Positions 1-64,000 of a DNA stretch of 64,000 nucleotides are shown here, in pieces. The translations under genes and the position numbers were made by a program. The stretch covers positions 1 through 64,000 of the forward strand of contig NZ_CAJATU010000089.1 of NCBI RefSeq assembly GCF_903944925.1. The letters are read 5' to 3'. The stretch is from an uncultured Rhodopila sp. (GTDB lineage Bacteria > Pseudomonadota > Alphaproteobacteria > Acetobacterales > Acetobacteraceae). The notes under the pieces were generated by a model that was not told the origin of the DNA, ran no database searches, and worked only from the letters and a program-made list of their open reading frames with translations. The number at the start of each line of letters is the position of its first letter. The stretch's first letter is position 1.

Positions 1-1
1 G

Positions 2-190
2 ACGCTGGCGGCGATGCAGATCGCCGGGCTGCTGGGTGCAGCGGCGGGCGCGCTGCTGGGCAACGCCGCACCGCGTGCCCTGGCGGTGGCGCGCTACGCG
101 GTGGCCGGGCACCTGGCGAGTGCAACGGGTGTGGTGCGGTATTTCTCCGGCGCTTATGCCAAGCCGTGGCGCCGGGATGTGCTGGCTTGA
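2..190 (+). CDS. C-terminal end of an unidentified membrane-associated protein (partial)
   Basis: The reading frame is open from the window edge to a TGA at 188-190 and encodes 62 residues. The first half is rich in Ala, Leu and Gly and could be a membrane segment. The tail is basic and aromatic and ends KPWRRDVLA. Tails like this occur in some family-2 glycosyltransferases with membrane anchors, but the resemblance is weak and I do not assign a function. It ends 37 bp before the PYP homologue on the same strand, so the two could be co-transcribed. Confidence 0.5.
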   Translation, partial: TLAAMQIAGLLGAAAGALLGNAAPRALAVARYAVAGHLASATGVVRYFSGAYAKPWRRDVLA

Positions 191-227
191 TCGGGCGATA
201 TCCGATCGCCGAACAAGGAGACGTGTC

Positions 228-614
228 ATGATGGTTCTTGAACATATCACCTGGAGCTTTGACGAGCCGGGCCTGTTGGACCGACTGGAAACCGCAGAAG
301 GCGCAATGCTGGACGAAATCCCCTTCGGCGTCGTGGCAATGACGACCGATGGTATAGTAACAGGCTACAATACCGCGGAAAGCTGTTTGTCGGGCTTGTC
401 GCCGGCAAAGGTCATCGGGCGGCACTTCTTCTCCGCCGTGGCGCCATGCACCAACAATTTCATGGTGGCATACCGGTTCGAAACCGAACCCGGGTTGGAC
501 GCCGTCATCGACTATGTCTTCACCCTGAAGATGCAACCGAAAAAAGTGCGGCTGAGGTTGCTGAAGCAGCCCGGACGGCGGCGCATGTATCTTGCCGTGC
601 AACCGTGTCCGTAG
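228..614 (+). CDS. pyp: Photoactive yellow protein (PYP) homologue, blue-light sensor
   Basis: This 128-residue single PAS-domain protein matches the length (125 aa) and layout of Halorhodospira PYP. Known PYPs bind p-coumaric acid through a thioester to one Cys and cycle after absorbing blue light. The chromophore Cys lies in VAPCT (Cys74, codon 447-449). The phenolate-binding Tyr and Glu are kept in GYNTAES (Tyr47, Glu51). The VIG..FF..VAPCT block aligns without gaps. The usual Thr50 is Ser55 here, Arg52 is Leu57, and the Tyr94 position appears to be Leu. The ATG at 228 follows AAGGAG at 215-220 by 7 nt, which decides the start. The diguanylate cyclase begins 14 bp after the stop, so a shared transcript is likely. 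Genes for chromophore synthesis (tyrosine ammonia-lyase, coumarate-CoA ligase) are not in the window. Identity as a PYP-family protein is strong; photoactivity is inferred. Confidence 0.85.
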   Translation: MMVLEHITWSFDEPGLLDRLETAEGAMLDEIPFGVVAMTTDGIVTGYNTAESCLSGLSPAKVIGRHFFSAVAPCTNNFMVAYRFETEPGLDAVIDYVFTLKMQPKKVRLRLLKQPGRRRMYLAVQPCP

Positions 615-628
615 ACGGCCCGGCATCG

Positions 629-1867
629 ATGGAGGAACTGCTTCAGTTTCTCTACCTGATGCCCGTAGGCGTCGTGAAGTTCGCAGCCAGCGGCGCCGTC
701 GAGCTGATGAATCCCATGGCCTCGGCACTGCTCATGCCGCTGGCGCCGGACGGCTCGCTGCACGACATCTACACCACCCTCTCACCCCTGGCGCCGGACC
801 TGAAGCGGCGGGTGCAGCGATTTCCCGGACAGACCGGGATCATAATCGACCAGCGCCAACTGGAACTGCCACAGCCGGGCGGCAAACCGCGCACGTTGTC
901 GCTGACCGTCAACCGCGTCAGCGACGCTGTCTTCATGGCAGTGCTGAAGGATGTAACCAAGATCAAGGAACAACAGCGCAAGCTGTTCGCCGATCAACAG
1001 CGGTTCCGGGCGATTTTCGATAACATACGCGATTATGCGATCTACACGATCACGCTGAACGGCATCATCGAGGAGTGGAACCAATCGCTGCAGCGCTATG
1101 CCGGCTGGACGGCGCCCGATATCGAACGCCAGAGCATTCGCATGTTATTCCCGCCGGGCGATCCCGGACTACTGCGGCTCGACAAATTCCTGTCTGAAGC
1201 GGAACGCACGGGATCTGTCGAGATCGAAGGCCCGCAGCGAAAACGCGACGGCTCGAGTCTATGGGCCGATACGGTCATAACCGCATTGCCGGACGAAACC
1301 GGCAGCGTGCGCGGCTTCGTCGTGGTGTCACGCGACATGACGGAGCGCAAGCGGTTCGAGGACGACCTCAAGCTGCTCGCCACCATCGACCCTCTTACCG
1401 GTGCAGACAACCGCCGCCAGGGGGAACTCCATCTTGCGGTCGAATTCGCCCGGTATACGCGCGATGGACAAATCTTCGCCGTGCTGATGCTCGACATCGA
1501 CCATTTCAAGACGATCAACGATCGTCTGGGTCATGCCGCGGGCGATGCGGTACTCCGCGGACTGGTGCAGACCTGCAAGGCAACGGTACGGGCGGTCGAT
1601 GCGGTCGCCCGATGGGGCGGCGAGGAATTCCTCATCGTCTTGCCGGGCACCGACGCGGCAACGGCCATGGTGGTGGCGGAGCGTTTGCGGGTTGAGATCG
1701 CGGCGATGCATGTCGCCGTCCCCGGCGGGCCATCCACGCGACTGACCGTCAGCATCGGCGTTGCCGAGCCCGCGGGCGAGGATGCCAATGAATTGCTGCG
1801 CCGCGCGGACATGGCCCTTTATGCCGCCAAGGCTGGCGGCCGCAACCGGGTGATACGGGCTACATAG
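629..1867 (+). CDS. PAS-PAS-GGDEF diguanylate cyclase
   Basis: The 412-residue soluble protein has a PAS-like domain (about 1-115), a short helical linker, a second PAS (about 125-245, ending SRDMTERK as PAS-PAC modules do) and a GGDEF domain (about 250-412). The active-site motif is intact as GGEEF at 330-334. A product-inhibition site RAVD (321-324) lies exactly five residues upstream of it, so an active, feedback-inhibited c-di-GMP synthase is expected. No transmembrane segment is seen. The start is uncertain: ATG 629 is used, but an in-frame GTG at 605 would overlap the PYP stop and give translational coupling. No strong ribosome site precedes either. Its place right behind the PYP gene suggests PYP modulates its activity; that is an inference. 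Confidence 0.88.
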   Translation: MEELLQFLYLMPVGVVKFAASGAVELMNPMASALLMPLAPDGSLHDIYTTLSPLAPDLKRRVQRFPGQTGIIIDQRQLELPQPGGKPRTLSLTVNRVSDAVFMAVLKDVTKIKEQQRKLFADQQRFRAIFDNIRDYAIYTITLNGIIEEWNQSLQRYAGWTAPDIERQSIRMLFPPGDPGLLRLDKFLSEAERTGSVEIEGPQRKRDGSSLWADTVITALPDETGSVRGFVVVSRDMTERKRFEDDLKLLATIDPLTGADNRRQGELHLAVEFARYTRDGQIFAVLMLDIDHFKTINDRLGHAAGDAVLRGLVQTCKATVRAVDAVARWGGEEFLIVLPGTDAATAMVVAERLRVEIAAMHVAVPGGPSTRLTVSIGVAEPAGEDANELLRRADMALYAAKAGGRNRVIRAT

Positions 1868-2000
1868 TGGGCATTGCCTGGAGGCAGCCTATTCCCACAC
1901 GCTATGTACCTCTTTATACAGTCACGGAGTCAAGGCTCCCCTTGGTCCCCGGGGCGCCCGGCGCTGGAAAACCAATGGCTGCGTCCAAGGGAATGCCCGC
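1868..2000 (+). promoter_or_regulatory. Intergenic region upstream of the CoA-transferase genes
   Basis: These 133 bp separate the cyclase stop from the CoA-transferase start and should hold the promoter of the latter. A short GGAGGCAGCC segment could form a weak stem. No clear -35/-10 pair or operator can be named. Confidence 0.3.
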
Positions 2001-2684
2001 ATGATCAACAAGATCGTCCAAACCATGGCTGAGACCATGAGCGGCATCAAGGACGACTCGGTCGTCCTGCTCGGCGGCTTCGGTGCCGTCGGCCAGCCCA
2101 ATGCCCTGATCGAGGGCCTGATCGAGCAAGGCGCCAAGGACCTCACCGTCGCCGCCAACAACGCAGGAGTCGGGCATGTCGGCCTTGCCCGGCTGATGGA
2201 ACTGGGGCGCGTCCGCAAGATCATCTGCTCGTTCCCGCGCAGCTCCGACCCCGTGGTGTTCGAGACGCTGTATCGCGCCGGCAAGATCGAACTGGAGATT
2301 GTCCCGCAAGGTACCTTGGCCGAGCGGATGCGCGCTGCCGGCGCCGGGGTGCCCGCCTTCTTCACCGCCACCGGTGTCGGCACCAAAATGGCCCTCGGCA
2401 AGGAGCACCGGGACATCGGCGGCCGCACCTACATCCTCGAGCACGCGCTGAAGGGCGATGTCGGGCTGGTGGAGGCGTGGGAAGCCGATCGCTGGGGGAA
2501 TCTGACGTTCAAGCAGGCCGGACGGAATTTCAATCCGGTGGTCGCCATGGCCTCCGACCTGACGCTGGTGCAGGCGCAGCATATTCGTGCGCTGGGCGAG
2601 ATCGACCCCGACCACATCGTCACCCCCGGGATTTTCGTCAACCGCGTCCTGCACGTGCCCTACGGCGATCCGGCCGGCTTCTGA
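2001..2684 (+). CDS. pcaI: 3-oxoacid/3-oxoadipate CoA-transferase, subunit A
   Basis: The 227-residue protein matches the alpha subunit of class I CoA-transferases along its length: a GGFG..G.P..LI start region, the NNAG segment, CSFPR and VPQGTLAERMRAAG. Its partner moves CoA from succinyl-CoA to a 3-oxoacid such as 3-oxoadipate or acetoacetate in the cytoplasm. By sequence it looks closer to PcaI than to ScoA, but the true substrate cannot be decided and no other protocatechuate-pathway genes are nearby. The start is the ATG that begins MINKIVQTMAE, as in homologues. The subunit B gene follows 18 bp later on the same strand. Confidence 0.85.
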   Translation: MINKIVQTMAETMSGIKDDSVVLLGGFGAVGQPNALIEGLIEQGAKDLTVAANNAGVGHVGLARLMELGRVRKIICSFPRSSDPVVFETLYRAGKIELEIVPQGTLAERMRAAGAGVPAFFTATGVGTKMALGKEHRDIGGRTYILEHALKGDVGLVEAWEADRWGNLTFKQAGRNFNPVVAMASDLTLVQAQHIRALGEIDPDHIVTPGIFVNRVLHVPYGDPAGF

Positions 2685-2702
2685 TCACAGGGAGACGCAA
2701 GC

Positions 2703-3365
2703 ATGTCCGCAACAACCGCCGCCTTCAAGCCGTTCACCCGCCAGCAGATGGCGCAGCGCGCCGCCGCCGACATCCCGGAGGGTTGGTATGTCAATCTCGG
2801 CATCGGCATCCCGACCCTGGTCGCAGACTATGTGCCGATGGACCGCGAGGTGATCTTCCACTCGGAGAACGGTGTGCTTGGCATGGGTCCGGCGCCTGAA
2901 AAGGACAAGATCGAGCCGTGGCTGATCAACGCCGGCAAGCAGTATGTCACGCTGCGGACGGGCGGCAGCTACTGCCACCATGCCGACAGCTTCGCAATGA
3001 TCCGTGGCGGGCATCTGGATCTGTGCGTGCTGGGTGCGTTCCAGGTCGCCGATAACGGCGACATCGCCAACTGGGCGACCAGCGACAACGACAGCGCCCC
3101 CGCCGTCGGCGGCGCGATGGACCTGGCCACCGGGGCGAGGCGGCTGTGGGTGCTGATGGAGCACACGGCGAAGGACGGAACGCCGAAGCTGGTGACGCGC
3201 TGCACCTACCCGCTGACCGCGCCGGGCGCGGTGAAGCGGATCTACACCAACCTGGCGACGATCGACGTGACGGAGCGGGGCTTCGTCGTTCTGGACATCG
3301 CTCCGGGCCTCAGTCTGGCAGACCTGCAGGCGCGGACGGAGGCAAAGCTGCATCTGCCGGGGTGA
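2703..3365 (+). CDS. pcaJ: 3-oxoacid/3-oxoadipate CoA-transferase, subunit B
   Basis: The 220-residue beta subunit carries the catalytic Glu in SENGVLGMGPAP (about 58-69), the family signature; this Glu forms the glutamyl-CoA intermediate. The N-terminal YVNLGIGIPTLVADY and the C-terminal GFVVLDIAPG are also typical. The start ATG is preceded by CAGGGAGACGCA, a good ribosome site. It forms a two-gene operon with subunit A and is followed by a palindromic repeat that could end transcription. PcaJ and ScoB are hard to separate by eye, so the symbol is tentative. Confidence 0.85.
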   Translation: MSATTAAFKPFTRQQMAQRAAADIPEGWYVNLGIGIPTLVADYVPMDREVIFHSENGVLGMGPAPEKDKIEPWLINAGKQYVTLRTGGSYCHHADSFAMIRGGHLDLCVLGAFQVADNGDIANWATSDNDSAPAVGGAMDLATGARRLWVLMEHTAKDGTPKLVTRCTYPLTAPGAVKRIYTNLATIDVTERGFVVLDIAPGLSLADLQARTEAKLHLPG

Positions 3366-3377
3366 CGGCGCCGGCAC

Positions 3378-3454
3378 CGTCATGGTGGCCGAAGGGCCAC
3401 CATCCACGCCTTTGCAAGTAAAGGGCGTAAATGCCGGCCTCCGCCGGCACGACG
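3378..3454. repeat. REP/BIME-like palindromic repeat, copy A
   Basis: Two hairpins lie back to back between convergent genes. The first pairs ATGGTGGCC (3382-3390) with GGCCACCAT (3395-3403) around a GAAG loop. The second pairs TGCCGGC (3432-3438) with GCCGGCA (3443-3449). Between them ACGCC...GGCGT is also complementary. The segment CCATCCACGCCTT recurs in copy B near 10 kb. The position suggests a bidirectional terminator for the CoA-transferase and sulfatase genes. Confidence 0.7.
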
Positions 3455-3472
3455 ATATACGGCCGGTTAATA

Positions 3473-5155
3473 CTATTCGACTTTGCCTTTCATCGCAGCG
3501 ACACGGGCCTGAATCTCGGCCTTGACTGCCTCAAGGTTGAAGCTCGCGCCGCGTTGCATAGGCGGGTACTCGATGAAGGTCTGCGCATATTCGCCGACGG
3601 TCTGCTGCAGGAACACAAATCGCCAGAACTCGTGCATGAAGTAATCGTTGACGTACATGAAGCTGCCCGTATTGCCCTTCGCGAACTGCATCCTCTCGAA
3701 CGGATCAAGCCGCAGATTCGACAGGATCGGCCAGTCGAGATGCACCGTTCCGCCTAGCCAACCGTCAGGCTGGTCGATCAAGCGGAACTTGATGTCGTCG
3801 ATCCGCACCGCACCTAATGTTCCCTCGGCAAAGTAGAAGACCTCATGCCGGTTGGACGGTCCCTTGCCGGTCAGCAGCGGTGTCTGGTCGTAGCCATCCA
3901 GGTGTACCTTGTAGGTGGTTCCGTTGAGGTCCTTGCCCTTCAGCAACTCGTCCTTGATAGCGGCGTCGCCGGCCAGCGCGGTGAAGGTCGGGAAGAAATC
4001 CAACCCCGACATGATACCGTTCTCGACCTTTCCGGCGGCAATATGCCCCGGCCAGCGGATGATCATCGGCACCCGCATGCCGCCCTCCATGACAGTACCC
4101 TTGCCGGCGGCGAACGGCGTATTGCCGCCATCGGGCCAGGTGAAGTTCTCGGTGCCGTTGTCGGTGGTGAACACGACGATCGTGTTGTCGTCGAGACCCG
4201 CGGTCTTCAGCTTGTCCATGATGCCGCCGACAACGTCGTCGAGCTGCGACATCACGCCCTCTTCCAGATACCAGCCGTTCTCGGGCGTCAGCTTGGCCTG
4301 ATATTTCGGCGACAGATGCGAGATCACGTGCGCCCGCGTCGGGTTGACCCACAGGAAGAACGGCTTGCCGTCCGCCTTGGCCTTGTCGATGAACTTCACT
4401 GAGAAGTCGAGAATGTCCTCGTCCACCGTTTCCATGTTGTACTTGATGCCCGGGGTGGGATGCGGCGGCAGCGGCCCCGCATCCTCAATCCGCTGCCTGC
4501 CGACCTTGCCCCAGCGCGGGTCCACGGTCTGGTCGTCGGTGTCGGTGGCGAAACTGTGCAGCAGATTGCGCGGTCCGACCTTGTCCTTCAGCGCGGGCGG
4601 ATAGGAATGCCAGAACGGATCCTCCATTGCATCCAGATGATACAAGTAGCCGAAGAATTCGTCGAAGCCGTGCACCGTCGGCAGGTATTCGTTGCGGTCC
4701 CCCAGATGGTTCTTGCCGAACTGGCCGGTTTCATACCCCAGCGCCTTCAAGGCGGTGGCGATCGTCGGCGCCTGGGCCGGCATCCCGACAGTAGCACCCG
4801 CCTGGCCGACAGTGGTCAGGCCGGTGCGTATCGGCAACTCTCCCGTAATGAAGTTGGCGCGCCCGGCAGTACAGCTTGGTTCGGCGTAATAGTCGGTGAA
4901 GCGCATGCCCTCGGCCGCCACCTTGTCCAGGTTCGGCGTGGTCGAATACATCAGGCCCTGGTTGTAGGCGCCGACATTGGACCAGCCGATATCGTCACCC
5001 ATGATCACGATGATGTTGGGCTTCTGCGCCGTCTGCGCCGAGGCCGCCGCCAGAGGCAGCGCGGCCAGGGCGGTTGTCAGTGCGCAGGCGGCTGGCCATG
5101 GTCCGGGCCGGGTCGCCGCAATGCGTCTCCAGATCGAGCGTTGTTGCGCGGGCAT
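3473..5155 (-). CDS. Exported arylsulfatase
   Basis: The 560-residue protein belongs to the type I (formylglycine) sulfatases. An N-terminal export signal (hydrophobic ALTTALAALPLAAASAQ, about 26-41) points to the periplasm. Metal-binding Asp residues are in IMGDDIGW (Asp54, Asp55). The maturation site is SCTAGR with Cys95 and Arg99, so the Pro of the classical CxPxR is Ala and the following residue Gly. Further blocks include GKNHLGDRN, TDNGTENFTWPDGG and MEGGMRVPMIIRWPG. The natural sulfate ester is unknown. The ATG at 5155 follows GGAGGAACC by a few bases. A copy of the shared 18-bp upstream motif lies 100 bp before the start. Confidence 0.9.
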   Translation of the reverse strand: MPAQQRSIWRRIAATRPGPWPAACALTTALAALPLAAASAQTAQKPNIIVIMGDDIGWSNVGAYNQGLMYSTTPNLDKVAAEGMRFTDYYAEPSCTAGRANFITGELPIRTGLTTVGQAGATVGMPAQAPTIATALKALGYETGQFGKNHLGDRNEYLPTVHGFDEFFGYLYHLDAMEDPFWHSYPPALKDKVGPRNLLHSFATDTDDQTVDPRWGKVGRQRIEDAGPLPPHPTPGIKYNMETVDEDILDFSVKFIDKAKADGKPFFLWVNPTRAHVISHLSPKYQAKLTPENGWYLEEGVMSQLDDVVGGIMDKLKTAGLDDNTIVVFTTDNGTENFTWPDGGNTPFAAGKGTVMEGGMRVPMIIRWPGHIAAGKVENGIMSGLDFFPTFTALAGDAAIKDELLKGKDLNGTTYKVHLDGYDQTPLLTGKGPSNRHEVFYFAEGTLGAVRIDDIKFRLIDQPDGWLGGTVHLDWPILSNLRLDPFERMQFAKGNTGSFMYVNDYFMHEFWRFVFLQQTVGEYAQTFIEYPPMQRGASFNLEAVKAEIQARVAAMKGKVE

Positions 5156-5254
5156 TTTTCGGTTCCTCCGGGTGATGACAGCAGGGCTTCGATATTCTGA
5201 GGCGCTTAAATGCAGCCGTCCTGCAACGGCAGCGTCCGGGCTACCGCGAGCCGA

Positions 5255-5272
5255 GGCTATGCAATTCCGGCA
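5255..5272 (-). promoter_or_regulatory. Shared upstream motif, copy 1 (before arylsulfatase)
   Basis: Plus-strand sequence GGCTATGCAATTCCGGCA. It closely matches elements at 6769, 11906, 13631 and 14832, each upstream of a minus-strand gene. The lower edge is 100 bp before the sulfatase start codon. It could be an activator site or part of a promoter; the protein that reads it is unknown. Confidence 0.55.
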
Positions 5273-5293
5273 ACTGGAGCAGGCCCGCCCGGA

Positions 5294-5764
5294 TCAGCGG
5301 GTCACGTCTTCGTCTTGATCGATCAGACCGATAATCCGCTGGAAGATGGCGAAAACGAACGCGGTGCTGATGCCGAACAGCAACATGCCGTCGGCCGCCT
5401 CCAGCGCGCCCATCAGGCGCCATTCCGGGGCCAGCAGAATGTCCGACGCGCCGCGGGTGGTAAACGAGTCCAGCGAATAGAGCATCGCGTCCCGCTCCGA
5501 GCCGATGGCGCCCACCAGCATATACGCTGCCGTCCACATCGCGGCCTCGATGCCGTGCAGCACCGTCAGCAACAACCCCACCACCGCGATCAGCAAGACG
5601 GCGTGAGGCAGGGGATGGCGACGTTGCTGCACGCGCAGCTTGCCTGATCGGACACGGTGCATGATGCCGCGGAAGATCATCACGACGCCGAACGCATGAA
5701 ACGCTGTCGTCAGCGTAATGAGCAACAGGCCCGCGATCCAACTGGCACCCCAAACAGGTTCCAT
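5294..5764 (-). CDS. Small integral membrane protein with a degenerate ion-channel pore signature
   Basis: The 156-residue protein has about four hydrophobic segments (near 8-31, 54-70, 74-86 and 117-142). Between the last two is SFTTRGASDIL (100-110), which sits where two-TM potassium-channel families carry the selectivity filter (TTxGYGD). Here Tyr and the second Gly are Ala and Ser, and the residue before the first Gly is Arg, so potassium selectivity is doubtful. The family resemblance is to Ion_trans_2-like proteins. The function is not established. Upstream is the outer-membrane protein gene on the same strand (gap 40 bp). Confidence 0.6.
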   Translation of the reverse strand: MEPVWGASWIAGLLLITLTTAFHAFGVVMIFRGIMHRVRSGKLRVQQRRHPLPHAVLLIAVVGLLLTVLHGIEAAMWTAAYMLVGAIGSERDAMLYSLDSFTTRGASDILLAPEWRLMGALEAADGMLLFGISTAFVFAIFQRIIGLIDQDEDVTR

Positions 5765-5804
5765 CCAGCCTCGTCCCTAGAACCCGGCCGCGGGGTGCGG
5801 CCGC

Positions 5805-6716
5805 TCAGAAGCGGAATCCGACACCGACCAGTGGCCCATAGGCGGTAAACTGGAACGAACGCTGACCCGCGTTGAGGGGACCCGCATTGGAATCGTATCG
5901 CGTGCTGCTCAGCGCCCGGAACCCGAGATTCACATCGAACCACGAATTGACCGAATAGGTGCCGATCAAAGACGATCCCCAACCCCACGACCCCCCGCTG
6001 ACGCCGAATCCCTGGCCAAGCGCCGCGAGTTCCACCCGCCAGCGTTCCGCCGGGTAAAGCGAGGCGCGAAACCCAAGCCAGGGCTGCACGAAGCTGCCGC
6101 CCGGGCTGACCCCGACCGGATCGAATAACGACGTCGCCTTGGCGCTCCAGCTAAAATAGGCGAAGCCGACGCGGGCATCGACCGTAAGCGGCAATCCGGC
6201 GAGCGCACCGTTCCAGACCTCGTAGCCGAATCCGGGTGCCACGCGCACATAGGAGGCGCTGAGGCTCAGGTGGCCGAAGTTGCCGCCCGGGCCGGGCCCG
6301 ATCGTCTTGCCCTGCGCTCCATCGACCCACTGGATGTCCACTTCGCCGGAGAATGGCCCGTAGCGGGTGATCGCGGCGCCCATGAACGCGCCATGCAGAG
6401 TCTGGAACAGGTCGGAGACGGACGGGACGCTGGTGGTGGTGCCACCGGTGAACTGGCCGTTACGCCCGGCGGCAAAGCTGGCGCTGGCCGCCGGCAGCCA
6501 CAGATACGGATCCAGCTCGAAGTTCCACTGATAGGCTCCGTTGGCTGCGAACCCGTCCTGCGCGGACACCGGCTGAGCCTGCGCCACGCCGGCGGACATC
6601 GCCAGCGCAAGGCAGGCCGGGACGGCGAGCCGGCTGATCCCGGAAGTGCGAGTGGATCGCCCGGCGGTTTCCGCTCTTGCCGATCGGCTCAATGCCCGTC
6701 GTTTGGATCGTTCCAT
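5805..6716 (-). CDS. Predicted outer-membrane beta-barrel protein
   Basis: The 303-residue protein starts with a basic stretch and a signal peptide (LAVPACLALAMSAGVAQA, about 30-48). The body alternates polar and hydrophobic residues in many short strands (for example YQWNFELDPYLWLPA). It ends GVGFRF with a terminal Phe, the usual recognition signal for outer-membrane barrel assembly. No named family was recognised. GGGAG stands 5 nt before ATG 6716, supporting the start even though the signal peptide begins late. The upstream motif copy at 6769 lies 53 bp before the start, and the channel-like gene follows on the same strand. Confidence 0.65.
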   Translation of the reverse strand: MERSKRRALSRSARAETAGRSTRTSGISRLAVPACLALAMSAGVAQAQPVSAQDGFAANGAYQWNFELDPYLWLPAASASFAAGRNGQFTGGTTTSVPSVSDLFQTLHGAFMGAAITRYGPFSGEVDIQWVDGAQGKTIGPGPGGNFGHLSLSASYVRVAPGFGYEVWNGALAGLPLTVDARVGFAYFSWSAKATSLFDPVGVSPGGSFVQPWLGFRASLYPAERWRVELAALGQGFGVSGGSWGWGSSLIGTYSVNSWFDVNLGFRALSSTRYDSNAGPLNAGQRSFQFTAYGPLVGVGFRF

Positions 6717-7131
6717 AGCCGCTCCCGAATCGATGTCTGTGACGAAATTACGAGACGACCAAGGTCCGGACTATGCGATTCCGGCATGCACCCGGCGTTG
6801 ACCGGCGGGAGCCATGTTCGTAAACACCGCGCCCCGATCGGCGCACATAGCTACAAGAATTTCCATCCACCGCCCGTGCCGATTCGGCCTTGTCATATTT
6901 GGACAGCGCGAATGTCTCAACCAGCGTCCGACGCGGTCCAATAATCTCAAATGCCCGACGGGAGTCGCGCAAAAAGATACGTCTCGTGCGGGGTTTCAGT
7001 AACTCTTGTAAAAACGCCGCGAGACATGAAATTCCGCTAACCTGCAACGCTGCACAGACACTATTGGACAGCGCGCTACCATCAACGGCCACACTGTAAT
7101 GGCGCTGAAACAAGAAGCATCGGGGGATGGC
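6717..7131. promoter_or_regulatory. Divergent intergenic region between the outer-membrane protein and AraC regulator genes
   Basis: No gene is apparent in these 415 bp. The left side holds shared motif copy 2 (6769-6786). Near 7024-7042 there is a weaker relative, ACATGAAATTCCGCTAAC, before the AraC gene. The region is less GC-rich than its flanks, as expected for promoters, but no -35/-10 pair is convincing. Confidence 0.4.
6769..6786 (-). promoter_or_regulatory. Shared upstream motif, copy 2 (before outer-membrane protein)
   Basis: Plus-strand sequence GACTATGCGATTCCGGCA, 53 bp before the start codon of the outer-membrane protein gene. It differs from copy 1 at two positions. Confidence 0.55.
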
Positions 7132-8094
7132 ATGTGGTCCACCAAGGTTGTTGAATCCAACGACCCGGACGAGTTCGTAACCATGGTCCGGCCGTCGGGC
7201 TGCAAGCTTCTGGTGACCGGACGGGGTGCATTCCAGGCCTACAGCACGTTGATCGATATCGGCGAGATATACGCGCAACGCGGATCGGAGCGATTGGCGC
7301 GCGTCGCGCGGGTCGAGATGGCACGCTCGGGGATCCTGTTTCATACCAGGCCGGGGCCATCGATGTATTGGGACGGCGCGGAAATCCGGCCGGACCAGGT
7401 CGCGATCGTCCGCTCCGGCGAAGGCTATGTGTCACGGCTGTCAGGCCCCACCAGTTGGGGCGCCATGACCTTGTCGGAAACCGACATGGAAGCGTTTTGT
7501 GCGTCATCGCCCGGGGCGCGGGCAGCGTTCACGGGCGGGTGCGTTGTCGTCACGCCGCCCGCCGCAGCCCTGGCGCGTCTGCGCATGCTGCATTCTTCCG
7601 CCGAATACCTGGGGGAAACGTCCGAGGCGTATGCACGATGGCTGGAGCAGGCGCTGATCGAAACCATGCGCGAGGTCGTCGGCGGCGATGGCGGCCGGAG
7701 CGACACGATGGCCCGGCAACATCATCAAATGATCATCCGCCGTTTCATGGAAGTGCTGGATTCGCAGCCGGCCGGGACGGTCTACATGCAGGACATCAGC
7801 GATGCCATCGGCGTCTCCAGCCGAACCTTGCGGATGGCGTGCCAAACCCAACTCGGGGTCAGTCCGACCCATTACTTGCTGTTGCGGCGCATGGGCCTGG
7901 CGCGGCAGGCGTTGCGGAAGGCGGATCCGGGGGTGACGCGGGTGACGGATGTGGCGACCGAGTTCGGTTTCCTCGAGTTGGGTAGATTCGCCGTCAAATA
8001 CCGGCAGATATTCGGGGAGACTCCGTCCTCGACCTTGCGGTCCCCATGTCCGCCGCCGCCCGAGCGGGCGCGCCCCGACTATGCCTTCGCCTGA
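7132..8094 (+). CDS. AraC family transcriptional regulator
   Basis: This is a 320-residue regulator. The N-terminal 200 residues resemble the AraC-binding-like ligand domain of FeaR-type regulators. The C-terminal 100 residues carry the double helix-turn-helix: MQDISDAIGVSSRTLRMACQ, then VTRVTDVATEFGFLELGRFAVKYRQIFGETPS, the standard AraC signature. Start ATG 7132 is preferred because GGGGGA stands just before it; ATG 7099, eleven codons earlier, has no ribosome site. The 3' end overlaps the convergent pqiA gene by 16 bp. The ligand is unknown. It is one candidate for reading the nearby shared motif. Confidence 0.85.
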   Translation: MWSTKVVESNDPDEFVTMVRPSGCKLLVTGRGAFQAYSTLIDIGEIYAQRGSERLARVARVEMARSGILFHTRPGPSMYWDGAEIRPDQVAIVRSGEGYVSRLSGPTSWGAMTLSETDMEAFCASSPGARAAFTGGCVVVTPPAAALARLRMLHSSAEYLGETSEAYARWLEQALIETMREVVGGDGGRSDTMARQHHQMIIRRFMEVLDSQPAGTVYMQDISDAIGVSSRTLRMACQTQLGVSPTHYLLLRRMGLARQALRKADPGVTRVTDVATEFGFLELGRFAVKYRQIFGETPSSTLRSPCPPPPERARPDYAFA

Positions 8095-9374
8095 TCGGCG
8101 CGTTCCTCCGCCGCATCCCACATGATGCGGGGGTCGAAGGTTTCGGCGGCGAAGATGGTCAGGATGACGACGGCGCAGAAGGCTACAGCGCCGATACCGG
8201 GTTCGATGGTCACGACGCCGCCGAATTGCACCAGGGCACCGAGCAGCGCTTCCATGAAGATGTCGATCATCGACCAGCGGCCGATCCAGGCTATGGCGTG
8301 GTAAAGGCGGGTGCGGTCGCGCAACCAGCCGGAATGACCGATCTGCACAGTGATCAGCATGAAGGTCAGGCCGATAAGCTTCATCATCGGCACTGCAATG
8401 CTGGCGAAGAATACCAGCGCGGCCAGCGGATACATGCCCGAATCCAGCAATTCCTCGACCCCGCCCAGTATCGTGCTGGGCGCACCCGCGCCGAGCTGCA
8501 TCACGGTCAGGACGGGGAAGATATTCGCCGGCAGGTACATCACCGCCGCAGCGATCACCAGGGCCCAGGTCCAGGCGAGGCTGTCGGGTTTGCGTTCGTG
8601 CAATTTCGAATCGCATCTTGGGCACTTCGCGCCCGGCTTCTCGGGGACAACGACCAGGGTGCAGGTTTCGCATCCGACGGCCCCGTCCGGAACAACTCCC
8701 GTGCGGGCGGCACGGCGCGAGATCTCGCGCGCACCCGTGCTGTCGAGCCGGTCCCAGACGGCTTCGCGATCCAGCGCGCCGTCGGCCCAGACGATCACCA
8801 CGGTCAGCGCCAGCAGCGCATAGACCCCGGCGTCGAGCGTGATCTTCACCAGGTCACCCAGTTTCACGTAGGCGACGAACACGCCCAGCACGAAGACTTC
8901 CAGCATCGACCACGTCGACAGCCGCTCGACGATCGAGAAGATGCGCCGCAGGTGCTGCGGCGGGTTCGGCCCGCGCACGCGCAGCAGCACGTAGACCGTG
9001 CCCAAAAGCTTGGCCAGCGGCGCCAGGATGGTCACGAAGATCACCACGATGGCGAGGCCCGACATGTTCCGCCGCACCAGCTCCACCGGGCCGGACAGGA
9101 TGCCGGCCCGATGCACCATGCCTGCCTGGCTGACCGTCATCAGCGGGGTCAGGCACATCACCGCCAGCAGGATCAACGCGGCGACGGCCAGGGCGATGGT
9201 GTGCTCCAGCGGATGCCGCCTTGCTTTCCGGAGCACGGTGCCACAGCGGTCGCAATGGGCCGTTGTGCCGGGGGCAAGCGCGGGCTCGATCTGGAACAGC
9301 CCGCAGCCCGGGCATTCGCGGAGTCCGCCTTCCGTCAATTCAACCGGCTCGTCGGCGACGAGCTTGTGGCTCAC
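8079..9374 (-). CDS. pqiA: PqiA, inner-membrane protein of the Pqi lipid-transport system
   Basis: The 431-residue protein has two PqiA repeats. Each repeat has a zinc-ribbon-like Cys pair set (CPGC at 21-24 with CDRC at 41-44; CETC and CPRC near 230-250) followed by four hydrophobic segments. PqiA works with the MCE protein PqiB and lipoprotein PqiC in an envelope-spanning lipid path. The start is GTG, overlapping the pqiC stop as GTGA. Gene order here is pqiB-pqiC-pqiA, unlike pqiA-pqiB-pqiC in E. coli. Its end overlaps the convergent AraC gene by 16 bp. Confidence 0.9.
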   Translation of the reverse strand: MSHKLVADEPVELTEGGLRECPGCGLFQIEPALAPGTTAHCDRCGTVLRKARRHPLEHTIALAVAALILLAVMCLTPLMTVSQAGMVHRAGILSGPVELVRRNMSGLAIVVIFVTILAPLAKLLGTVYVLLRVRGPNPPQHLRRIFSIVERLSTWSMLEVFVLGVFVAYVKLGDLVKITLDAGVYALLALTVVIVWADGALDREAVWDRLDSTGAREISRRAARTGVVPDGAVGCETCTLVVVPEKPGAKCPRCDSKLHERKPDSLAWTWALVIAAAVMYLPANIFPVLTVMQLGAGAPSTILGGVEELLDSGMYPLAALVFFASIAVPMMKLIGLTFMLITVQIGHSGWLRDRTRLYHAIAWIGRWSMIDIFMEALLGALVQFGGVVTIEPGIGAVAFCAVVILTIFAAETFDPRIMWDAAEERADQAKA

Positions 9375-10114
9375 CGCCGCCCCGGCGCCGCGGCCAGCAT
9401 TTGGGCGATCTCATCGGCGACCTGCGCGATGGCGGTACTGGTTGCGGCGATCTGGCCTTCAACCCCGGGAGAGGGTGGCGGTTGGGATATGCGCAGGGTG
9501 CGCGTGTCGGGCGCGGGTTGCGACTTGAATGAAACCGATGCCTGCCCGATCAGCAGAAGGTTGCCAGCACGATCGACGTCGAGGCGGGAGAGTTCAACTT
9601 CGATCGTGGCTTCGGGCGAGCCGGTGACGGCGCCGGCGGAGGTGTAGACCGTGGTTTGCGGCAGCCGCTCGGTCAGGTCCTGCGCGAGGACGCGGGTCAG
9701 CATGGCGTCGAGCGGCTCGGCCCACCACTCGGTGCCGCGCAGAACAACCCGGTAGTCTTCCGAGGTCTGGACGATCTGGTTGCGCTGCAGGTAGCGGGCG
9801 ATGCCGACGGTGTGCAACGACACGACCCGCGGGGCGCCGGATACCGCCGTGCCGGGTAGGGAGGCAATGGTATATAGCCTGGGGTCGGGGGAGGAACAGG
9901 CGGCCAGCAACGTTGCGCCGAGTAGCACCGCACAGCCAGCGAACCGCCATCCTCCAAACGTCATGGTCCGCGCAGCATGCCCCCGGCGAAGGCCGCGGGG
10001 CGGACCATCCACGCCTTGCGGTGCCGGTCGCGGCAAAGGCATGGATGGCGGGCCTTCGCCCGTCATGACGATGGCGCGCGACGGGCGAACCTTCAATCGA
10101 AACAAGCGTATCAT
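9371..10114 (-). CDS. pqiC: PqiC-type lipoprotein (ABC transport auxiliary, DUF330)
   Basis: The mature part is a PqiC/DUF330 domain: PRLYTIASLPG, then YLQRNQIVQTSEDYRVVLRGTEWWAEPLDAMLTRVLAQDL and a conserved RISQPPP segment. PqiC sits at the outer membrane and contacts PqiB. A signal peptide with lipobox LAAC begins near Met51 (ATG 9964). The reading frame runs unbroken back to ATG 10114, which overlaps the pqiB stop as ATGA. The extra 50 residues are largely encoded by palindromic repeat copy B. Either translation begins at 9964, at the repeat's edge, or it couples at 10114 and makes an unusual N-terminal extension. The mature domain is secure; the start is not. Confidence 0.85.
   Translation of the reverse strand: MIRLFRLKVRPSRAIVMTGEGPPSMPLPRPAPQGVDGPPRGLRRGHAARTMTFGGWRFAGCAVLLGATLLAACSSPDPRLYTIASLPGTAVSGAPRVVSLHTVGIARYLQRNQIVQTSEDYRVVLRGTEWWAEPLDAMLTRVLAQDLTERLPQTTVYTSAGAVTGSPEATIEVELSRLDVDRAGNLLLIGQASVSFKSQPAPDTRTLRISQPPPSPGVEGQIAATSTAIAQVADEIAQMLAAAPGRR
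9959..10070. repeat. REP/BIME-like palindromic repeat, copy B, inside the 5' part of pqiC
   Basis: ATGGTCCGC (9963-9971) pairs with GCGGACCAT (10000-10008) around a GC-rich inner stem. A second hairpin pairs ATGGCGGGC (10045-10053) with GCCCGTCAT (10058-10066), one wobble, around CTTC. Between them ACCATCCACGCCTT faces AAAGGCATGG. The same CCATCCACGCCTT core and two-hairpin layout occur in copy A. The repeat overlaps the frame from the pqiB stop to the pqiC signal peptide. Confidence 0.7.
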
Positions 10115-11802
10115 TGTCCACCCGTATCTGTCCGGCCGCGTACCAGCGCCTCCGGATGGCGTGTCAGAAGATCGGCCAGGGCCTGGAACGAGCGCACCGC
10201 GTCGTTGAGCTGTGCCATCAGATGATCGAGATCGCGGTGAAATTGCGTGTTGTCGCCGTAGCCGGTGTTAACCGATCGCATCAGGAGGTCCATCTGCTTC
10301 AGCGAAATCTGTAGCTCGGTGGCAACGCCGGGCAACTGTTTCAGGGTCGGACCCATCTCGATGTCCAGCTTCTTGATCGCCGACTCGGCCGAGGTCATTG
10401 TCGCGGCGACCGCGTTCAGGGTCTGCTGAAGCTGCGGACCGCTGCTCAGCGAGCTGAAATTCTTGGTAATGGTCGCGACGCTTTGCCCGATGCTGGCGAA
10501 CGGAATGGCGTTGACGTTGCGCAACAGATCCCCGGCCGATGCCTGCAAGCCTGCCAGGCCGGCGGTTTCCGTCACCGGGATCAGGAACGATCCGTTCTCC
10601 TCGGTCACTTTGACATTCGGCGCATCGGGGACGACTTCGAGCGAGATCAGCATCTCGCCGGTCAGCAGGTTGCCGCTTTGCAGCGACGCGCGCAGGCCCT
10701 TGGACACCAGCAACTGAACCGCCTCGGCGGTATTCTTGAAGGCCTGGTTGCCCACGCCCAAAACCCGCTCCGGTTCCACCTCGAAGCGGACCGGCGCCTG
10801 CACCGTGTCGTTGGCAACGTCGAAGGTGAGGCGGACATCGGTCACGGCACCGACACGCAGGCCGTGCATGACCACATCCGATCCGGGCGACAGGCCGCGC
10901 ACCGAGGACGAGAAATAGGCCAGCAGGGGAATTTTCCGGCTGTAGGAGGCGTTCTTCGCGGCCTCCTGATTGACGAACAGCGGAAACACATGCTCCGCCG
11001 CGGCAACCGGGCTGTTTTCTCCCCGCGCCGCGGTCTCGAACGCAATGCCGCCCAGCAGCAGGGCACGCAGCGATTCCACCTGCACCTCAACACCGCCGCC
11101 GCCGAGCTTTACCGACAGGCCCGAGGCGTTCCAAAACCGCGTCTGGTCGCGCACATAGCTGTCATACGGGGCGCGAACGAAGGCGTGGATGGTGACGTTC
11201 TCCGCCATCTTGCCGATGTCCCAGCCGAGGACCTCGCCAACCGACAGGCCGCGGTAGAACACCGGCGAGCCGAGGCTGACCGAACCAAGCTGCTCGGATT
11301 GCAGAAAAAACGTGGTCCCGGGCACATCGCTGTCGATCACCGGCGGATCCTCGCGGCCGACGAAGCTGCGTTGCGGCTTGGCGGTGGGGTCGCCGGGCAG
11401 CATCCCGACATAGGAGCCGGACAGCAGCGTGCTGGCGCCCGATATATTGCCGGCGAACAGGCGCGGCTTGACCACCCAGAATTGCGTCCCTTCAGTCAGG
11501 AACTGCTCGGCCTGGGCGGTGGTGGCGATGGTGACCAGCACGCCCCGGCGGTCCTTGGTGAAGTCGAAGCTTTTCACCGTGCCGAGGGTGATTTCCTTGT
11601 ATTTGAGCTGGGATTGCCCGGCCTGCAGCCCCTCGGCGTCCTGGAAGGAGACGACGATATTCGGGCCTTCCCGGGACAAGGTGTCCCAGGCCAGCCACAG
11701 GCCGATCAGGATCGCGACGAGCGGAACGGCCCAGATCACCGGCAGGCGGCGGCTTTTCCGGACGGCCGACTGGCCGAGAGGCTTGGGCTGGATGCCGCTC
11801 AT
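10111..11802 (-). CDS. pqiB: PqiB, MCE-domain lipid-transport protein
   Basis: The 563-residue protein has one N-terminal membrane helix (VIWAVPLVAILIGLWLAW, about 23-40). Three MCE domains follow (about 45-135, 160-250 and 285-385; for example VSFQDAEGLQAGQSQLKYKE). A long helical C-terminus follows, as in PqiB/YebT proteins that form a periplasmic tunnel for lipids. The stop overlaps the pqiC start. It is the first gene of pqiB-pqiC-pqiA. The shared upstream motif (copy 3) stands 104 bp before the start. Confidence 0.9.
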   Translation of the reverse strand: MSGIQPKPLGQSAVRKSRRLPVIWAVPLVAILIGLWLAWDTLSREGPNIVVSFQDAEGLQAGQSQLKYKEITLGTVKSFDFTKDRRGVLVTIATTAQAEQFLTEGTQFWVVKPRLFAGNISGASTLLSGSYVGMLPGDPTAKPQRSFVGREDPPVIDSDVPGTTFFLQSEQLGSVSLGSPVFYRGLSVGEVLGWDIGKMAENVTIHAFVRAPYDSYVRDQTRFWNASGLSVKLGGGGVEVQVESLRALLLGGIAFETAARGENSPVAAAEHVFPLFVNQEAAKNASYSRKIPLLAYFSSSVRGLSPGSDVVMHGLRVGAVTDVRLTFDVANDTVQAPVRFEVEPERVLGVGNQAFKNTAEAVQLLVSKGLRASLQSGNLLTGEMLISLEVVPDAPNVKVTEENGSFLIPVTETAGLAGLQASAGDLLRNVNAIPFASIGQSVATITKNFSSLSSGPQLQQTLNAVAATMTSAESAIKKLDIEMGPTLKQLPGVATELQISLKQMDLLMRSVNTGYGDNTQFHRDLDHLMAQLNDAVRSFQALADLLTRHPEALVRGRTDTGGQ

Positions 11803-11905
11803 GGCGCTGTTGCTGTGAACGTGGTCCGCATGTTTGCCCTAATTCCTTGTCGCCCGTGCCGCGCCGGGTGGCCTGGAGCGCGATTGTCCACATCCACGGC
11901 GGCGA

Positions 11906-11923
11906 CGCTATGCGGAACTGGCG
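11906..11923 (-). promoter_or_regulatory. Shared upstream motif, copy 3 (before pqiB)
   Basis: Plus-strand sequence CGCTATGCGGAACTGGCG, 104 bp upstream of pqiB. It keeps the CTATGC core and the TGG block but is the most divergent copy, so it is the least certain member. Confidence 0.4.
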
Positions 11924-11977
11924 CCCCGGCCAATACCGTTACGTGAATAACGACTTCGGCCGTCCTATGCTTGGCGG

Positions 11978-12229
11978 TCAGGGATACTTGCGGACGGCGG
12001 CCGCCCCGTTCGGCCCGGCGCAGCCGGCGCGATAGACGCCGTTTACGCAGTGGACGGTCTTCGGCGGTGCGGGAGCCTTGTGAACGACGGCGGCACCGTT
12101 CGGTCCGGCGCATCCCGCCCGGTAGACGCCGTTTGCGCAGGTGACCGCCTGTGCCGGGCGGGGGACGGCAAATCCCACGACGGCTGAGAGGCACAGAGAC
12201 GCCACGGCCAGCGAGACAGCATGTTTCAT
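11978..12229 (-). CDS. Small exported protein with two Cys-containing repeats
   Basis: The 83-residue protein has a clear signal peptide (hydrophobic to about Ala28). The mature part is two near-identical units, each CxNGVYRAGCAGPNGAA (about 31-47 and 61-77), joined by a Pro/Lys linker. Each unit has two Cys, so four Cys could form disulfides in the periplasm. Similar short NGVYRAGC proteins are common as hypothetical exported proteins in related bacteria; no function is known to me. It lies alone upstream of the pqi operon on the same strand. Confidence 0.7.
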   Translation of the reverse strand: MKHAVSLAVASLCLSAVVGFAVPRPAQAVTCANGVYRAGCAGPNGAAVVHKAPAPPKTVHCVNGVYRAGCAGPNGAAAVRKYP

Positions 12230-12379
12230 TGCAGGGAACCTCGGTTGGGAGAGGATTTCAGTTGTAGCAGCCGTCCAGATATAGGCGATTCAGACCTAAG
12301 CGTTATGGTTAGCGAGCAACCGCTTCTTGCTCCAGCGTCATGGCCCGGACTCTCCCGTCGAACGATGATGAGGCGGCGG

Positions 12380-12414
12380 CGTGCTGCCGGGCCGACAAAG
12401 GTCCCGGCAGCACG
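12380..12414 (-). terminator. Strong hairpin after the lipoprotein gene
   Basis: CGTGCTGCCGGG (12380-12391) pairs perfectly with CCCGGCAGCACG (12403-12414) around an 11-nt loop. It lies just past the stop of the minus-strand gene ending at 12424. There is no long T run, so it could also protect the RNA end. Confidence 0.6.
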
Positions 12415-12423
12415 CCCCGGTTC

Positions 12424-12903
12424 TTATTGCATCGATATCACCACGGCATCGCCACCAAGACTCAGCATCAGGCCGGTGCGCCTCGCCCTGAGGTGCATGA
12501 TAACCCCCCTGCTGTTCTGCAGCCACAGATCGCCGGCGCTCGAGGTGCCGGCGGCAAAGCCGATACGGCCCTGGGCGTAGGCGCCCGGGAAATCCGCGAC
12601 GTTGCGCAGCCCGTAGACATCGCCCGAGGCATTGATCGTCGATGCTCCGATTCCGCCGATGCCGAGGCCGCCGACCGCGAACGGATACGACCGCCCGCGA
12701 AAGAACAACGTTCCGCTGCCACCGCCGCCGCTGCCGATGAACGCCGCCTGCACCTGGTTCATTTCCACGGTGCCGTCCGGCGTTCTACCCTCCAGCGATT
12801 GCGAGTCGATCGTCGGCGAGGAAGAGCATCCGGCAAACGGCATCGCTGCAGCGATGGCCAAGCCGATCACTGCGCGCCGTGATTGAGGTCGATCGAACGT
12901 CAC
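12424..12903 (-). CDS. Predicted lipoprotein, unassigned glycine-rich family
   Basis: With a GTG start at 12903 (AGGAG seven bases upstream) the protein has 159 residues. It begins with a twin-Arg-like QSRRAVIG, a hydrophobic stretch and a lipobox FAGC. The body is Gly-rich beta-type sequence (GGGGSGTLFFRGRSYPFAVG, then LQNSRGVIMHLRARRTGL). It recalls DUF1134/YSC84-like proteins, but I cannot confirm the family. A longer frame from 12963 exists but lacks a ribosome site and would overlap the next gene. Confidence 0.6.
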   Translation of the reverse strand: MTFDRPQSRRAVIGLAIAAAMPFAGCSSSPTIDSQSLEGRTPDGTVEMNQVQAAFIGSGGGGSGTLFFRGRSYPFAVGGLGIGGIGASTINASGDVYGLRNVADFPGAYAQGRIGFAAGTSSAGDLWLQNSRGVIMHLRARRTGLMLSLGGDAVVISMQ

Positions 12904-12937
12904 GGGTGAACTCCTGTGCGAATGGACGGTCCGGACG

Positions 12938-13552
12938 TTACGATGCTGGTTCAACGGCGACAAGCAGCGCCTCGGTGATGATCGCGGTGATGGTGTCGCC
13001 GACTCTCACCCGCTTGAGGTTCTGCTGGCCTGCCCGGGTGACCACGTCGATGGTGCGGACCGCGCCGCCGGACGGATCGACAAGAGAAACGGTATGGTGC
13101 GCCGTATCGACGGCCACAACCAGCCCGGTGACGACGAGCTTGCTACCCACGGCGCCCTCGGGCTTGGTCCCGGGCCTGGCGCGCACGCCGCCCACCGTCA
13201 TGGAGTTCTCCGGCAGCTTGGCTCCGGGGGGCGAGAGCACGTAAGCGGTCGAGATGAAATAGTGCGCGATCACCGTGTCGCCCACCTTGACCTGCGGCAG
13301 GTTCTGGACCTCGGGGCCGACCTTAAGGACGACCGTGTTGCCGTCGGCGCCCTGGAGGGTGACGGTGCGGGTCTGCTGGTCGATCGACTTGACGGTCGCC
13401 CGGGCGGTGACGGTTTGGCTATGCCCGATCCCTGCCATATCGGCGGCTTGGGCATAGGCCCGGGTTGCCAGACGCGGATGCAGCAGTCCGGGCGCAGCGA
13501 CAAACACGCCCAGCACGGCGGCTGCGGCGACGTGACCTAACCTGATAGCCAT
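12938..13552 (-). CDS. Exported protein of unknown function, two beta-rich repeats
   Basis: The 204-residue protein starts at ATG 13552, with AGGAG 8 nt upstream. It has a signal peptide (AAAAVLGVFVAAPGLLHP). The mature part has two related halves: ATVKSIDQQTRTVTLQGADG...VKVGDTV and GLVVAVDTAHHTVSLVDPSG...VRVGDTI, which look like small OB- or DUF5666-type beta units. A protein with the same repeat style is encoded at 38159-38770. Shared motif copy 4 stands 79 bp upstream. No catalytic residues are evident. Confidence 0.6.
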   Translation of the reverse strand: MAIRLGHVAAAAVLGVFVAAPGLLHPRLATRAYAQAADMAGIGHSQTVTARATVKSIDQQTRTVTLQGADGNTVVLKVGPEVQNLPQVKVGDTVIAHYFISTAYVLSPPGAKLPENSMTVGGVRARPGTKPEGAVGSKLVVTGLVVAVDTAHHTVSLVDPSGGAVRTIDVVTRAGQQNLKRVRVGDTITAIITEALLVAVEPAS

Positions 13553-13630
13553 TTGAGTTTCTCCTTGAGGCTCGGTACAATGCCGCAAGATCGGGCATTT
13601 GTCGCTTCTGTGCCGCAACCGAGCGGCGGC

Positions 13631-13648
13631 GACTATGCGAATTTGGCA
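13631..13648 (-). promoter_or_regulatory. Shared upstream motif, copy 4
   Basis: Plus-strand sequence GACTATGCGAATTTGGCA, 79 bp before the start of the exported repeat protein. It keeps CTATGC and TGGCA. Confidence 0.5.
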
Positions 13649-13729
13649 CCGCGCGGTGAAGTCTGTGCTTAAATGACGGTTTCGGCGGTCAATAACCGCT
13701 TGCGGGGAGGCTCGCGGCGGTCGGCCGGA

Positions 13730-14728
13730 TCAGTTGGACGCCGAGTCCAACGTCCTGCGCCATTCCGACGGCGTCATGCCCGACCATCGCCGAAAGGCGC
13801 GTGAGAAGGCGCTGGCATCGGCATAGCCCAGCGACCAGGCGACGGAGATAACCGGCGTGGCGGGATCGCGCAGCATGCGTTGCGCGGTTTCATACCGCGT
13901 GTCGCCGAGCATCCGGTTGAACCGCGTCCCGCTCTTGCCCAGCAGCCGGTTCAGAGTGCGCGGATGAACGCCCAGCGAAGCGGCGACCGCGGGCGCCGAG
14001 GGTTTGTCGACCGCGTTCCATGCAGCCAAAACGGTGCGAACCTCGGCCGCAACATCGCGGCCGGGCCGCCATCCGGATGCCACGCGCGCGCCGCCGCCGC
14101 TGGATATCGGGTCGCGGCCCAGCCATTCGCTGTCGAACTCCATCGACGTGACCCTGTTATCGAAGGTCACCGGCGCTTGCAGCAGCGCCGCGGGACGCTG
14201 CGGATCGGCCGGCGGGGGGTGCGCGAAACGGAGGCCTCTTGCGCGCCAGTGCGGCCCGCACAGCACGCGCAGGGCGGCCGTTGCAAACCCGATCGCGCAA
14301 TCCGTCAATTGGTCGCACCCGGGGGTGCTGTCCGGCAACGGGATGCAGCCGATAGTGCAGGTCGTGCCGGAAACGCTAAGGGTCAGGAACGCATTTGGAA
14401 AGGTCTCCGGCTGCGCGATCATCCGCATCAACGCCGCGCCGACACGGGCGTCGCGTTGCGCCGCTTCGGTCAACCGCGTCCCCGCCCGCAAGCCAACCAG
14501 CAGGCCGAACTCAGCCTGTGCCGCCAACGCCGCCGCGCATTTGAACGCCAGTCCCAGCCTTCCCAGCGGCACGATCGGCTCAGCCCCGGCGAACCAGCCG
14601 CGGGTGAAGCCGGCGCGGCCGAAAGCTGCCTCGGCGGAGAGGCCCTGCTCGCCCAAAAGCTCCGGGATGAACGCGGCGGCGCCAAGCCGAAGCCGGAGGC
14701 GCCGCGGCAGTTGGACATCGCGGGACAC
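13730..14728 (-). CDS. AraC family transcriptional regulator (arabinose-binding-domain type)
   Basis: The regulator has 332 residues if read from GTG 14728, which has AGGGAG five bases upstream; an in-frame TTG at 14755 is less likely. The N-terminal domain resembles the ligand region of OruR/ArgR-type AraC proteins. The C-terminal DNA-binding part has AVAASLGVHPRTLNRLL and WSLGYADASAFSRAFRRWSG, the classical second-helix signature. Motif copy 5 stands 104 bp upstream of this start, so autoregulation through the motif is possible. The inducer is unknown. Confidence 0.85.
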   Translation of the reverse strand: MSRDVQLPRRLRLRLGAAAFIPELLGEQGLSAEAAFGRAGFTRGWFAGAEPIVPLGRLGLAFKCAAALAAQAEFGLLVGLRAGTRLTEAAQRDARVGAALMRMIAQPETFPNAFLTLSVSGTTCTIGCIPLPDSTPGCDQLTDCAIGFATAALRVLCGPHWRARGLRFAHPPPADPQRPAALLQAPVTFDNRVTSMEFDSEWLGRDPISSGGGARVASGWRPGRDVAAEVRTVLAAWNAVDKPSAPAVAASLGVHPRTLNRLLGKSGTRFNRMLGDTRYETAQRMLRDPATPVISVAWSLGYADASAFSRAFRRWSGMTPSEWRRTLDSASN

Positions 14729-14831
14729 ATTGACTCCCTGTTTCCGCGCGGACAACGCACAGGCGGAAGGCGGAAAAGTTCGCGCGCTCTTCCGATAACG
14801 GGATGAAGCTTGCCCCCGCGCCAGGCCGCGC

Positions 14832-14849
14832 GGCTATGCAGTTCCGGAA
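14832..14849 (-). promoter_or_regulatory. Shared upstream motif, copy 5 (before AraC regulator)
   Basis: Plus-strand sequence GGCTATGCAGTTCCGGAA, 104 bp upstream of the AraC gene read from GTG 14728. It is the copy most suggestive of autoregulation. Confidence 0.5.
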
Positions 14850-14982
14850 GCGTGTAATGCGGGGAACGACAAAGTTGCGTTCTGCCGGGTGTCTCCGCTC
14901 TACGAGCGATGGCCTCCGGACGTTCATGCGGGAGCGAGTCACATGGGCTACCAGTTTCGCCACTGGCAGGGACCATCGCCCG

Positions 14983-16242
14983 TCAGGCCCGGTGGCCGCC
15001 GGACGGCTCGACCCAACCCGCATGCAACGCCAGGCCAACCACCCCTACCGCCAGATAAATCAGGCTGCAGGCCATGATCATCCGTTGAACGCCGGCCAGC
15101 TCAATCGCTCCCGGCATGAGCAGCATGGCCAGGAGAATGCCCGCACTGTTCGCCGCCAGGTAAGCTCGCATCCCGGCTGCCCTGTCCGCTGGCCGCAGGC
15201 GGGTCTGACGCAACACCGCCAACGGGATGTCCTTCATCGGACCCCCGATGGCGCCCAACCCGGCCGCTGCCGCGAAACCGGGCAGCAGCCAGGGGCCCGG
15301 CAGCAAGCCCGCCAGTCCAAGCAGCGCCAGACCCACGCCGATAACGATATTACCGCCGAACATCTGGAACTGCGGCCGGGCCGGAAGATGCCGGCTGCCG
15401 AAAAACACCGTCGCGAGAAGATTGGTGCAGCCATAGGCCGACAGCACGAATCCATAACCACCGAGACCGGCCCCTGCGGCGCTGTGCTGCGCAATCATGA
15501 GCGGGAGCCCGAGGAAGAACACGCCGTACCAGGTGCCATTCAACAACCCTGTCACCGCGAGGCAGTAACCAAGCAGCGGATGGCTCATCATGGCGCGGAC
15601 GCCGCGCGTGATACTGAACCAAACCGATCCGCGTTCGGTGCTGCGCGTGGCGGGTAACCGGGGGCGCAGGCGGGTGATCAGCAACAGCGCCGCCGCCGAG
15701 ACAAGGAAGCTGAACGCATCGAGCGTCAGGAAATGCGCCAAAGGAACGGCCCCGGCGAGCAGCGCGACCAGGCCCGGGCCGAGAAGCCGGGCGCTCCGAT
15801 CGGTTGCGTCGAGCAGGCCGTTGGCGGCAGGCAGCATATCCGCGTCGCTGACCAGGGACGCCAGCACCGCCTGGAGAGCCGGCTGAAATACCGCCTGCCC
15901 GACCGCCAGCAAGACGATCACACCGATTAGTTGCGCGGCCGTCGGACCACCGAAGGTCAACCAGAGGGCAACCGCAGCCGCGAGAGCGCAGGCGCGTGCA
16001 AGGTCCGCCCCGATCATGCTGCGCAACTGATCCCAGCGATCGGCCCACCGGCCGATGCCGAGCACCGCAAGCAGGACAGCGAGCGCTTGCAACGCGGACA
16101 AATAGCCGGCGTTACGGCCGAACACGCCGACAGCAATCCAGGTCAGCGCTACGGCGTAGAGTTGGTCCCCGAGGGCGGAAAAGGACAGGCCGCCCCACAG
16201 CAGCGCAACCCTGGCGCTGCGCAGCGGGTGGACTATGCGCAT
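14983..16242 (-). CDS. Major facilitator superfamily transporter
   Basis: About 419 residues with roughly twelve hydrophobic segments. The loop after helix 2 has GRWADRWDQ, a version of the MFS motif (GxLaDrxgrr). N- and C-terminal halves are similar in size. It resembles the MFS_3/enterobactin-exporter-like group, so efflux is more likely than uptake, but no substrate can be named. ATG 16242 (MRIVHPLRS) fits homologues better than ATG 16281; neither has a strong ribosome site. RNase D lies upstream on the same strand. Confidence 0.8.
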   Translation of the reverse strand: MRIVHPLRSARVALLWGGLSFSALGDQLYAVALTWIAVGVFGRNAGYLSALQALAVLLAVLGIGRWADRWDQLRSMIGADLARACALAAAVALWLTFGGPTAAQLIGVIVLLAVGQAVFQPALQAVLASLVSDADMLPAANGLLDATDRSARLLGPGLVALLAGAVPLAHFLTLDAFSFLVSAAALLLITRLRPRLPATRSTERGSVWFSITRGVRAMMSHPLLGYCLAVTGLLNGTWYGVFFLGLPLMIAQHSAAGAGLGGYGFVLSAYGCTNLLATVFFGSRHLPARPQFQMFGGNIVIGVGLALLGLAGLLPGPWLLPGFAAAAGLGAIGGPMKDIPLAVLRQTRLRPADRAAGMRAYLAANSAGILLAMLLMPGAIELAGVQRMIMACSLIYLAVGVVGLALHAGWVEPSGGHRA

Positions 16243-16347
16243 GCGGTCAGTCTTTGCGAATAATTCGCAACACACTGCCATGCGGCTTGGCCAGCGGCAA
16301 TCGGGCGCCGCCGGTCGATGATCGAGGAACCGTCGGTGCGAGCTCGA

Positions 16348-17529
16348 TCACACCGGAATCAGCTTCACCTTCCGTCCGTCCACGCCCAGCGCGATCCGGC
16401 CCTGCTTCAGCAGCAGCGCATCCGTCCCGAAAACCTCGCGACGCCAGCCCGTTAGCGAGGGCACGTCGGGCGCCTGCTCCAACGCCAGACGATCGATGTC
16501 GTCCGAACTGGCGACCAGCCGCGGGGCGACGTGATGCTGTTCGGATTTTGTCGCCAGCAACACCTTCAGCAGCGCAACCAGCGCCGCGGACGGCCGGTTT
16601 GAATCCCGCTGCTGCGGTGCCGCCGCCAGCTCGGCATCGGGCACGCGCTTTGCCGCCGCCAGAACCTCCAGCAGCGTCGCGCCGGAACGCCCCTCAGCGA
16701 AGCCGCGGGTGATGCCGCGCACGCGCGCCAGAGCCTCCGGGTTGGTTGGCGCGGTGGCGGCGATTTCCAGCAGCGCCTCGTCCTTGATCAGCCGCTGGCG
16801 CGGGATATTGACACGCTGCGCCTCGCGTTCCCGCCAGGCGGCGGTCTCCTTCAGCACATACAAGAAACGCCTGTTCGTGGAGCGGGGCCGGAGTCTTTCC
16901 GACGCGGTCTCCGGGTCGGTGCGATAGGTGTCGGGGTTGTTGAGGATCGCCATCTCCTCGGCCACCCAGCCAAGGCGCCCATCCTGCTCCAGGCGCTGCT
17001 TCAGGCGGAGATAAACCTCCCGCAACCACGTTACGTCGGCCGCGGCATAGGTCACCTGCGCATCCGACAAGGGCCGCACCGACCAATCGCTGAAGCGATG
17101 CGCCTTGTCGATGTGGCCGCCGGTCAGCGCGGAGACCAGCGCGTCATAGCCAACCTGATCGCCAAATCCGGCGACCATGGCGGCGACCTGGGTGTCGAAC
17201 AGAGGGTTCGGCACCGCCCCATAGCGCAACACGCAAATCTCCAGGTCCTGGCGTGCGGCGTGAAATACCTTCATCACGGCCGCGTCGGCGAACAGCACGC
17301 CGAGCGATGCGAGGTCGATAGCCTCGGCCTGCGCGTCGATGACCGCGACCTCCTTTTCCCCGGCGATCTGGATCAGGCACAGCTCGGGCCAATAGGTGCG
17401 TTCGCGCATGAACTCCGTATCGACGGTGATGAAAGTCTCGGCGTGCATGCGCTGGCAGAAGGTTTCGAGGTCTGCCGTTGTCGAGATCAGCGAAGGGGGC
17501 GGAAATTCGGGTCGAATTGAGCGGGGCAT
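16348..17529 (-). CDS. rnd: Ribonuclease D
   Basis: The 393-residue 3'-5' exoribonuclease carries the DEDD catalytic set: VDTEFMRE (ExoI, Asp and Glu), an AARQDLEI block (ExoII) and YAAADVTWL (ExoIII Tyr and Asp). An HRDC domain follows (about 215-290; ERLRPRS then REREAQRVNIPRQRLIKDE). RNase D trims tRNA precursors and other stable RNAs in the cytoplasm. Length and start (MPRSIRPEF) match the family. Confidence 0.93.
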   Translation of the reverse strand: MPRSIRPEFPPPSLISTTADLETFCQRMHAETFITVDTEFMRERTYWPELCLIQIAGEKEVAVIDAQAEAIDLASLGVLFADAAVMKVFHAARQDLEICVLRYGAVPNPLFDTQVAAMVAGFGDQVGYDALVSALTGGHIDKAHRFSDWSVRPLSDAQVTYAAADVTWLREVYLRLKQRLEQDGRLGWVAEEMAILNNPDTYRTDPETASERLRPRSTNRRFLYVLKETAAWREREAQRVNIPRQRLIKDEALLEIAATAPTNPEALARVRGITRGFAEGRSGATLLEVLAAAKRVPDAELAAAPQQRDSNRPSAALVALLKVLLATKSEQHHVAPRLVASSDDIDRLALEQAPDVPSLTGWRREVFGTDALLLKQGRIALGVDGRKVKLIPV

Positions 17530-17611
17530 GGGCCGCTTCTACACTTCTATGCGCGAAAGGCCAAAGGCTTGACCGGCCATTACGGTATGATCCGCCGCTG
17601 ATGCAGATATG

Positions 17612-18850
17612 CTATGCGCCGAGCACGCGCCGCGCGAAGGACCTGACCCTGGGAGAGCGCCCAAGCCATTGTTTCAATCTTCGGCCCGTCGCGGAATCGG
17701 CCGATGTCAGAAATGCCGCGGCGCGGGCGCGCAGGCGTGCGCGGAGGGACGAACGCGCGTGCAGGGCGACCCGCAATCCGTCTCGTTCCAGCGTAACGGC
17801 TGCGAGCGCGCGCTCGGCGGCTTCCAATTGTTCAGCGAGCCTATGGCTTCCCGCCGTCGCCTCGGCGAACGCCTGCTCTGCGACCTGCCAAATCGATTGC
17901 CTGAACGCGCGTTCCTCCGTGATGGCCGCGAGCGCCTGATTCGCGGTTTGCAGCTGCCGGCTCTCCCGGTCCCGGTCCAGCGTCGCCGCCGCTGCCGCCT
18001 GCTCCGCCGCGAGGCGGCGTTCATCGTTGTCGCGCGCGGCCGCCTGAGCCTCCTGCGCCGCGGCAAGCGCTGCCGCCAATTGGTTTCGGACATCCGCGAG
18101 TTCGAGCCGGACATCGGCCAAAGTCCGGGTCAGAGCTGCCCGCTCCAACCGCAAGGGTCCGGGACCATGCAGCACAAACCCCGGTTCGGCACCGTCCGTG
18201 GCAGGCCGAAGTTCCGCCCCGACCCGCACCTTGGACGGGTCGGCCAGCGCGGCGTGGGCGGCCAACGCCGTTTCGGCATCGACCGGATGCGGCAGCACCG
18301 GCGCCAGCATGCGATAGAGATAATCCGCGTCCTCGATCAGACGGGGAAACGACAGGAACACCACGGGTACTTCGGCCCGGACGAGATGCTCCAGCAACTG
18401 ATGCAACCCGACTGCGAGCAGGCGGCCCTGATCGACAGGGCTGTTGGAATAGACGATCCCTCCCGGCGTGTGACCGAAATGTTCCCATGTCTGCTCCAGT
18501 TCGCTCATCCACGGCAGCGCCCGGTGCATGGCCTGCATTTCGATGATGCAGCGGCTGCCGGCGGCTTCAGTCAGGTCCCGCATGGGAATGACGGCCGCGT
18601 CGAACTGTAGCGCGCCGGCCTTCAGCGCCTGGTGGATGACCTGATAGGTCCAGGGCGATTTGATCACATAGGGCAGCTCGCCGCCGTCAGGCAGCGGCGT
18701 ATCCTCCAGACCGGCATTGGCGGTTGCATCCCAGCCGCTCTCCGAAACGTCGCGCGCGAGATGCGTGTCCAGCCCGAGCCGGGCCAGGTAGCGGACCAGG
18801 AAGCTGGTCCCGGCGCGGCCGGTTCCGGCGATCAACAGGTGCCTCGACAC
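17612..18850 (-). CDS. Sulfotransferase-like P-loop protein with a C-terminal coiled coil
   Basis: About 412 residues. The N-terminus has a nucleotide-binding loop GTGRAGTSFLVRYLARLG, the form used by PAPS-dependent sulfotransferases and related P-loop proteins; IKSPW resembles their second binding block. The region to about residue 240 is this domain. Residues about 240-350 are Ala/Glu/Arg-rich heptads predicted to form a coiled coil, and the end is strongly basic (SLRARLRARAAAF). GTG 18850 is preferred because GGAGG lies six bases before it; ATG 18856 directly abuts GGAGG. Substrate and partner are unknown. Confidence 0.65.
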   Translation of the reverse strand: MSRHLLIAGTGRAGTSFLVRYLARLGLDTHLARDVSESGWDATANAGLEDTPLPDGGELPYVIKSPWTYQVIHQALKAGALQFDAAVIPMRDLTEAAGSRCIIEMQAMHRALPWMSELEQTWEHFGHTPGGIVYSNSPVDQGRLLAVGLHQLLEHLVRAEVPVVFLSFPRLIEDADYLYRMLAPVLPHPVDAETALAAHAALADPSKVRVGAELRPATDGAEPGFVLHGPGPLRLERAALTRTLADVRLELADVRNQLAAALAAAQEAQAAARDNDERRLAAEQAAAAATLDRDRESRQLQTANQALAAITEERAFRQSIWQVAEQAFAEATAGSHRLAEQLEAAERALAAVTLERDGLRVALHARSSLRARLRARAAAFLTSADSATGRRLKQWLGRSPRVRSFARRVLGA

Positions 18851-18856
18851 GCGCAT

Positions 18857-19155
18857 CCTCCAACCGTGACCGACGAATTGCGAACCGGGCGGCTGATAGC
18901 ATTTTTAACTGTATCACCCGGGCCGCGGGAACCCGTTTCGTCGAAAAGTCACTGGCACGATAAGGACGTTTCGTAACCTCCCGTGGCGACGGCTGCAACA
19001 CGGCTATTGGTGCGCGGATTGCCGTGTTCGGAACACGCGGCTTCCGCCGTGGCACCTGGCAATCCAGCGTCGCGCCCCCGGAGATTGCGAGGCACCGGCA
19101 TCCCCCCGCAAAACCTCGGTTGCGCGGGCCGGATGTTTCGGCTAAGGCTTGTGCC
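18857..19155. other. Intergenic region upstream of the leu leader
   Basis: No gene is visible. The first third is AT-richer (GCATTTTTAACTGTATCAC near 18899), so promoters for the sulfotransferase-like gene and for the leu leader transcript may lie here. No sequence can be named with confidence. Confidence 0.3.
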
Positions 19156-19254
19156 ATGAACGCTCGCGCGCCCTTCGCGAACCTGATCGTCGACGCAGCA
19201 GCGTCCGATCCGGCGCGCCTGTCCAGCCTCCTCCTTCGACTTATCAGCCCCTGA
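19156..19254 (+). CDS. leuL: leuA leader peptide (32 residues)
   Basis: This short frame starts at ATG 19156 with AAGG 8 nt upstream and ends LSSLLLRLISP. Five of its last eleven codons are Leu (CTG, CTC, CTC, CTT, CTT), including forms that look uncommon here next to CTG. The stop lies inside the first arm of a long hairpin. Such Leu-rich leaders stall ribosomes when Leu-tRNA is scarce and control downstream leu genes. The position 89 bp before leuA fits exactly. The assignment is inferred from pattern. Confidence 0.65.
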   Translation: MNARAPFANLIVDAAASDPARLSSLLLRLISP

Positions 19255-19304
19255 GCGTTACGCCGGGTTGCTGAACGCCGGCTTCGCTCAGGGGGACCCC
19301 TGAG
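19248..19304 (+). promoter_or_regulatory. Candidate leuA attenuator: mutually exclusive hairpins
   Basis: Arm A CCCCTGAGCG (19248-19257) pairs perfectly with arm B CGCTCAGGGG (19285-19294), with an inner stem GCCGG/CCGGC. Arm B (19287-19294) also pairs perfectly with arm C CCCCTGAG (19297-19304). A:B and B:C cannot coexist, the hallmark of attenuation. No U-run follows, so the switch may act through Rho or structure rather than a simple intrinsic terminator. Confidence 0.6.
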
Positions 19305-19343
19305 CCTATAGTCGAGTCGAGTACATCCCCCGAGGACACACGC

Positions 19344-20927
19344 ATGAGCATCGACCATCCCAGCTTCGGCAAGCTGGACGACAACCGCATCATCATCTTC
19401 GACACCACCCTGCGCGATGGCGAGCAGTCGCCCGGCTTCTCCATGAACCTGGAGGAGAAGATCCGCATGGCCGAGGCGCTGGCCGAGCTTGGTGTGGACG
19501 TCATGGAGGCCGGGTTCCCGATCGCCTCCCCCGGCGACTACGAAAGCGTCAAGGCGATCGCCGAATCCGTCGGCCAGCGCGACGACAGCCCGGTGATCTG
19601 CGGCCTGGCCCGCTCCGGCCGGGAAGACATCACCCGCGCCGGCGACGCGGTGCGCGCGGCAAAGCGCAAACGCATCCACAGTTTCATCTCCACCAGTCCG
19701 CTGCACATGAAATACAAGCTGCGGATGGAGCCGGAAGAGGTGCTCCAGGCGGTCACCGACAGCGTGACCCTGGCGCGCTCCTTCACCGACGACGTCGAAT
19801 GGTCTGCTGAGGACGGCACCCGCACCGATCCAGACTTCCTCTGCCGCTGTGTGGAAGCCGCGATCAAGGCCGGGGCGACGACGATCAATATCCCCGACAC
19901 CGTCGGCTACGCGCTGCCCGAGGACATGGAGCGCATCTTCACAATGGTGCGCACCCGGGTGCCGGGAGCCGACGCAATCATCCTGTCCACGCACAACCAC
20001 AACGACCTTGGCCTGGCCGTCGCCAATACGCTGGCCGCGATCCGCGGCGGCGTGCGCCAGGTGGAAGCGACGATCAACGGCATCGGCGAGCGGGCCGGCA
20101 ATGCCTCGCTGGAGGAAGCGGTGATGGCGATTCGCACCCGCCATGACGCCGTGCCGTTCAACAACAACATCAAGACGCCGAACATCCTGCGCGTGTCGAA
20201 AATGCTGGCGGCGATCACCGGCTTCGACGTGCAGCCGAACAAGGCGATCGTCGGCCGCAACGCCTTCGCGCATGAGGCCGGCATCCACCAGGACGGCGTG
20301 CTGAAGCATGCCGGCACGTACGAGATCATGCTGCCGGAGAGCGTCGGCTGGCAGAAGTCCAGCCTGGTTATGGGCAAGCACTCCGGCCGCGCGGCGTTCC
20401 GCGACAAGCTGCAAACCCTGGGCTACCACATCGGCGACAACAAGCTGAACGACGCATTCCGCCGCTTCAAGGACCTAGCCGATCGCAAGAAGGTGGTATT
20501 CGACGAGGATATCGTGGCGCTGGTCGATGACGAGGTGATGCGCGACCACGAGCGCATCCGGTTCGTCTCGCTGGATCTGCATGCCGGGTCGAAAGGGCCG
20601 GCGACGGCGGAGCTTGAGTTGGAAGTCGATGGCGCCGTGAAGTCGTCCAAGTCCTCCGGCAATGGCCCGGTTGACGCCACGTTCAACGCTATTCGCGAAA
20701 TTTTCCCGCATACGGCCGATCTGGTGCTGTTCTCGGTTGGGGCGGTCACCGAGGGCACGGACGCTCAGGCGAAGACCACGGTCCGGTTGGAGGAGAACGG
20801 CAAGATGGTGGACGGCCAGGGGGCGGATTCGGACACGATCGTCGCCTCGGCCCGGGCCTATATCCACGCATTGAACAAGCTGCTGGTGAAGCGGGAACGC
20901 ACCGAACCGGCGGCGCTTTCGGCCTGA
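19344..20927 (+). CDS. leuA: 2-isopropylmalate synthase
   Basis: The 527-residue enzyme condenses acetyl-CoA with 2-oxoisovalerate in the first committed step of leucine synthesis. The HMGL-like TIM barrel (about 8-280) shows FDTTLRDGEQSPGFSM, with metal ligands in STHNHNDLG (His216, His218) and NGIGERAGNASLEE. A linker follows, then the LeuA regulatory domain (about 380-510), which binds leucine for feedback inhibition. Length and start match long-form LeuA. GAGG upstream of ATG gives a moderate ribosome site. A leader and hairpins precede it; a strong hairpin follows it. Confidence 0.95.
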   Translation: MSIDHPSFGKLDDNRIIIFDTTLRDGEQSPGFSMNLEEKIRMAEALAELGVDVMEAGFPIASPGDYESVKAIAESVGQRDDSPVICGLARSGREDITRAGDAVRAAKRKRIHSFISTSPLHMKYKLRMEPEEVLQAVTDSVTLARSFTDDVEWSAEDGTRTDPDFLCRCVEAAIKAGATTINIPDTVGYALPEDMERIFTMVRTRVPGADAIILSTHNHNDLGLAVANTLAAIRGGVRQVEATINGIGERAGNASLEEAVMAIRTRHDAVPFNNNIKTPNILRVSKMLAAITGFDVQPNKAIVGRNAFAHEAGIHQDGVLKHAGTYEIMLPESVGWQKSSLVMGKHSGRAAFRDKLQTLGYHIGDNKLNDAFRRFKDLADRKKVVFDEDIVALVDDEVMRDHERIRFVSLDLHAGSKGPATAELELEVDGAVKSSKSSGNGPVDATFNAIREIFPHTADLVLFSVGAVTEGTDAQAKTTVRLEENGKMVDGQGADSDTIVASARAYIHALNKLLVKRERTEPAALSA

Positions 20928-20935
20928 CGTTGCCG

Positions 20936-20961
20936 GGGTGCCGGACGGTTGGCCGGCACCC
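20936..20961. terminator. Bidirectional terminator hairpin after leuA
   Basis: GGGTGCCGG (20936-20944) pairs with CCGGCACCC (20953-20961) around ACGGTTGG. It lies between leuA and a convergent lipoprotein gene and could serve both. Confidence 0.65.
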
Positions 20962-20968
20962 GGCCCGG

Positions 20969-21193
20969 TCAGTTGTAACCGTAGAACCCGCTGTTGCTTT
21001 TGATCGGCCCGATGCTCGGGCCATAATAGGAACCGGAGGTCGACACGCCGGGGATCGGGTTGCCCGTATCCTCGTCGGGAGATGGCGCGACCGGCGCAGC
21101 CTGCGGCCCCGGACCGGTGATGCCCAGGGCTTTCGGATCGGCCGAACATGCGGTCAAGCCGAGCATAGCGACAAGGAGGACGAAATTTCGCAT
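20969..21193 (-). CDS. Small predicted lipoprotein
   Basis: A 74-residue protein beginning MRNFVLLVAMLGLTAC, a signal peptide with lipobox LTAC (Cys16). The mature part is Pro/Gly-rich and ends in a Gly/Tyr/Ser-rich tail (SGSYYGPSIGP, then SGFYGYN). It is likely anchored to a membrane after lipid modification. No named family was recognised. A longer frame upstream has no ribosome site. Confidence 0.6.
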   Translation of the reverse strand: MRNFVLLVAMLGLTACSADPKALGITGPGPQAAPVAPSPDEDTGNPIPGVSTSGSYYGPSIGPIKSNSGFYGYN

Positions 21194-21360
21194 CGCGACA
21201 CTTTGATCGTTCGCACCGCGATTGTCCACGGTCGATGGCGTGAGGCCTCGTAACCTTTGATTTCGGCCCGTTGCGGCAACCCGGCTGAACCACTGCGGCT
21301 TTCCATCCGTATCGTAAATGCGGGCAGCCGATCCCGGCGCCTGCGAGCGAAGGAACGCCC

Positions 21361-21948
21361 GTGCGCCTTGCCATTCGGATGCTGTGCGCCGCCGCAAGCC
21401 TGACGGCCTGTGGCGGAACGACGCTTCACGCCCCGGATGCCGCCACGCCGCTGTTTGATCCGATCGTGTTCTTTGACGGTCACACGCTGTCCCGCGGCGT
21501 TGTCGAGGACCGTTCTGGCGCACCAACGGAATGGATCGTTACCGACGGCCGTGCGTCTGTCGGCACGGACAACCGCCTGCACCTTGTGCAGCACCTGACC
21601 TACCAGGACGGGAAAACCATGGAACGCACCTGGATCGTCTGGCGCACCGGCCCGAACCGCTTCAACGCAACCGCCGACGACATGATCGGCACGGCCGCGG
21701 GCGAGTCGGATGGCGGGATATTCCATTGGCGCTGGGTCCTCGCCCGATCGCCCGGCAATCCGCTGATGAACGTGACAATGGAACAGTGGATGTATGGCCT
21801 CGGCGATGGCTCGGCGCTGATCCGCACGACCGTCAGCAAATTCGGGTTTATCGTCGCCGAAGTAGCGGAACAGTTCAGTCACCCGGAGGCGGCCGTTCCG
21901 CCGGCACCTTCCGCGTGTGCCATCCAGGCCGGGGGGCCACATGGCTGA
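21361..21948 (+). CDS. DUF3833-type lipoprotein
   Basis: A 195-residue protein starting at GTG (GAAGGA just upstream) with a short signal and lipobox LTAC. The mature part follows the DUF3833 pattern: FFDGHTLSRGVVEDRSG, WTI-like strands, MIGTAAGESDGGIFHWRWVL and MEQWMYGLGDGSALIRTTVSKFG. DUF3833 proteins have no assigned activity that I can state. It ends 87 bp before the radical SAM gene on the same strand, so they may share a transcript. Confidence 0.7.
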   Translation: MRLAIRMLCAAASLTACGGTTLHAPDAATPLFDPIVFFDGHTLSRGVVEDRSGAPTEWIVTDGRASVGTDNRLHLVQHLTYQDGKTMERTWIVWRTGPNRFNATADDMIGTAAGESDGGIFHWRWVLARSPGNPLMNVTMEQWMYGLGDGSALIRTTVSKFGFIVAEVAEQFSHPEAAVPPAPSACAIQAGGPHG

Positions 21949-22035
21949 CAGCACCGAGAGTGGTGCAACGCGACCATCCATCTTTGCACACCGCCCGGGC
22001 CGGCATTACCGTCCGGTGAGACCAAGGAGACCGTA

Positions 22036-22980
22036 TTGGACCAGATCACCCGCACGCTCGACCCGGCCAAGTTCCTCGACCCTTTCGTCACGGCGAAGGG
22101 GGAAACCCGCGCTACCGTCGCCCTCCGCGCCCTGGAAACGCTGTGGTTCAACACCGGCACGCTGTGCAACCTGACCTGCCGCAACTGCTATATCGAATCG
22201 TCGCCCCGCAACGATCGCCTGGCCTGGCTGAGCGTGGCCGAGGTCGAGACCTATCTCGACGAAATTGCCCGCGACCGCCTGCCCACCAGGCTGATTGGCT
22301 TTACCGGCGGGGAGCCGTTCATGAATCCCGATATCATCCCGATGCTGGAGGCTGTGCTGTCGCGCGGGCTGGACGCGCTGGTGCTGACCAACGCGATGAA
22401 GCCGCTGCGCAAGCGGCGCACGGAGATGCTGGCGCTGCGGGAGCGCTACGGCCCGCGGCTGAAAATCCGCGTTTCCGTCGATCACCACGAGCCCGAGGTG
22501 CATGAGCAGGAGCGCGGACGGCGAAGCTGGGCGCCGACACTGGATGGGCTGGTCTGGCTGGCGCGCAACGGCTTCAACATCGATATCGCCGGCCGCCGCT
22601 TCACCGGCGAATCCGAAGCCGGTTTGCGCAACGGCTTCGCCCGCCTGGTCGCGGAGCATGGCATCCTGGTCGATGCCAACGACCCGGTCCGCCTCATGCT
22701 GTTCCCGGAGATGGAACCGCAACGCGACGTGCCGGAGATCACCACCGCCTGCTGGGGCATTCTGAACAAGTCGCCGGACGACGTGATGTGCGCCGGCGCG
22801 CGGATGGTGGTGAAGCGGCAAAACGCCGCAGCGCCCGTCGTGCTGGCGTGCACCCTACTGGCCTACGATCCGCGCTTCGAAATGGGCGCTACCCTGGCCG
22901 AGGCGTCCAGGCCGGTGTCGTTGAACCACCCGTTCTGCGCCTCGTTCTGCGTGCTCGGCGGCGCTTCCTGCAGCCGCTGA
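22036..22980 (+). CDS. Radical SAM enzyme of unknown reaction
   Basis: A 314-residue protein. The [4Fe-4S]-SAM site is CNLTCRNCY (CxxxCxxC, about 41-48), followed by GFTGGEPFMNPDI, the SAM-binding GGEP loop. Near the C-terminus are further Cys (CWGILN, MCAGARMV, LACTLLAYD, FCASFCVLGGASC) that might bind a second cluster, as in SPASM or twitch domains, though spacing is not canonical. The start is TTG 22036, chosen because AAGGAGA stands 5-6 nt before it. It sits beside a DUF3833 lipoprotein gene. No substrate can be inferred. Confidence 0.8.
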   Translation: MDQITRTLDPAKFLDPFVTAKGETRATVALRALETLWFNTGTLCNLTCRNCYIESSPRNDRLAWLSVAEVETYLDEIARDRLPTRLIGFTGGEPFMNPDIIPMLEAVLSRGLDALVLTNAMKPLRKRRTEMLALRERYGPRLKIRVSVDHHEPEVHEQERGRRSWAPTLDGLVWLARNGFNIDIAGRRFTGESEAGLRNGFARLVAEHGILVDANDPVRLMLFPEMEPQRDVPEITTACWGILNKSPDDVMCAGARMVVKRQNAAAPVVLACTLLAYDPRFEMGATLAEASRPVSLNHPFCASFCVLGGASCSR

Positions 22981-23001
22981 GCAGGCAAGGCTGTACAACC
23001 G

Positions 23002-25320
23002 TTACTGCAACACCGCCCAAACCTTCCCAGGCGTCAGCGGCATCTGGATCGTCTGCGCCGCCTCCACGCGGCCCGCCCGCGCCAGCGCATCCGCCACCGC
23101 GTTCACCACCGCCGGGGTCGCGCCAATGGTGCCGAGCTCCCCGACGCCCTTCACCCCCAGCGGGTTGTTGCGGCATGGGATGGACTGGTCCAGAACATGC
23201 CGAAAGCCGCGGATGATGTCCGCCCGCGGCATGAAGTAGTCCATCATGCTGGCGGTCAGCGCCTGACCCGACTCCGGATCGTACAGCATCTGCTCACCCA
23301 GAGCCTGGCCGATGCCCTGGACCGCGCCGCCGTCGAGCTGGCCACGCACGATCATCGGGTTCACCACCCGGCCGACATCGTTGGCGGAGATATAGGAGAC
23401 GATCTCCACCGCCCCGGTCTCCGGATCGATCTCGACCTCGGCCACATGGCAGCCGTTCGGCCAGCTCGGCCCGGCCACCTTGCTGGTGGAATCGACGTAG
23501 ATCCGCCGCTCCGGCTGGCGCTCCGCCAATTCGAACAGGCCGATGCTGCGATCCGTGCCGGCAATGCGGAACACGCCCGCTTCGTATTCGATGTCCGCGG
23601 CCGCCGCCTCCAACGCCTCCGCGGCCAGGTCGCGCCCGTTGGCGACGGCGGTTTCCGAGGCATGGTTGATCGCCGAACCGGCGGTGAACAAGGAGCGCGA
23701 GCCGGCGCTGCCAAACCCCTGGCCGCGGTCGGTGTCGCCCATCACGATGCGGATGCGTTCGATCTCCACCCCGAACACGTCCACCACGAGCTGCGCGTAG
23801 GAGGTGGCGATCCCCTGCCCCATCGGCATCGTGGACGCATAAACCTCGATGTCGCCGTCGCCGGAGACCGAGACGGTCACCCGCTCCTCGAAGGCATTCC
23901 CGCCGGTCCATTCCAGGAACGACGCCATGCCGCGGCCGCGCAGCTTCCCGCGCGCCTTCGATTCCGCCTCGCGCGCCGCGAACGCGTCCCAGTCCGCCAG
24001 TTCCAGCCCCTGCTGCATGATCGAGCCGAATTTCCCCGAGTCATACACTTGGCCCATGGCGTTGGTGTACGGCATCTGCTCCGGCGCAATCAGATTGCGG
24101 CGGCGGATTGCCGCCGGGTCCAGGCCGAGTTTGCGGGCGGCAACGTCGAACAGCCGCTCGATCAGGTAGATCGCCTCCGGCCGCCCGGCGCCGCGATATG
24201 CCGCCGTCGGTGCTGTATTCGTCAGCACCGCCTGCATCTCGAAATCGATCGTCCCGATGTCGTAGATACTGGTGGAGACCCAGGGGCCGATCATGAGCTG
24301 GATGATGATACCGGTGGTGCCGGGATAGGCGCCGACATTGGCTTTGGTGCGGATGCGGTAAGCCAGCACCTTGCCGTCCACGTCCAGCGCCAGCTCGGCG
24401 CGGCTTTCAATATCGCGGCCATGCGTTGCTGACAGAAACTCGTCCAGCCGCGCCGGCTGCCACTTCACCGGGCGGCCGGTATGACGGGCGGCGTAGACCA
24501 CGACGGCGTCCTCGGCATACAAGCCGGTCTTCATGCCGAACCCGCCGCCGACATCGCCGACGACGACGCGGATTTTGTCGGTGGCCAGGCCGAGCACATT
24601 GCACAGCGTGTCGCGCGCGCCGGAGGGCATCTGGCTGGACAGCCGCAGCGTCACGCGATCCGCCGCGGCGTCGTAGGCGGCGAGCGCGCTACGCGGCTCC
24701 ATCGAGGCCGGCACGAGGCGCTGGTTGACGATATCGAGCGACACCACATGCGCGGCCGAAGCGAAGGCAGCGTCGGATTTCGAGGCATCGCCGTGCTTCA
24801 TCTGCGCCGCGACATTGCCAGTGGCGGCGGCCCATACAACCGGGGCATCCGGTGCGGTGGCCTGAGCGATATTGGTCACGACGGGCAGTTCGTCATACTC
24901 GACAATGATGGCTTCCACAGCGTCCTTCGCCTGCTCCGGCGTCTCGGCGATGACCGCTGCGACGGCCTCGCCGACGAAGCGGACAAATTCATGCGCCAGC
25001 GGGGGGCGCAGCGGCATCGCGCCAGGGGAGCCGTCGGGGCGCTGGAATATCGGCGCCACCGGCAGCGGCTTCACCCCGGCCGCCGCAAGGTCCGCTCCGC
25101 TCAGGATGGCGACGACGCCGGGCAAAGCCAGCGCGGCCGAGCTGTCGATCGAGACGATGCGGGCGTGCGCGACGGGGGAGCGGAGGAAGACCAGATGGGT
25201 CTGCGATGGCATCGAGACATCGTCCGTGAAGCGGCCGGCACCGGCGAGTAAGCCGGCATCCTCGATCCGCCGCACGTCGCGGCCACTGCCGAAGCGGCCG
25301 ATTGTGGTTCCATCCGGCAT
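23002..25320 (-). CDS. Molybdenum hydroxylase large subunit (xanthine dehydrogenase/CoxL form II family)
   Basis: A 772-residue molybdopterin-cytosine-dinucleotide subunit. It has the N-terminal a/b hammerhead (to about 150) and the Mo-binding body. The loop reads AYRGAGRPE, which marks form II proteins, not the AYxCSFR of true CO dehydrogenase. The active-site Glu is in GVKGVGELGTIGATP near the end. Such subunits normally work with a 2Fe-2S small subunit and a FAD subunit, but neither gene is adjacent. Substrate unknown (aldehyde or N-heterocycle likely). The divergent partner 154 bp away is an acyl-CoA dehydrogenase. Confidence 0.88.
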   Translation of the reverse strand: MPDGTTIGRFGSGRDVRRIEDAGLLAGAGRFTDDVSMPSQTHLVFLRSPVAHARIVSIDSSAALALPGVVAILSGADLAAAGVKPLPVAPIFQRPDGSPGAMPLRPPLAHEFVRFVGEAVAAVIAETPEQAKDAVEAIIVEYDELPVVTNIAQATAPDAPVVWAAATGNVAAQMKHGDASKSDAAFASAAHVVSLDIVNQRLVPASMEPRSALAAYDAAADRVTLRLSSQMPSGARDTLCNVLGLATDKIRVVVGDVGGGFGMKTGLYAEDAVVVYAARHTGRPVKWQPARLDEFLSATHGRDIESRAELALDVDGKVLAYRIRTKANVGAYPGTTGIIIQLMIGPWVSTSIYDIGTIDFEMQAVLTNTAPTAAYRGAGRPEAIYLIERLFDVAARKLGLDPAAIRRRNLIAPEQMPYTNAMGQVYDSGKFGSIMQQGLELADWDAFAAREAESKARGKLRGRGMASFLEWTGGNAFEERVTVSVSGDGDIEVYASTMPMGQGIATSYAQLVVDVFGVEIERIRIVMGDTDRGQGFGSAGSRSLFTAGSAINHASETAVANGRDLAAEALEAAAADIEYEAGVFRIAGTDRSIGLFELAERQPERRIYVDSTSKVAGPSWPNGCHVAEVEIDPETGAVEIVSYISANDVGRVVNPMIVRGQLDGGAVQGIGQALGEQMLYDPESGQALTASMMDYFMPRADIIRGFRHVLDQSIPCRNNPLGVKGVGELGTIGATPAVVNAVADALARAGRVEAAQTIQMPLTPGKVWAVLQ

Positions 25321-25473
25321 GGGGTTCCTTCCGCGTTGATCCTGGCGCCATTATGTTGCGGCGCTGCGGCGATGGTGCAAGGGCGGATTCGGGACGCGAT
25401 ACCCCGCCGGTTGGCATGATTTGACGCCCCTCCCCCGCCCCTATAACGAACCAAACACGAAGGGAGCACGCCC

Positions 25474-26670
25474 ATGGACCTGAACTTCACCCCCGAAGAA
25501 CGCGCCTTCCGCGACGAAGCCCGCACATTCTTCCGCACCGCCATCCCCGAATCGATTCGCACCAAGGTTGCCGAAGGCGAGGGCCTGACGCGCGACGATC
25601 TTGTCACCTCCCAGCGCATCCTGAATGAGCACGGCTGGGCCACGGTGAACTGGCCGAAGGAATGGGGCGGTCAGGAGTGGTCGCCGGTACAGGTCTACCT
25701 GTACCAGGACGAGATGCAGCAGGCCAACTGCCCCGCCCCGATCCCGTTCAACGTCAGCATGGTCGGCCCGGTGATCGCGCAGTTCGGCAGCCAGGAGATC
25801 AAGCAGCGCTTCCTGCCGCCAACAGCCAATGCGGACATCTTCTGGTGCCAGGGATTCTCCGAACCCGGGGCCGGGTCCGACCTGGCCTCGTTGCGCACCA
25901 AGGCCGAGCGCAAGGGCGATAAATACATCGTCAACGGCCAGAAGACCTGGACCACGCTGGCGCAATACGCCAACTGGATCTTCTGCCTGGTGCGCACCGA
26001 TCCCGCCGCCAAGTCGCAGGAAGGGATTTCGTTTCTGCTGATCGACATGAAGACCCCCGGCATCACCGTCCGCCCGATCGTCACCATCGACGGCGGCCGC
26101 GAGGTTAACGAGGTGTTCTTCGACGACGTCGAAGTGCCGGTGGAAAATCTTGTCGGCGTTGAGAACAAAGGCTGGGACTACGCGAAGTTCCTGCTCGGCA
26201 ACGAGCGCACCGGCATCGCCCGCGTCGGCGCCTCCAAGGCGAAAATCGCCCGCATCAAGCAACTCGCCGCGCTGGAATTCGCCGGCGAGACGCCGCTGAT
26301 CGAATCCCCGCGCTTCCTGGAAAAGCTGGCGGCCGTGGAGGTCGAACTGAAAGCGCTGGAAATGACCCAGCTTCGCGTCGTTTCGGATGAGCGCAAGCTG
26401 GCCAAGGGCGGCCAGAACCCGGCGTCGTCGATCCTGAAGTTGAAAGGTTCCGTCATACAGCAGCAACTGACCGAACTGCTGATGGATGTCGTCGGGCCCT
26501 TCGCCCTGCCCTATCAGCGCGACTTCGACGGCAAGAACGAACCGATCGTCGGCCCGGACTACGCGACCGAGGCGGCGCCGATGTATTTCAACTACCGCAA
26601 GGTGTCGATCTACGGCGGCTCCAATGAAATTCAGCGCAATATCATCGCCAAAGCGATCCTGGGGCTATAG
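25474..26670 (+). CDS. Acyl-CoA dehydrogenase, first of a pair
   Basis: A 398-residue FAD-dependent acyl-CoA dehydrogenase with the usual N-terminal helical domain, FAD/substrate block (WCQGFSEPGAGSDLASLRTKAE) and C-terminal helical domain ending YGGSNEIQRNIIAKAILGL. The catalytic Glu often found as Y-E-G in the last block is Gly here, so any catalytic base must lie elsewhere. AAGGGAGCACGCCC precedes the ATG. The stop is two bases before the next gene's ATG, which suggests the two form a heteromer, as known for some steroid side-chain acyl-CoA dehydrogenases. Substrate not determined. Confidence 0.88.
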   Translation: MDLNFTPEERAFRDEARTFFRTAIPESIRTKVAEGEGLTRDDLVTSQRILNEHGWATVNWPKEWGGQEWSPVQVYLYQDEMQQANCPAPIPFNVSMVGPVIAQFGSQEIKQRFLPPTANADIFWCQGFSEPGAGSDLASLRTKAERKGDKYIVNGQKTWTTLAQYANWIFCLVRTDPAAKSQEGISFLLIDMKTPGITVRPIVTIDGGREVNEVFFDDVEVPVENLVGVENKGWDYAKFLLGNERTGIARVGASKAKIARIKQLAALEFAGETPLIESPRFLEKLAAVEVELKALEMTQLRVVSDERKLAKGGQNPASSILKLKGSVIQQQLTELLMDVVGPFALPYQRDFDGKNEPIVGPDYATEAAPMYFNYRKVSIYGGSNEIQRNIIAKAILGL

Positions 26671-26672
26671 TC

Positions 26673-27821
26673 ATGGACTTCGATCTCTCCGACGACCAGC
26701 GCCTGCTCAAGGACAGCGTCGATCGTTTCATTACCGATCAATACGGCTTCGAGCAGCGCAAGAAATACATGCGCGAAGCCGGCGGCCACAGCGAGGCGAT
26801 GTGGGCGCAGATCACCGACATCGGCCTGTTCGGCCTGCCGTTCGAGGAAACCCTCGGCGGCTTCGGCGGCGGCGCAGTGGAAACCGCGATCGTCATGGAA
26901 GCGTTCGGCCGCGGCCTCGTGGTGGAACCATATTTCGCTACCGTCATCCTCGGCGGCGGCCTACTGCGCCGGGCGGCGTCCGATGCGGTGCTCGGCGCGC
27001 TGGCCCCGCGCGTCGCCGCCGGCAAGGTGAAGCTGGCCTTCGCGCATCTGGAGCGGCATTCCCGCTACGATCTGGCGGACGTTACGACAACCGCACGCAA
27101 GGACGGCAGCGGCTACCTGCTGGACGGCGCCAAAAGCGTGGTGCTGCACGGCGACGCCGCCAACAAGATCCTGCTGACGGCCCGTATCAAGGGCGAACGG
27201 CGGGACCGAGCAGGCATCGGGCTGTTCCTGCTGGACGCCGGGACGCCCGGGGTGGCGGGCCGCGGCTACCCGACGCAGGACGGCCTGCGCGCGGCCGAGA
27301 TCACCTTCACCAACGTGCGCGTCACGGCGGACGCCCTGCTGAATGACAACGCCCTGCCGCTGATCGAGCACGTCGTCGATGAAGCCATCGCCGCGCTCTG
27401 CGCCGAGGCTGTCGGCTGCATGCAAGCGATGCAGGACCTGACCCTGGAGTACCTGAAGACCCGCAAGCAGTTCGGCCGAGCGATCGGATCGTTCCAGGTG
27501 CTGCAGCACCGCTCGGTGGATATGCTGGTAGCACTCGAACAGGCCCGCAGCATGGCAATGTTCGCCGCCGTCATGGCATCCGAGGAAAACCCCATCGAGC
27601 GCCGCAAGGCCATCTCCGCCGCCAAAGTCCAGATCGGCCGATCGGCCAGGCATATCGGGCAGGAGGCGATCCAGTTGCACGGCGGCATCGGCATGACCGC
27701 CGAATACGCGGTCGGTCATTACTTCAAGCGCGTGACCATGATCGACCAGTTGTTCGGCGATGCCGACACGCACCTGGCCTGGCTCGCCAAACATGGCGGC
27801 CTGTTCGGCCACGCCGCTTGA
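26673..27821 (+). CDS. Acyl-CoA dehydrogenase, second of a pair
   Basis: A 382-residue acyl-CoA dehydrogenase paralogue. It shows the N-terminal DFDLSDDQRLLKDSVDRF block and a C-terminal domain with RKQFGRAIGSFQVLQHRSVDM and QLHGGIGMTAEY. The middle FAD block is degenerate relative to the upstream partner: AFAHLERHSRYDL replaces the TEP..GSD motif. Such divergence is typical of one subunit in heteromeric pairs. Translation is likely coupled to the upstream gene (2 bp gap) and to the downstream phosphatase (stop/start overlap). Confidence 0.85.
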   Translation: MDFDLSDDQRLLKDSVDRFITDQYGFEQRKKYMREAGGHSEAMWAQITDIGLFGLPFEETLGGFGGGAVETAIVMEAFGRGLVVEPYFATVILGGGLLRRAASDAVLGALAPRVAAGKVKLAFAHLERHSRYDLADVTTTARKDGSGYLLDGAKSVVLHGDAANKILLTARIKGERRDRAGIGLFLLDAGTPGVAGRGYPTQDGLRAAEITFTNVRVTADALLNDNALPLIEHVVDEAIAALCAEAVGCMQAMQDLTLEYLKTRKQFGRAIGSFQVLQHRSVDMLVALEQARSMAMFAAVMASEENPIERRKAISAAKVQIGRSARHIGQEAIQLHGGIGMTAEYAVGHYFKRVTMIDQLFGDADTHLAWLAKHGGLFGHAA

Positions 27822-28459
27822 GCCGTACGGTCCTGCTCGACCTGGACGGGACCATCGCGGATTCCCGTCCGGGGATCGAGGCCTGCTTTCGATACATGCT
27901 GACGGAACTGGGCCACGACCCCGGCGTCCTCGACGACCTGTCATGGGCCGTCGGGCCGCCCATCGGCGTGTCGGTCGGGACATTACTGGAGAAGTATGGC
28001 GATGACCGGGTCGAACTCGGCCTGGCCACCTACCGCGCCCGCTACTCGGCCGTCGGGATCTACGAATGTGCCGTCTACCCGGGCATCCCGCAGATGCTGG
28101 CGGCACTGAAGGACTCCGGCCGAACGCTGTGCGTCGCGACTTCGAAACGGCGGGATTTTGCTGAGCGGGTGGTCGAGTTTCTCGGCTTGCGCAAATTTCT
28201 GCCGACGATCTATGGCGCCCTGCCCGGCGGCGGCCTTGACGACAAGAAGGACATGATCGCCGAACTGCTGCGCGTCGAGGGCTACGATCAAGCTGCCACG
28301 ATCATGGTTGGCGACCGCATGCACGACATCCGCGCCGCCAAGGCCAACGGCCTGCAATCGGTTGGCGCGCTGTGGGGCTACGGCGGCGAAGCGGAACTGC
28401 GAGACGCCGGAGCGGAGTGGCTGGCGGCTACACCCGAGGACGTCGTCGGACTGGTGTGA
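27818..28459 (+). CDS. HAD-superfamily phosphatase (phosphoglycolate phosphatase-like)
   Basis: A 213-residue HAD hydrolase. Motif I is LLDLDGTIADS with the nucleophile Asp; motif II is VATSKRR; motif III Lys is in DDKKDMI; motif IV is MVGDRMHDIRAAKANG. The cap is of the Gph/PGP type. The start is TTG 27818, overlapping the previous stop (TTGA), so it is probably translated by coupling. The physiological substrate is unknown; the link to the dehydrogenase pair may be only transcriptional. Confidence 0.85.
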   Translation: MSRTVLLDLDGTIADSRPGIEACFRYMLTELGHDPGVLDDLSWAVGPPIGVSVGTLLEKYGDDRVELGLATYRARYSAVGIYECAVYPGIPQMLAALKDSGRTLCVATSKRRDFAERVVEFLGLRKFLPTIYGALPGGGLDDKKDMIAELLRVEGYDQAATIMVGDRMHDIRAAKANGLQSVGALWGYGGEAELRDAGAEWLAATPEDVVGLV

Positions 28460-28595
28460 GGCCCCGCGGCTCCGCTCACTATCGCAAGAGACCCAACCGT
28501 CGATTTTCTCGTAGTACTTCATTTTCAGCGCAACGGTGCCATATGCGGCGCGACTGAGAGTTCAAGTCATAACGCAAATTTTCGGGGAGCCGATC

Positions 28596-28886
28596 ATGAA
28601 ATTGCATGATTTCACCATCATCGGAATCGCTGCGTCTACGTTGATATCCATCACCGCGCTGGCCCAAACCAAGCCGGATGCGGACAAGGCCTACACCGAT
28701 TCCGCTGCATCCGCCGTCGATCCGTCAGCCGGCGCGCAGAAGCAGCATACTCAGGGCAGCGCGGGAGTTCAGGCGCCGCAATATGGCGGCGCACAAAAGC
28801 AGCATACCCAGGGGTCAGCGGGAGTCCTGCCGCAGCAATATGGCACGGACTGGGCTCGCAGCCGCAAACAGCTCGATGGCCAGTAG
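28596..28886 (+). CDS. Small exported protein with two QKQHTQGSAGV repeats
   Basis: A 96-residue protein with GGGGAG six bases before ATG 28596. It has a signal peptide (TIIGIAASTLISITALAQ). The mature part contains two copies of AQKQHTQGSAGV followed by PQQYG or PQYGG, then a basic tail (WARSRKQLDGQ). It has no Cys and few hydrophobics and is probably disordered in the periplasm. No family is recognised. Confidence 0.6.
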   Translation: MKLHDFTIIGIAASTLISITALAQTKPDADKAYTDSAASAVDPSAGAQKQHTQGSAGVQAPQYGGAQKQHTQGSAGVLPQQYGTDWARSRKQLDGQ

Positions 28887-28993
28887 CCGGCGGCACGCCG
28901 GCGCAGAAAAATCGCGGGCGTTAACTGCTTGTCAACCTTTCGTCAGGATACTCGCTCCGCGCCGGTTTGTCCGGCCCGAGCGGGAGTCCAAAC

Positions 28994-31231
28994 GTGTCGT
29001 CTTTCTTATCCTCTTTGCGCCTGGGACCGAAGATCGGTCTGTCGATCGGGTTGTTCGTGCTGCCGGTCGCGCTGATCCTGATCCTGCTGGCCGCCAACCA
29101 GAACAAGGACATCGAGTTCGCGACGAAGGAGGTTGCGGGAACCCGGGCGCTGGCAGTTCTGAGCGCGGTCCAGGCCGAGGCGGATGTTGCGCTGCTGTCC
29201 GGGACCGCGGCAAACGCCGGTGGCGGTCTCGACGCCCCGGCGTTTGCGCAACTCGGCCTCGCCCGGGAGACCTCGGCGCTCGGTCAATCCCTGAGCGACG
29301 CCCACGATGCTGCCAGCCTGACCGCCGCCCGAACCGCCCTGCGTGACCTACAGAGCAAGGTCGGCGACCGCAGCAACCTCATTCTCGATAACGTGCTGGA
29401 CACCTACTACCTGACCGATGTCGTGCTGAACCGGCTGCCTGAGCTTCTGGATCGCCTCGCCGATATCGGCCACCTCGCCGCGGCTCAGGGGACCTCGGTG
29501 GATGCGCGGGCGGATTTCCTGATCGCGCTGGGCGGCTTGTCCGCCGTGCTGGACGGCATGGATGTATCGCTGCACGCGGCGGTTGACGACGAACCCGGGG
29601 GCGGCTGGAAGCGCACGCTCCTACCCGACTATGAGGCATTGCACACCGATCTGGCGGATCTTTCCGCGCGCCTGCAAAAATCCGCCGACGCCTCGGGCGA
29701 TGCGGCATTGCTGGGCCGCACCGCCGGTTTCACGAAGCTGGCAACCCTGGAGCTGGAACGGGCACTCGACCAGCGCGTGTCCCACCTGACGACGATCCAG
29801 CGCCTGGCTTTCATCGCGACGTTCCTGCTGTTCGGCCTCGCCGCCGCCGGCACGATGCTGGTGATCCGCGCCGGGGTCATCCGGCCGGTTAATGCGCTGT
29901 GCCTGGCCACCCGCCGCTTGGCGAATGGCGATCTGGATAATCAGGTGCCGCAGCGCCGGTCACGCGATGAGGTCGCCGAACTCGCCCGCGACATCGCCGA
30001 ATTCCGCCAGCGCCTGATCGACAAACGCGAGTTGGAAGCCGATCAGGCCCATGCCGATTCGTTGCGGAGTGAGCGGTATCTGGCAATGGGCGAACTTGCA
30101 CGCGACTTCAACACCTCCATCAGCAGCCAGCTCGCCGAATTGAGCAGCGCCCTGGAACAGTTGCGCGGCACCGCGGAGATTGCCGCGTCGCGCGCGGAAG
30201 GCACCAGCCGCGACGCGGCCGACATCAACGAACGGACCGGGATGGCCGACAGGAACACCCAGACGGTTGCGGCCGCCACCGAACAGCTCGCCGCCAGCGC
30301 CGGAGAGATCGCCGCCGCAGTCGGACGATCGACCGAGGCCAGCCGGCAGATGCAGCGTCAGGCCGAACAGGCGGCGGCCGTGATGACGGAGCTGACCACC
30401 GTTACTCAGGGAATGGCAGGCGTGATCGAGCTGATCAACAGCATCGCCGGCCAGACCAACCTGCTGGCGTTAAATGCGACGATCGAAGCGGCACGGGCTG
30501 GCGAGGCCGGCAAGGGCTTCGCGGTGGTGGCTTCGGAGGTAAAGGCGCTCGCCGGCCAGACCGCCCGCGCAACCGAAGATATCGGCCGGCAGGTCGGTGC
30601 CGTGCAGGGCTCGGCGGAACAGGCGGCCGATTTGATGCGCCTGATCGCGGGACAGGTTACTCGGGTGGAGGACAGCGCCGGTGCGATCGCCGCGGCGGTC
30701 GACGAACAGGGCAGCGCGACGCAGGAGATCAGCCGAAACGTGCAGCAGGCAGCGCTGTGCATCCGGGAGGTCGCGGACCGGATGGACGGACTGGGCCGCG
30801 ACGCCGGCGCAACCCGGGAAAGCTCCGCCGAGATGCTGGCCGCATTCCGGCGGATGGCCGGGCAGGCGGCGGAATTGCACCACGAGGTCGATTCGTTCCT
30901 GCTATCCATCGGCCAGGCGGCCGATCGGCGGACCTACGAGAGGCATGCAGCGGACGATGCGGTCGAGATCGCCGCCTCCGACGGCCGGGTACGCCGCGGA
31001 CGGGCAGTCGATTTCGGTGCCGGAGGCTTCGCCATGCGCTGCGACTCGCTTCTGCCGATTGGCGATGCCGTCCGGGTTGACGGGCTGGCGGAGCGGCCAT
31101 TGCAGGCTCGTGTCGTCGCGTCCGGCGACGGCGTGCTACGGCTGCATTTCCGCTATGATCCGGACACCCTGGCGGCGGTCGAAGCGGCGCTGAAGCGGCG
31201 GTTCCCGGTGGCGGAGGCCCGGGCGGCGTGA
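28994..31231 (+). CDS. Methyl-accepting chemotaxis protein with C-terminal PilZ domain
   Basis: A 745-residue receptor from GTG 28994 (GGGAG seven bases upstream). Membrane helix 1 is about 13-33 and helix 2 about 275-297. Between them is a mostly helical sensor domain resembling nitrate/nitrite-sensing or 4HB types. HAMP follows ([23 protein letters not shown]), then the signalling domain with tip [20 protein letters not shown]. The end (about 640-735) is a PilZ domain: R646-TYE-R650 gives RxxxR, and D673FGAGG resembles DxSxxG with the Ser replaced. This suggests chemotaxis signalling tuned by c-di-GMP. Confidence 0.88.
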
Positions 31232-31470
31232 GGGCACTTGCCCATCTCTCACTATGTCCGGGCTCCGCGGCGCCTGGAGGCATTTCCGGACGCGAACCGG
31301 GCCAGGCCGAAAACGCCGGTTCCCGGCGAACCTGCCTCTAACCGGACTGTTGAACCATGAGCTTACAGGTCAGGATAGTTGGCTTATCCAGCATCAATGC
31401 AGCCGCCCGGATGGCCATCGACCCGGCGAAGCTCGCCTATTTCCTCGAGTCTTGTGACGAGTAAAGAGGA

Positions 31471-33198
31471 TCACCCGACCAGCGCAGAAACCTCCCGCAT
31501 CCCCGGCACCCTGTCCGCCAGCAGCGCAGCCGTCGCCGCGCGCTCCCACTCCGCCTCCTGCGGAGCCAGCGGATCGACTGGCGACAGCCGGTGCGCCAGC
31601 ACGAACCGCGCCACCAGCGCTCGCCTCGCGTCCGCCCCGGGCCGGGAGGCTTCCCATGCCAGCAGAACGGCGCTGGAGGCATCATACAGAGCTGTCGCCG
31701 CCTGACGCGCCAGCGCCTCCTGCCCCGCTGCCGCCACGCGCTCCGCCAACCCCACCGCCCGGTCCAGTCCATCCCCCAGCGCCGCACGGAAGGGTGCCGG
31801 CAGCGCTGCCGACGCATCGAGCCTCTCCCGCAGCATCACTTGCAGCGCCCGGTGCGCCCCCGCTTTCCCGACAGCCCGGCCGATGACATCCAGCGCGTTG
31901 ATGTTGCTGGTGCCCTCCCACAGCAAGCCGACCTGGGCATCGCGGATCAACCGGGGGTTGACCCAGTCCTCGATATAGCCATTGCCGCCGCGCGCCTCCA
32001 TCGCACCCGTCGCGGCCACCACATTGTCGCGGCAGGCGCGCAGCTTCAGCAGCCCGGTGAGGATTCGCACTTCCGCCGCCACGCCCCGCCCCATCGCGTC
32101 GGCGGTGCACATCGCCATCGACAGCGCCTGCTCCGCCGGCACCAGCAGTTTCATCAATTGCCGCCGCATCAATGGGAAATCGGCAACCGTCCGGCCGAAG
32201 GCGATGCGCCCGCGCGCTGCGGCCAGAGCCTCATGCAAACAGCGGCGCATCATCGCCGCGGCGCGAATGCCGTGCGACAGGCGGGACAGATTCACCTGCT
32301 CCATCATCTGTTTCAGGCCCTGGTCCTGCCGGCCAACCAGATACGCCTCGGCGCCCTCCAGGCGGATTTCGCCGCTCGCCATCGACCGCGTGCCCAGCTT
32401 GTCCTTCAGCCGGGCGATCCGATACGCATTGCGCGCCCCGTCCCGCGTTCGGCGCGGCAGCGCGAACAGCGCCAGGCCGCGCGTCCCGGCGGGCGCCCCC
32501 TCCGGCCGCGCCAGCATCAGCGCGATGTCGGCATCGGTATGGGAGCAGAACCATTTCTCGCCCCAGATGCGCCACATCCCATCCTGGCAGCGCGCAACCG
32601 TTTCGATTGCGCCGACATCGGACCCGCCCGCCTTTTCCGTAATGAACTGCGTGCCCTTCCACAGCGCGGCCAGGTCCGCCGACAGCATTCTCGGCAGCAA
32701 GTAATCCTGCAACGCATTGCTGCCGAACCGGCGGATCAGGTGGATCGAGGTGTCGGTCACGCTGATCGGGCACATCAGCCCGAACTCGCCCTGTACGAAC
32801 AGATACTGGAACGCATACTTGGCGACCGGCGGCAACGGGCGGTTCATGCCCAGCACGCCGCCGCGGTGGGACATGGCGTGAAACTGGAAATCGCCGAACG
32901 CGATCTGCTCCATCGCGCGATAGGCCGGATGGTACTCGATCCAGTCCTCATCACGCCCGAACCGGTCCCGCGCATGCAAAACCGGCGGATGCCGATCGGC
33001 GATACGCGCGAGTTCATCCAGGCGGCCGCCGGCAAGCTGACCGAGACGTTGAAAATGCGGTGTCAGATGCTCCAGCACCGGCCCGGGCAGATAAATCGCC
33101 AGCAGATCACGCAGCCCCTGATCGGCGGTGAAAAAATTCATGCCGGCACAATCGGGCGCGATCAAGTCGGAACCTGAGAGGGCATGATCCGGCTGCAT
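31471..33198 (-). CDS. Acyl-CoA dehydrogenase family protein (long, AidB-like)
   Basis: A 575-residue protein, longer than ordinary acyl-CoA dehydrogenases (about 380-400). It shows CPISVTDTS in place of the TEP block, TEKAGGSDVGAIET, WRIWGEKWFCS, and the C-terminal LLWEGTSNINALDV with the catalytic Glu. This layout resembles the AidB/isovaleryl-type long proteins, whose substrates are often unknown. AAGGAA precedes ATG 33198. The start codon is only 11 bp from the divergent gene's first possible ATG. No genes of a pathway are adjacent. Confidence 0.85.
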   Translation of the reverse strand: MQPDHALSGSDLIAPDCAGMNFFTADQGLRDLLAIYLPGPVLEHLTPHFQRLGQLAGGRLDELARIADRHPPVLHARDRFGRDEDWIEYHPAYRAMEQIAFGDFQFHAMSHRGGVLGMNRPLPPVAKYAFQYLFVQGEFGLMCPISVTDTSIHLIRRFGSNALQDYLLPRMLSADLAALWKGTQFITEKAGGSDVGAIETVARCQDGMWRIWGEKWFCSHTDADIALMLARPEGAPAGTRGLALFALPRRTRDGARNAYRIARLKDKLGTRSMASGEIRLEGAEAYLVGRQDQGLKQMMEQVNLSRLSHGIRAAAMMRRCLHEALAAARGRIAFGRTVADFPLMRRQLMKLLVPAEQALSMAMCTADAMGRGVAAEVRILTGLLKLRACRDNVVAATGAMEARGGNGYIEDWVNPRLIRDAQVGLLWEGTSNINALDVIGRAVGKAGAHRALQVMLRERLDASAALPAPFRAALGDGLDRAVGLAERVAAAGQEALARQAATALYDASSAVLLAWEASRPGADARRALVARFVLAHRLSPVDPLAPQEAEWERAATAALLADRVPGMREVSALVG

Positions 33199-33209
33199 GA
33201 CATTTCCTT

Positions 33210-36200
33210 ATGCGTTTTAGTTTGACCCGCTCGCTTCAACCGGCGATTATGGCGGCAGCGGATGGTCCGCAAAAGCCCTGCCGAGACCCCGTGAGTCTGA
33301 CCGCCGAACCCATCTCCACCCTCCCCAGCCTGATCGAGCGGGTTACCCGCCTGTATGGGCAGCCCCTGGTCGTGTCGCTGCCTCCAGTCACGCCGGATGG
33401 CGACCACGCCGACGCGTTTGATGCACTGCTGAGGCAGGTCCAACACGCCAATGTCGTCGTCTTCCCCGCTATTCGGATCGGCAGCCTGGACGCGTTCTTT
33501 CACCTGCGCCTGGCCGAGATACTGAAGGACCGGCCCCCGCTGCGATCCTTGTCGGTCGTCGCCCTCTCGCCCGAAACAGGTCCGTGGCTGGCCGGCGGGT
33601 TTGCCGATCGATTTCGTGCAGCGTGGCCGTTCGAGCGCTGCGTTTTCGTAACGGATGACAGCGACGCGGCGGTGCTCTCCAGCCAGATAGGGCTGCCCGT
33701 TGGCGGTCCTGAGGCGGATCCCGAGATCCTGTATTCGGAGGCCAGAGCGGGGCAGAAGATCGCGCTGCAGTTGCAGGAGCCTTGGCCTCGTTGCGGCAGC
33801 ACGACAGCGTTCGAAAACCAGATCGAGGGGCTGGTCAAGGCCGGCTTCCTGACGATCCGGCTTTTCGCGAGCGGAAATTACCGGCGCGGCCCGACACTGG
33901 ATGCGCGGCTGAAGACGATCATCCCGGAAAACAGCGCCAACGCGAACGCGCATATCAATCTCATTGCAATACCGGACCAGCCGCCGATCGTTGCTGAAAA
34001 CCATGATCCGGTGGCGAATTGGGCGAGCCGGCTCGACAGGGCGGCATCCTGCAAAGTCAGCGATGCGGCGGCGACCGAAGCGGGCAAACGCGCCGATGCA
34101 GTGATCGCCAACCACCTCGAAGCAGTCGGCCTCGCGATTCATCTGGCGCCGCGCGCCAGGCTTCTGCTGCACGTGCACGATGATCGTGCGGCAGCGGCCA
34201 GGACGTGGGCGCAACGGCAGGGCTACAGCGAAGCCGAAACGGAAGCTGAAGTCGCCGCCGCGGCGCAGGCACAGGCGCGGGTGTTGGCTATTCCGGACAT
34301 ATGCACCCATGTAAGCATTGACGAACTCGCGCGACTGGGGCCGCAAACCCAGCGGAGAGCCGCCGTTTTGCCGCGGATCTACGTTGCGGTGCCGCTGTCC
34401 TTCAATGATGCGGGCGAACTCGCCGCCGACATCCCCGAGCTTGCTAATGATCCGGGGCGCCTGGCGGAACGGCAATCTCCGGTCGAGCAGGCAGAGGAAG
34501 CCGTTCAGGGCGGACGCGACTACCCGGACGTGTTGCGGTCCATACCGTTGCCGAGCACGCATGTCACCAGGAGACGCCTGGCGGAATGGGCCAGCCTGAC
34601 CGCTGCCGCCATGACGCGGGAGAAGTCTGTCCACCATTTTTCGCTCGATACGCCGTTCTTGATGACGGGCGGCAAATGGGACCATCAGGTTCTGATCCAT
34701 GGCTGGCACGACGCGGAGCCCTGGGGGCGGTGGACCGATGGCGCCGAGGGGGCGCTGCAGATCGAACTGGCAGCCCCGCTTGATGAACCGTTGCGGCTCG
34801 AATTTGATGTCGTGCCGTCAGCCGTGGCATCGCCGCTTACGCTCTGCGTGGATGCCGAACAGTTGGGCGCGATTGAACCAAGGCAGGGGTCAGTCGGCTG
34901 GGACCTGCCGCCGGAGCTGACAGCGGGCAAGACCCGGTTTGCCGTCGCTTTGCACGCAGCCGCCACCGCGTCACCCGATGGCCGCGTTGTCGGCATCGGC
35001 GTCTGCTCCGTCCGGCTGGTCTGCGGCCACGCGCATCCTTGCGACCCGGGTCGCTACATCCCGATACGGTCGGACGCGACGCCGCGGGATATGCTGCTGG
35101 CGGGATGGCACCCGGCGGAGGACTGGGGCTGCTGGAGCAATGGCACTACCGCGTCGTTCGAATTGACGTTCGCCCGGCCTTTGCATGGCGCGTATCGCCT
35201 GGAACTCAACCTCATTCCGCCGGCTGCGGGCGGCACTTTGACGCTCTCCGTCAACGAGCGCGCCCTGCCGCCGGTTGCGATGAGCGACGGGATGAACCGT
35301 TGGATGCTGCCGCCGGAGGTGACCGAGGGCCAGCGGCGGCTTCTGATCGTCCTGTCTGTTCCCGAAACATATTGTCCAAAGGCGGCCGGCACTGCGGAGG
35401 ACGACCGCAGCCTCGGCGTCGGGCTGCGCGGCATCAAGCTGGTCGGCTATGTTCCGGGGACCTGCGCTGTCGGCCGGCCGCTGCTCCTGGCGCCGCCGAT
35501 GGATCTGGACGGCGTTCTGCTGGAAGGCTGGCACCCGCCTGAAGGCTGGGGCACCTGGACCAACGCACCTGACGCGACGATGCGCCTTACCTTGGGCGAG
35601 GCGATGTCGGGTTCGTTCGCGCTCGAAATCGAATTCGCCGCACGGGCGCTCGAAACGATACTGACGGTTTCGGTGAACGGCTTCGAGCTTCCCGCGGTTC
35701 GCACGTCGGGCGGCCTTGCCGTCTGGCGGCTGCCCGCATCGTGCACGGACGGCCAGCGGGACCTGGTTGTCGGTTTGCACGTGGCGGACACGTTCCGTCC
35801 GGCCGATTTAGGCGATTCCCGCGACGACCGCGCCCTCGGCATCGGCGTGCGGTCGGTTACGCTGACCCGGGAATCCGCCGCGATCTGCCCGATTGGCCCC
35901 AAGGTGACGGTTTCGAGCCGGCTTGGCGAGAGCGGCATGTTGGTTGACGGTTGGCACCGATTGGAACCCTGGGGCTGTTGGACCGCCGGAGCCGATGCAA
36001 CGATGGTATTGCAGTTCGGTACGTTGCTGGAGGGAAATTTCGTTTTGCAGATGGACCTCGTGCCACCGCTGGTGGATCGGCAGGTCGATCTGGCTGTCAA
36101 TGGCATCGCCCTGGAACCGCTTGATGTGGCGGACGGGCTGAACGAGTGGTTCCTGCCGCAGGACTGCACCGAAGGGCAAAGCGCCCTGTCCATCGGCGTG

Positions 36201-36302
36201 CATGTCGAACGTCCGGCGCGGCCCGCGGATATCAAGGAGTCGAGCGACGACCGGGTGCTTGGATTGGGGCTGCGGACGTTCAGGATAGTTCCCGTGTCGT
36301 AA
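33210..36302 (+). CDS. Large protein with four tandem beta-rich repeats, possibly glycan-related
   Basis: 1030 residues when read from ATG 33210; Met14 or GTG 33291 are alternative starts. Residues 1 to about 470 contain Rossmann-like stretches (VIANHLEAVGLAIHLAPRA, LLLHVHDD) that loosely recall GT-B glycosyltransferase halves, but no catalytic motif is certain. From about 480 there are four repeats of 134-141 residues. Each begins GWHxxExWGxW (Gly at 498, 632, 773, 914), continues with alternating strands, then W.LPPE.T.GQ..L.V and DDRxLGxGLR. These look like carbohydrate-binding-type beta sandwiches. No signal peptide is seen. Function unknown. Confidence 0.75.
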   Translation: MRFSLTRSLQPAIMAAADGPQKPCRDPVSLTAEPISTLPSLIERVTRLYGQPLVVSLPPVTPDGDHADAFDALLRQVQHANVVVFPAIRIGSLDAFFHLRLAEILKDRPPLRSLSVVALSPETGPWLAGGFADRFRAAWPFERCVFVTDDSDAAVLSSQIGLPVGGPEADPEILYSEARAGQKIALQLQEPWPRCGSTTAFENQIEGLVKAGFLTIRLFASGNYRRGPTLDARLKTIIPENSANANAHINLIAIPDQPPIVAENHDPVANWASRLDRAASCKVSDAAATEAGKRADAVIANHLEAVGLAIHLAPRARLLLHVHDDRAAAARTWAQRQGYSEAETEAEVAAAAQAQARVLAIPDICTHVSIDELARLGPQTQRRAAVLPRIYVAVPLSFNDAGELAADIPELANDPGRLAERQSPVEQAEEAVQGGRDYPDVLRSIPLPSTHVTRRRLAEWASLTAAAMTREKSVHHFSLDTPFLMTGGKWDHQVLIHGWHDAEPWGRWTDGAEGALQIELAAPLDEPLRLEFDVVPSAVASPLTLCVDAEQLGAIEPRQGSVGWDLPPELTAGKTRFAVALHAAATASPDGRVVGIGVCSVRLVCGHAHPCDPGRYIPIRSDATPRDMLLAGWHPAEDWGCWSNGTTASFELTFARPLHGAYRLELNLIPPAAGGTLTLSVNERALPPVAMSDGMNRWMLPPEVTEGQRRLLIVLSVPETYCPKAAGTAEDDRSLGVGLRGIKLVGYVPGTCAVGRPLLLAPPMDLDGVLLEGWHPPEGWGTWTNAPDATMRLTLGEAMSGSFALEIEFAARALETILTVSVNGFELPAVRTSGGLAVWRLPASCTDGQRDLVVGLHVADTFRPADLGDSRDDRALGIGVRSVTLTRESAAICPIGPKVTVSSRLGESGMLVDGWHRLEPWGCWTAGADATMVLQFGTLLEGNFVLQMDLVPPLVDRQVDLAVNGIALEPLDVADGLNEWFLPQDCTEGQSALSIGVHVERPARPADIKESSDDRVLGLGLRTFRIVPVS

Positions 36303-36335
36303 GCGGATCCTGGTCCCGAAGCTACCGAATCCGGG

Positions 36336-37910
36336 TTAGGCTTTGCGAAGGTTCCAGAACAGCGCATAGCCGGGCAGCACATCGACGACGGATTTCCGAT
36401 ACACCGTGCACGGCAGGATCTGGCCGAGCGGAATATAGGGCACATCGACGAAAACCTGCTGCTGGATCAGTCCGGCGATGCGTTGCCTGTCCGTCAAATC
36501 CGTCGCATCCAGCCAGTCATTCCGCAACGATTCCAGCGCCGCGCTGACCGGCCAGCCGCGCGAGGCAGTCCGGCCGTTGCCGCGTATATACATATGCACG
36601 GCGGGATCGAGCTGGTCCAATCCGGACCAGTAGGTGTGAAACAGGCTCCAACCGCCCTGCTCCACCGGCTCGGTCTTGGCGAAGCGTTGCAACGCGCTGC
36701 CCCAATCGGCGTATTGCGCATCGACGTTCAGACCGATGCGCTTGAGCATGTCGGCGCCGATCTCACCAAGGGCTTTGAGGGTGGGGAAATCGGACGGGAT
36801 CACCAGCACCACCCGCTCGTTCGCATAGCCCGATGCCGCAACGGCTCTGCGCACGGCGGCCAGATCCCGCGGCCCGGTCAGCACCTCCATCCCCGCTGAA
36901 GTTGCCATCGGCGTGCCCGGGCAGAACACGCCAACCCCGTCGCGCCAATTTGCCGGATCGCCGGCGGCGGCGGCCATGTAGTCCTCCTGGCTGACGGCGC
37001 CGAGCAGCGCGCGGCGCAGCGCGGGATTGTCGAACGGAGGCTGCTGATGGTTCATCCGCAGGCAGCCGATGTAGCCCATCGGGTCGGGCGGCGGAACCGT
37101 CAACACTGCGTTTCTTCGCAGTAATGGCAGCAGATCCGCTGTCGGTGCCTCCCACCAATCCACCTCCCCGGCCTGGATGGCGGCGGACACAGTGCCGGCA
37201 TCCGGAATGACCGTCCATTCCACCCTGTCGACATGCACGACTTTTGGTCCGGCGGTGAAACTGGCAACGCCATCGGGGCGCGGCAGGTAGGCCGTATTGC
37301 GCTCGTAGACGACGCGTGATCCGGCGACGCGCTCATCCGCCTTGAAGCGGAACGGTCCGCTGCCGATCATTTCGCCGATCTGGCGAAACGGATCGGTGGA
37401 AGCCACGCGTTCGGGCATCATCGCGCAGATATTGGACCCGGGTTTGCCGAGCGCGGCCGGCAGCAGCGGGAACGGCCGTTTCAGACGAAACCGGATCGTC
37501 CTGTCGTCCGGCGCGGACAACTCGTCCGTCACCGCCAGCAGGGTCTGGCCGAAACCGTCACGCGCGCCCCAGCGGCGGATGCTGGCGACGCAGTCGCGGC
37601 CAAGGACTTTCGCTCCGTCGTGCCAGGCCAGCCCGTCGCGCAAAGTCAGCGTCCAGGTCTTGCCGTTATCGTCGATGCTATGGCCGGCTGCCATCTGCGG
37701 CGAGATGCGCGACGCGCTGTCCATTCCATACAGCGTGTCAAATACCATCATGGCATGGTTGCGCGTGACATAGGCCGAGGACCAGATCGGATCGAGCACG
37801 GCAAGGTCTGCTTGTGGCACAAATCTCAGGACGGACGACCCTGCGCCGGTGCCGACGGCGGGCGCGGCCAGCGCGGCGGCGGTTGCGAGCAAAGTGCGGC
37901 GGCGGATCAC
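36336..37910 (-). CDS. ABC transporter substrate-binding protein (peptide/nickel family 5)
   Basis: A 524-residue extracellular solute-binding protein of the DppA/OppA type. The signal sequence carries RRRTLLATAAALAAPAVG, which could use the Tat or Sec route. Family features include LDPIWSSAYVTRNHAMMVFDTLY, the AGHSIDDNGKTWTLTLRDGLAWHDG block and GSGPFRF. No permease or ATPase genes are next to it, so its partners are encoded elsewhere. It ends convergent with the four-repeat gene. Ligand unknown (di- or oligopeptide, or other). Confidence 0.88.
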   Translation of the reverse strand: MIRRRTLLATAAALAAPAVGTGAGSSVLRFVPQADLAVLDPIWSSAYVTRNHAMMVFDTLYGMDSASRISPQMAAGHSIDDNGKTWTLTLRDGLAWHDGAKVLGRDCVASIRRWGARDGFGQTLLAVTDELSAPDDRTIRFRLKRPFPLLPAALGKPGSNICAMMPERVASTDPFRQIGEMIGSGPFRFKADERVAGSRVVYERNTAYLPRPDGVASFTAGPKVVHVDRVEWTVIPDAGTVSAAIQAGEVDWWEAPTADLLPLLRRNAVLTVPPPDPMGYIGCLRMNHQQPPFDNPALRRALLGAVSQEDYMAAAAGDPANWRDGVGVFCPGTPMATSAGMEVLTGPRDLAAVRRAVAASGYANERVVLVIPSDFPTLKALGEIGADMLKRIGLNVDAQYADWGSALQRFAKTEPVEQGGWSLFHTYWSGLDQLDPAVHMYIRGNGRTASRGWPVSAALESLRNDWLDATDLTDRQRIAGLIQQQVFVDVPYIPLGQILPCTVYRKSVVDVLPGYALFWNLRKA

Positions 37911-38158
37911 CGAATCAGCTCCGGCGCAGCGCCCTTGCTACCGGCCGGAACCGCCCATCGACGGCCTCGGCCTCGGGGCAAATACGGACAGTGGCCGGGA
38001 TGGGTCCTTTCGATCACAGACATCGGTCAGGCTCCGCAGTCGGTTGTGACAATGCAAGCGCACCGACGACGCGGCAAGATGCCACGGTTGCCGGCCCCTT
38101 GCCGAAGCGCGGGACCCATTCATTATGCCCAAACGAGTAGGATGCAGGGAGCAGCGGC

Positions 38159-38770
38159 ATGTTCAAAGCGCGGTTTTTGGCTTTCGGGTTGGCGGCCAGC
38201 CTAGCCGCAGCTTCGCCAACGCTCGCCCAGGCGCCGGCTCCCGCCAGGGTGCGCGGGACAATCAATGCCATCGATGCCGGGGAACTTCAGGTGACCACCC
38301 GCTCCGGCAACAAGGTTACGCTTAAACTACCGGCGGACGCCGTGGTCACGGTCATCGAGCCGATTGCGATCGACGCGATCAAGCCGGGATCATTCATCGG
38401 GACGGCCGCAAGAGCGGAACCGGACGGAACGCTGCGGGCGCTGGAGGTGCAGGTGTTTCCGGAATCGATGCGGGGTGTCGGTGAAGGCCATCGGCCGTGG
38501 GACCTGGGTCCGGGCAGCACGATGACGAACGGCACGGTCGGGACCCTGGAGAAACTGACCGATGGACGCACGCTGACCCTGGATTACAAAGGCGGCGAAA
38601 AGACGGTGATTGTTCCGGCCGAGGCGCCGATCATCACGTATGAGCCGGGCAGCAGGGCGACGCTGACTCCAGGAGCGCATGTCATCGTGACGGCTGCCCG
38701 CAATCCGGACGAAACTTTGACGGCGGTACGCATCGGTATTGGAAAGGACGGGTTAGTGCCTCCTATGTAA
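38159..38770 (+). CDS. Exported protein with DUF5666-like beta units
   Basis: A 203-residue protein with a signal peptide cleaved after PTLAQA. The mature part has RGTINAIDAGELQVTTRSGNKVTLKLP and NGTVGTLEKLTDGRTLTLDYKGGEKTVIVP, two similar units. This is the same style as the gene at 12938-13552, so the two may be distant paralogues. GCAGGGAGCAGC before the ATG gives a ribosome site. No catalytic residues or cofactor motif are visible. Confidence 0.6.
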   Translation: MFKARFLAFGLAASLAAASPTLAQAPAPARVRGTINAIDAGELQVTTRSGNKVTLKLPADAVVTVIEPIAIDAIKPGSFIGTAARAEPDGTLRALEVQVFPESMRGVGEGHRPWDLGPGSTMTNGTVGTLEKLTDGRTLTLDYKGGEKTVIVPAEAPIITYEPGSRATLTPGAHVIVTAARNPDETLTAVRIGIGKDGLVPPM

Positions 38771-38880
38771 CAATCTGCACCGGAGGATCAAGCGCCCGGA
38801 TCAGGCTACGGGCAAGTTCGTGTCCGCAGTCGGGCTCGGCAGGGGCGGAGACGACACACGGCTGCGACCGAATCGCCCGA

Positions 38881-39744
38881 TCAGATCGTGTAGTTGAACG
38901 ACTGGTAGGCCAAATCGCTGAGCGTCTGGTTCATCGACTTCATCGGCTCGTCCGACTCGGCGATGCGCACGACCTTGGCCGGCACCCCGGCCACCGTTGC
39001 ATGCGCCGGGACCGGTTTCAGCACCACGGACCCCGCGGCGATGCGGGCATGCTCGCCCACCTCGATGTTGCCGAGGATGGCCGCGCCGGCACCGATCACA
39101 ACGCCATGACGCACCTTCGGGTGGCGGTCGCCGTGCTCCTTGCCGCTGCCGCCGAGCGTGACGTGGTGCAGCATGGAGACGTTGTCGCCGATCTCCGCGG
39201 TTTCACCGACGACGAGGCCGGTGGCGTGATCGAGGAAGAGGCCGTGTCCAAACTTCGCCGCCGGGTGGATATCGGTCTGGAACACCTCCGACGACCGGCT
39301 TTGCAGGTACAGCGCGAAGTCGCGTTCACCGTGGTTCCACAGCCAGTGGTTCAGGCGGTGCGCCTGGATGGCGTGGAAGCCCTTGAAATAGAGCAGCGGC
39401 TCGATCAGCCGCTCACAGGCCGGGTCGCGGTCCAGCACGGCGGCGATGTCGGCCTTGGCGGCTTCGACGATGCAGCCGTCATCCGCGCAGGCCTTGTTGA
39501 ACGCCTGGACGATCAGCGGCAGGGAGACGACGTCGTTCCTCAGGCGCGCGGCCACGCGATGGAAAACCGCCGTTTCGAAGCTAGGCTGGTTGAGGATCGA
39601 ATCGAAGAACAGCGGCGCCAGTTTCGGCTCCCGCGCATAGGCCTCCTCGGCTTCGCGGCGGAGGCGCTGCCACAATGCATCGGTGACGGCTTCGGTTTCC
39701 TCCGTCGGCACGAGGGTCAGGCGGCAGGGGTTCGGGCGCTTCAT
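38881..39744 (-). CDS. cysE: Serine O-acetyltransferase
   Basis: A 287-residue enzyme making O-acetylserine from serine and acetyl-CoA, the first step of cysteine synthesis. The N-terminal helical SATase domain (about 20-150) has DPACERLIEPLLYFKGFHAIQAHR. The C-terminal left-handed beta helix shows TDIHPAAKFGHGLFLDHATGLVVGE, with the catalytic His. The last residues (YQSFNYTI) end in Ile, the feature that lets CysE bind O-acetylserine sulfhydrylase. ACGGGAA precedes ATG 39744. A perfect inverted repeat stands 32 bp upstream. Confidence 0.95.
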   Translation of the reverse strand: MKRPNPCRLTLVPTEETEAVTDALWQRLRREAEEAYAREPKLAPLFFDSILNQPSFETAVFHRVAARLRNDVVSLPLIVQAFNKACADDGCIVEAAKADIAAVLDRDPACERLIEPLLYFKGFHAIQAHRLNHWLWNHGERDFALYLQSRSSEVFQTDIHPAAKFGHGLFLDHATGLVVGETAEIGDNVSMLHHVTLGGSGKEHGDRHPKVRHGVVIGAGAAILGNIEVGEHARIAAGSVVLKPVPAHATVAGVPAKVVRIAESDEPMKSMNQTLSDLAYQSFNYTI

Positions 39745-39775
39745 GCTGGTTCCCGTCGCAAAAAGATTCGTCCAC

Positions 39776-39794
39776 TATAGAATGCTATTCTATA
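39776..39794 (-). promoter_or_regulatory. Perfect inverted repeat, candidate operator of cysE
   Basis: TATAGAAT (39776-39783), spacer GCT, ATTCTATA (39787-39794). It is AT-rich in GC-rich surroundings and lies 32 bp before the cysE start, where a promoter -10 would be. A dimeric repressor, perhaps of the Rrf2/CymR kind that controls cysteine genes elsewhere, could bind it. The regulator gene is not in the window. Confidence 0.6.
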
Positions 39795-39845
39795 TCATCG
39801 GGCACACGAAGGATACGTCAACTCTTTTTGTCGAAGATTCCGGTA

Positions 39846-40889
39846 TCAGCGCGGCGTTTCGCCAACCGTGTCGGCGGCGTAGGCGCGGCGGTCGCCTATC
39901 GGTTTCGGGCTTCCGACGGTCGAATCCGCTTTGGTTTGCCGCTCGGCCTCCGCGTTGATGACCGCGCCGAACAGGGCCGCGAAGGCCGACAAATACAGCC
40001 AGGTCAGCGTGACGACGACCCCGCCGAGCGAGCCGTAGGTTTTGTCGTAGCTGTTGAAGTGGGTGACGTAGACGCTGAACCCGATCGATCCGGCGATCCA
40101 CAGCAGCGTCGCGATGACCGCCCCCGGCGACACCCAGCGCCAGCGCGCTGTCCTGCGGTTCGGCGCATAGCGATACAACACCGACAAGCCCGTCATGACC
40201 AACAGGATCAGCAGCGGCCACTCCAGCCCGGTCACCATCCACTGGATATCCGCCCCGAGCCCGACCATCTGCATGGCCGTCGGCAGCACGCCGATAAGCG
40301 CAATGCTGACGATGCCACCAACCAGGGCCAGAAGCGTCAGGCCGATGGCAACCAGATTGACCTTGAAGAAGCCCCGGGTCTCCTTTTCCCGGTAGGCGAT
40401 ATCGAGGGCGGTGATCATGCCGCTCATGCCGCGCGATGCGCTCCAGAGGGCAAACAGCAGCGCCACGACCGCGCTGAGGCCGAGCGAGCCGGTAGACGCG
40501 CTGACCAGCTTATGCAGTTGATCTGCTATCATCTGCGTGCTTTCCGGCGGCAGCACGTTCGACAGCGCTTCAACCTGGTGCTCGACCTGGACCGGGTCGA
40601 GCACCAGGCCGTAGATCGACACCAGGGCGGCGAGGGCCGGGAACAGCGCCAGCAGGACGGCGTAGGTAACGCCGCCGGAAACCAGGAAGATGTTGTTTTC
40701 GGACACCTCGCCCCAGGAGCGCACCAGGATGTCCCTCCAGCCGGGCGCCGGGATCTGTCCCGGGTGGCTGGCCGATCGGCCGCGGTTCTGTTGCGGCGGG
40801 GGCGCCGGTTCGTGGCCGATTGTGTGCGGTCCGGGCGCCAGCGCCGTCAGATCGTCTTTCAGTTTGCCAAGGCGATCCGCGTTGCGCAT
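39846..40889 (-). CDS. YihY/BrkB family inner-membrane protein
   Basis: A 347-residue protein from ATG 40889 (GAAGGA eight bases upstream). The N-terminal 50 residues are polar and Pro-rich. The UPF0761/YihY domain follows, with six hydrophobic segments, ENNIFLVSGGVTYAVLLALFPALAALVS and a LWSASRGMSGMITALDIAY block. The C-terminus has the conserved FNSYDKTYGSLGGVVVTLTWLYLSAFAALFGAVINAE. These proteins are often misnamed RNase BN; they are membrane proteins of unclear role. Confidence 0.88.
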   Translation of the reverse strand: MRNADRLGKLKDDLTALAPGPHTIGHEPAPPPQQNRGRSASHPGQIPAPGWRDILVRSWGEVSENNIFLVSGGVTYAVLLALFPALAALVSIYGLVLDPVQVEHQVEALSNVLPPESTQMIADQLHKLVSASTGSLGLSAVVALLFALWSASRGMSGMITALDIAYREKETRGFFKVNLVAIGLTLLALVGGIVSIALIGVLPTAMQMVGLGADIQWMVTGLEWPLLILLVMTGLSVLYRYAPNRRTARWRWVSPGAVIATLLWIAGSIGFSVYVTHFNSYDKTYGSLGGVVVTLTWLYLSAFAALFGAVINAEAERQTKADSTVGSPKPIGDRRAYAADTVGETPR

Positions 40890-40951
40890 GGGAGGGTCCT
40901 TCACCGCTGGCAAGGTGAACGGGCGCCGGGTGACGGAGTTGCCGGCCTGCC

Positions 40952-41626
40952 TCAAACCAGGGTTTGAGCGGGCTCCAGCAGGTCCGGTCCATCGTTGCGC
41001 ACATTGCCGATACGCTTGTCTATCGGCCAGAAGCGCAAAATGCCATCGGCGGATGGCTTCAGCAGCGAAACCGGATCGCCGTCGGTTTCGCCGAGCCATA
41101 TCGGCCAGTCCGCCGGCTCCAGGATCACCGGCATGCGTTCATGCAACGCCGACATCGGATGGTTCGCGTGCGTCGTCAGGATGGCGAAGCTGCGCAGGAT
41201 GTCGCCGTTCGGGGAGCGCCAGCCCTCCCAGATGCCGGCGAATCCCATCGGGTCGCCGTCCTCCCGGGCGATCGCGAACGGCGTCTTGCCGCCCGGGTCC
41301 GCCCGCCATTCGTAGAACGCCGCGGCGGGTATCAGGCAGCGGCGCTTGGCGAAGGCGGCGCGGAACATCCCGGAGGACGCGACGGTTTCCGCCCGCGCGT
41401 TGACTGGCCGCCTTGCGGTCTTGAGGTCCCTGGTGAAAGCCGGGACGAAACCCCAGGTCAGCAGATCGAGATGGCGCTCACCGCTGTCCGGATGCCGCCG
41501 CACCACGGGCGCATCCATCGTCGGCGCCATGTTCCATGTCGGCTTCAGGTTGGGCAGCGAATTCCTCGTCCCGAACAGCCGGGCGATCAGGTCCGGAGGC
41601 AGGAAACTGGCATAGCGTCCGCACAT
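40952..41626 (-). CDS. SRAP (SOS-response-associated) DNA-protein crosslinking enzyme, YedK/HMCES family
   Basis: A 224-residue protein starting MCGRYAS. After Met removal, Cys2 would be the N-terminal nucleophile that crosslinks abasic sites in single-stranded DNA. Other family residues are in WNMAPT (Asn), RPVNARAET, RCLIPAAAFYEW (Glu) and MPVIL (the His in LHERMPV). An upstream in-frame extension to 41977 is rejected because the chemistry needs Cys2. It is divergent from the alcohol dehydrogenase gene, with a 127 bp gap. Confidence 0.92.
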   Translation of the reverse strand: MCGRYASFLPPDLIARLFGTRNSLPNLKPTWNMAPTMDAPVVRRHPDSGERHLDLLTWGFVPAFTRDLKTARRPVNARAETVASSGMFRAAFAKRRCLIPAAAFYEWRADPGGKTPFAIAREDGDPMGFAGIWEGWRSPNGDILRSFAILTTHANHPMSALHERMPVILEPADWPIWLGETDGDPVSLLKPSADGILRFWPIDKRIGNVRNDGPDLLEPAQTLV

Positions 41627-41753
41627 GCCCATCAGTTTGCGCGAAACACGCCGCCGGGCAACCCCCGATGATCGCGGCGTTATGAGCGGCGCCGCTGCAA
41701 CGCCGCCCCGCGCCTGACATTCCGGACGGGATGTCTCAGCAAGGTAGGCGCCC

Positions 41754-42923
41754 ATGAAAGCACTCGCGTGGCACGGCAAGGGCAGCATGCGCTGCGATAC
41801 CGTTCCAGACCCGAAAATCGAGCATCCGCGCGATGCGATCATCAAGGTGACCAGTTGCGCGATTTGCGGGTCGGATCTGCATATCTTCGACGGGGTGATC
41901 CCGTCGATGCAGCACGGCGACGTGCTGGGACACGAAACGATGGGCGAGGTTGTCGAACTTGGCTCCGAAACGCGCAATCTGAAAATCGGCGACCGCGTCG
42001 TCGTTCCGTTTACGATTTCCTGCGGCGAATGCTTCTTCTGCAGGCGGGGATTTTACTCCGGCTGCGAGCGTTCGAACCCGAACAAAAAGATGGCGGAGAA
42101 ATTGTGGGGCCATTCGCCAGCCGGTTTGTTCGGCTATTCCCACCTTCTCGGCGGCTATCCCGGCGGCCAGGCGGAGTATCTACGGGTGCCCTATGCGGAC
42201 GTGGGACCCATTAAGGTGCCGGATGGACTGCCCGATGAACAGGTGCTGTTCCTGTCGGATATTTTTCCGACGGGATACATGGCGGCGGATTTTTGCAACA
42301 TCCGGCCGGGCGATACAATCGCGATCTGGGGTTGCGGCCCGGTCGGGCAGTTCGCCATCCGCAGCGCGTTTTTGCTCGGTGCGAACCGGGTCATCGCGAT
42401 CGACACGGTGCCGGAACGCCTGGCGATGGCGCGGGAAGCCGGCGCGCTGACGCTGGATTTCAAGCAGGAGGATATCTACGACCGTATCCAGGACCTGACC
42501 GCCGGCCGGGGCGCCGATGCCTGCATCGACGCTGTCGGGACCGAGGCCGATACGACCGGCAGTGCGGACTCCCTGATCGATCGCGTCAAGGTCGCCACCT
42601 TCATGGGCACCGATCGGCCTCATGTGTTGCGGCAGATTATTCATTGCTGCCGCAATTTCGGCAATATTTCGATTGTCGGCGTCTATGGCGGCTTCCTCGA
42701 TAAGGTGCCGATGGGGTCCGCGATCAACCGCGGTCTGACGTTCCGCATGGCGCAGACGCCGGTGCAATATTACCTGCCCATGCTGATGGACCTTGTCCAG
42801 AGCGGCAAGATCGATCCGTCCTTCGTCATCACCCACCGCGCCTCGCTGGAGGACGGCCCGGCACTGTACAAGACATTCCGGGACAAGAAAGACGGCTGCA
42901 TCAAAGTCGTCCTGAAACCCTGA
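41754..42923 (+). CDS. Zinc-dependent alcohol dehydrogenase family protein
   Basis: A 389-residue medium-chain dehydrogenase. The catalytic zinc site is CAICGSDLH (Cys and Asp) with GHETMG. The structural zinc loop is [18 protein letters not shown] with four Cys. The nucleotide fold has [14 protein letters not shown]. The layout recalls glutathione-independent formaldehyde dehydrogenase-like proteins ([24 protein letters not shown]). The SDR gene follows 14 bp after it, so they are probably one operon. Substrate unknown. Confidence 0.9.
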
Positions 42924-42937
42924 TACGGGAGAAAGCA

Positions 42938-43726
42938 ATGGCTTCGGAAACACGCGCGCTGGCGATTGTCACCGGCGCCTCCAGCGGCATCGGCTTTGAA
43001 CTGGCGAAATGCTGCGCCCGCAACGGCTTCGATCTGCTGATCGCCGCCGACGAACCCGCGATCAGCGAGGCGGCTGCCAGTCTGCGCGACCTCGGCGCGA
43101 CCGTCGGAGCGGTGCAGGCGGATCTGTCAAAGACGGACGGCGTCGATAAACTCTACGCCGCCATCGGGTCCCGTCCGGTGGAGGCGCTGCTGGCCAACGC
43201 CGGCCGCGGCCTGGGCAAGGGCTTCCTGGATCAGGATTTCGCCGCGGCCCGCAGAGTCGTCGATACCAACATCACAGGCACGCTTTACCTGATCCATAAA
43301 GTCGGCCGCGACATGCGGGAGCGCAAGCGTGGACGGATCCTGATCACCGGTTCGATCGCCGGATTCATGCCGGGGACGTATCAGGCGGTCTATAACGGCA
43401 CCAAAGCGTTCCTGGACTCGTTCTCGTTCGCGCTGCGGCATGAACTCGCGGCGAACGGCATCACAGTCACCTGCCTGATGCCCGGCGCTACCGAAACGGA
43501 CTTTTTCGAGCGCGCCGACATGCTGGATACCAAGGTCGGCTCCGACAAGAAGGACAACGCGGCCGATGTCGCCGAGACCGGCTTCAAGGCGATGATGAAG
43601 GGCGAAGGCGATGTCGTCAGCGGCTGGCAAAACAAGCTGATGACGGCGATCGCGTCGGTGACCCCGGCTGGCGCGCTGGCCTCGGCGCACGCTCGGATGG
43701 CGCAACCCGGTACAGCAAAGCAATAA
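42938..43726 (+). CDS. Short-chain dehydrogenase/reductase
   Basis: A 262-residue classical SDR: cofactor loop VTGASSGIGFEL, NAGRG block, catalytic Ser (GSIAG) and YNGTKAF (Tyr and Lys). A good ribosome site GGGAGAAAGCA precedes ATG. It shares an operon with the upstream alcohol dehydrogenase; the two may act on the same kind of alcohol or ketone. The gene ends three bases before the convergent GDPD gene. Confidence 0.9.
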   Translation: MASETRALAIVTGASSGIGFELAKCCARNGFDLLIAADEPAISEAAASLRDLGATVGAVQADLSKTDGVDKLYAAIGSRPVEALLANAGRGLGKGFLDQDFAAARRVVDTNITGTLYLIHKVGRDMRERKRGRILITGSIAGFMPGTYQAVYNGTKAFLDSFSFALRHELAANGITVTCLMPGATETDFFERADMLDTKVGSDKKDNAADVAETGFKAMMKGEGDVVSGWQNKLMTAIASVTPAGALASAHARMAQPGTAKQ

Positions 43727-43729
43727 CTG

Positions 43730-44569
43730 CTAAAGGGCCAGCGCCAGATCGGGACGGTCGGAGATCAATCCGTTGACACCCCAATCTATCAGCCGCTGCA
43801 TGTCCGCCGGTTGGTTCACCGTCCACGGCAGGACGAAAAGGCCAAGCGCCAGCGCGTGGCGGACAAGTGCCTCGGTCAGATCGGTGTGGTCGGGTGCCCA
43901 CACCGGTCCGCCCTCCGCCGCAACAGAGTCCGGGACTGACGCAACTTCGGTGATCCCGTCCCACCACAGCGCCGACTCCCCGACGGTCTCGGCACAGGTG
44001 AGCCAGGCCAGCCTGATATCGGGGCGCACCCGCCGGACATGCCGCTGCACCCGCCAGTCAAAGGATTCGAGGATAATCCGGCGCGCCGCACCGGCTTGGT
44101 CGATCACCGCCAGCGTGGCATCCGCCAGCACGTCCGGGGCGGCCGTCCAGTCCGGATGCCGCGGGTCGGTTTTGACCTCGATGGTGAAACGCGCGTCGGG
44201 CAGCGCCTCCAATACGGAGGCCAGCTCCGGGACACGGGCGCCGTCGAGCGGGGCCTGATCGGGAAACCGCATCGCGGTTGCTGAACCGGGACGGATGCGG
44301 CCGACGTCGAAACGGCAGAGATCCGCCTGAGTCAGCGACCGGATCAGCGGACCTTTTCCGTCCAGCCAAACGCCCGAGGCGTCGCGCGTCAGGTCCGGGT
44401 TTAGCGCCGGATCGTGGCTGACCACGACGACGCCGTCCGCGGTCAGGCCGACGTCCAGTTCGAACGCGGTCACCCCAAGGGCGGCGGCAGCCAGGAACCC
44501 CTCCAGCGTATTCTCCGGGAACAGCCCGCGGGCGCCGCGGTGTCCCTGGATCTCCATGAGTCCAGTCAT
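43730..44569 (-). CDS. ugpQ: Glycerophosphodiester phosphodiesterase
   Basis: About 279 residues from ATG 44569 (GGAAGG close upstream; ATG 44557 is possible). The family signature is intact: GHRGARGLFPENTLEGF (His, Arg and Glu), ELDVGLTADGVVVVSHD (Glu, Asp and His), and IEVKTDPRHPDW. It hydrolyses glycerophosphodiesters to glycerol 3-phosphate and an alcohol. No signal peptide is seen, so a cytoplasmic UgpQ-type role is likely. It is convergent with the SDR gene. Confidence 0.9.
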   Translation of the reverse strand: MTGLMEIQGHRGARGLFPENTLEGFLAAAALGVTAFELDVGLTADGVVVVSHDPALNPDLTRDASGVWLDGKGPLIRSLTQADLCRFDVGRIRPGSATAMRFPDQAPLDGARVPELASVLEALPDARFTIEVKTDPRHPDWTAAPDVLADATLAVIDQAGAARRIILESFDWRVQRHVRRVRPDIRLAWLTCAETVGESALWWDGITEVASVPDSVAAEGGPVWAPDHTDLTEALVRHALALGLFVLPWTVNQPADMQRLIDWGVNGLISDRPDLALAL

Positions 44570-44684
44570 CTGCCTTCCGATCCCACCGAAGCCGCACAAA
44601 TAGACAGAAGATCAACCTCAGGCTCTAATCGCCCGACCGGCCCGCATAAACGATGGCCGCCCACAAGAACAGGAGGAGCGACCC

Positions 44685-45482
44685 ATGTTGACCGAATCCC
44701 AGGTCCGCCAGTTCCACGAGGAAGGCTACCTCTTCCTGCCGGAAACCTTCTCCCCCACCGAAGTGTCCATCCTCAAGTCCGAGGCTGAAGCGATCTACCG
44801 CCAGCAGCGCCCGGAGGTCTGGCGCGAGAAATCCGGCGCCCCGCGCACCGCATTCGCCGCCCATCTTTATAATGAGGCGCACGGCCTGCTCGCCCGCCAT
44901 CCCCGCATGATTCGTCCGGTCGAACACCTCTTTGGCGAGCCGGTCTACATGCATCAGTACAAAATCAACGCCAAAGCCTCGTTCACCGGCGATGTCTGGC
45001 AGTGGCACCAGGACTACGGCACCTGGGCACGCGACGACGGCATGCCGGAGCCGCGCGCCATGAACATCGCCGTGTTCCTCGACGAGGTGATGCCAATTAA
45101 CGGCCCGCTGATGCTGGTGCCACGAAGCCACACGCATGGGGTGCTCGCGGCCGGACACGATACCAGCACGACGTCCTATCCGCTGTGGACCCTCGACGAA
45201 CCCACCGTGACGAAACTCGTAGAAGAAGGCGGTATCGTCGCGCCGACGGGCAAACCGGGCGGCCTGCTGCTGTTTCACGGCAACCTGGTGCACGGTTCGG
45301 CCGGCAACATCACGCCTTATCCTCGCAAAATCGTCTACCTGACCCTGAACGCGGTCTCCAACTTCATACGCAAGCCGACACGGCCGGAGTGGATCGCGCA
45401 TACCGATTTTCGCCCGATCGTGCCCGGGGATGCAGATGCGCTGACCCGCTATGCGGAAGGCTTCCGTCAGGCCGCGGAATAG
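44685..45482 (+). CDS. PhyH-family 2OG/Fe(II) dioxygenase, EctD-like
   Basis: A 265-residue non-heme iron dioxygenase. The iron ligands are WHQDYGTW (His and Asp) and the later His in FHGNLVHGSAGN. NGPLMLVPRSHTHGVL and the length resemble ectoine hydroxylase EctD and related amino-acid hydroxylases, but no ect synthesis genes are near. AGGAGGAGCGACCC precedes ATG 44685. The sulfite dehydrogenase genes follow 64 bp later on the same strand; a functional link is not evident. Substrate uncertain. Confidence 0.82.
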   Translation: MLTESQVRQFHEEGYLFLPETFSPTEVSILKSEAEAIYRQQRPEVWREKSGAPRTAFAAHLYNEAHGLLARHPRMIRPVEHLFGEPVYMHQYKINAKASFTGDVWQWHQDYGTWARDDGMPEPRAMNIAVFLDEVMPINGPLMLVPRSHTHGVLAAGHDTSTTSYPLWTLDEPTVTKLVEEGGIVAPTGKPGGLLLFHGNLVHGSAGNITPYPRKIVYLTLNAVSNFIRKPTRPEWIAHTDFRPIVPGDADALTRYAEGFRQAAE

Positions 45483-45546
45483 GCTTCTCACGTGCCCGTG
45501 AACCGATGATACAACTACCTTGCGATTGGATCGGCAGGGAGGAACA

Positions 45547-46752
45547 ATGCAGCGACGCACTGTAATAGCCGGCGGCGGCGCAGCTTTGCTTGCGCCGGTT
45601 TCGGCAATGGCGGACGGCTTGGTTTTACCCCCGGAGTTGCCGGACGGCACGAGGCAGATCGCCCGGGCGGCCAATCTGCCCGGTAAAACCCGTTTGCTTC
45701 GGCTGGCCGATCGGCCGCCCAATTATGCGACGCCCACCGACGTGTTTGCCGACACGATCACGCCCAACGACCGTTTTTTCGTGCGCTATCATATCGATGC
45801 CGTGCCAACGCCTCCGCCGATAGACGACTGGGTCCTGACCATCGGCGGCGAGGCCGCGGTCCAGGATGCGCGGCTGAAATGGGACGATTTGCTCGACCTT
45901 CCGCAAGTCGGCGTGGTGGCGGTCTGCCAATGCGCCGGCAACCGGCGCGGTCTGTGCGTCCCGCACGTCGCTGGAGTGCAATGGGGCGACGGCGCCATGG
46001 GATGCGCCGAGTGGCGCGGCCCGCGATTGAGCGACGTCCTGAGAGTGGCGCGGATCAAAGCCGGAGCGGTTGAGATTTATGTCGGGGGCGCCGACTCGCC
46101 GCCGGTGCCCGGACCGCCGGCGTTCCGCAAGAGCATCCCGCTCGCGAAGGCGATGGATGACGATACGATCATAGCGATTTCCATGAACGACGCTCCCCTG
46201 CCGCTGCTGAACGGGTATCCGGCGCGGCTGGTTGTCCCCGGATGGACGGGCACGTATTGGATGAAGCACCTGAACAGGATCGAGATCAGCGCAACGCCAC
46301 TTGCCAATTTCTGGATGAAGACCGCGTACCGGGTTCCTGCCGGACTGTTTCCGGTGCAGCAGCCTTTTGCCTCGCAGGCGTCGGAAACCTCGGCGCCGAT
46401 AACGGAAATGGTCGTCAATTCGATCATCGCCGATCCGGTGGAAGGCGGGGAAGTCGAGCGCTCGGGGTTCACCGTCAGCGGAGTGGCCTGGGACCGCGGT
46501 ACAGGCATCCGCCGGGTCGAAGTCTCGCTCGACGATGGTAAGACCTGGCTGGACACCCTGCTCGATCGTCCGCTGGGTCCCTATGCCTATCGCCGCTTCA
46601 GCCTGGACACCGGCTTCCTGCGCCGGGGCCAATACCGGCTGTTCAGCCGCGCCACCAGCAACGCCGGTGAGCGGCAATCGGACGTTCTGAAGGCGAACCC
46701 GGGTGGGTACCATAACAACGTCCCGCGCGGAATCTCGGTGACGGTCGTATGA
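45547..46752 (+). CDS. sorA: Sulfite dehydrogenase, molybdopterin subunit
   Basis: A 401-residue sulfite oxidase-family protein. The N-terminus MQRRTVIAGGGAALLAPVSAMA has a twin-Arg signal, fitting Tat export of a folded Mo enzyme. The Mo-ligating Cys is in CQCAGNRRG. The dimerisation domain at the C-terminus (about 280-400) is typical. GGGAGGAACA gives a strong ribosome site at ATG 45547. The next gene, overlapping by ATGA, encodes a small c-type cytochrome, so this is the SorAB type passing electrons from sulfite to cytochrome c in the periplasm. Confidence 0.9.
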   Translation: MQRRTVIAGGGAALLAPVSAMADGLVLPPELPDGTRQIARAANLPGKTRLLRLADRPPNYATPTDVFADTITPNDRFFVRYHIDAVPTPPPIDDWVLTIGGEAAVQDARLKWDDLLDLPQVGVVAVCQCAGNRRGLCVPHVAGVQWGDGAMGCAEWRGPRLSDVLRVARIKAGAVEIYVGGADSPPVPGPPAFRKSIPLAKAMDDDTIIAISMNDAPLPLLNGYPARLVVPGWTGTYWMKHLNRIEISATPLANFWMKTAYRVPAGLFPVQQPFASQASETSAPITEMVVNSIIADPVEGGEVERSGFTVSGVAWDRGTGIRRVEVSLDDGKTWLDTLLDRPLGPYAYRRFSLDTGFLRRGQYRLFSRATSNAGERQSDVLKANPGGYHNNVPRGISVTVV

Positions 46753-47042
46753 GAGCGGGCGCGGGGGTCATCCTGGCGCTGTTGCTGTGCCGCGCAGCCA
46801 TGGCGGCCGATGCTCCGGCTCCGCTCAAGCCCGGGGAGGGTGCGGAAGCGACCAGCGGTTACTGCAACGCCTGCCACACCTCGGATTACATTGTCATGAA
46901 CAGCGTGTTTCTGTCGCCCGCGGCCTGGAAGGCCGAGGTGACGAAGATGCGCACGGCGTTCGGCGCGCAGATCGACGACGGCGTGGCGGCCGAGATCGCG
47001 GCCTATCTGGCGGCGAACTATGGGGTGGCGGCGAAGCCGTAG
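46749..47042 (+). CDS. sorB: Sulfite dehydrogenase cytochrome c subunit
   Basis: A 97-residue protein: signal peptide to about AMAADA, then CNACHTSDYI with the haem-binding CxxCH. The axial Met is probably in VFLSPAAWKAEVTKMR. It begins on the ATG that overlaps the sorA stop, so the two are coupled. It would take electrons from SorA and pass them to the respiratory chain. Confidence 0.88.
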   Translation: MRAGAGVILALLLCRAAMAADAPAPLKPGEGAEATSGYCNACHTSDYIVMNSVFLSPAAWKAEVTKMRTAFGAQIDDGVAAEIAAYLAANYGVAAKP

Positions 47043-47121
47043 CGGTTTCTGAACCGCCCTCCCCGCACGCGGTCCGGAGAGGGCGGACTGCCTCGGCCTC
47101 AACCGACTGCCCGGCGGACCT

Positions 47122-47694
47122 TTAGGCTGCGGCCCTGTCGTTGTCGCGACCTGGTGCGTCCGGACCAGTTATTGCCGCGGGAGCTTCGGCGTCCGGCTCG
47201 CTGCTCTCGTCGTCGGCATCAATCGTCAGATCCTCGTCGTCATCGTCAGAGCCGCCGAAGGATATCCCGCCGAGGTCACCGATGAGCAGCGGCTTGCCGT
47301 CGCGTCCGAACTCGAACGCCGTATCGCAGGCGGCGGGGTCAACCGACCCGCACGTCGGCATCGACAATGCGGCGGGCTAACGACTGCATCAGCTCATCGT
47401 GCGGGAACCGAACGAGGGGAGCAACGCGTTCTTCGCGCCCACGGCGAAGGTATCGTGCAGGAATACCCCTGCCGTGACGCCGGATGGCGACGGACCGCGC
47501 GCCACCACCAGCATGCCCATGCCCGTCTTGAACCGTGCCTCGGAAACCAAGCAGTGTCGTATCGGTTCAGCCTGCGCGGCGCGAACCTGTCCGGAGACGC
47601 TTTTGGCCTGGTTCTCGACCTGACGCTTTTCCGCGACGATGACCTTGCGGCGTTGGGCCTTGGCGGCACGGCGGGCTGCGACGTTTCTTGCCAT
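47122..47694 (-). pseudogene. Broken gene of the MARNVAARRAAK-type family
   Basis: Two remnants lie in one frame. The first (47694 to 47389) starts MARNVAARRAAKAQRRK, has PIRHCLVSEARFKTGMGMLVVARG and FLHDTFAVGAKNAL, then meets TGA (47389-47391) and TAG (47380-47382). The second (47361 to 47122) resumes with VDPAACDTAFEFGRDGKPLL. I recall related intact proteins with both parts in one chain and a longer middle (about 60-80 residues) absent here. The tail is unusually acidic (GSDDDDEDLTID). The gene seems to have lost its middle. Two separate small genes remain possible. Confidence 0.5.
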
Positions 47695-47887
47695 GGGAAC
47701 CCCTCCAACCGTTTTACGAGGTCCGCACTATATCTGGGGGTCGGCGTTGAAATCCACACGCTACATCTGTAAAATCGAAGGATAATGTCCGGATGTCATC
47801 AGCTCGACCCCGACCGGACAGTAGCATGTCGAAATAGTAACAGCCTTGTGGTTTCCATTGCCGGCGCGTTCGGTCCAGGTTTGGCCC

Positions 47888-47963
47888 GGGCCGGTAGCTC
47901 AGCGTCAGAGCACACGCTGGATAAGCGTAAGGTCGGACGGTTCAATTCCTCCCCGGCCCACCA
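47888..47963 (+). tRNA. Degenerate tRNA-Ile(GAT), probable pseudo-tRNA
   Basis: The acceptor stem GGGCCGG/CCGGCCC is perfect and the 3' CCA is encoded. The anticodon loop is TGGATAA, anticodon GAT at 47920-47922. Position 33, normally U, is G. The D loop is one base short and lacks GG. The last anticodon-stem pair is C-A. The T stem has an extra C (GGACGG against CCTCC). Each change is damaging, so a working isoleucine tRNA is unlikely; the working copy is usually in the rRNA operons. Confidence 0.7.
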
Positions 47964-48258
47964 ATCGACCCGATGGTAGTGATCGGCCACTGCCGGCGGG
48001 CCAGAATGCGCTTCCATCGCGCCAGAAGGCATGATCCGCGCTGCACCGCCAGCAAAAGTCGCAGGCGGCGAGGCAGGATCGCCGAGATCGCTCGCAAGAC
48101 CCCTGATATGATATGGCGGGGATCGTCCGCTCCTGACGATCCCGGGGAGCAGACGCGCCAAAGTGAGAGGCAATGCAGCTCGTCAGGGTCGCAACAACCA
48201 TGACGGTTCAGCACGACGCGCCTATCGCGTAGCGGCCACTGGCCTGAGTCCCCCGCGC
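47964..48258. other. Non-coding stretch between the degenerate tRNA and hbd
   Basis: No gene is supported. A hairpin GGGATCGTC (48119-48127) with GACGATCCC (48135-48143) and a 7-nt loop stands alone and could end transcripts coming from the left or right. Nothing else was recognised. Confidence 0.4.
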
Positions 48259-49182
48259 CTACCGGGTCGGGCGTGGCGGGGTCTGGGTGTAATCGTAGAA
48301 TCCGCGGCCAGTCTTGCGGCCGTACCAGCCGGCTTCGACATACTTCACCAGCAGCGGGCAAGGACGGTACTTGCTGTCGGATAGACCGTCATACAGCACC
48401 TGCATGATCGACAGGCAGGTATCCAGCCCGATAAAGTCAGCCAGTTCCAGCGGCCCCATCGGATGGTTGGCGCCCAGCTTCATCGCATCGTCGATCGCCG
48501 AGACCGGTGCAACCCCCTCATACAGCGCGAACACCGCCTCATTGATCATCGGGACGAGAATGCGGTTTACGATGAACGCGGGAAAATCCTCGGCCACCGC
48601 GCTGGTCTTGCCCAGCCTGTGTGCCAACGCCTTCACCGCCTGGAACGTCGGTTCGTCCGTTGCGATGCCGCGGATGATTTCCACCAGCTTCATGACCGGA
48701 ACCGGGTTCATGAAGTGCATGCCGATAAACTTCTCCGGACGGTCGGTCGCCGCGCCGAGGCGGGTGATCGAAATCGAAGAGGTGTTGGACGCGATCAGGG
48801 CGGACGGCTTCAGGTGCGGGATCAGCGCCTTGAACACCACCCGCTTGAGGTCTTCCTTTTCCGTTGCCGCCTCGATGACGAAATCCGCGTCCGCGAAGGA
48901 GGCATAGTCGGTCGAGGTCGTCACCAGGGCCAGGGCGTTGTCTCGCTGGTCCGGCGTGATCAGCGAACGGCGGACCTGACGGTCCATGTTGCGGCCCAGG
49001 TTCGCGGCGGCCTTGGTCACCACGTCCTGCTTGATATCAACGAGCACGACGGACAAGCCGGACAGCGCGCAGACATGGGCAATGCCGGTGCCCATCTGCC
49101 CGGCCCCGATAATGCCGACCGACCGGATGTCCGGCGGGTCGATGATGGAAAATCCGGTGGATGGCTGGACGTCAGTGGACAT
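48259..49182 (-). CDS. hbdA: 3-hydroxybutyryl-CoA dehydrogenase
   Basis: A 307-residue enzyme of the 3-hydroxyacyl-CoA dehydrogenase family. The NAD loop is GIIGAGQMGTGIAH (about 22-35). The family block GMHFMNPVPVMKLVEII contains the catalytic His. The C-terminal domain has GLDTCLSIMQVLYDGL. It interconverts acetoacetyl-CoA and 3-hydroxybutyryl-CoA, in beta-oxidation or PHB metabolism. It follows etfA directly (stop and start adjacent), the common alphaproteobacterial order etfB-etfA-hbd. Confidence 0.92.
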   Translation of the reverse strand: MSTDVQPSTGFSIIDPPDIRSVGIIGAGQMGTGIAHVCALSGLSVVLVDIKQDVVTKAAANLGRNMDRQVRRSLITPDQRDNALALVTTSTDYASFADADFVIEAATEKEDLKRVVFKALIPHLKPSALIASNTSSISITRLGAATDRPEKFIGMHFMNPVPVMKLVEIIRGIATDEPTFQAVKALAHRLGKTSAVAEDFPAFIVNRILVPMINEAVFALYEGVAPVSAIDDAMKLGANHPMGPLELADFIGLDTCLSIMQVLYDGLSDSKYRPCPLLVKYVEAGWYGRKTGRGFYDYTQTPPRPTR

Positions 49183-50118
49183 TCACGAGCGCTCCAATTC
49201 CGCTGCCAGTTCCGGCAGCGCGGTAAAAAGGTCAGCAACCAGGCCGTAATCAGCCACCTGGAAGATGGGCGCTTCCTCGTCCTTATTGATCGCGACAATT
49301 ACCTTGCTGTCCTTCATTCCGGCAAGGTGCTGGATGGCGCCGGAAATGCCGACAGCAATGTAAAGGTCCGGCGCAACGATTTTTCCGGTCTGACCGACCT
49401 GGAACTCATTGGGCACGAAGCCGGCATCGACCGCCGCGCGCGAGGCGCCGACGGCGGCGCCGAGCTTATCAGCAATCGGTTCGATAAGCTTGAAGTTTTC
49501 TCCGTTCTGCATGCCGCGGCCGCCGGAAATCACCACCCGGGCCGCGGTGAGTTCCGGCCGCTCGCTCTTGGACAGCTCGGTGGAGACGAATTTGCTCAGG
49601 CCGGGCAGATCGCCGACGGTCACGGGCTCGATCGCCGCGCTGCCGCCCTCGGCCGCGACCGGGTCGAAGCTGGCGGCGCGGACGGTAATGATCTTCTTGC
49701 TGTCGGACGACTTCACCGTCGCCATGCCGTTGCCGGCATAAATCGGCCGCACGAACGTGTCGGCGTCTACGACATGCGCGATGTCGCTGATCGGCTGGAG
49801 GTCAAGCAGGGCGGCCACGCGCGGCAGGACATTCTTGCCGACGGCGGTGGTGGCGGCGAGGATGTGCGTATAGTTCGGCGCAAGTCCGACCAGCAGTGCC
49901 GCTGCCGGCTCCGCCAGCAGGTGATCCAGCGCCGGGTTGTCGGCGACCAGCACCTTGGTCACGCCGGGCAGCTTCGCCGCCGCGGCCGAGGCACCCGACA
50001 GGTCAACGCCCGCCACCAGGACATGCACTTCACCGAGGGCCGTTGCCGCGGCCACCGCGCTGCGCGACGGCTGCTTGATGCCGGCATGATCGAATTCGAG
50101 AAGGACCAGGCTCGTCAT
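49183..50118 (-). CDS. etfA: Electron transfer flavoprotein alpha subunit
   Basis: A 311-residue FAD-binding subunit. The C-terminal FAD domain has [33 protein letters not shown], then [29 protein letters not shown], the standard ETF-alpha signature. With EtfB it accepts electrons from acyl-CoA dehydrogenases and passes them to ETF-ubiquinone oxidoreductase. The three acyl-CoA dehydrogenases in this window are natural donors. It starts two bases after etfB. Confidence 0.95.
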
Positions 50119-50120
50119 CG

Positions 50121-50870
50121 TCAGATCACCTTCGCTTCAGTCTTGAGCTTGCCGACAAGTTCGGCCACCGTCTTGACCTTGACGCCGGCCTTGCGCTTTG
50201 GCGGCTCCTCCACCTTCAGGACGGTCAGCCGCGGTGTGGTATCGACCCCGAGATCGGCCGGTTTCACGTTGGCGATCGGCTTCTTGCGCGCCTTCATGAT
50301 GTTCGGCAGGGAGGCGTAGCGCGGCTCATTCAGCCGCAGATCGGTTGTGATGATCGCGGGCAGGTTCAGCGCCACCGTCTCCAGGCCGCCATCGACCTCA
50401 CGCGTGACGGTGGCGATGTCGCCGGCGACCTCGACCTTGCTCGCGAAGGTGCCCTGCGACCAGCCGAGCAGCGCGGCCAGCATCTGGCCGGTCGCGCTCA
50501 TGTCGTCGTCGATAGCCTGCTTGCCGAGAATGACGAGCTGCGGCTTTTCCTGGTCAACAATCGCCTTCAGCAGTTTCGCGACGGCAAGCTGCTGAAGCTC
50601 GTCGGTGGTTTCTACCAGAATGCCGCGGTCCGCTCCCATCGCCAGGGCCGTGCGGAGCGTCTCCGAGCACTGCGGAACGCCCATGGAGATCGCGACGATC
50701 TCAGTCACGACGCCTTTCTCCTTCAGGCGGACGGCTTCCTCGACGGCGATTTCATCGAACGGATTCATCGACATCTTGACCCCGGCGGTCTCGATGCCGG
50801 AGCCGTCGGTCTTCACACGGACCTTGACGTTGTAGTCAACAACCCGCTTGACGGGGACGAGTATTTTCAT
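50121..50870 (-). CDS. etfB: Electron transfer flavoprotein beta subunit
   Basis: A 249-residue AMP-binding subunit starting [19 protein letters not shown] at ATG 50870. It shows [17 protein letters not shown] and the ETF-beta signature [40 protein letters not shown]. An in-frame extension to 50966 is rejected because homologues begin at MKILVPVK. First gene of etfB-etfA-hbd. Confidence 0.95.
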
Positions 50871-51024
50871 GGGAAATCGAACCGCTTCCTTGGGACGTGG
50901 GTGGACGCAGATGGTAACGGCCGGGACCCGTGTTGGTGCCGAGTCATTGCCTGTTCGCACCTGCAAAAAGGGCTTTGGACCATATTCACGCGGATTACCG
51001 GTGTCAAACGACGCCGGTCGCGCG

Positions 51025-51216
51025 TCAGGACCGCAGCAGACTCATCATGATCACCAGCAGGATGATGGCGCTGGCCTGGAGGATGACGCGCCAGCGCATC
51101 AACTTGTTGGACCGCGCCGGGTCCGGTTCCCGGACCATCCCAAGCATGCCGGCGATCAGCACGCCCAGCGTGGCCAGGAGGAGGATACCAACCAGGACCG
51201 TGAGGAATGTGTGCAT
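51025..51216 (-). CDS. Small twin-transmembrane protein
   Basis: A 63-residue protein: membrane helix 1 ([22 protein letters not shown]), short polar loop with [15 protein letters not shown], then helix 2 ([17 protein letters not shown]). It matches the small HIG1-like twin-transmembrane proteins found in many alphaproteobacteria, thought to associate with respiratory complexes. An upstream in-frame extension was rejected because it reads as Pro/Arg-rich noise over the decayed neighbour. Confidence 0.65.
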
Positions 51217-51347
51217 GTGAGGATGATAAGCCGAGCGGTGATTTGCGGTCCAGAGGTCGGAGCGGCCGGATAAGGCGCGTGCGGCACCGTCCCGCCGTTG
51301 CGGGCGCAGCGAGCCACCAACCACCTTGCCCTGCGGCGCGGGCAAAC

Positions 51348-52110
51348 TCAGCGAAAGACGATCTCCACGCGACGGTTCTGCGCTTCGCGGACACCCGGGC
51401 CCGTGGCGACGAGCAGCCTGGTATCGCCCAAGCCGTTGACCGCGATAATCGGCTGTTTCAACCCGTTGCGCAGCAGTTCCGCCGCCACCGCCCGGGCGCG
51501 GCGGAGCGAAAGGCGGTGTTGTATTGATGCGTGCCGGAGGTGTCGGCATAGCCATCGACCGAGATTCGCGTCACCTCGGTCTGCACCGCATTGCGCGCGG
51601 CTTCGGCGATCACCTCGCGGGCACGGCCGGTCAAGTCAGCGCGATCCCAATCGAAGAATACCAGATAGCTGCGGACCGGTGCCGCGGCGGGCGCGGGATT
51701 GCCCGGGCCCGCCGCGGGCGGCGGCGCGCCCGAAGATCCAGCGCAGGCCGGCATTGAACGACCAGCCTCGGAAGCCGCCGTCGTTGACCACATTCTGTTG
51801 CCAGGCAACGTCGCCGTACACCGAAATCGTTCGCGTCAGGGTATTGGTGACGCCGCCGCCGACTTGCACGGATGTGCCGTGGTTGGCGACGCCAAACGGC
51901 ACATTGCCAATGGTTGCGTCCTGCTGCCGCACCCTTGCAGCGCGTTCAGCTTGGCGTACGGCGTGATGCGCGTCTCCTCCGGACCGGCGAACGGATGCAC
52001 CAGCCGGACGCCGATGCGCGCGATGGACTGATTGAGGCCGCCGATGTTGAAGTCGATGCCGTTGCCATCGACGAGAAGCCGGCGGCCAGCGGGATGCAGG
52101 CGCCCACGTT
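51348..52110 (-). pseudogene. Frameshifted autotransporter-barrel/OmpA-domain gene
   Basis: Reading on the minus strand, pieces of one protein appear in successive frames. First comes a barrel segment (GIDFNIGGLNQSIARIGVRL, then VHPFAGPEETRITPYAKLNA), broken near 51920. Next is DATIGNVPFGVANHGTSVQVGGG, then WSFNAGLRWIFG, broken near 51740. Next is SYLVFFDWDRADLT, then ISVDGYADTSGTHQYN (OmpA-type), broken near 51513. Last is RARAVAAELLRNGLKQPI, ending VEIVFR. Three frame changes and no visible start make it non-functional. The intact gene would have joined an outer-membrane barrel to an OmpA-like peptidoglycan-binding domain. Confidence 0.75.
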
Positions 52111-52329
52111 TCCGCGGAATGGGAACATGTTTCCTACGCAATGGGACGAAAAAACAATTAATACATGTTCAACAGTCCGGCAACCGGATCGTTTGGCTGC
52201 CGGACCTGACCGGAGCGCGGCGGAAAATCGATGATGCGTCGGCGAGCACTGAGACACCGCTGTGTTCGTGCCGCTGCCGTGGCGGCTTTAACGTTGACCC
52301 GCGACTGACTTTTGTGGTCGTACGCGCCG

Positions 52330-54762
52330 ATGACACGCGCTGTTGCCATCCTTATTTGCTTTCTCCTCGCCAGCCTCGCCGTGCCGGCGCCGGCGCAGAC
52401 GCCCGCGCATCAGGATGCTCCGGCATCCCCGCCCCCCGCTGCCGCCCCTGCCCCGCCCGCGCCGAGCGGCATCTCGGCAGATCAGGCGCGTGCGGCGCTG
52501 GACGTGCTGAACGACCCGGCCAAGCGGGCCGCTTTCGCCGCCACCCTGGGCGCGATTGTCAAGGCCCAGCCCGCCCAGCCGGGCGCGCCCGCAGCGCAGG
52601 GCCAACCTGCCGCGCCGGAAACCAAGGCGGAGGGAATTTCGATCCCGCTGGCGCCGGACAGTCTCGGCGCCCAGGTGCTGGTCTCGGCCTCCCAGTTCGT
52701 CAACAAGCTTGGCGATGAGGCGCTCGACGCGCTCGACACGGTGCAGAGCCTGCCGCTGCTCTATGGTTGGGCCGTAGTCATGGCGACCAACCCGGTCGCC
52801 CGTGACCTGCTGGCGGACGTCGCCTGGCGGGCCGCTCTCGCGCTGGCCTTCGCCGCGGCGGTGCAATACGCGCTACGCCGGGCCATGCGCCGCCCGATTC
52901 GCAAGCTGGAGGCGCTGGCCCCGGCGAAAACGGCTGAAGAACCCGACGAACCGGCCGCATCCGAGCTGCCGGAGGAGGCGGAAGCCGTCGCCCGCGCCGA
53001 GGCCGGCGATATCGAGGCGCCGATCGCGGACAGGCGGAGGCCATCAGCCTGGGTGTTCCTGCGCCGCGTGCCGCTGGTAGTCGGACGGCTGCTGCTCGAA
53101 CTGGTTCCCGTGCTGGCGATTGCCGTGACCGGGCACCTGTTCGCAGCTTCGGGGCTGGGCGGCCAGACGGTCAGCCGGCTGATCATCCTGGCGGTGATCG
53201 ATTCCTATGCCGTCTCCGCGGCGATCCTGTCCGTCACCCGGATGCTGCTGTCACCGGGATCCTCGCGCCTGCGCCTGTTCCATGTGCGCGACGACACTGC
53301 CGCTTACCTGACGCGCTGGACGCGCCGCCTCGTGCTGATCGCGGTGTTCGGCTACGCGATCGGGGAGGTCGGGCTGCTGCTCGGGCTGTCGGATGTGGCG
53401 CACGACCTGCTGCAAAAGTCCGTCGGGCTGGTGCTGCACATTTGCCTGGTGGTCATCATCGTCCAGAAGCGGCGCGCGGTGCGACGGTGGCTGCGTGCGC
53501 CTGACGGGGCGACCGGGGTGCCCGCCAGAGCGCGCAACCGCCTGGCGGCGATCTGGCACTGGATCGCCCTGTTCGTGGTAGCCTCGGTCTGGCTGGTCTA
53601 TGCGGTCGAGTTGCCGCACGGCTATGCCGAGGGGCTGCATTACTGCATCGTGACCGCGCTCGTGCTCATCGGCGCCCGCATCACGCTGCTGGTTCTGCTG
53701 GGCGCGGTTGACCGGTTGATGCGGCCCGCCGCGGACTCGTCAACGCCGTTTCCGGAGATGGAAGCAAGGCTGCGGATCTACCACCCGGCGGTCTCCGCCG
53801 CGTTGCGCCTGACGATCTATGTCCTGTGTTTCCTGGGCCTGTTGCAGCTGTACGGCCTGAACACCTTCCTGTGGCTGGTCGACAGCAGGCTCGGCCTGCG
53901 CATCCTGTCGGCCGTCGGCACGTTGGTGGCCACGATCGTGCTCGCCTTCGGCATCTGGGAGTTCGCCAATGCCGGCGTGGAGCGCCACCTGGATCGGCTG
54001 CAGCGCGAGGCTCAGATGGCCAAGTCGGCGCGGCTGCGCACGCTGCTGCCGCTGCTGCGCTCCAGCCTGCTGATCACCATCGCGGTCGTCGCCGGCCTGA
54101 CGATCCTCAGCGAGATCGGCATCAACATCGCCCCGCTGCTGGCCGGCGCCGGCATCATCGGCGTAGCCATCGGCTTTGGTTCGCAGAAGCTGGTGCAGGA
54201 CCTGATCACAGGCATTTTCCTGCTGCTGGAGAACGCCATGCAAGTCGGCGACACGGTGACGGTATCGGGCCTGACCGGCGTGGTCGAGGCGCTTTCGGTG
54301 CGTACCATCCGGCTGCGCGCCGGCGACGGATCGGTTCACATCATCCCGTTCAGCTCCGTCACCAGTGTCACCAACGTCAACCGCGGGCTGGGCAACGCCT
54401 CCGTCAACGTCAGCGTTGCCTATGACGAGGACACCGATCGAGTCTGTGCGGAGTTGAAATCGATCGTGGCGGGGATGCGGGCCGATCCGACTTTGTCCGC
54501 GATGATGCTGAGCGATTTGCAGCTTTGGGGGGTCGACAAGGTGGACGGCGCCTCGGTGACCATCGCCGGGCAAATCGTCTGCACCGATTCCGGTCGCTGG
54601 GCGGTGCAGCGGGAATTCAACCGCAGGATGAAGCGGCGCTTCCAGGAGATCGGGATCAGGGTCTTTAATCCGTGCCAGACTCTCAGCTTCGCGGCACCAT
54701 TCCCGGGGGGCGCCCCTGCCGGAAAGGCGGACGACAATGGACAGGCTCAGGCCGCTAACTGA
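52330..54762 (+). CDS. MscS-family mechanosensitive channel, large type
   Basis: An 810-residue protein. A signal peptide (MTRAVAILICFLLASLAVPAPAQ) is followed by an Ala/Pro-rich periplasmic part. About ten membrane segments span roughly 145-620. The MscS core follows: LLAGAGIIGVAIGFGSQKLVQD (pore helix TM3, Gly/Ala-rich), then NAMQVGDTVTVSGLTGVVEALSVRTIRLR, and a C-terminal vestibule domain. The size is like YbdG/MscK-type relatives. It releases solutes on membrane tension. The dioxygenase gene downstream overlaps its end by 26 bp. Confidence 0.88.
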   Translation: MTRAVAILICFLLASLAVPAPAQTPAHQDAPASPPPAAAPAPPAPSGISADQARAALDVLNDPAKRAAFAATLGAIVKAQPAQPGAPAAQGQPAAPETKAEGISIPLAPDSLGAQVLVSASQFVNKLGDEALDALDTVQSLPLLYGWAVVMATNPVARDLLADVAWRAALALAFAAAVQYALRRAMRRPIRKLEALAPAKTAEEPDEPAASELPEEAEAVARAEAGDIEAPIADRRRPSAWVFLRRVPLVVGRLLLELVPVLAIAVTGHLFAASGLGGQTVSRLIILAVIDSYAVSAAILSVTRMLLSPGSSRLRLFHVRDDTAAYLTRWTRRLVLIAVFGYAIGEVGLLLGLSDVAHDLLQKSVGLVLHICLVVIIVQKRRAVRRWLRAPDGATGVPARARNRLAAIWHWIALFVVASVWLVYAVELPHGYAEGLHYCIVTALVLIGARITLLVLLGAVDRLMRPAADSSTPFPEMEARLRIYHPAVSAALRLTIYVLCFLGLLQLYGLNTFLWLVDSRLGLRILSAVGTLVATIVLAFGIWEFANAGVERHLDRLQREAQMAKSARLRTLLPLLRSSLLITIAVVAGLTILSEIGINIAPLLAGAGIIGVAIGFGSQKLVQDLITGIFLLLENAMQVGDTVTVSGLTGVVEALSVRTIRLRAGDGSVHIIPFSSVTSVTNVNRGLGNASVNVSVAYDEDTDRVCAELKSIVAGMRADPTLSAMMLSDLQLWGVDKVDGASVTIAGQIVCTDSGRWAVQREFNRRMKRRFQEIGIRVFNPCQTLSFAAPFPGGAPAGKADDNGQAQAAN

Positions 54763-55447
54763 TTCGCTCCGTGCCGAGGGCTACCGGTTCGTCGAGGCCG
54801 CGGGCATGCACGCCTTGCTGGAACAGAGCGGACCATTGACCGATTGGGCAGCGTTCGCGGCGAGCTGGGATGATCTCGGGCGGGATACCTACATGGCGGA
54901 CGGCGGCCGCTACCGGAAGCGGCGGCACGCGGTGTTTTCGGTGGGGCACGACGGGATCGTCCGGCAACCGGCGCAGCCGCACTACCAGAGCCGTGACTAC
55001 AACACATTGAACGGCGGCATCGAGCGTTGGTTCGAACCGGTGACTGAGAGCGTCGGCTCGGGTGCGGTGCTGACAACCGTTTTGACATTCTGCCGCGACC
55101 TGTTCAGCCGGTTGACTGCGGCGGACGCCTGGCATGTCGAGGTGCATCAATTCCGTATCGAAGCGCGCAGCGGCGAGGCGGGACGGCCGACGCCCGAGGG
55201 GATGCATCGCGATGGCGTTGACTATGTCCTGGTGCTGCTGGTGGACCGGCGCAACATCGCCAGCGGGGTGACCTCGGTGCACGATCCGGCAGGGCGCGAA
55301 CTGGGGCATTTCACATTGACCCAGCCGTTCGATGCGGCCCTGGTGGACGATGCGCGGGTGATGCACGGCGTGACGCCGGTCGAACCGCTGGACCCGGCCG
55401 AACCGGGTCACCGCGATGTGCTGGTGGTGACGTTCAGGAGGGAGTAG
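54737..55447 (+). CDS. 2OG-Fe(II) dioxygenase (PF10014-type, amino-acid hydroxylase-like)
   Basis: A 236-residue enzyme with iron ligands in GMHRDGVDYV (His and Asp) and VMHGVTPV (His), plus Arg in RDVLVVTF for 2-oxoglutarate. The YNTLNGGIERWFEP and HVEVHQFRI blocks match the family that includes isoleucine dioxygenase and BsmA. Free amino-acid hydroxylation is the known role of studied members; the substrate here is unknown. It starts inside the end of the channel gene (26 bp overlap), so they are likely co-translated. Confidence 0.8.
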   Translation: MDRLRPLTDSLRAEGYRFVEAAGMHALLEQSGPLTDWAAFAASWDDLGRDTYMADGGRYRKRRHAVFSVGHDGIVRQPAQPHYQSRDYNTLNGGIERWFEPVTESVGSGAVLTTVLTFCRDLFSRLTAADAWHVEVHQFRIEARSGEAGRPTPEGMHRDGVDYVLVLLVDRRNIASGVTSVHDPAGRELGHFTLTQPFDAALVDDARVMHGVTPVEPLDPAEPGHRDVLVVTFRRE

Positions 55448-55526
55448 AAAGGACACCTTGAAAGAAACGCGCCCGTTCGGCCGTTCCGTAGCTAACTCCG
55501 AAAACGGTGCCCCGCCCGGCGGAAGC

Positions 55527-56335
55527 TCAGGCCGTAGATGACCAGGCCTCGCGATGGGTGCACAGCACGTACATCAAGGAAATCGAGGGCTTGTCAGGTG
55601 GCATGCGGTACATCCGGTCTTCCGCCGGCTGCATCCTGTCCCATTGCGGGAGCACGTCGCCGCCGAGTTCACGGAGGGAGTCGATGCGCAGTCCCGTTTG
55701 TACAAGGATAGTAACGACTTCACCCAGCGGATGGTTCCATTGCACCGTCGGAGTCGCGGCGGCCGGGATCGTCGTGTCCGCATAACTGACGCCGCCGCCT
55801 TCGCGATATCCCTCCGGTGGACTGAAGTAGTCGTCGCGGATTGTGATGTCGTCCGGCGCCCCGCCCTCGATCATCTATTTCGCCGGATGGAATGCGAACA
55901 AGTCGAATTGGCCGCCTGGACGCAGCAGGTCGCGTATCACCTCCGCCCATTGTTTCATATCCGGAAGCCAACACCGCGCGCCCACGCCGGTATAGACGAT
56001 GTCGAACATGGCATGGTTCAACGCAGCCGGAGCATCATAGACGTCCGACGCAACAAATCTGGGGTCCAGGCCGATGTCGCGTGCAAGCCCGCTCGCGGCC
56101 TGCACCGCCGGCTCGGAAAAATCCAGTCCGGTCACGCGGGCGCCGAGCCTGGCCCGGGATAATGTATCCAGTCCGATGTGGCATTGAGGTGGACAAGGTC
56201 TTTGCCCCTGACATCGCCCACGTCCGCGATCTCAAACGGCCGCAGGGTCATCCGGCCAGCCTTGAAGCGGGGAATATCGTAGTTTCGGGACGCCGGATGG
56301 AGCGGCGCTTCATGCCAGGACGGTTGGTCGCTCAT
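55527..56335 (-). pseudogene. Broken SAM-dependent methyltransferase gene
   Basis: The start (MSDQPSWHEAPLHPASRNYD, AAAGGA upstream) is intact. After VRGKDLVHL one base seems lost near 56186; the shifted frame restores QCHIGLDTLSRARLGARV, joining TGLDFSEPAVQAA (SAM-binding motif). The frame then meets TAG (55875-55877) after FAFHPAK and continues in the same frame as MIEGGAPDDITIRDDYFSPP to SISLMYVLCTHREAW. One frameshift and one nonsense codon split a class I methyltransferase of about 269 residues. Confidence 0.75.
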
Positions 56336-56392
56336 CGGCCGGTCCTTTCAGTTTATGCCAACAGCATAGCCGGTCCGGTCCGGAGCACGACG

Positions 56393-57298
56393 CTACCGCT
56401 CCGCCATCCACCCCGGACCGATCCGCCGCGCCTCCGTTACCAGCGCCGCGGTCAGCGGAGTCAGCGGCTCCCTCTGCGGATACACCAACCCGATCGTCGG
56501 CGGCGGCGGCCCCGCCGGTTCGGCGATCGGGATCGCCCGCACCGGCCCGGGCAAGCCCATCGTCTCCGCCAGCACCGCCGGCATGACGCTGGCCCACCGC
56601 CCGGTGCGAACATGCGAATACAGCAGCACCATCGAGTTCGACTGCAATGTCGGCGCCGGTTCCACCCCCGCCTCGCGCAGCCGCCGATCGATGATGCGAC
56701 GGTTCTGCATGTCGGGGGTCAGCAGGCACAGCGGCACCCTCGCCACCTCCGCCCACGTCACCTCCTCCCTCTCGCCCAGCGGCCGATCGGCTGCAATCAG
56801 AAGGCAGTAGCGTTCATGATACAAAGGCACGGAACGCGCCCGGCCGAGCGGTTCGTTATCGACATAGGTCAATCCCGCCTCGATCTCCAGGTTGTCCAGC
56901 ATGGTCAGGATCTCGAACGAGTTCCGCGAAAATATCGTGAACAGAACCTCCGGATGCGCCGCATGCAGCGGAGTGGTCAGCGCCGAGACAATCGGCAGCG
57001 CCGTCGGCACCGCGGCGATGCGCAGATGCCCCGCCAGGCCGCGCTTAAGCGCCCGGATCTCGCCCCGCATCGCCCGGTAATCGCCGACGATGCGGCGTGC
57101 CCAATCCAGCACGCGCAGCCCCTCCGGCGTGAACCCGATGAAGCGGGATTGCCGTTGCACCAGCAGGACTCCAAGCCCTTCCTCCAGGCTTTTCAGCCCG
57201 GCGGACAGCGTCGGCTGCGTCACCCCGCAGGCATCGGCGGCGCGGCCGAAATGCTGTTCCTTCGCCAGCGCCAGCAGCATGTCGAGTTTGTCGATCAT
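56393..57298 (-). CDS. LysR family transcriptional regulator
   Basis: A 301-residue regulator starting MIDKLDMLLALAKEQHFGRAA (AGGA upstream of ATG 57298). The winged helix-turn-helix reads FGRAADACGVTQPTLSAGLKSLEE (about 17-40). The effector domain has GHLRIAAVPTAL, GLTYVDNEPLGRARSVPLYHERY and LCLLTPDMQNRRIIDRRL. I recall close relatives beside formate dehydrogenase genes (fds operons), but none are here. Downstream is the broken methyltransferase; upstream, on the same strand, is the protease gene. Confidence 0.85.
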   Translation of the reverse strand: MIDKLDMLLALAKEQHFGRAADACGVTQPTLSAGLKSLEEGLGVLLVQRQSRFIGFTPEGLRVLDWARRIVGDYRAMRGEIRALKRGLAGHLRIAAVPTALPIVSALTTPLHAAHPEVLFTIFSRNSFEILTMLDNLEIEAGLTYVDNEPLGRARSVPLYHERYCLLIAADRPLGEREEVTWAEVARVPLCLLTPDMQNRRIIDRRLREAGVEPAPTLQSNSMVLLYSHVRTGRWASVMPAVLAETMGLPGPVRAIPIAEPAGPPPPTIGLVYPQREPLTPLTAALVTEARRIGPGWMAER

Positions 57299-57383
57299 TA
57301 TTCCTGTCCGTCGTGACAGCGACGCTCCGGCCCCCTCCTCGTCATGCCGGCGGCGCACAGCTCAATGTCTGCGCAGACCGATA

Positions 57384-58295
57384 TTACTCCTCGCCCGGGC
57401 GGGAAACGAAGACCTGGCGGTTGCGGAAGGATATCCAGACGCGGCGCCCTTGCAGGAACTGCTCGCCGATAAGCGCATCGCCGATGCCGGCTTCGGACAA
57501 CTGGATAGCCATCAGCGGCGCGACCTGCAAAGTAGGCCCGATGCGGAGCTGCTTGAAGCGGTGGAGGTAGGCGGTGGCCTCGTTCGGCCCGATGCCGTGC
57601 TGGCGAACTTTGGCATCGGCAGCCAGGGACTGCTCGTTCAGGCCCATGCGCCGCGCCATGTCCGCGCCGATGACATTGCGCCCCGCCCCGGTATCCAGGA
57701 TCGCCATCCCTGCCACGTTATCCAGCTCGATCGGCAGCAGCAGGCGGTCCTTGCGCGCACCGACTCCCGGAATCTCCACGGAAGGCTCGGTCCACGGTGG
57801 AGCGGAGGCTGAACATTGCCGGGCACGATACAGCGTCAGCGCGCCGTGCGGCACGTCGATATCCAGGTCGAACGCCAGCAGAATGTCGGCACCGAGCAGT
57901 CCGTCGGCGTTCAGGCCATGCTCGCTTTTTAGCGTGAACGTGCCCACGGCAACCCGTTCGACCGGAAAATGCACGCCGCCCAGCACAAGCCGATCGAGAT
58001 CGGCGTCCATGGTGACCGTACGGCCACCAATTCCGAGCGAATGGGTCCGGTAGCGCGGGTCGTGCGGCAATCCTAACCGCTCGGCCGCCGCATCGCTCAG
58101 CGTGGTACGTTCCGCGCCGCTATCGACCACGAGATGGACCCACTTGCCGTTGATACCAGCGGGGACCACCAGCAGGTGGTCCTGCACCTTCAACGGGATC
58201 TGGGCGATCAGAGAAAGGGAACAATCGGCCTGTGTCGGGCCGCAGCGTGACAGCAGAAGCAACAGGACGAGGCCGAACGCGCGGCGGAAAAGCAT
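57384..58295 (-). CDS. Retropepsin-like aspartic protease, two-domain, exported
   Basis: A 303-residue protein with a hydrophobic N-terminal signal (AFGLVLLLLLSRC). Two protease half-domains each carry an active-site loop: VDSGAERTTLS and LDTGAGRNVIG. Flap-like strands (GIGGRTVTMDADLDRLVLGG and LLGADILLAFDLDI) match the family. Having both halves in one chain suggests a single-chain dimer. Start ATG 58295 has GAAGGTG upstream. The target is unknown. Confidence 0.8.
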   Translation of the reverse strand: MLFRRAFGLVLLLLLSRCGPTQADCSLSLIAQIPLKVQDHLLVVPAGINGKWVHLVVDSGAERTTLSDAAAERLGLPHDPRYRTHSLGIGGRTVTMDADLDRLVLGGVHFPVERVAVGTFTLKSEHGLNADGLLGADILLAFDLDIDVPHGALTLYRARQCSASAPPWTEPSVEIPGVGARKDRLLLPIELDNVAGMAILDTGAGRNVIGADMARRMGLNEQSLAADAKVRQHGIGPNEATAYLHRFKQLRIGPTLQVAPLMAIQLSEAGIGDALIGEQFLQGRRVWISFRNRQVFVSRPGEE

Positions 58296-58610
58296 GGGCT
58301 GGGCACCTTCGGTCTCGAGTCGCAGGAGACCATGGCACACGCGGCGCGTCGTTTCCAAACCATTTCATTAACTAAGGGATCTCCGTCGTTGACGGATCAG
58401 GCCTCGGCGGCACCTTTATCGGCGAGTTCGATGCCGCTGGGCCACCGCCCATGGCGACCGGCGCAAACCCGTCAAACTTCCAGCGGAGTTCCTGCCCTTC
58501 CTCCCGGGCATGGACTCGGCAAGGATCATTGCTTCCATACCACGCTCATCCCGGAATTGTCGCCGCTCCGCCGCGGGTGCTAAATCCGCCAACCCAACCA
58601 GGAGAACCTC
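58296..58610. promoter_or_regulatory. Divergent intergenic region between the protease and DUF1330 genes
   Basis: No gene is supported in these 315 bp. An AT-richer segment near 58358-58380 (CCATTTCATTAACTAAGG) could hold a promoter for the protease. The right part is GC-rich, with CCAGGAGAACCTC as the ribosome site of the next gene. Confidence 0.35.
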
Positions 58611-58901
58611 ATGGCCAAGACTTACTGGATCGCCACCTACCGCGCGATTAGCGACCCCGACAAACTCGCCGCCTACGCGAAGCTCGGCGGCCCCGCGATC
58701 GCCGCCGGCGGCGGCACGTTTCTTGTGCGCGGCACGCCGGTCAAGACCTACGAGGCGGGCCTGAACCAGCGCACCGTGGTCATCGTGTTCGACAGCCTGG
58801 AACAGGCAACCGCGACACACGACAGCCCGGCCTACCAAGCGGCCCTCGCTGCGCTCGGCGACGGGGCCGAGCGCGACATCAGGCTGGTCGAGGGCGTCTG
58901 A
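58611..58901 (+). CDS. DUF1330 domain protein
   Basis: A 96-residue protein starting MAKTYWIATYRAISDPDKLAAYAK. It has the DUF1330 ferredoxin-like fold pattern, GGGTFLVRGTPVKTYEAG and VVIVFDSLEQATATHDSPAYQAA. These dimeric proteins have no settled biochemical role. CAGGAGAACCTC precedes the ATG. Its stop abuts the stop of the convergent metallo-hydrolase gene. Confidence 0.88.
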   Translation: MAKTYWIATYRAISDPDKLAAYAKLGGPAIAAGGGTFLVRGTPVKTYEAGLNQRTVVIVFDSLEQATATHDSPAYQAALAALGDGAERDIRLVEGV

Positions 58902-59780
58902 TCAGCCGCTGATATACTCGCATTTGAACCCGTCGCCCCACCGCCTGATGTATCCGCGGGATGGCGACGGGAAATGCGCGAAGCAGCACTGCGTATCCGT
59001 ATCGCAATAGGTCTCCAGGAACTTCCGCCGCGTCGCCGAGCTTTGGATCGGATCATAGTCGATCCGCATCGCCAGGTCGGTCCACTTCGCCTGCAACGGC
59101 GTATGAATCAGGTCGCCGGTGATCACCGCGTCCCGGCCGCGCTTGCCGAGTGTCACCGCGAAATGATCGATCGTGTGGCCCGGCGTCGGGATCAGCGAGA
59201 CCACGTCGTTCAAAGAATAATCGCTGGTTACCAGTTCGCAGCGCTTCGCCTCGACGATCGGGATGACGCTGTCCAGGATTGGCGGCACCGTCGCCTTGTC
59301 ATTCTCCGCCAGCCAGAAATCCAGTTCCTGCTTCGAAAACAGATACCGCGCATTCGGGAATGTCGGCACCCAGCGCCCGTTCTCCAGCCGCGTGTTCCAG
59401 CCGACATGATCGACATGAAGATGCGTGCAAAGAACGAAATCGATATCGGCGACGGTCAAGCCGACCTCCGCCAGTCCCTGCATGAAGACGTTGTCCGTCT
59501 TCTTATGCCAGATTGGCCGCAGCGGACGATCCTTGTCGTTGCCGACGCAACTATCCACCAGGATGATGTGGCGGCCGGTGCGAACGATATAGGACTGGAA
59601 GCACAGCACCAGACGGTCCTGCTCATCCAGTGCGAGCGGGTCCCGCATCCAGCTCCGGCTTTCGTCCAGCCGCTGCGGCGTCAGCGTCGGCAGGAACTCC
59701 AGCGCCGGCGTGAAGCCGCATTCCATCTCGATGATCCGGTGGACGGTCATGTCGCCGAGCTTGAATGTTGTCGTTGCCAT
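58902..59780 (-). CDS. MBL-fold metallo-hydrolase
   Basis: A 292-residue metallo-beta-lactamase-fold protein. The metal motif is CTHLHVDHVGW (HxHxDH), with later ligands in TPGHTIDH (His) and ITGDLIH (Asp). It resembles the N-acyl-homoserine lactonase-like and YtnP-type hydrolases, but a lactonase role cannot be assigned by eye. No signal peptide. It ends against the DUF1330 gene. Confidence 0.85.
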   Translation of the reverse strand: MATTTFKLGDMTVHRIIEMECGFTPALEFLPTLTPQRLDESRSWMRDPLALDEQDRLVLCFQSYIVRTGRHIILVDSCVGNDKDRPLRPIWHKKTDNVFMQGLAEVGLTVADIDFVLCTHLHVDHVGWNTRLENGRWVPTFPNARYLFSKQELDFWLAENDKATVPPILDSVIPIVEAKRCELVTSDYSLNDVVSLIPTPGHTIDHFAVTLGKRGRDAVITGDLIHTPLQAKWTDLAMRIDYDPIQSSATRRKFLETYCDTDTQCCFAHFPSPSRGYIRRWGDGFKCEYISG

Positions 59781-59845
59781 TCGGTTCGCTCCCTGGTTCC
59801 GATGCCAGCACGTTAACCCCGGTTCGGCGGCTCGACAAACCGCGT

Positions 59846-62800
59846 TCAGCCGATGGACATCAGGCTGGCGTTGCCTCCCGCCGCAGCCGTGTTGGTGGAT
59901 ATCGAACGCTCCTCCAGCAACCGGTTCAGGTCGTAATCGTCTCCGGCGGCCTGGACCTGGACCAGCGGTCCGTCGCGCTCGGCCATCCGGCGGTTCAAAG
60001 CGATCAGCGCATCGGCACCGCCATCGAACAGCACCGCCTTCAGGTCATGCACGTCATCCAGGGTCTCGACCTTATCGATTCGTCGGGCAAGCTCGGGCGG
60101 CAGACCCGCCAGGATACCGAGCGCCGGATGACTGCTTTCCAGAACGACAATATTCCCGGTGGCGAGAATGGCACCGATCTGCAGCAACAGGCCTGCTTCG
60201 GTTCCAGAGATGGCTGCGACCCTTCCCCTTGGCCGCAGCACATAGATGTTGCGCTCGCCTACCGGACCGGGCAGCTCCATGATCGCGCCAACAGCAGACC
60301 GTGACAGGTAGCCGGCACAGCGTTCCGCCTCGGCCAGCCAGCCCCGCGCTCGCAGCCAGGCTGCAAACCGCCGAGCAACCACATCCTCCAGACCGCTTAC
60401 TCCGTCGAACGCGGCCTGGCGGGGCGCGCTGCACAGCCGCGCCAGATACAGCGGACCGCCCGCCTTTGGGCCGGTGCCCGACAAGCCGCAACCGCCGAAC
60501 GGCTGCACGCCAACCACCGCCCCGATAATGTTCCTGTTGATGTAAATGTTACCGGCATGGACCCGATCGGCGACCCGCGCGATCGTCTCATCGATGCGGG
60601 TGTGCAGCCCGAAGGTCAGGCCGTAGCCTGACGCGTTGATGTCGTCGATCAGGCGGTCGAGATTTTCCCGGTGGTAGCGCAGCACGTGCAGCACCGGCCC
60701 GAACACCTCCCGCTCGACATCGGAGATCCGGTTTATCTCGATGATCGCCGGGGCCACGAACGTTCCGTGGATAGTGCAAGGGGGTAGCGGCAATGCCTCA
60801 ACAGTGTGCCCGCGCGCCCGCATCGACCGGATGTGCTGCTCGATCCTGTCGCGCGCTTCCTCCGAAATGACCGGGCCGACGTCGACGGACAGCCGATCGG
60901 GGCTGCCGATATCCAACTCTGCCATGGCGCCTTTCAGCATGGAAACAATGCGGTCGGCCGCGTCTTCCTGAAGGCATAGGATGCGCAACGCGGAACAGCG
61001 CTGGCCGGCGGAGTCGAACGCCGAAGCGATCACGTCTGCAACCACCTGCTCCGCCAACGCGGACGAATCCACAACCATCGCATTCAGCCCGCCGGTTTCG
61101 GCGATCAGCGGGATCGGCTGTCCCGACCCCGTCAGCCGATGCGCAAGTTGCCGGTGGATCAGGCGCGCAACCTCGAATGAGCCGGTGAACACCACCCCCT
61201 GCACGCGGGAATCTGAGACCAGCGCACGGCCGACATCGCCATCACCCGGCAGAAGCTGCAGGACGTTGGCGGGAATGCCCACTTCATGCAGCAGGCGGAC
61301 GGCCTCGGCGGCGATCAGCGGGGTTTCCTCCGCCGATTTAGCCAGTACCGTGTTGCCGACGGCAAGAGCGGCGGCAACCTGGCCGGTGAAGATTGCCAAG
61401 GGAAAGTTCCACGGCGATATGCAGGCGACCAGACCGAGCGGCGTTCCGCCGTGCGCAAGCACAGCCTGTTGCGCGTAGTAACGCAGGAAATCGACTGCCT
61501 CCCGCACTTCGGCGACCGCATTGGCAAAGGACTTTCCCGCTTCCCGCACAATCAGCCCGATCAGCACGGGCATCCGCGCTTCCATCGCATCGGCGGCACG
61601 CTTCAGGCAGGCGGCACGATCGGCGGCGGTGACTGCGGCCCATGCGGGCGCAGCAGCAACCGAGGCCGCCAGCGCTGCGTCAACGTCCCTCGGCAGGGCC
61701 TCGCGAACAAGCCCCACGACATCCCGCCGATCGGCCGGGTTAAGCACAGGGCGCATCTCCGCCGCTCCGCTACCGGAGGTCCAAACACCATTTGCGGCCA
61801 ATGCCGCGGCCAGCGTCGCCAAGCTGTCCTCGTTCGACAGATCAAGACCGATCGCGTTTGGCCGCTGCGGCCCATATAGGTCGCGCGGCAACACGATCCG
61901 TGCATGCGGCCCGCCGCAAGGGTTCATCACCTGAACAGCGGCTACCGGATCGGCGATCAGCGCCTCAACCGGCACCCGGGCGTCGGCGATACGGTTCACA
62001 AACGACGAGTTGGCGCCGTTCTCCAGCAAACGCCGCACCAGGTAGGCGAGCAGCGTCTCATGCGATCCGACCGGCGCGTAGATCCGGCATGGCCGCCCGA
62101 GTCTTTCCGGTCCAACAACTTCGTCATACAGCGGTTCGCCCATGCCGTGCAGGCACTGGAACTCGTAGTCGCCGAAGCGGAACTCCGGGCCGGCCATCTC
62201 CATCACCGCCGCCACCGTCTGGGCGTTGTGTGTCGCGAACTGTGGAAACACCGCATCCCGCGCGGCGAGCAGTTTGCGGGCGCCGGCGAGATAGGAGACG
62301 TCGGTGTGCAGCTTGCGGGTAAACACCGGGAAGCCCGGCAACCCATCGACCTGGGCGCGCTTGATCTCGGTGTCCCAATACGCCCCCTTAACCAGGCGCA
62401 GCATGATCCTGTGTCCGCTACGGCGCGCCAGATCGACGATCCAGTCGATCACGAAGGGGCACCGCTTGCCATAGGCCTGAACCACGAAGCCGATACCGTC
62501 CCATCCGGCCAGGTCCGGGTCCAGCGCCAGTTCCTCCAGCAAATCCAGCGACAGTTCCAGCCGATCGGCTTCTTCCGCGTCGATGTTGAGGCCGATGTCG
62601 TAGCGCGCGGCCAGCAATGCCAGGCCCTTCAGGCGTGGCAGCAGCTCCGTCATCACCCGCTCCCGCTTGGCGCGGCAGTAACGCGGGTGCAGGGCCGACA
62701 GCTTGATCGAAATCCCCGGCGCTTCGTAGATCCCCCGCCCGGCGGCGACGCGGCCGATGGCATGGACCGCGGCCTCGTAGTCCGCGAGGTAGCGCGCGGC

Positions 62801-63517
62801 ATCGGCGGCAGTTGCCGCGGCCTCCCCGAGCATGTCGTATGAATAGCGGAACCCGCGCGCTTCCGGTCCGCGGCTGTTTGCGAGAGCCTCCGCGATTGTC
62901 TGGCCGGTGACGAACTGCTCGCCCATCAGCCGCATCGCCAAACCCACGCCTTTGCGGATGATTGGCTCGCCTTCCCGCGCAATAAGCCGGGTCAGCGCGG
63001 AGGACAGGCTGGTCTCGTTCGCCGTGGCCGTCAGGCGTCCGGTCACCACGAGGCCCCAGGTCGCGGCATTGACGAACAGCGACGGGCTCTGGCCGGCATG
63101 AGCGCGCCAGTCGTTGGCCGCGATCTTGTCGCGGATCAGCCGATCGCGGGTGGCGTTGTCGGGGATGCGCAGGAGTGCCTCGGCCAGGCACATCAGCGCG
63201 ACCCCTTCCCGGCTCGACAGTGTGTATTCATGGATCAGGCCTTCGATGCCGCCGGAAGGGGGTTTGCCGCGCAGTTGCGCGACCAGGCGGCGGGCGGTGG
63301 CGGCGGTGCGGGCGGCGGCCTCCGGCGGCATGGCGGCGAGGCCGAGCAACGGCGACAGGCAGTCCGGCTCCGGTCGGCGATAGGCGGCGGTGATCGCGCT
63401 GCGGAGCGGCGATTGCGGCCGAACGCCTGCCACGAAGGTCCCGAATGGCGTCCCGTCCCGCAGTTTCAGGCCTCCGGCGATGGATCGATCATAAAGTATA
63501 GATCGGGTCGCGCGCAT
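59846..63517 (-). CDS. putA: Bifunctional proline dehydrogenase / L-glutamate gamma-semialdehyde dehydrogenase
   Basis: 1223 residues from ATG 63517. The proline dehydrogenase barrel (about 70-470) shows PSLFVNAATWGL, GISIKLSALHPRY and GYEFQC-like FGDYEFQCLHG. The P5C dehydrogenase part (about 540-1020) has the catalytic Cys in SAGQRCSALRIL and Glu in AETGGLNAM. A further ALDH-like C-terminal domain ends TNTAAAGGNASLMSIG, marking a type B PutA. No ribbon-helix-helix DNA-binding domain precedes the barrel, so it is not a self-repressor. A sigma-54-type activator gene lies 49 bp upstream on the same strand. It oxidises proline to glutamate. Confidence 0.93.
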   Translation of the reverse strand: MRATRSILYDRSIAGGLKLRDGTPFGTFVAGVRPQSPLRSAITAAYRRPEPDCLSPLLGLAAMPPEAAARTAATARRLVAQLRGKPPSGGIEGLIHEYTLSSREGVALMCLAEALLRIPDNATRDRLIRDKIAANDWRAHAGQSPSLFVNAATWGLVVTGRLTATANETSLSSALTRLIAREGEPIIRKGVGLAMRLMGEQFVTGQTIAEALANSRGPEARGFRYSYDMLGEAAATAADAARYLADYEAAVHAIGRVAAGRGIYEAPGISIKLSALHPRYCRAKRERVMTELLPRLKGLALLAARYDIGLNIDAEEADRLELSLDLLEELALDPDLAGWDGIGFVVQAYGKRCPFVIDWIVDLARRSGHRIMLRLVKGAYWDTEIKRAQVDGLPGFPVFTRKLHTDVSYLAGARKLLAARDAVFPQFATHNAQTVAAVMEMAGPEFRFGDYEFQCLHGMGEPLYDEVVGPERLGRPCRIYAPVGSHETLLAYLVRRLLENGANSSFVNRIADARVPVEALIADPVAAVQVMNPCGGPHARIVLPRDLYGPQRPNAIGLDLSNEDSLATLAAALAANGVWTSGSGAAEMRPVLNPADRRDVVGLVREALPRDVDAALAASVAAAPAWAAVTAADRAACLKRAADAMEARMPVLIGLIVREAGKSFANAVAEVREAVDFLRYYAQQAVLAHGGTPLGLVACISPWNFPLAIFTGQVAAALAVGNTVLAKSAEETPLIAAEAVRLLHEVGIPANVLQLLPGDGDVGRALVSDSRVQGVVFTGSFEVARLIHRQLAHRLTGSGQPIPLIAETGGLNAMVVDSSALAEQVVADVIASAFDSAGQRCSALRILCLQEDAADRIVSMLKGAMAELDIGSPDRLSVDVGPVISEEARDRIEQHIRSMRARGHTVEALPLPPCTIHGTFVAPAIIEINRISDVEREVFGPVLHVLRYHRENLDRLIDDINASGYGLTFGLHTRIDETIARVADRVHAGNIYINRNIIGAVVGVQPFGGCGLSGTGPKAGGPLYLARLCSAPRQAAFDGVSGLEDVVARRFAAWLRARGWLAEAERCAGYLSRSAVGAIMELPGPVGERNIYVLRPRGRVAAISGTEAGLLLQIGAILATGNIVVLESSHPALGILAGLPPELARRIDKVETLDDVHDLKAVLFDGGADALIALNRRMAERDGPLVQVQAAGDDYDLNRLLEERSISTNTAAAGGNASLMSIG

Positions 63518-63566
63518 GCTTGTAACAGGGCCGGGACTGCGCCGAATTTGATTGCCTGCCGGCTGG

Positions 63567-64000
63567 TTAGGACAGCTTCGACAAGGCGCGGTAGACCGTG
63601 TTGCGGGACACGCTGAGCCGGCGCGCCGTTTCGCTGATATTGCCCATGGTCTGCTGATGCACCGCCCGTATCCGCTCATGCAGCAGGTCCCGCAGCGGGT
63701 GCGCGCCGGTGGGCTCGTCCGCCGCAGCAGCGGAGCCGCCGACGGCCTCGGCGTCGATGCGGTTGGGCGGACCGCCGAGCGTCAGGCGCGTCAGCGCACT
63801 GTGCAGTTCGCGGATGTTGCCGGACCACGGCAGCCACCGCAGGGCGTCGATGGCTGCATCGTCGATCCGCCAATCTGGCGCGATGGAGCGGAGCAGGTGC
63901 CGCGCGATGGCGGCGAAATCGTCCCGATCGCGCAGCGGCGGCAAGGTGATTTCCACCGTGTTCAGCCGGTAGAACAGGTCCGCGCGGAAGCGTCCGGCGG
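63567..64000 (-). CDS. Sigma-54-dependent activator, C-terminal part (runs off the window)
   Basis: The frame enters from beyond 64000 with GRFRADLFYRLNTVEITLPP, the end of the AAA+ domain of sigma-54 enhancer-binding proteins. It continues LRDRDDFAAIARHLL, a WSGNIRELHSAL block, and a Fis-type helix-turn-helix NISETARRLSVSRNTVYRAL. It would activate RNA polymerase with sigma-54. Only the last ~145 residues are visible, so the sensor domain is unknown. Being directly upstream of putA suggests control of proline use, but no -24/-12 element was found in the 49 bp gap. Confidence 0.85.
   Translation of the reverse strand, partial: AGRFRADLFYRLNTVEITLPPLRDRDDFAAIARHLLRSIAPDWRIDDAAIDALRWLPWSGNIRELHSALTRLTLGGPPNRIDAEAVGGSAAAADEPTGAHPLRDLLHERIRAVHQQTMGNISETARRLSVSRNTVYRALSKLS

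Follow-up and report, generated by a model that had tools for sequence, protein, structure and literature searches.

A PAS domain that accompanies one branch of stand-alone photoactive yellow proteins in Rhodopila and other bacteria

Photoactive yellow protein (PYP) is among the best studied photoreceptors. The signaling partner, or the signal chain, of its single-domain form has been stated to be unknown in 2022, 2025 and 2026 (PMC9664959, PMC12826048, PMC13250908). The PYP of Idiomarina loihiensis has been linked to the lowering of biofilm by blue light (van der Horst 2009, as cited in PMC12826048 and PMC9664959), PYPs of clade C are "often found adjacent" to GGDEF genes (Xing 2022, PMC9664959), and GGDEF/EAL proteins are encoded in 29 of 113 pyp operons (Dohmen 2025, PMC12826048). 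Because stand-alone PYPs beside GGDEF genes were already published in 2022 and 2025, the pair of a clade C PYP with a GGDEF gene alone is a known arrangement. The consulted sections of these two papers contain no description of a domain shared by the neighboring proteins, and a literature search, screened mostly without full texts, found no conserved partner domain for PYP described.

The window analyzed here is a stretch of 64,000 nucleotides at the start of a contig (NZ_CAJATU010000089.1) from an uncultured Rhodopila sp. The original prediction, made from its sequence, was that a PYP gene and a cyclase gene may form a stand-alone light-to-c-di-GMP module; the pairing of the genes turned out to be conserved far beyond the genus, at the level of one cyclase domain, and not to be new, having been published already (PMC9664959, PMC12826048). 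What is new is that the N-terminal PAS domain of the cyclase (named NPAS here) is the conserved part that goes with one PYP branch, while the outputs behind it are exchanged.

The PYP gene and the cyclase gene

The window starts at the first base of contig C89 (7.0 Mb assembly, 99% complete), so that only 227 bp are visible 5' of the PYP gene. In a related metagenome-assembled genome (G007), the contig (C98; loci L002 and L014) ends 182 bp before its PYP, its upstream sequence being similar to positions 1-227 of the window, and a repeat upstream of PYP may have broken both assemblies. The PYP gene lies on the plus strand at 228-614 (128 amino acids, stop included) and is preceded, 7 nt 5' of its ATG, by AAGGAG (215-220), a likely ribosome-binding site. 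The NCBIfam model TIGR02373 matches its product at 4.5e-23 with 81.7 bits, under the curated (equivalog) cut-off of 143.05; this model recovers only 20% of the PYP homologues that BLAST finds (PMC9664959). The closest solved structures are the PYP domain of Ppr (1mzu, 9.4e-17) and entries of Halorhodospira halophila PYP. As predicted, the chromophore-site residues are kept: in the alignment, Tyr47 (codon 366-368), Glu51 (378-380) and Cys74 (447-449) correspond to Tyr42, Glu46 and Cys69 of the H. halophila protein, the last being the residue of chromophore attachment and the one that defines the family (PMC9664959). The residue at position 50 is Ser and that at 52 is Leu; the consensus of the family at 52 is likewise Leu, and absorption near 432-434 nm is reported for the two PYPs with Ser50 that have been studied (PMC12826048).

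Clade C has been described as having lost Phe92 and Trp119 and kept Met100, with Phe96 not conserved (PMC9664959). The window PYP has Ile for Phe92, Tyr for Trp119 and a retained Met100; at site 96 it carries Phe, and the PYPs paired with an NPAS gene carry Leu (33 of 56) or Phe (23 of 56). In a tree of 100 PYPs the window sequence groups within a 40-row branch that is separate from the Halorhodospira-like and the Leptospira/Salinibacter rows. On these residues and this tree, as distinct from the published one, the window PYP would belong to clade C.

The cyclase gene follows on the same strand and ends at 1867. The spacing of 14 bp given in the original prediction is correct for a start at ATG 629, counted from the PYP stop at 614; GTG 605, in frame and overlapping the PYP stop by 10 bp, is judged from the sequences at least as likely a start, because in the relative with 85% identity an in-frame ATG occupies this overlap position. 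For 23 of 24 downstream partners an in-frame start is present between -30 and +60 bp relative to the PYP stop, and 12 of these 23 overlap. An open frame running from 446 enters the PYP gene in a different frame, so an apparent fusion was rejected as an artefact, the true starts being 605 or 629. No phytochrome family match was found by Pfam in the window pair, which consists of two separate genes and not of a Ppd-type fusion.

Three domains are distinguished in the cyclase, all encoded on the plus strand: NPAS (629-1003), a second PAS domain (1001-1354; PF13426, PF00989, PF08448) and GGDEF (1379-1849; PF00990, 9.5e-44), the latter with the product-inhibition site RxxD as RAVD (1589-1600) and the active-site motif as GGEEF (1616-1630), both intact as had been claimed. 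GG[DE]EF is present in all 16 aligned partners and RxxD in 11 of them, the R. globiformis partner lacking it. Pfam detects a single PAS domain, at about residues 125-242, and gives no match for NPAS in the window at 0.01; among 30 NPAS members it found PAS_8 in two and PAS_4 in one. The predicted PAS-PAS-GGDEF architecture nevertheless stands, because the AlphaFold2 model of the first ~125 residues is a PAS fold (mean pLDDT 95), for which Foldseek returned the PAS domains of WalK, NifL, DosP, FlrB and FixL. The model of the cyclase was matched to 8c05, a LOV-activated diguanylate cyclase. Behind the cyclase, at 2001-3365, lie genes for 3-oxoacid CoA-transferase subunits A and B (TIGR02429 and TIGR02428, both over cut-off), an enzyme that carries out a step of aromatic or ketone-body metabolism.

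Chromophore site and chromophore supply

Among paired PYPs, Cys69 is present in 56 of 56, Tyr42 in 55 and Glu46 in 54, and the three residues are retained in all three Rhodopila genomes that have the pair. Genes for synthesis of the chromophore, for which the original prediction had looked to the full genome, were not found there, an outcome that it had itself named as speaking against it. All three genomes, the window's included, lack PF00221, the family of aromatic amino-acid lyases; the family was present in 17 of 30 genomes searched, a presence that proves little because it also holds histidine lyases. The PYP-type coumarate ligase (TIGR02372 at 1e-40) was detected in 7 of 24 genomes, the three from Rhodopila not among them; a candidate for a dedicated ligase in the window's genome, the best TIGR02372 match (96.8 bits, L012), was rejected as far under the cut-off, and the ligase of Indioceanicola used as query gave just a weak match of 29% in G007. 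The window's genome has 27 AMP-binding enzymes, and naming ten of them with NCBIfam yielded no coumarate or feruloyl ligase at E 1e-100. The lack of both a PF00221 lyase and a PYP-type ligase in the three paired genomes counts against the signaling scheme proposed below.

From these absences it could be argued that the Rhodopila PYP is no longer a light sensor, and that, free of chromophore or with another ligand, it regulates the cyclase either constantly or chemically. We regard this as a real but minority possibility, since the three chromophore-site residues are as well kept in Rhodopila as in the other paired PYPs, plant matter could be a source of p-coumarate, which a different one of the AMP-binding enzymes could activate, and published pyp operons themselves contain lyase genes in only seven cases and ligase genes in 42 (PMC12826048). 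In Rhodopila the PYP would either be loaded with outside p-coumarate by way of another ligase or have no chromophore at all, and a light-competent PYP in this very organism has lower odds than coupling of PYP and cyclase through NPAS.

In other bacteria the module adjoins chromophore genes, and this arrangement supports the view that p-coumarate is the chromophore used by this branch of PYPs. Within 37 loci compared, six have both the ligase and a lyase homolog (Indioceanicola L096, Glaciimonas L033 and L040, Salinibius L035, Alteromonas L036 and L038) and five the ligase only (Caballeronia L095, L097 and L099, Edaphobacter L016, and L019). On the Indioceanicola profundi plasmid (L096, 127-5272), the order is a classical pyp, the coumarate ligase, the lyase, a second PYP annotated as hypothetical, and an NPAS-GGDEF gene.

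NPAS across PYP loci, plasmids and genomes

When the window PYP was compared with 98 relatives, seven had a match at 1e-10, and three of these (the window's own genome, G007 and R. globiformis, G029) have the PYP-GGDEF pair. The conservation of the pairing, which the original prediction had set as a check, holds both here, in the two other genus-sample genomes with a close PYP (85% and 65% identity), and in wider collections. A further PYP-like gene of R. globiformis (L009, 1477-1863) is divergent and lies in a locus without NPAS.

A PYP search of genome contigs was carried out in which the best 80 of 239 relatives were retained as loci; their record titles span several phyla, and many are metagenome bins with unchecked labels. 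Among the best 31 of these (L014-L044), an NPAS gene, recognized by profile, stands beside PYP in 29, the two misses being L034, in which the contig ends 100 bp after PYP, and L043, which has PYPs and no NPAS. In the next 49, NPAS appears only in L075 and L090, more than 2 kb from PYP. In the tree of 100 PYPs, an inference from few columns by a quick search, the 39 NPAS-adjacent PYPs make up one side of one branch (SH-aLRT 96), and the NPAS label needs a single change, a value that none of 500 shuffles attained. Sixty rows were labeled as without adjacent NPAS, L075 and L090 being counted there, and one (L034) was left unlabeled; the tree left out L042 (truncated) and L055 (wrong frame), and took in 9 of the 30 loci L100-L129. 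In L043 (5701-6977), two neighboring open frames have, by eye, a MerR-type-looking DNA-binding start followed by PYP, and are possible light-regulated transcription factors.

Plasmids gave a similar result. PYP was found in 13 of 72,556 plasmid records and NPAS in 11, all of them within the 13 and each beside PYP; in eight of the 11 pairs the coordinates place NPAS 37-81 bp behind PYP, and the other three were read from annotation. The two plasmid PYPs without NPAS are a distant one from Niveispirillum and one from Comamonadaceae OTU4NAUVB1 (L098), which scores as this clade-C-like type yet has no NPAS in 8.3 kb and is a true exception. PYP genes of this type are annotated as 'phosphonate transporter' in the plasmid records H1, H2, H4, H5 and H6.

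The third collection comprised 294 genomes of the family of a Glaciimonas genome (G462), which we take to be the Burkholderiaceae. NPAS was found in 60 of them, PYP in 59, and both in 59. Behind 62 of 79 PYPs, NPAS follows on the same strand at a distance of 41-96 bp; these account for 62 of the 116 NPAS, another 47 being a second NPAS gene within 2.5 kb behind PYP, so that 109 of 116 lie within that distance and seven stand apart, including that of G542, a genome with no PYP match. Eleven of the 17 family PYPs without NPAS were inspected (ten fetched and one in L181), and all 11 are of another PYP type with a coumarate ligase gene next to and behind it.

PYP and NPAS also vary together in the comparison of tree congruence that the original prediction had suggested as a check. 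Over 26 pairs, one per locus, taken from the 31 of the loci and the window after near copies and the truncated L042 had been dropped, their tree distances correlate with r 0.62 and their plain distances with r 0.67, values reached in none of 5000 permutations; for the 17 least similar pairs r is 0.46 and 0.49, reached in 10 and 1 of 5000 permutations. The groupings of the two conflict for L023, L027 and L031.

What follows NPAS is variable. According to Pfam, the window has GGDEF, L030 and the second gene of L033 have GGDEF-EAL, L024, L027 and L041 have HATPase, L031 has HisKA-HATPase and L044 has a hybrid kinase, while L036 has no further domain, L075 has Hpt-HATPase and the first partner in L019 has PAS without GGDEF. 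The NPAS gene lies upstream of PYP in L035, L036 and L038, and many operons of one family contain a single PYP followed by both an NPAS-cyclase and an NPAS-GGDEF-EAL enzyme. L019 (128-3506) is a tandem duo of PYP-NPAS pairs, in the first of which the partner has PAS and no Pfam match to GGDEF; L103 and L122 have two NPAS domains in one open frame behind PYP; and in L075 (8802-10637) and L090 (3056-4825), NPAS precedes a CheA-like protein and is roughly 2 kb downstream of a PYP that belongs to a different branch, the CheA-like call being based on Pfam (Hpt, HATPase) for L075 and made by eye for L090. On inspection by eye, the loci contained no natural PYP-NPAS fusion.

This constancy of one domain while the outputs behind it change is the stronger argument against a reading in which the operon is shared only for joint expression, PYP having another target and NPAS sensing a ligand of its own. 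That reading, which we hold to be unlikely, draws on the likeness of the NPAS fold to cofactor- or ligand-binding PAS domains and on the close linkage and tree correlation, which are also expected from two genes merely moving as one operon. It draws as well on NPAS-like-EAL proteins without PYP: six genus-sample genomes carry an NPAS-like protein (by profile) and no PYP match at 1e-10 (by a single-sequence query), so the domain, or one closely related to it, is not confined to genomes with PYP. The three of these that were fetched (L132, L133 and L134, from G028, G026 and G003) score 97.9-100.7 bits, all end in EAL and have no PYP in the locus. Against it stands also the rarity of NPAS, which was detected at 1e-10 in 1 of 386 class-sample genomes and 2 of 397 phylum-sample genomes, with 11-15 candidates scored per genome in these large-sample searches; the window's genome is in both samples and the second hit is a PYP genome. 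On the same rarity, and within that scoring limit, the idea that NPAS is just a common variant of PAS was rejected. That the pair stands together by chance, or only locally, can be dismissed, since both other genomes with a close PYP keep the pair and the counts from three separate collections (genome contigs, plasmids and family genomes) refute it.

Proposed signaling and comparison with known systems

We consider it fairly probable, from gene neighborhoods and comparative sequence data, that these PYPs signal by docking on NPAS and that PYP and cyclase are functionally coupled through this domain; binding, light control and the direction of the effect are what we infer, together with chromophore loading in this organism. 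PYP and cyclase would be blue-light sensor and effector, two separate proteins whose translation from a shared transcript is coupled. With p-coumarate held on Cys74, light would drive the usual PYP photocycle, and the light state would alter the seating of PYP on the NPAS domain of the next protein. The change would be relayed through the NPAS-PAS helices and would switch the GGDEF dimer, so that c-di-GMP output would track blue light. NPAS would be in this way a dedicated docking domain for this PYP branch; elsewhere NPAS bears GGDEF-EAL or kinase outputs.

A bolder generalization, which we put forward tentatively and hold to be doubtful as a whole, is that an entire branch of stand-alone PYPs could plug into NPAS as its general receptor. 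An evolutionary exchange of the outputs behind NPAS would then rewire blue light to the making or the breakdown of c-di-GMP or to phosphorylation, a single PYP could simultaneously drive a cyclase and a GGDEF-EAL enzyme of the same operon, and in Rhodopila PYP would be armed only by p-coumarate from outside. If so, the Rhodopila sensor would report light and plant phenolics together. The presence of NPAS in many lineages with differing outputs provides a concrete candidate partner, and a simple binding test, for stand-alone PYP; the case of H. halophila is not settled by it, since its PYP is in another branch and has no NPAS neighbors in the sample.

As in the systems of Xing 2022 and Dohmen 2025, the window has a single-domain PYP followed by the gene of a c-di-GMP enzyme, with Tyr42, Glu46 and Cys69 kept, Phe92 and Trp119 lost and Met100 kept (PMC9664959, PMC12826048), but it retains Phe96, as do 23 of the 56 paired PYPs. 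The system of Idiomarina loihiensis is similar in that a stand-alone PYP is thought to act on an adjacent GGDEF protein, and differs in that its PYP belongs to clade A (PMC9664959). In the Ppr/Ppd proteins (PYP-phytochrome-kinase or -GGDEF-EAL fusions), PYP is also linked to a kinase or GGDEF output, although in a single chain with a phytochrome, whereas the window has two proteins and no phytochrome. The LOV-activated cyclase 8c05 likewise places a blue-light sensor before a PAS/coil-GGDEF architecture, but its sensor is fused in the same chain and uses a flavin chromophore. The nearest working analog is PapB-PapA of Rhodopseudomonas palustris, in which a short blue-light receptor governs a separate c-di-GMP enzyme through a protein complex, as would be the case here, and lowers biofilm; its receptor is a BLUF protein with flavin, and its target a solo EAL protein (PMC8846402).
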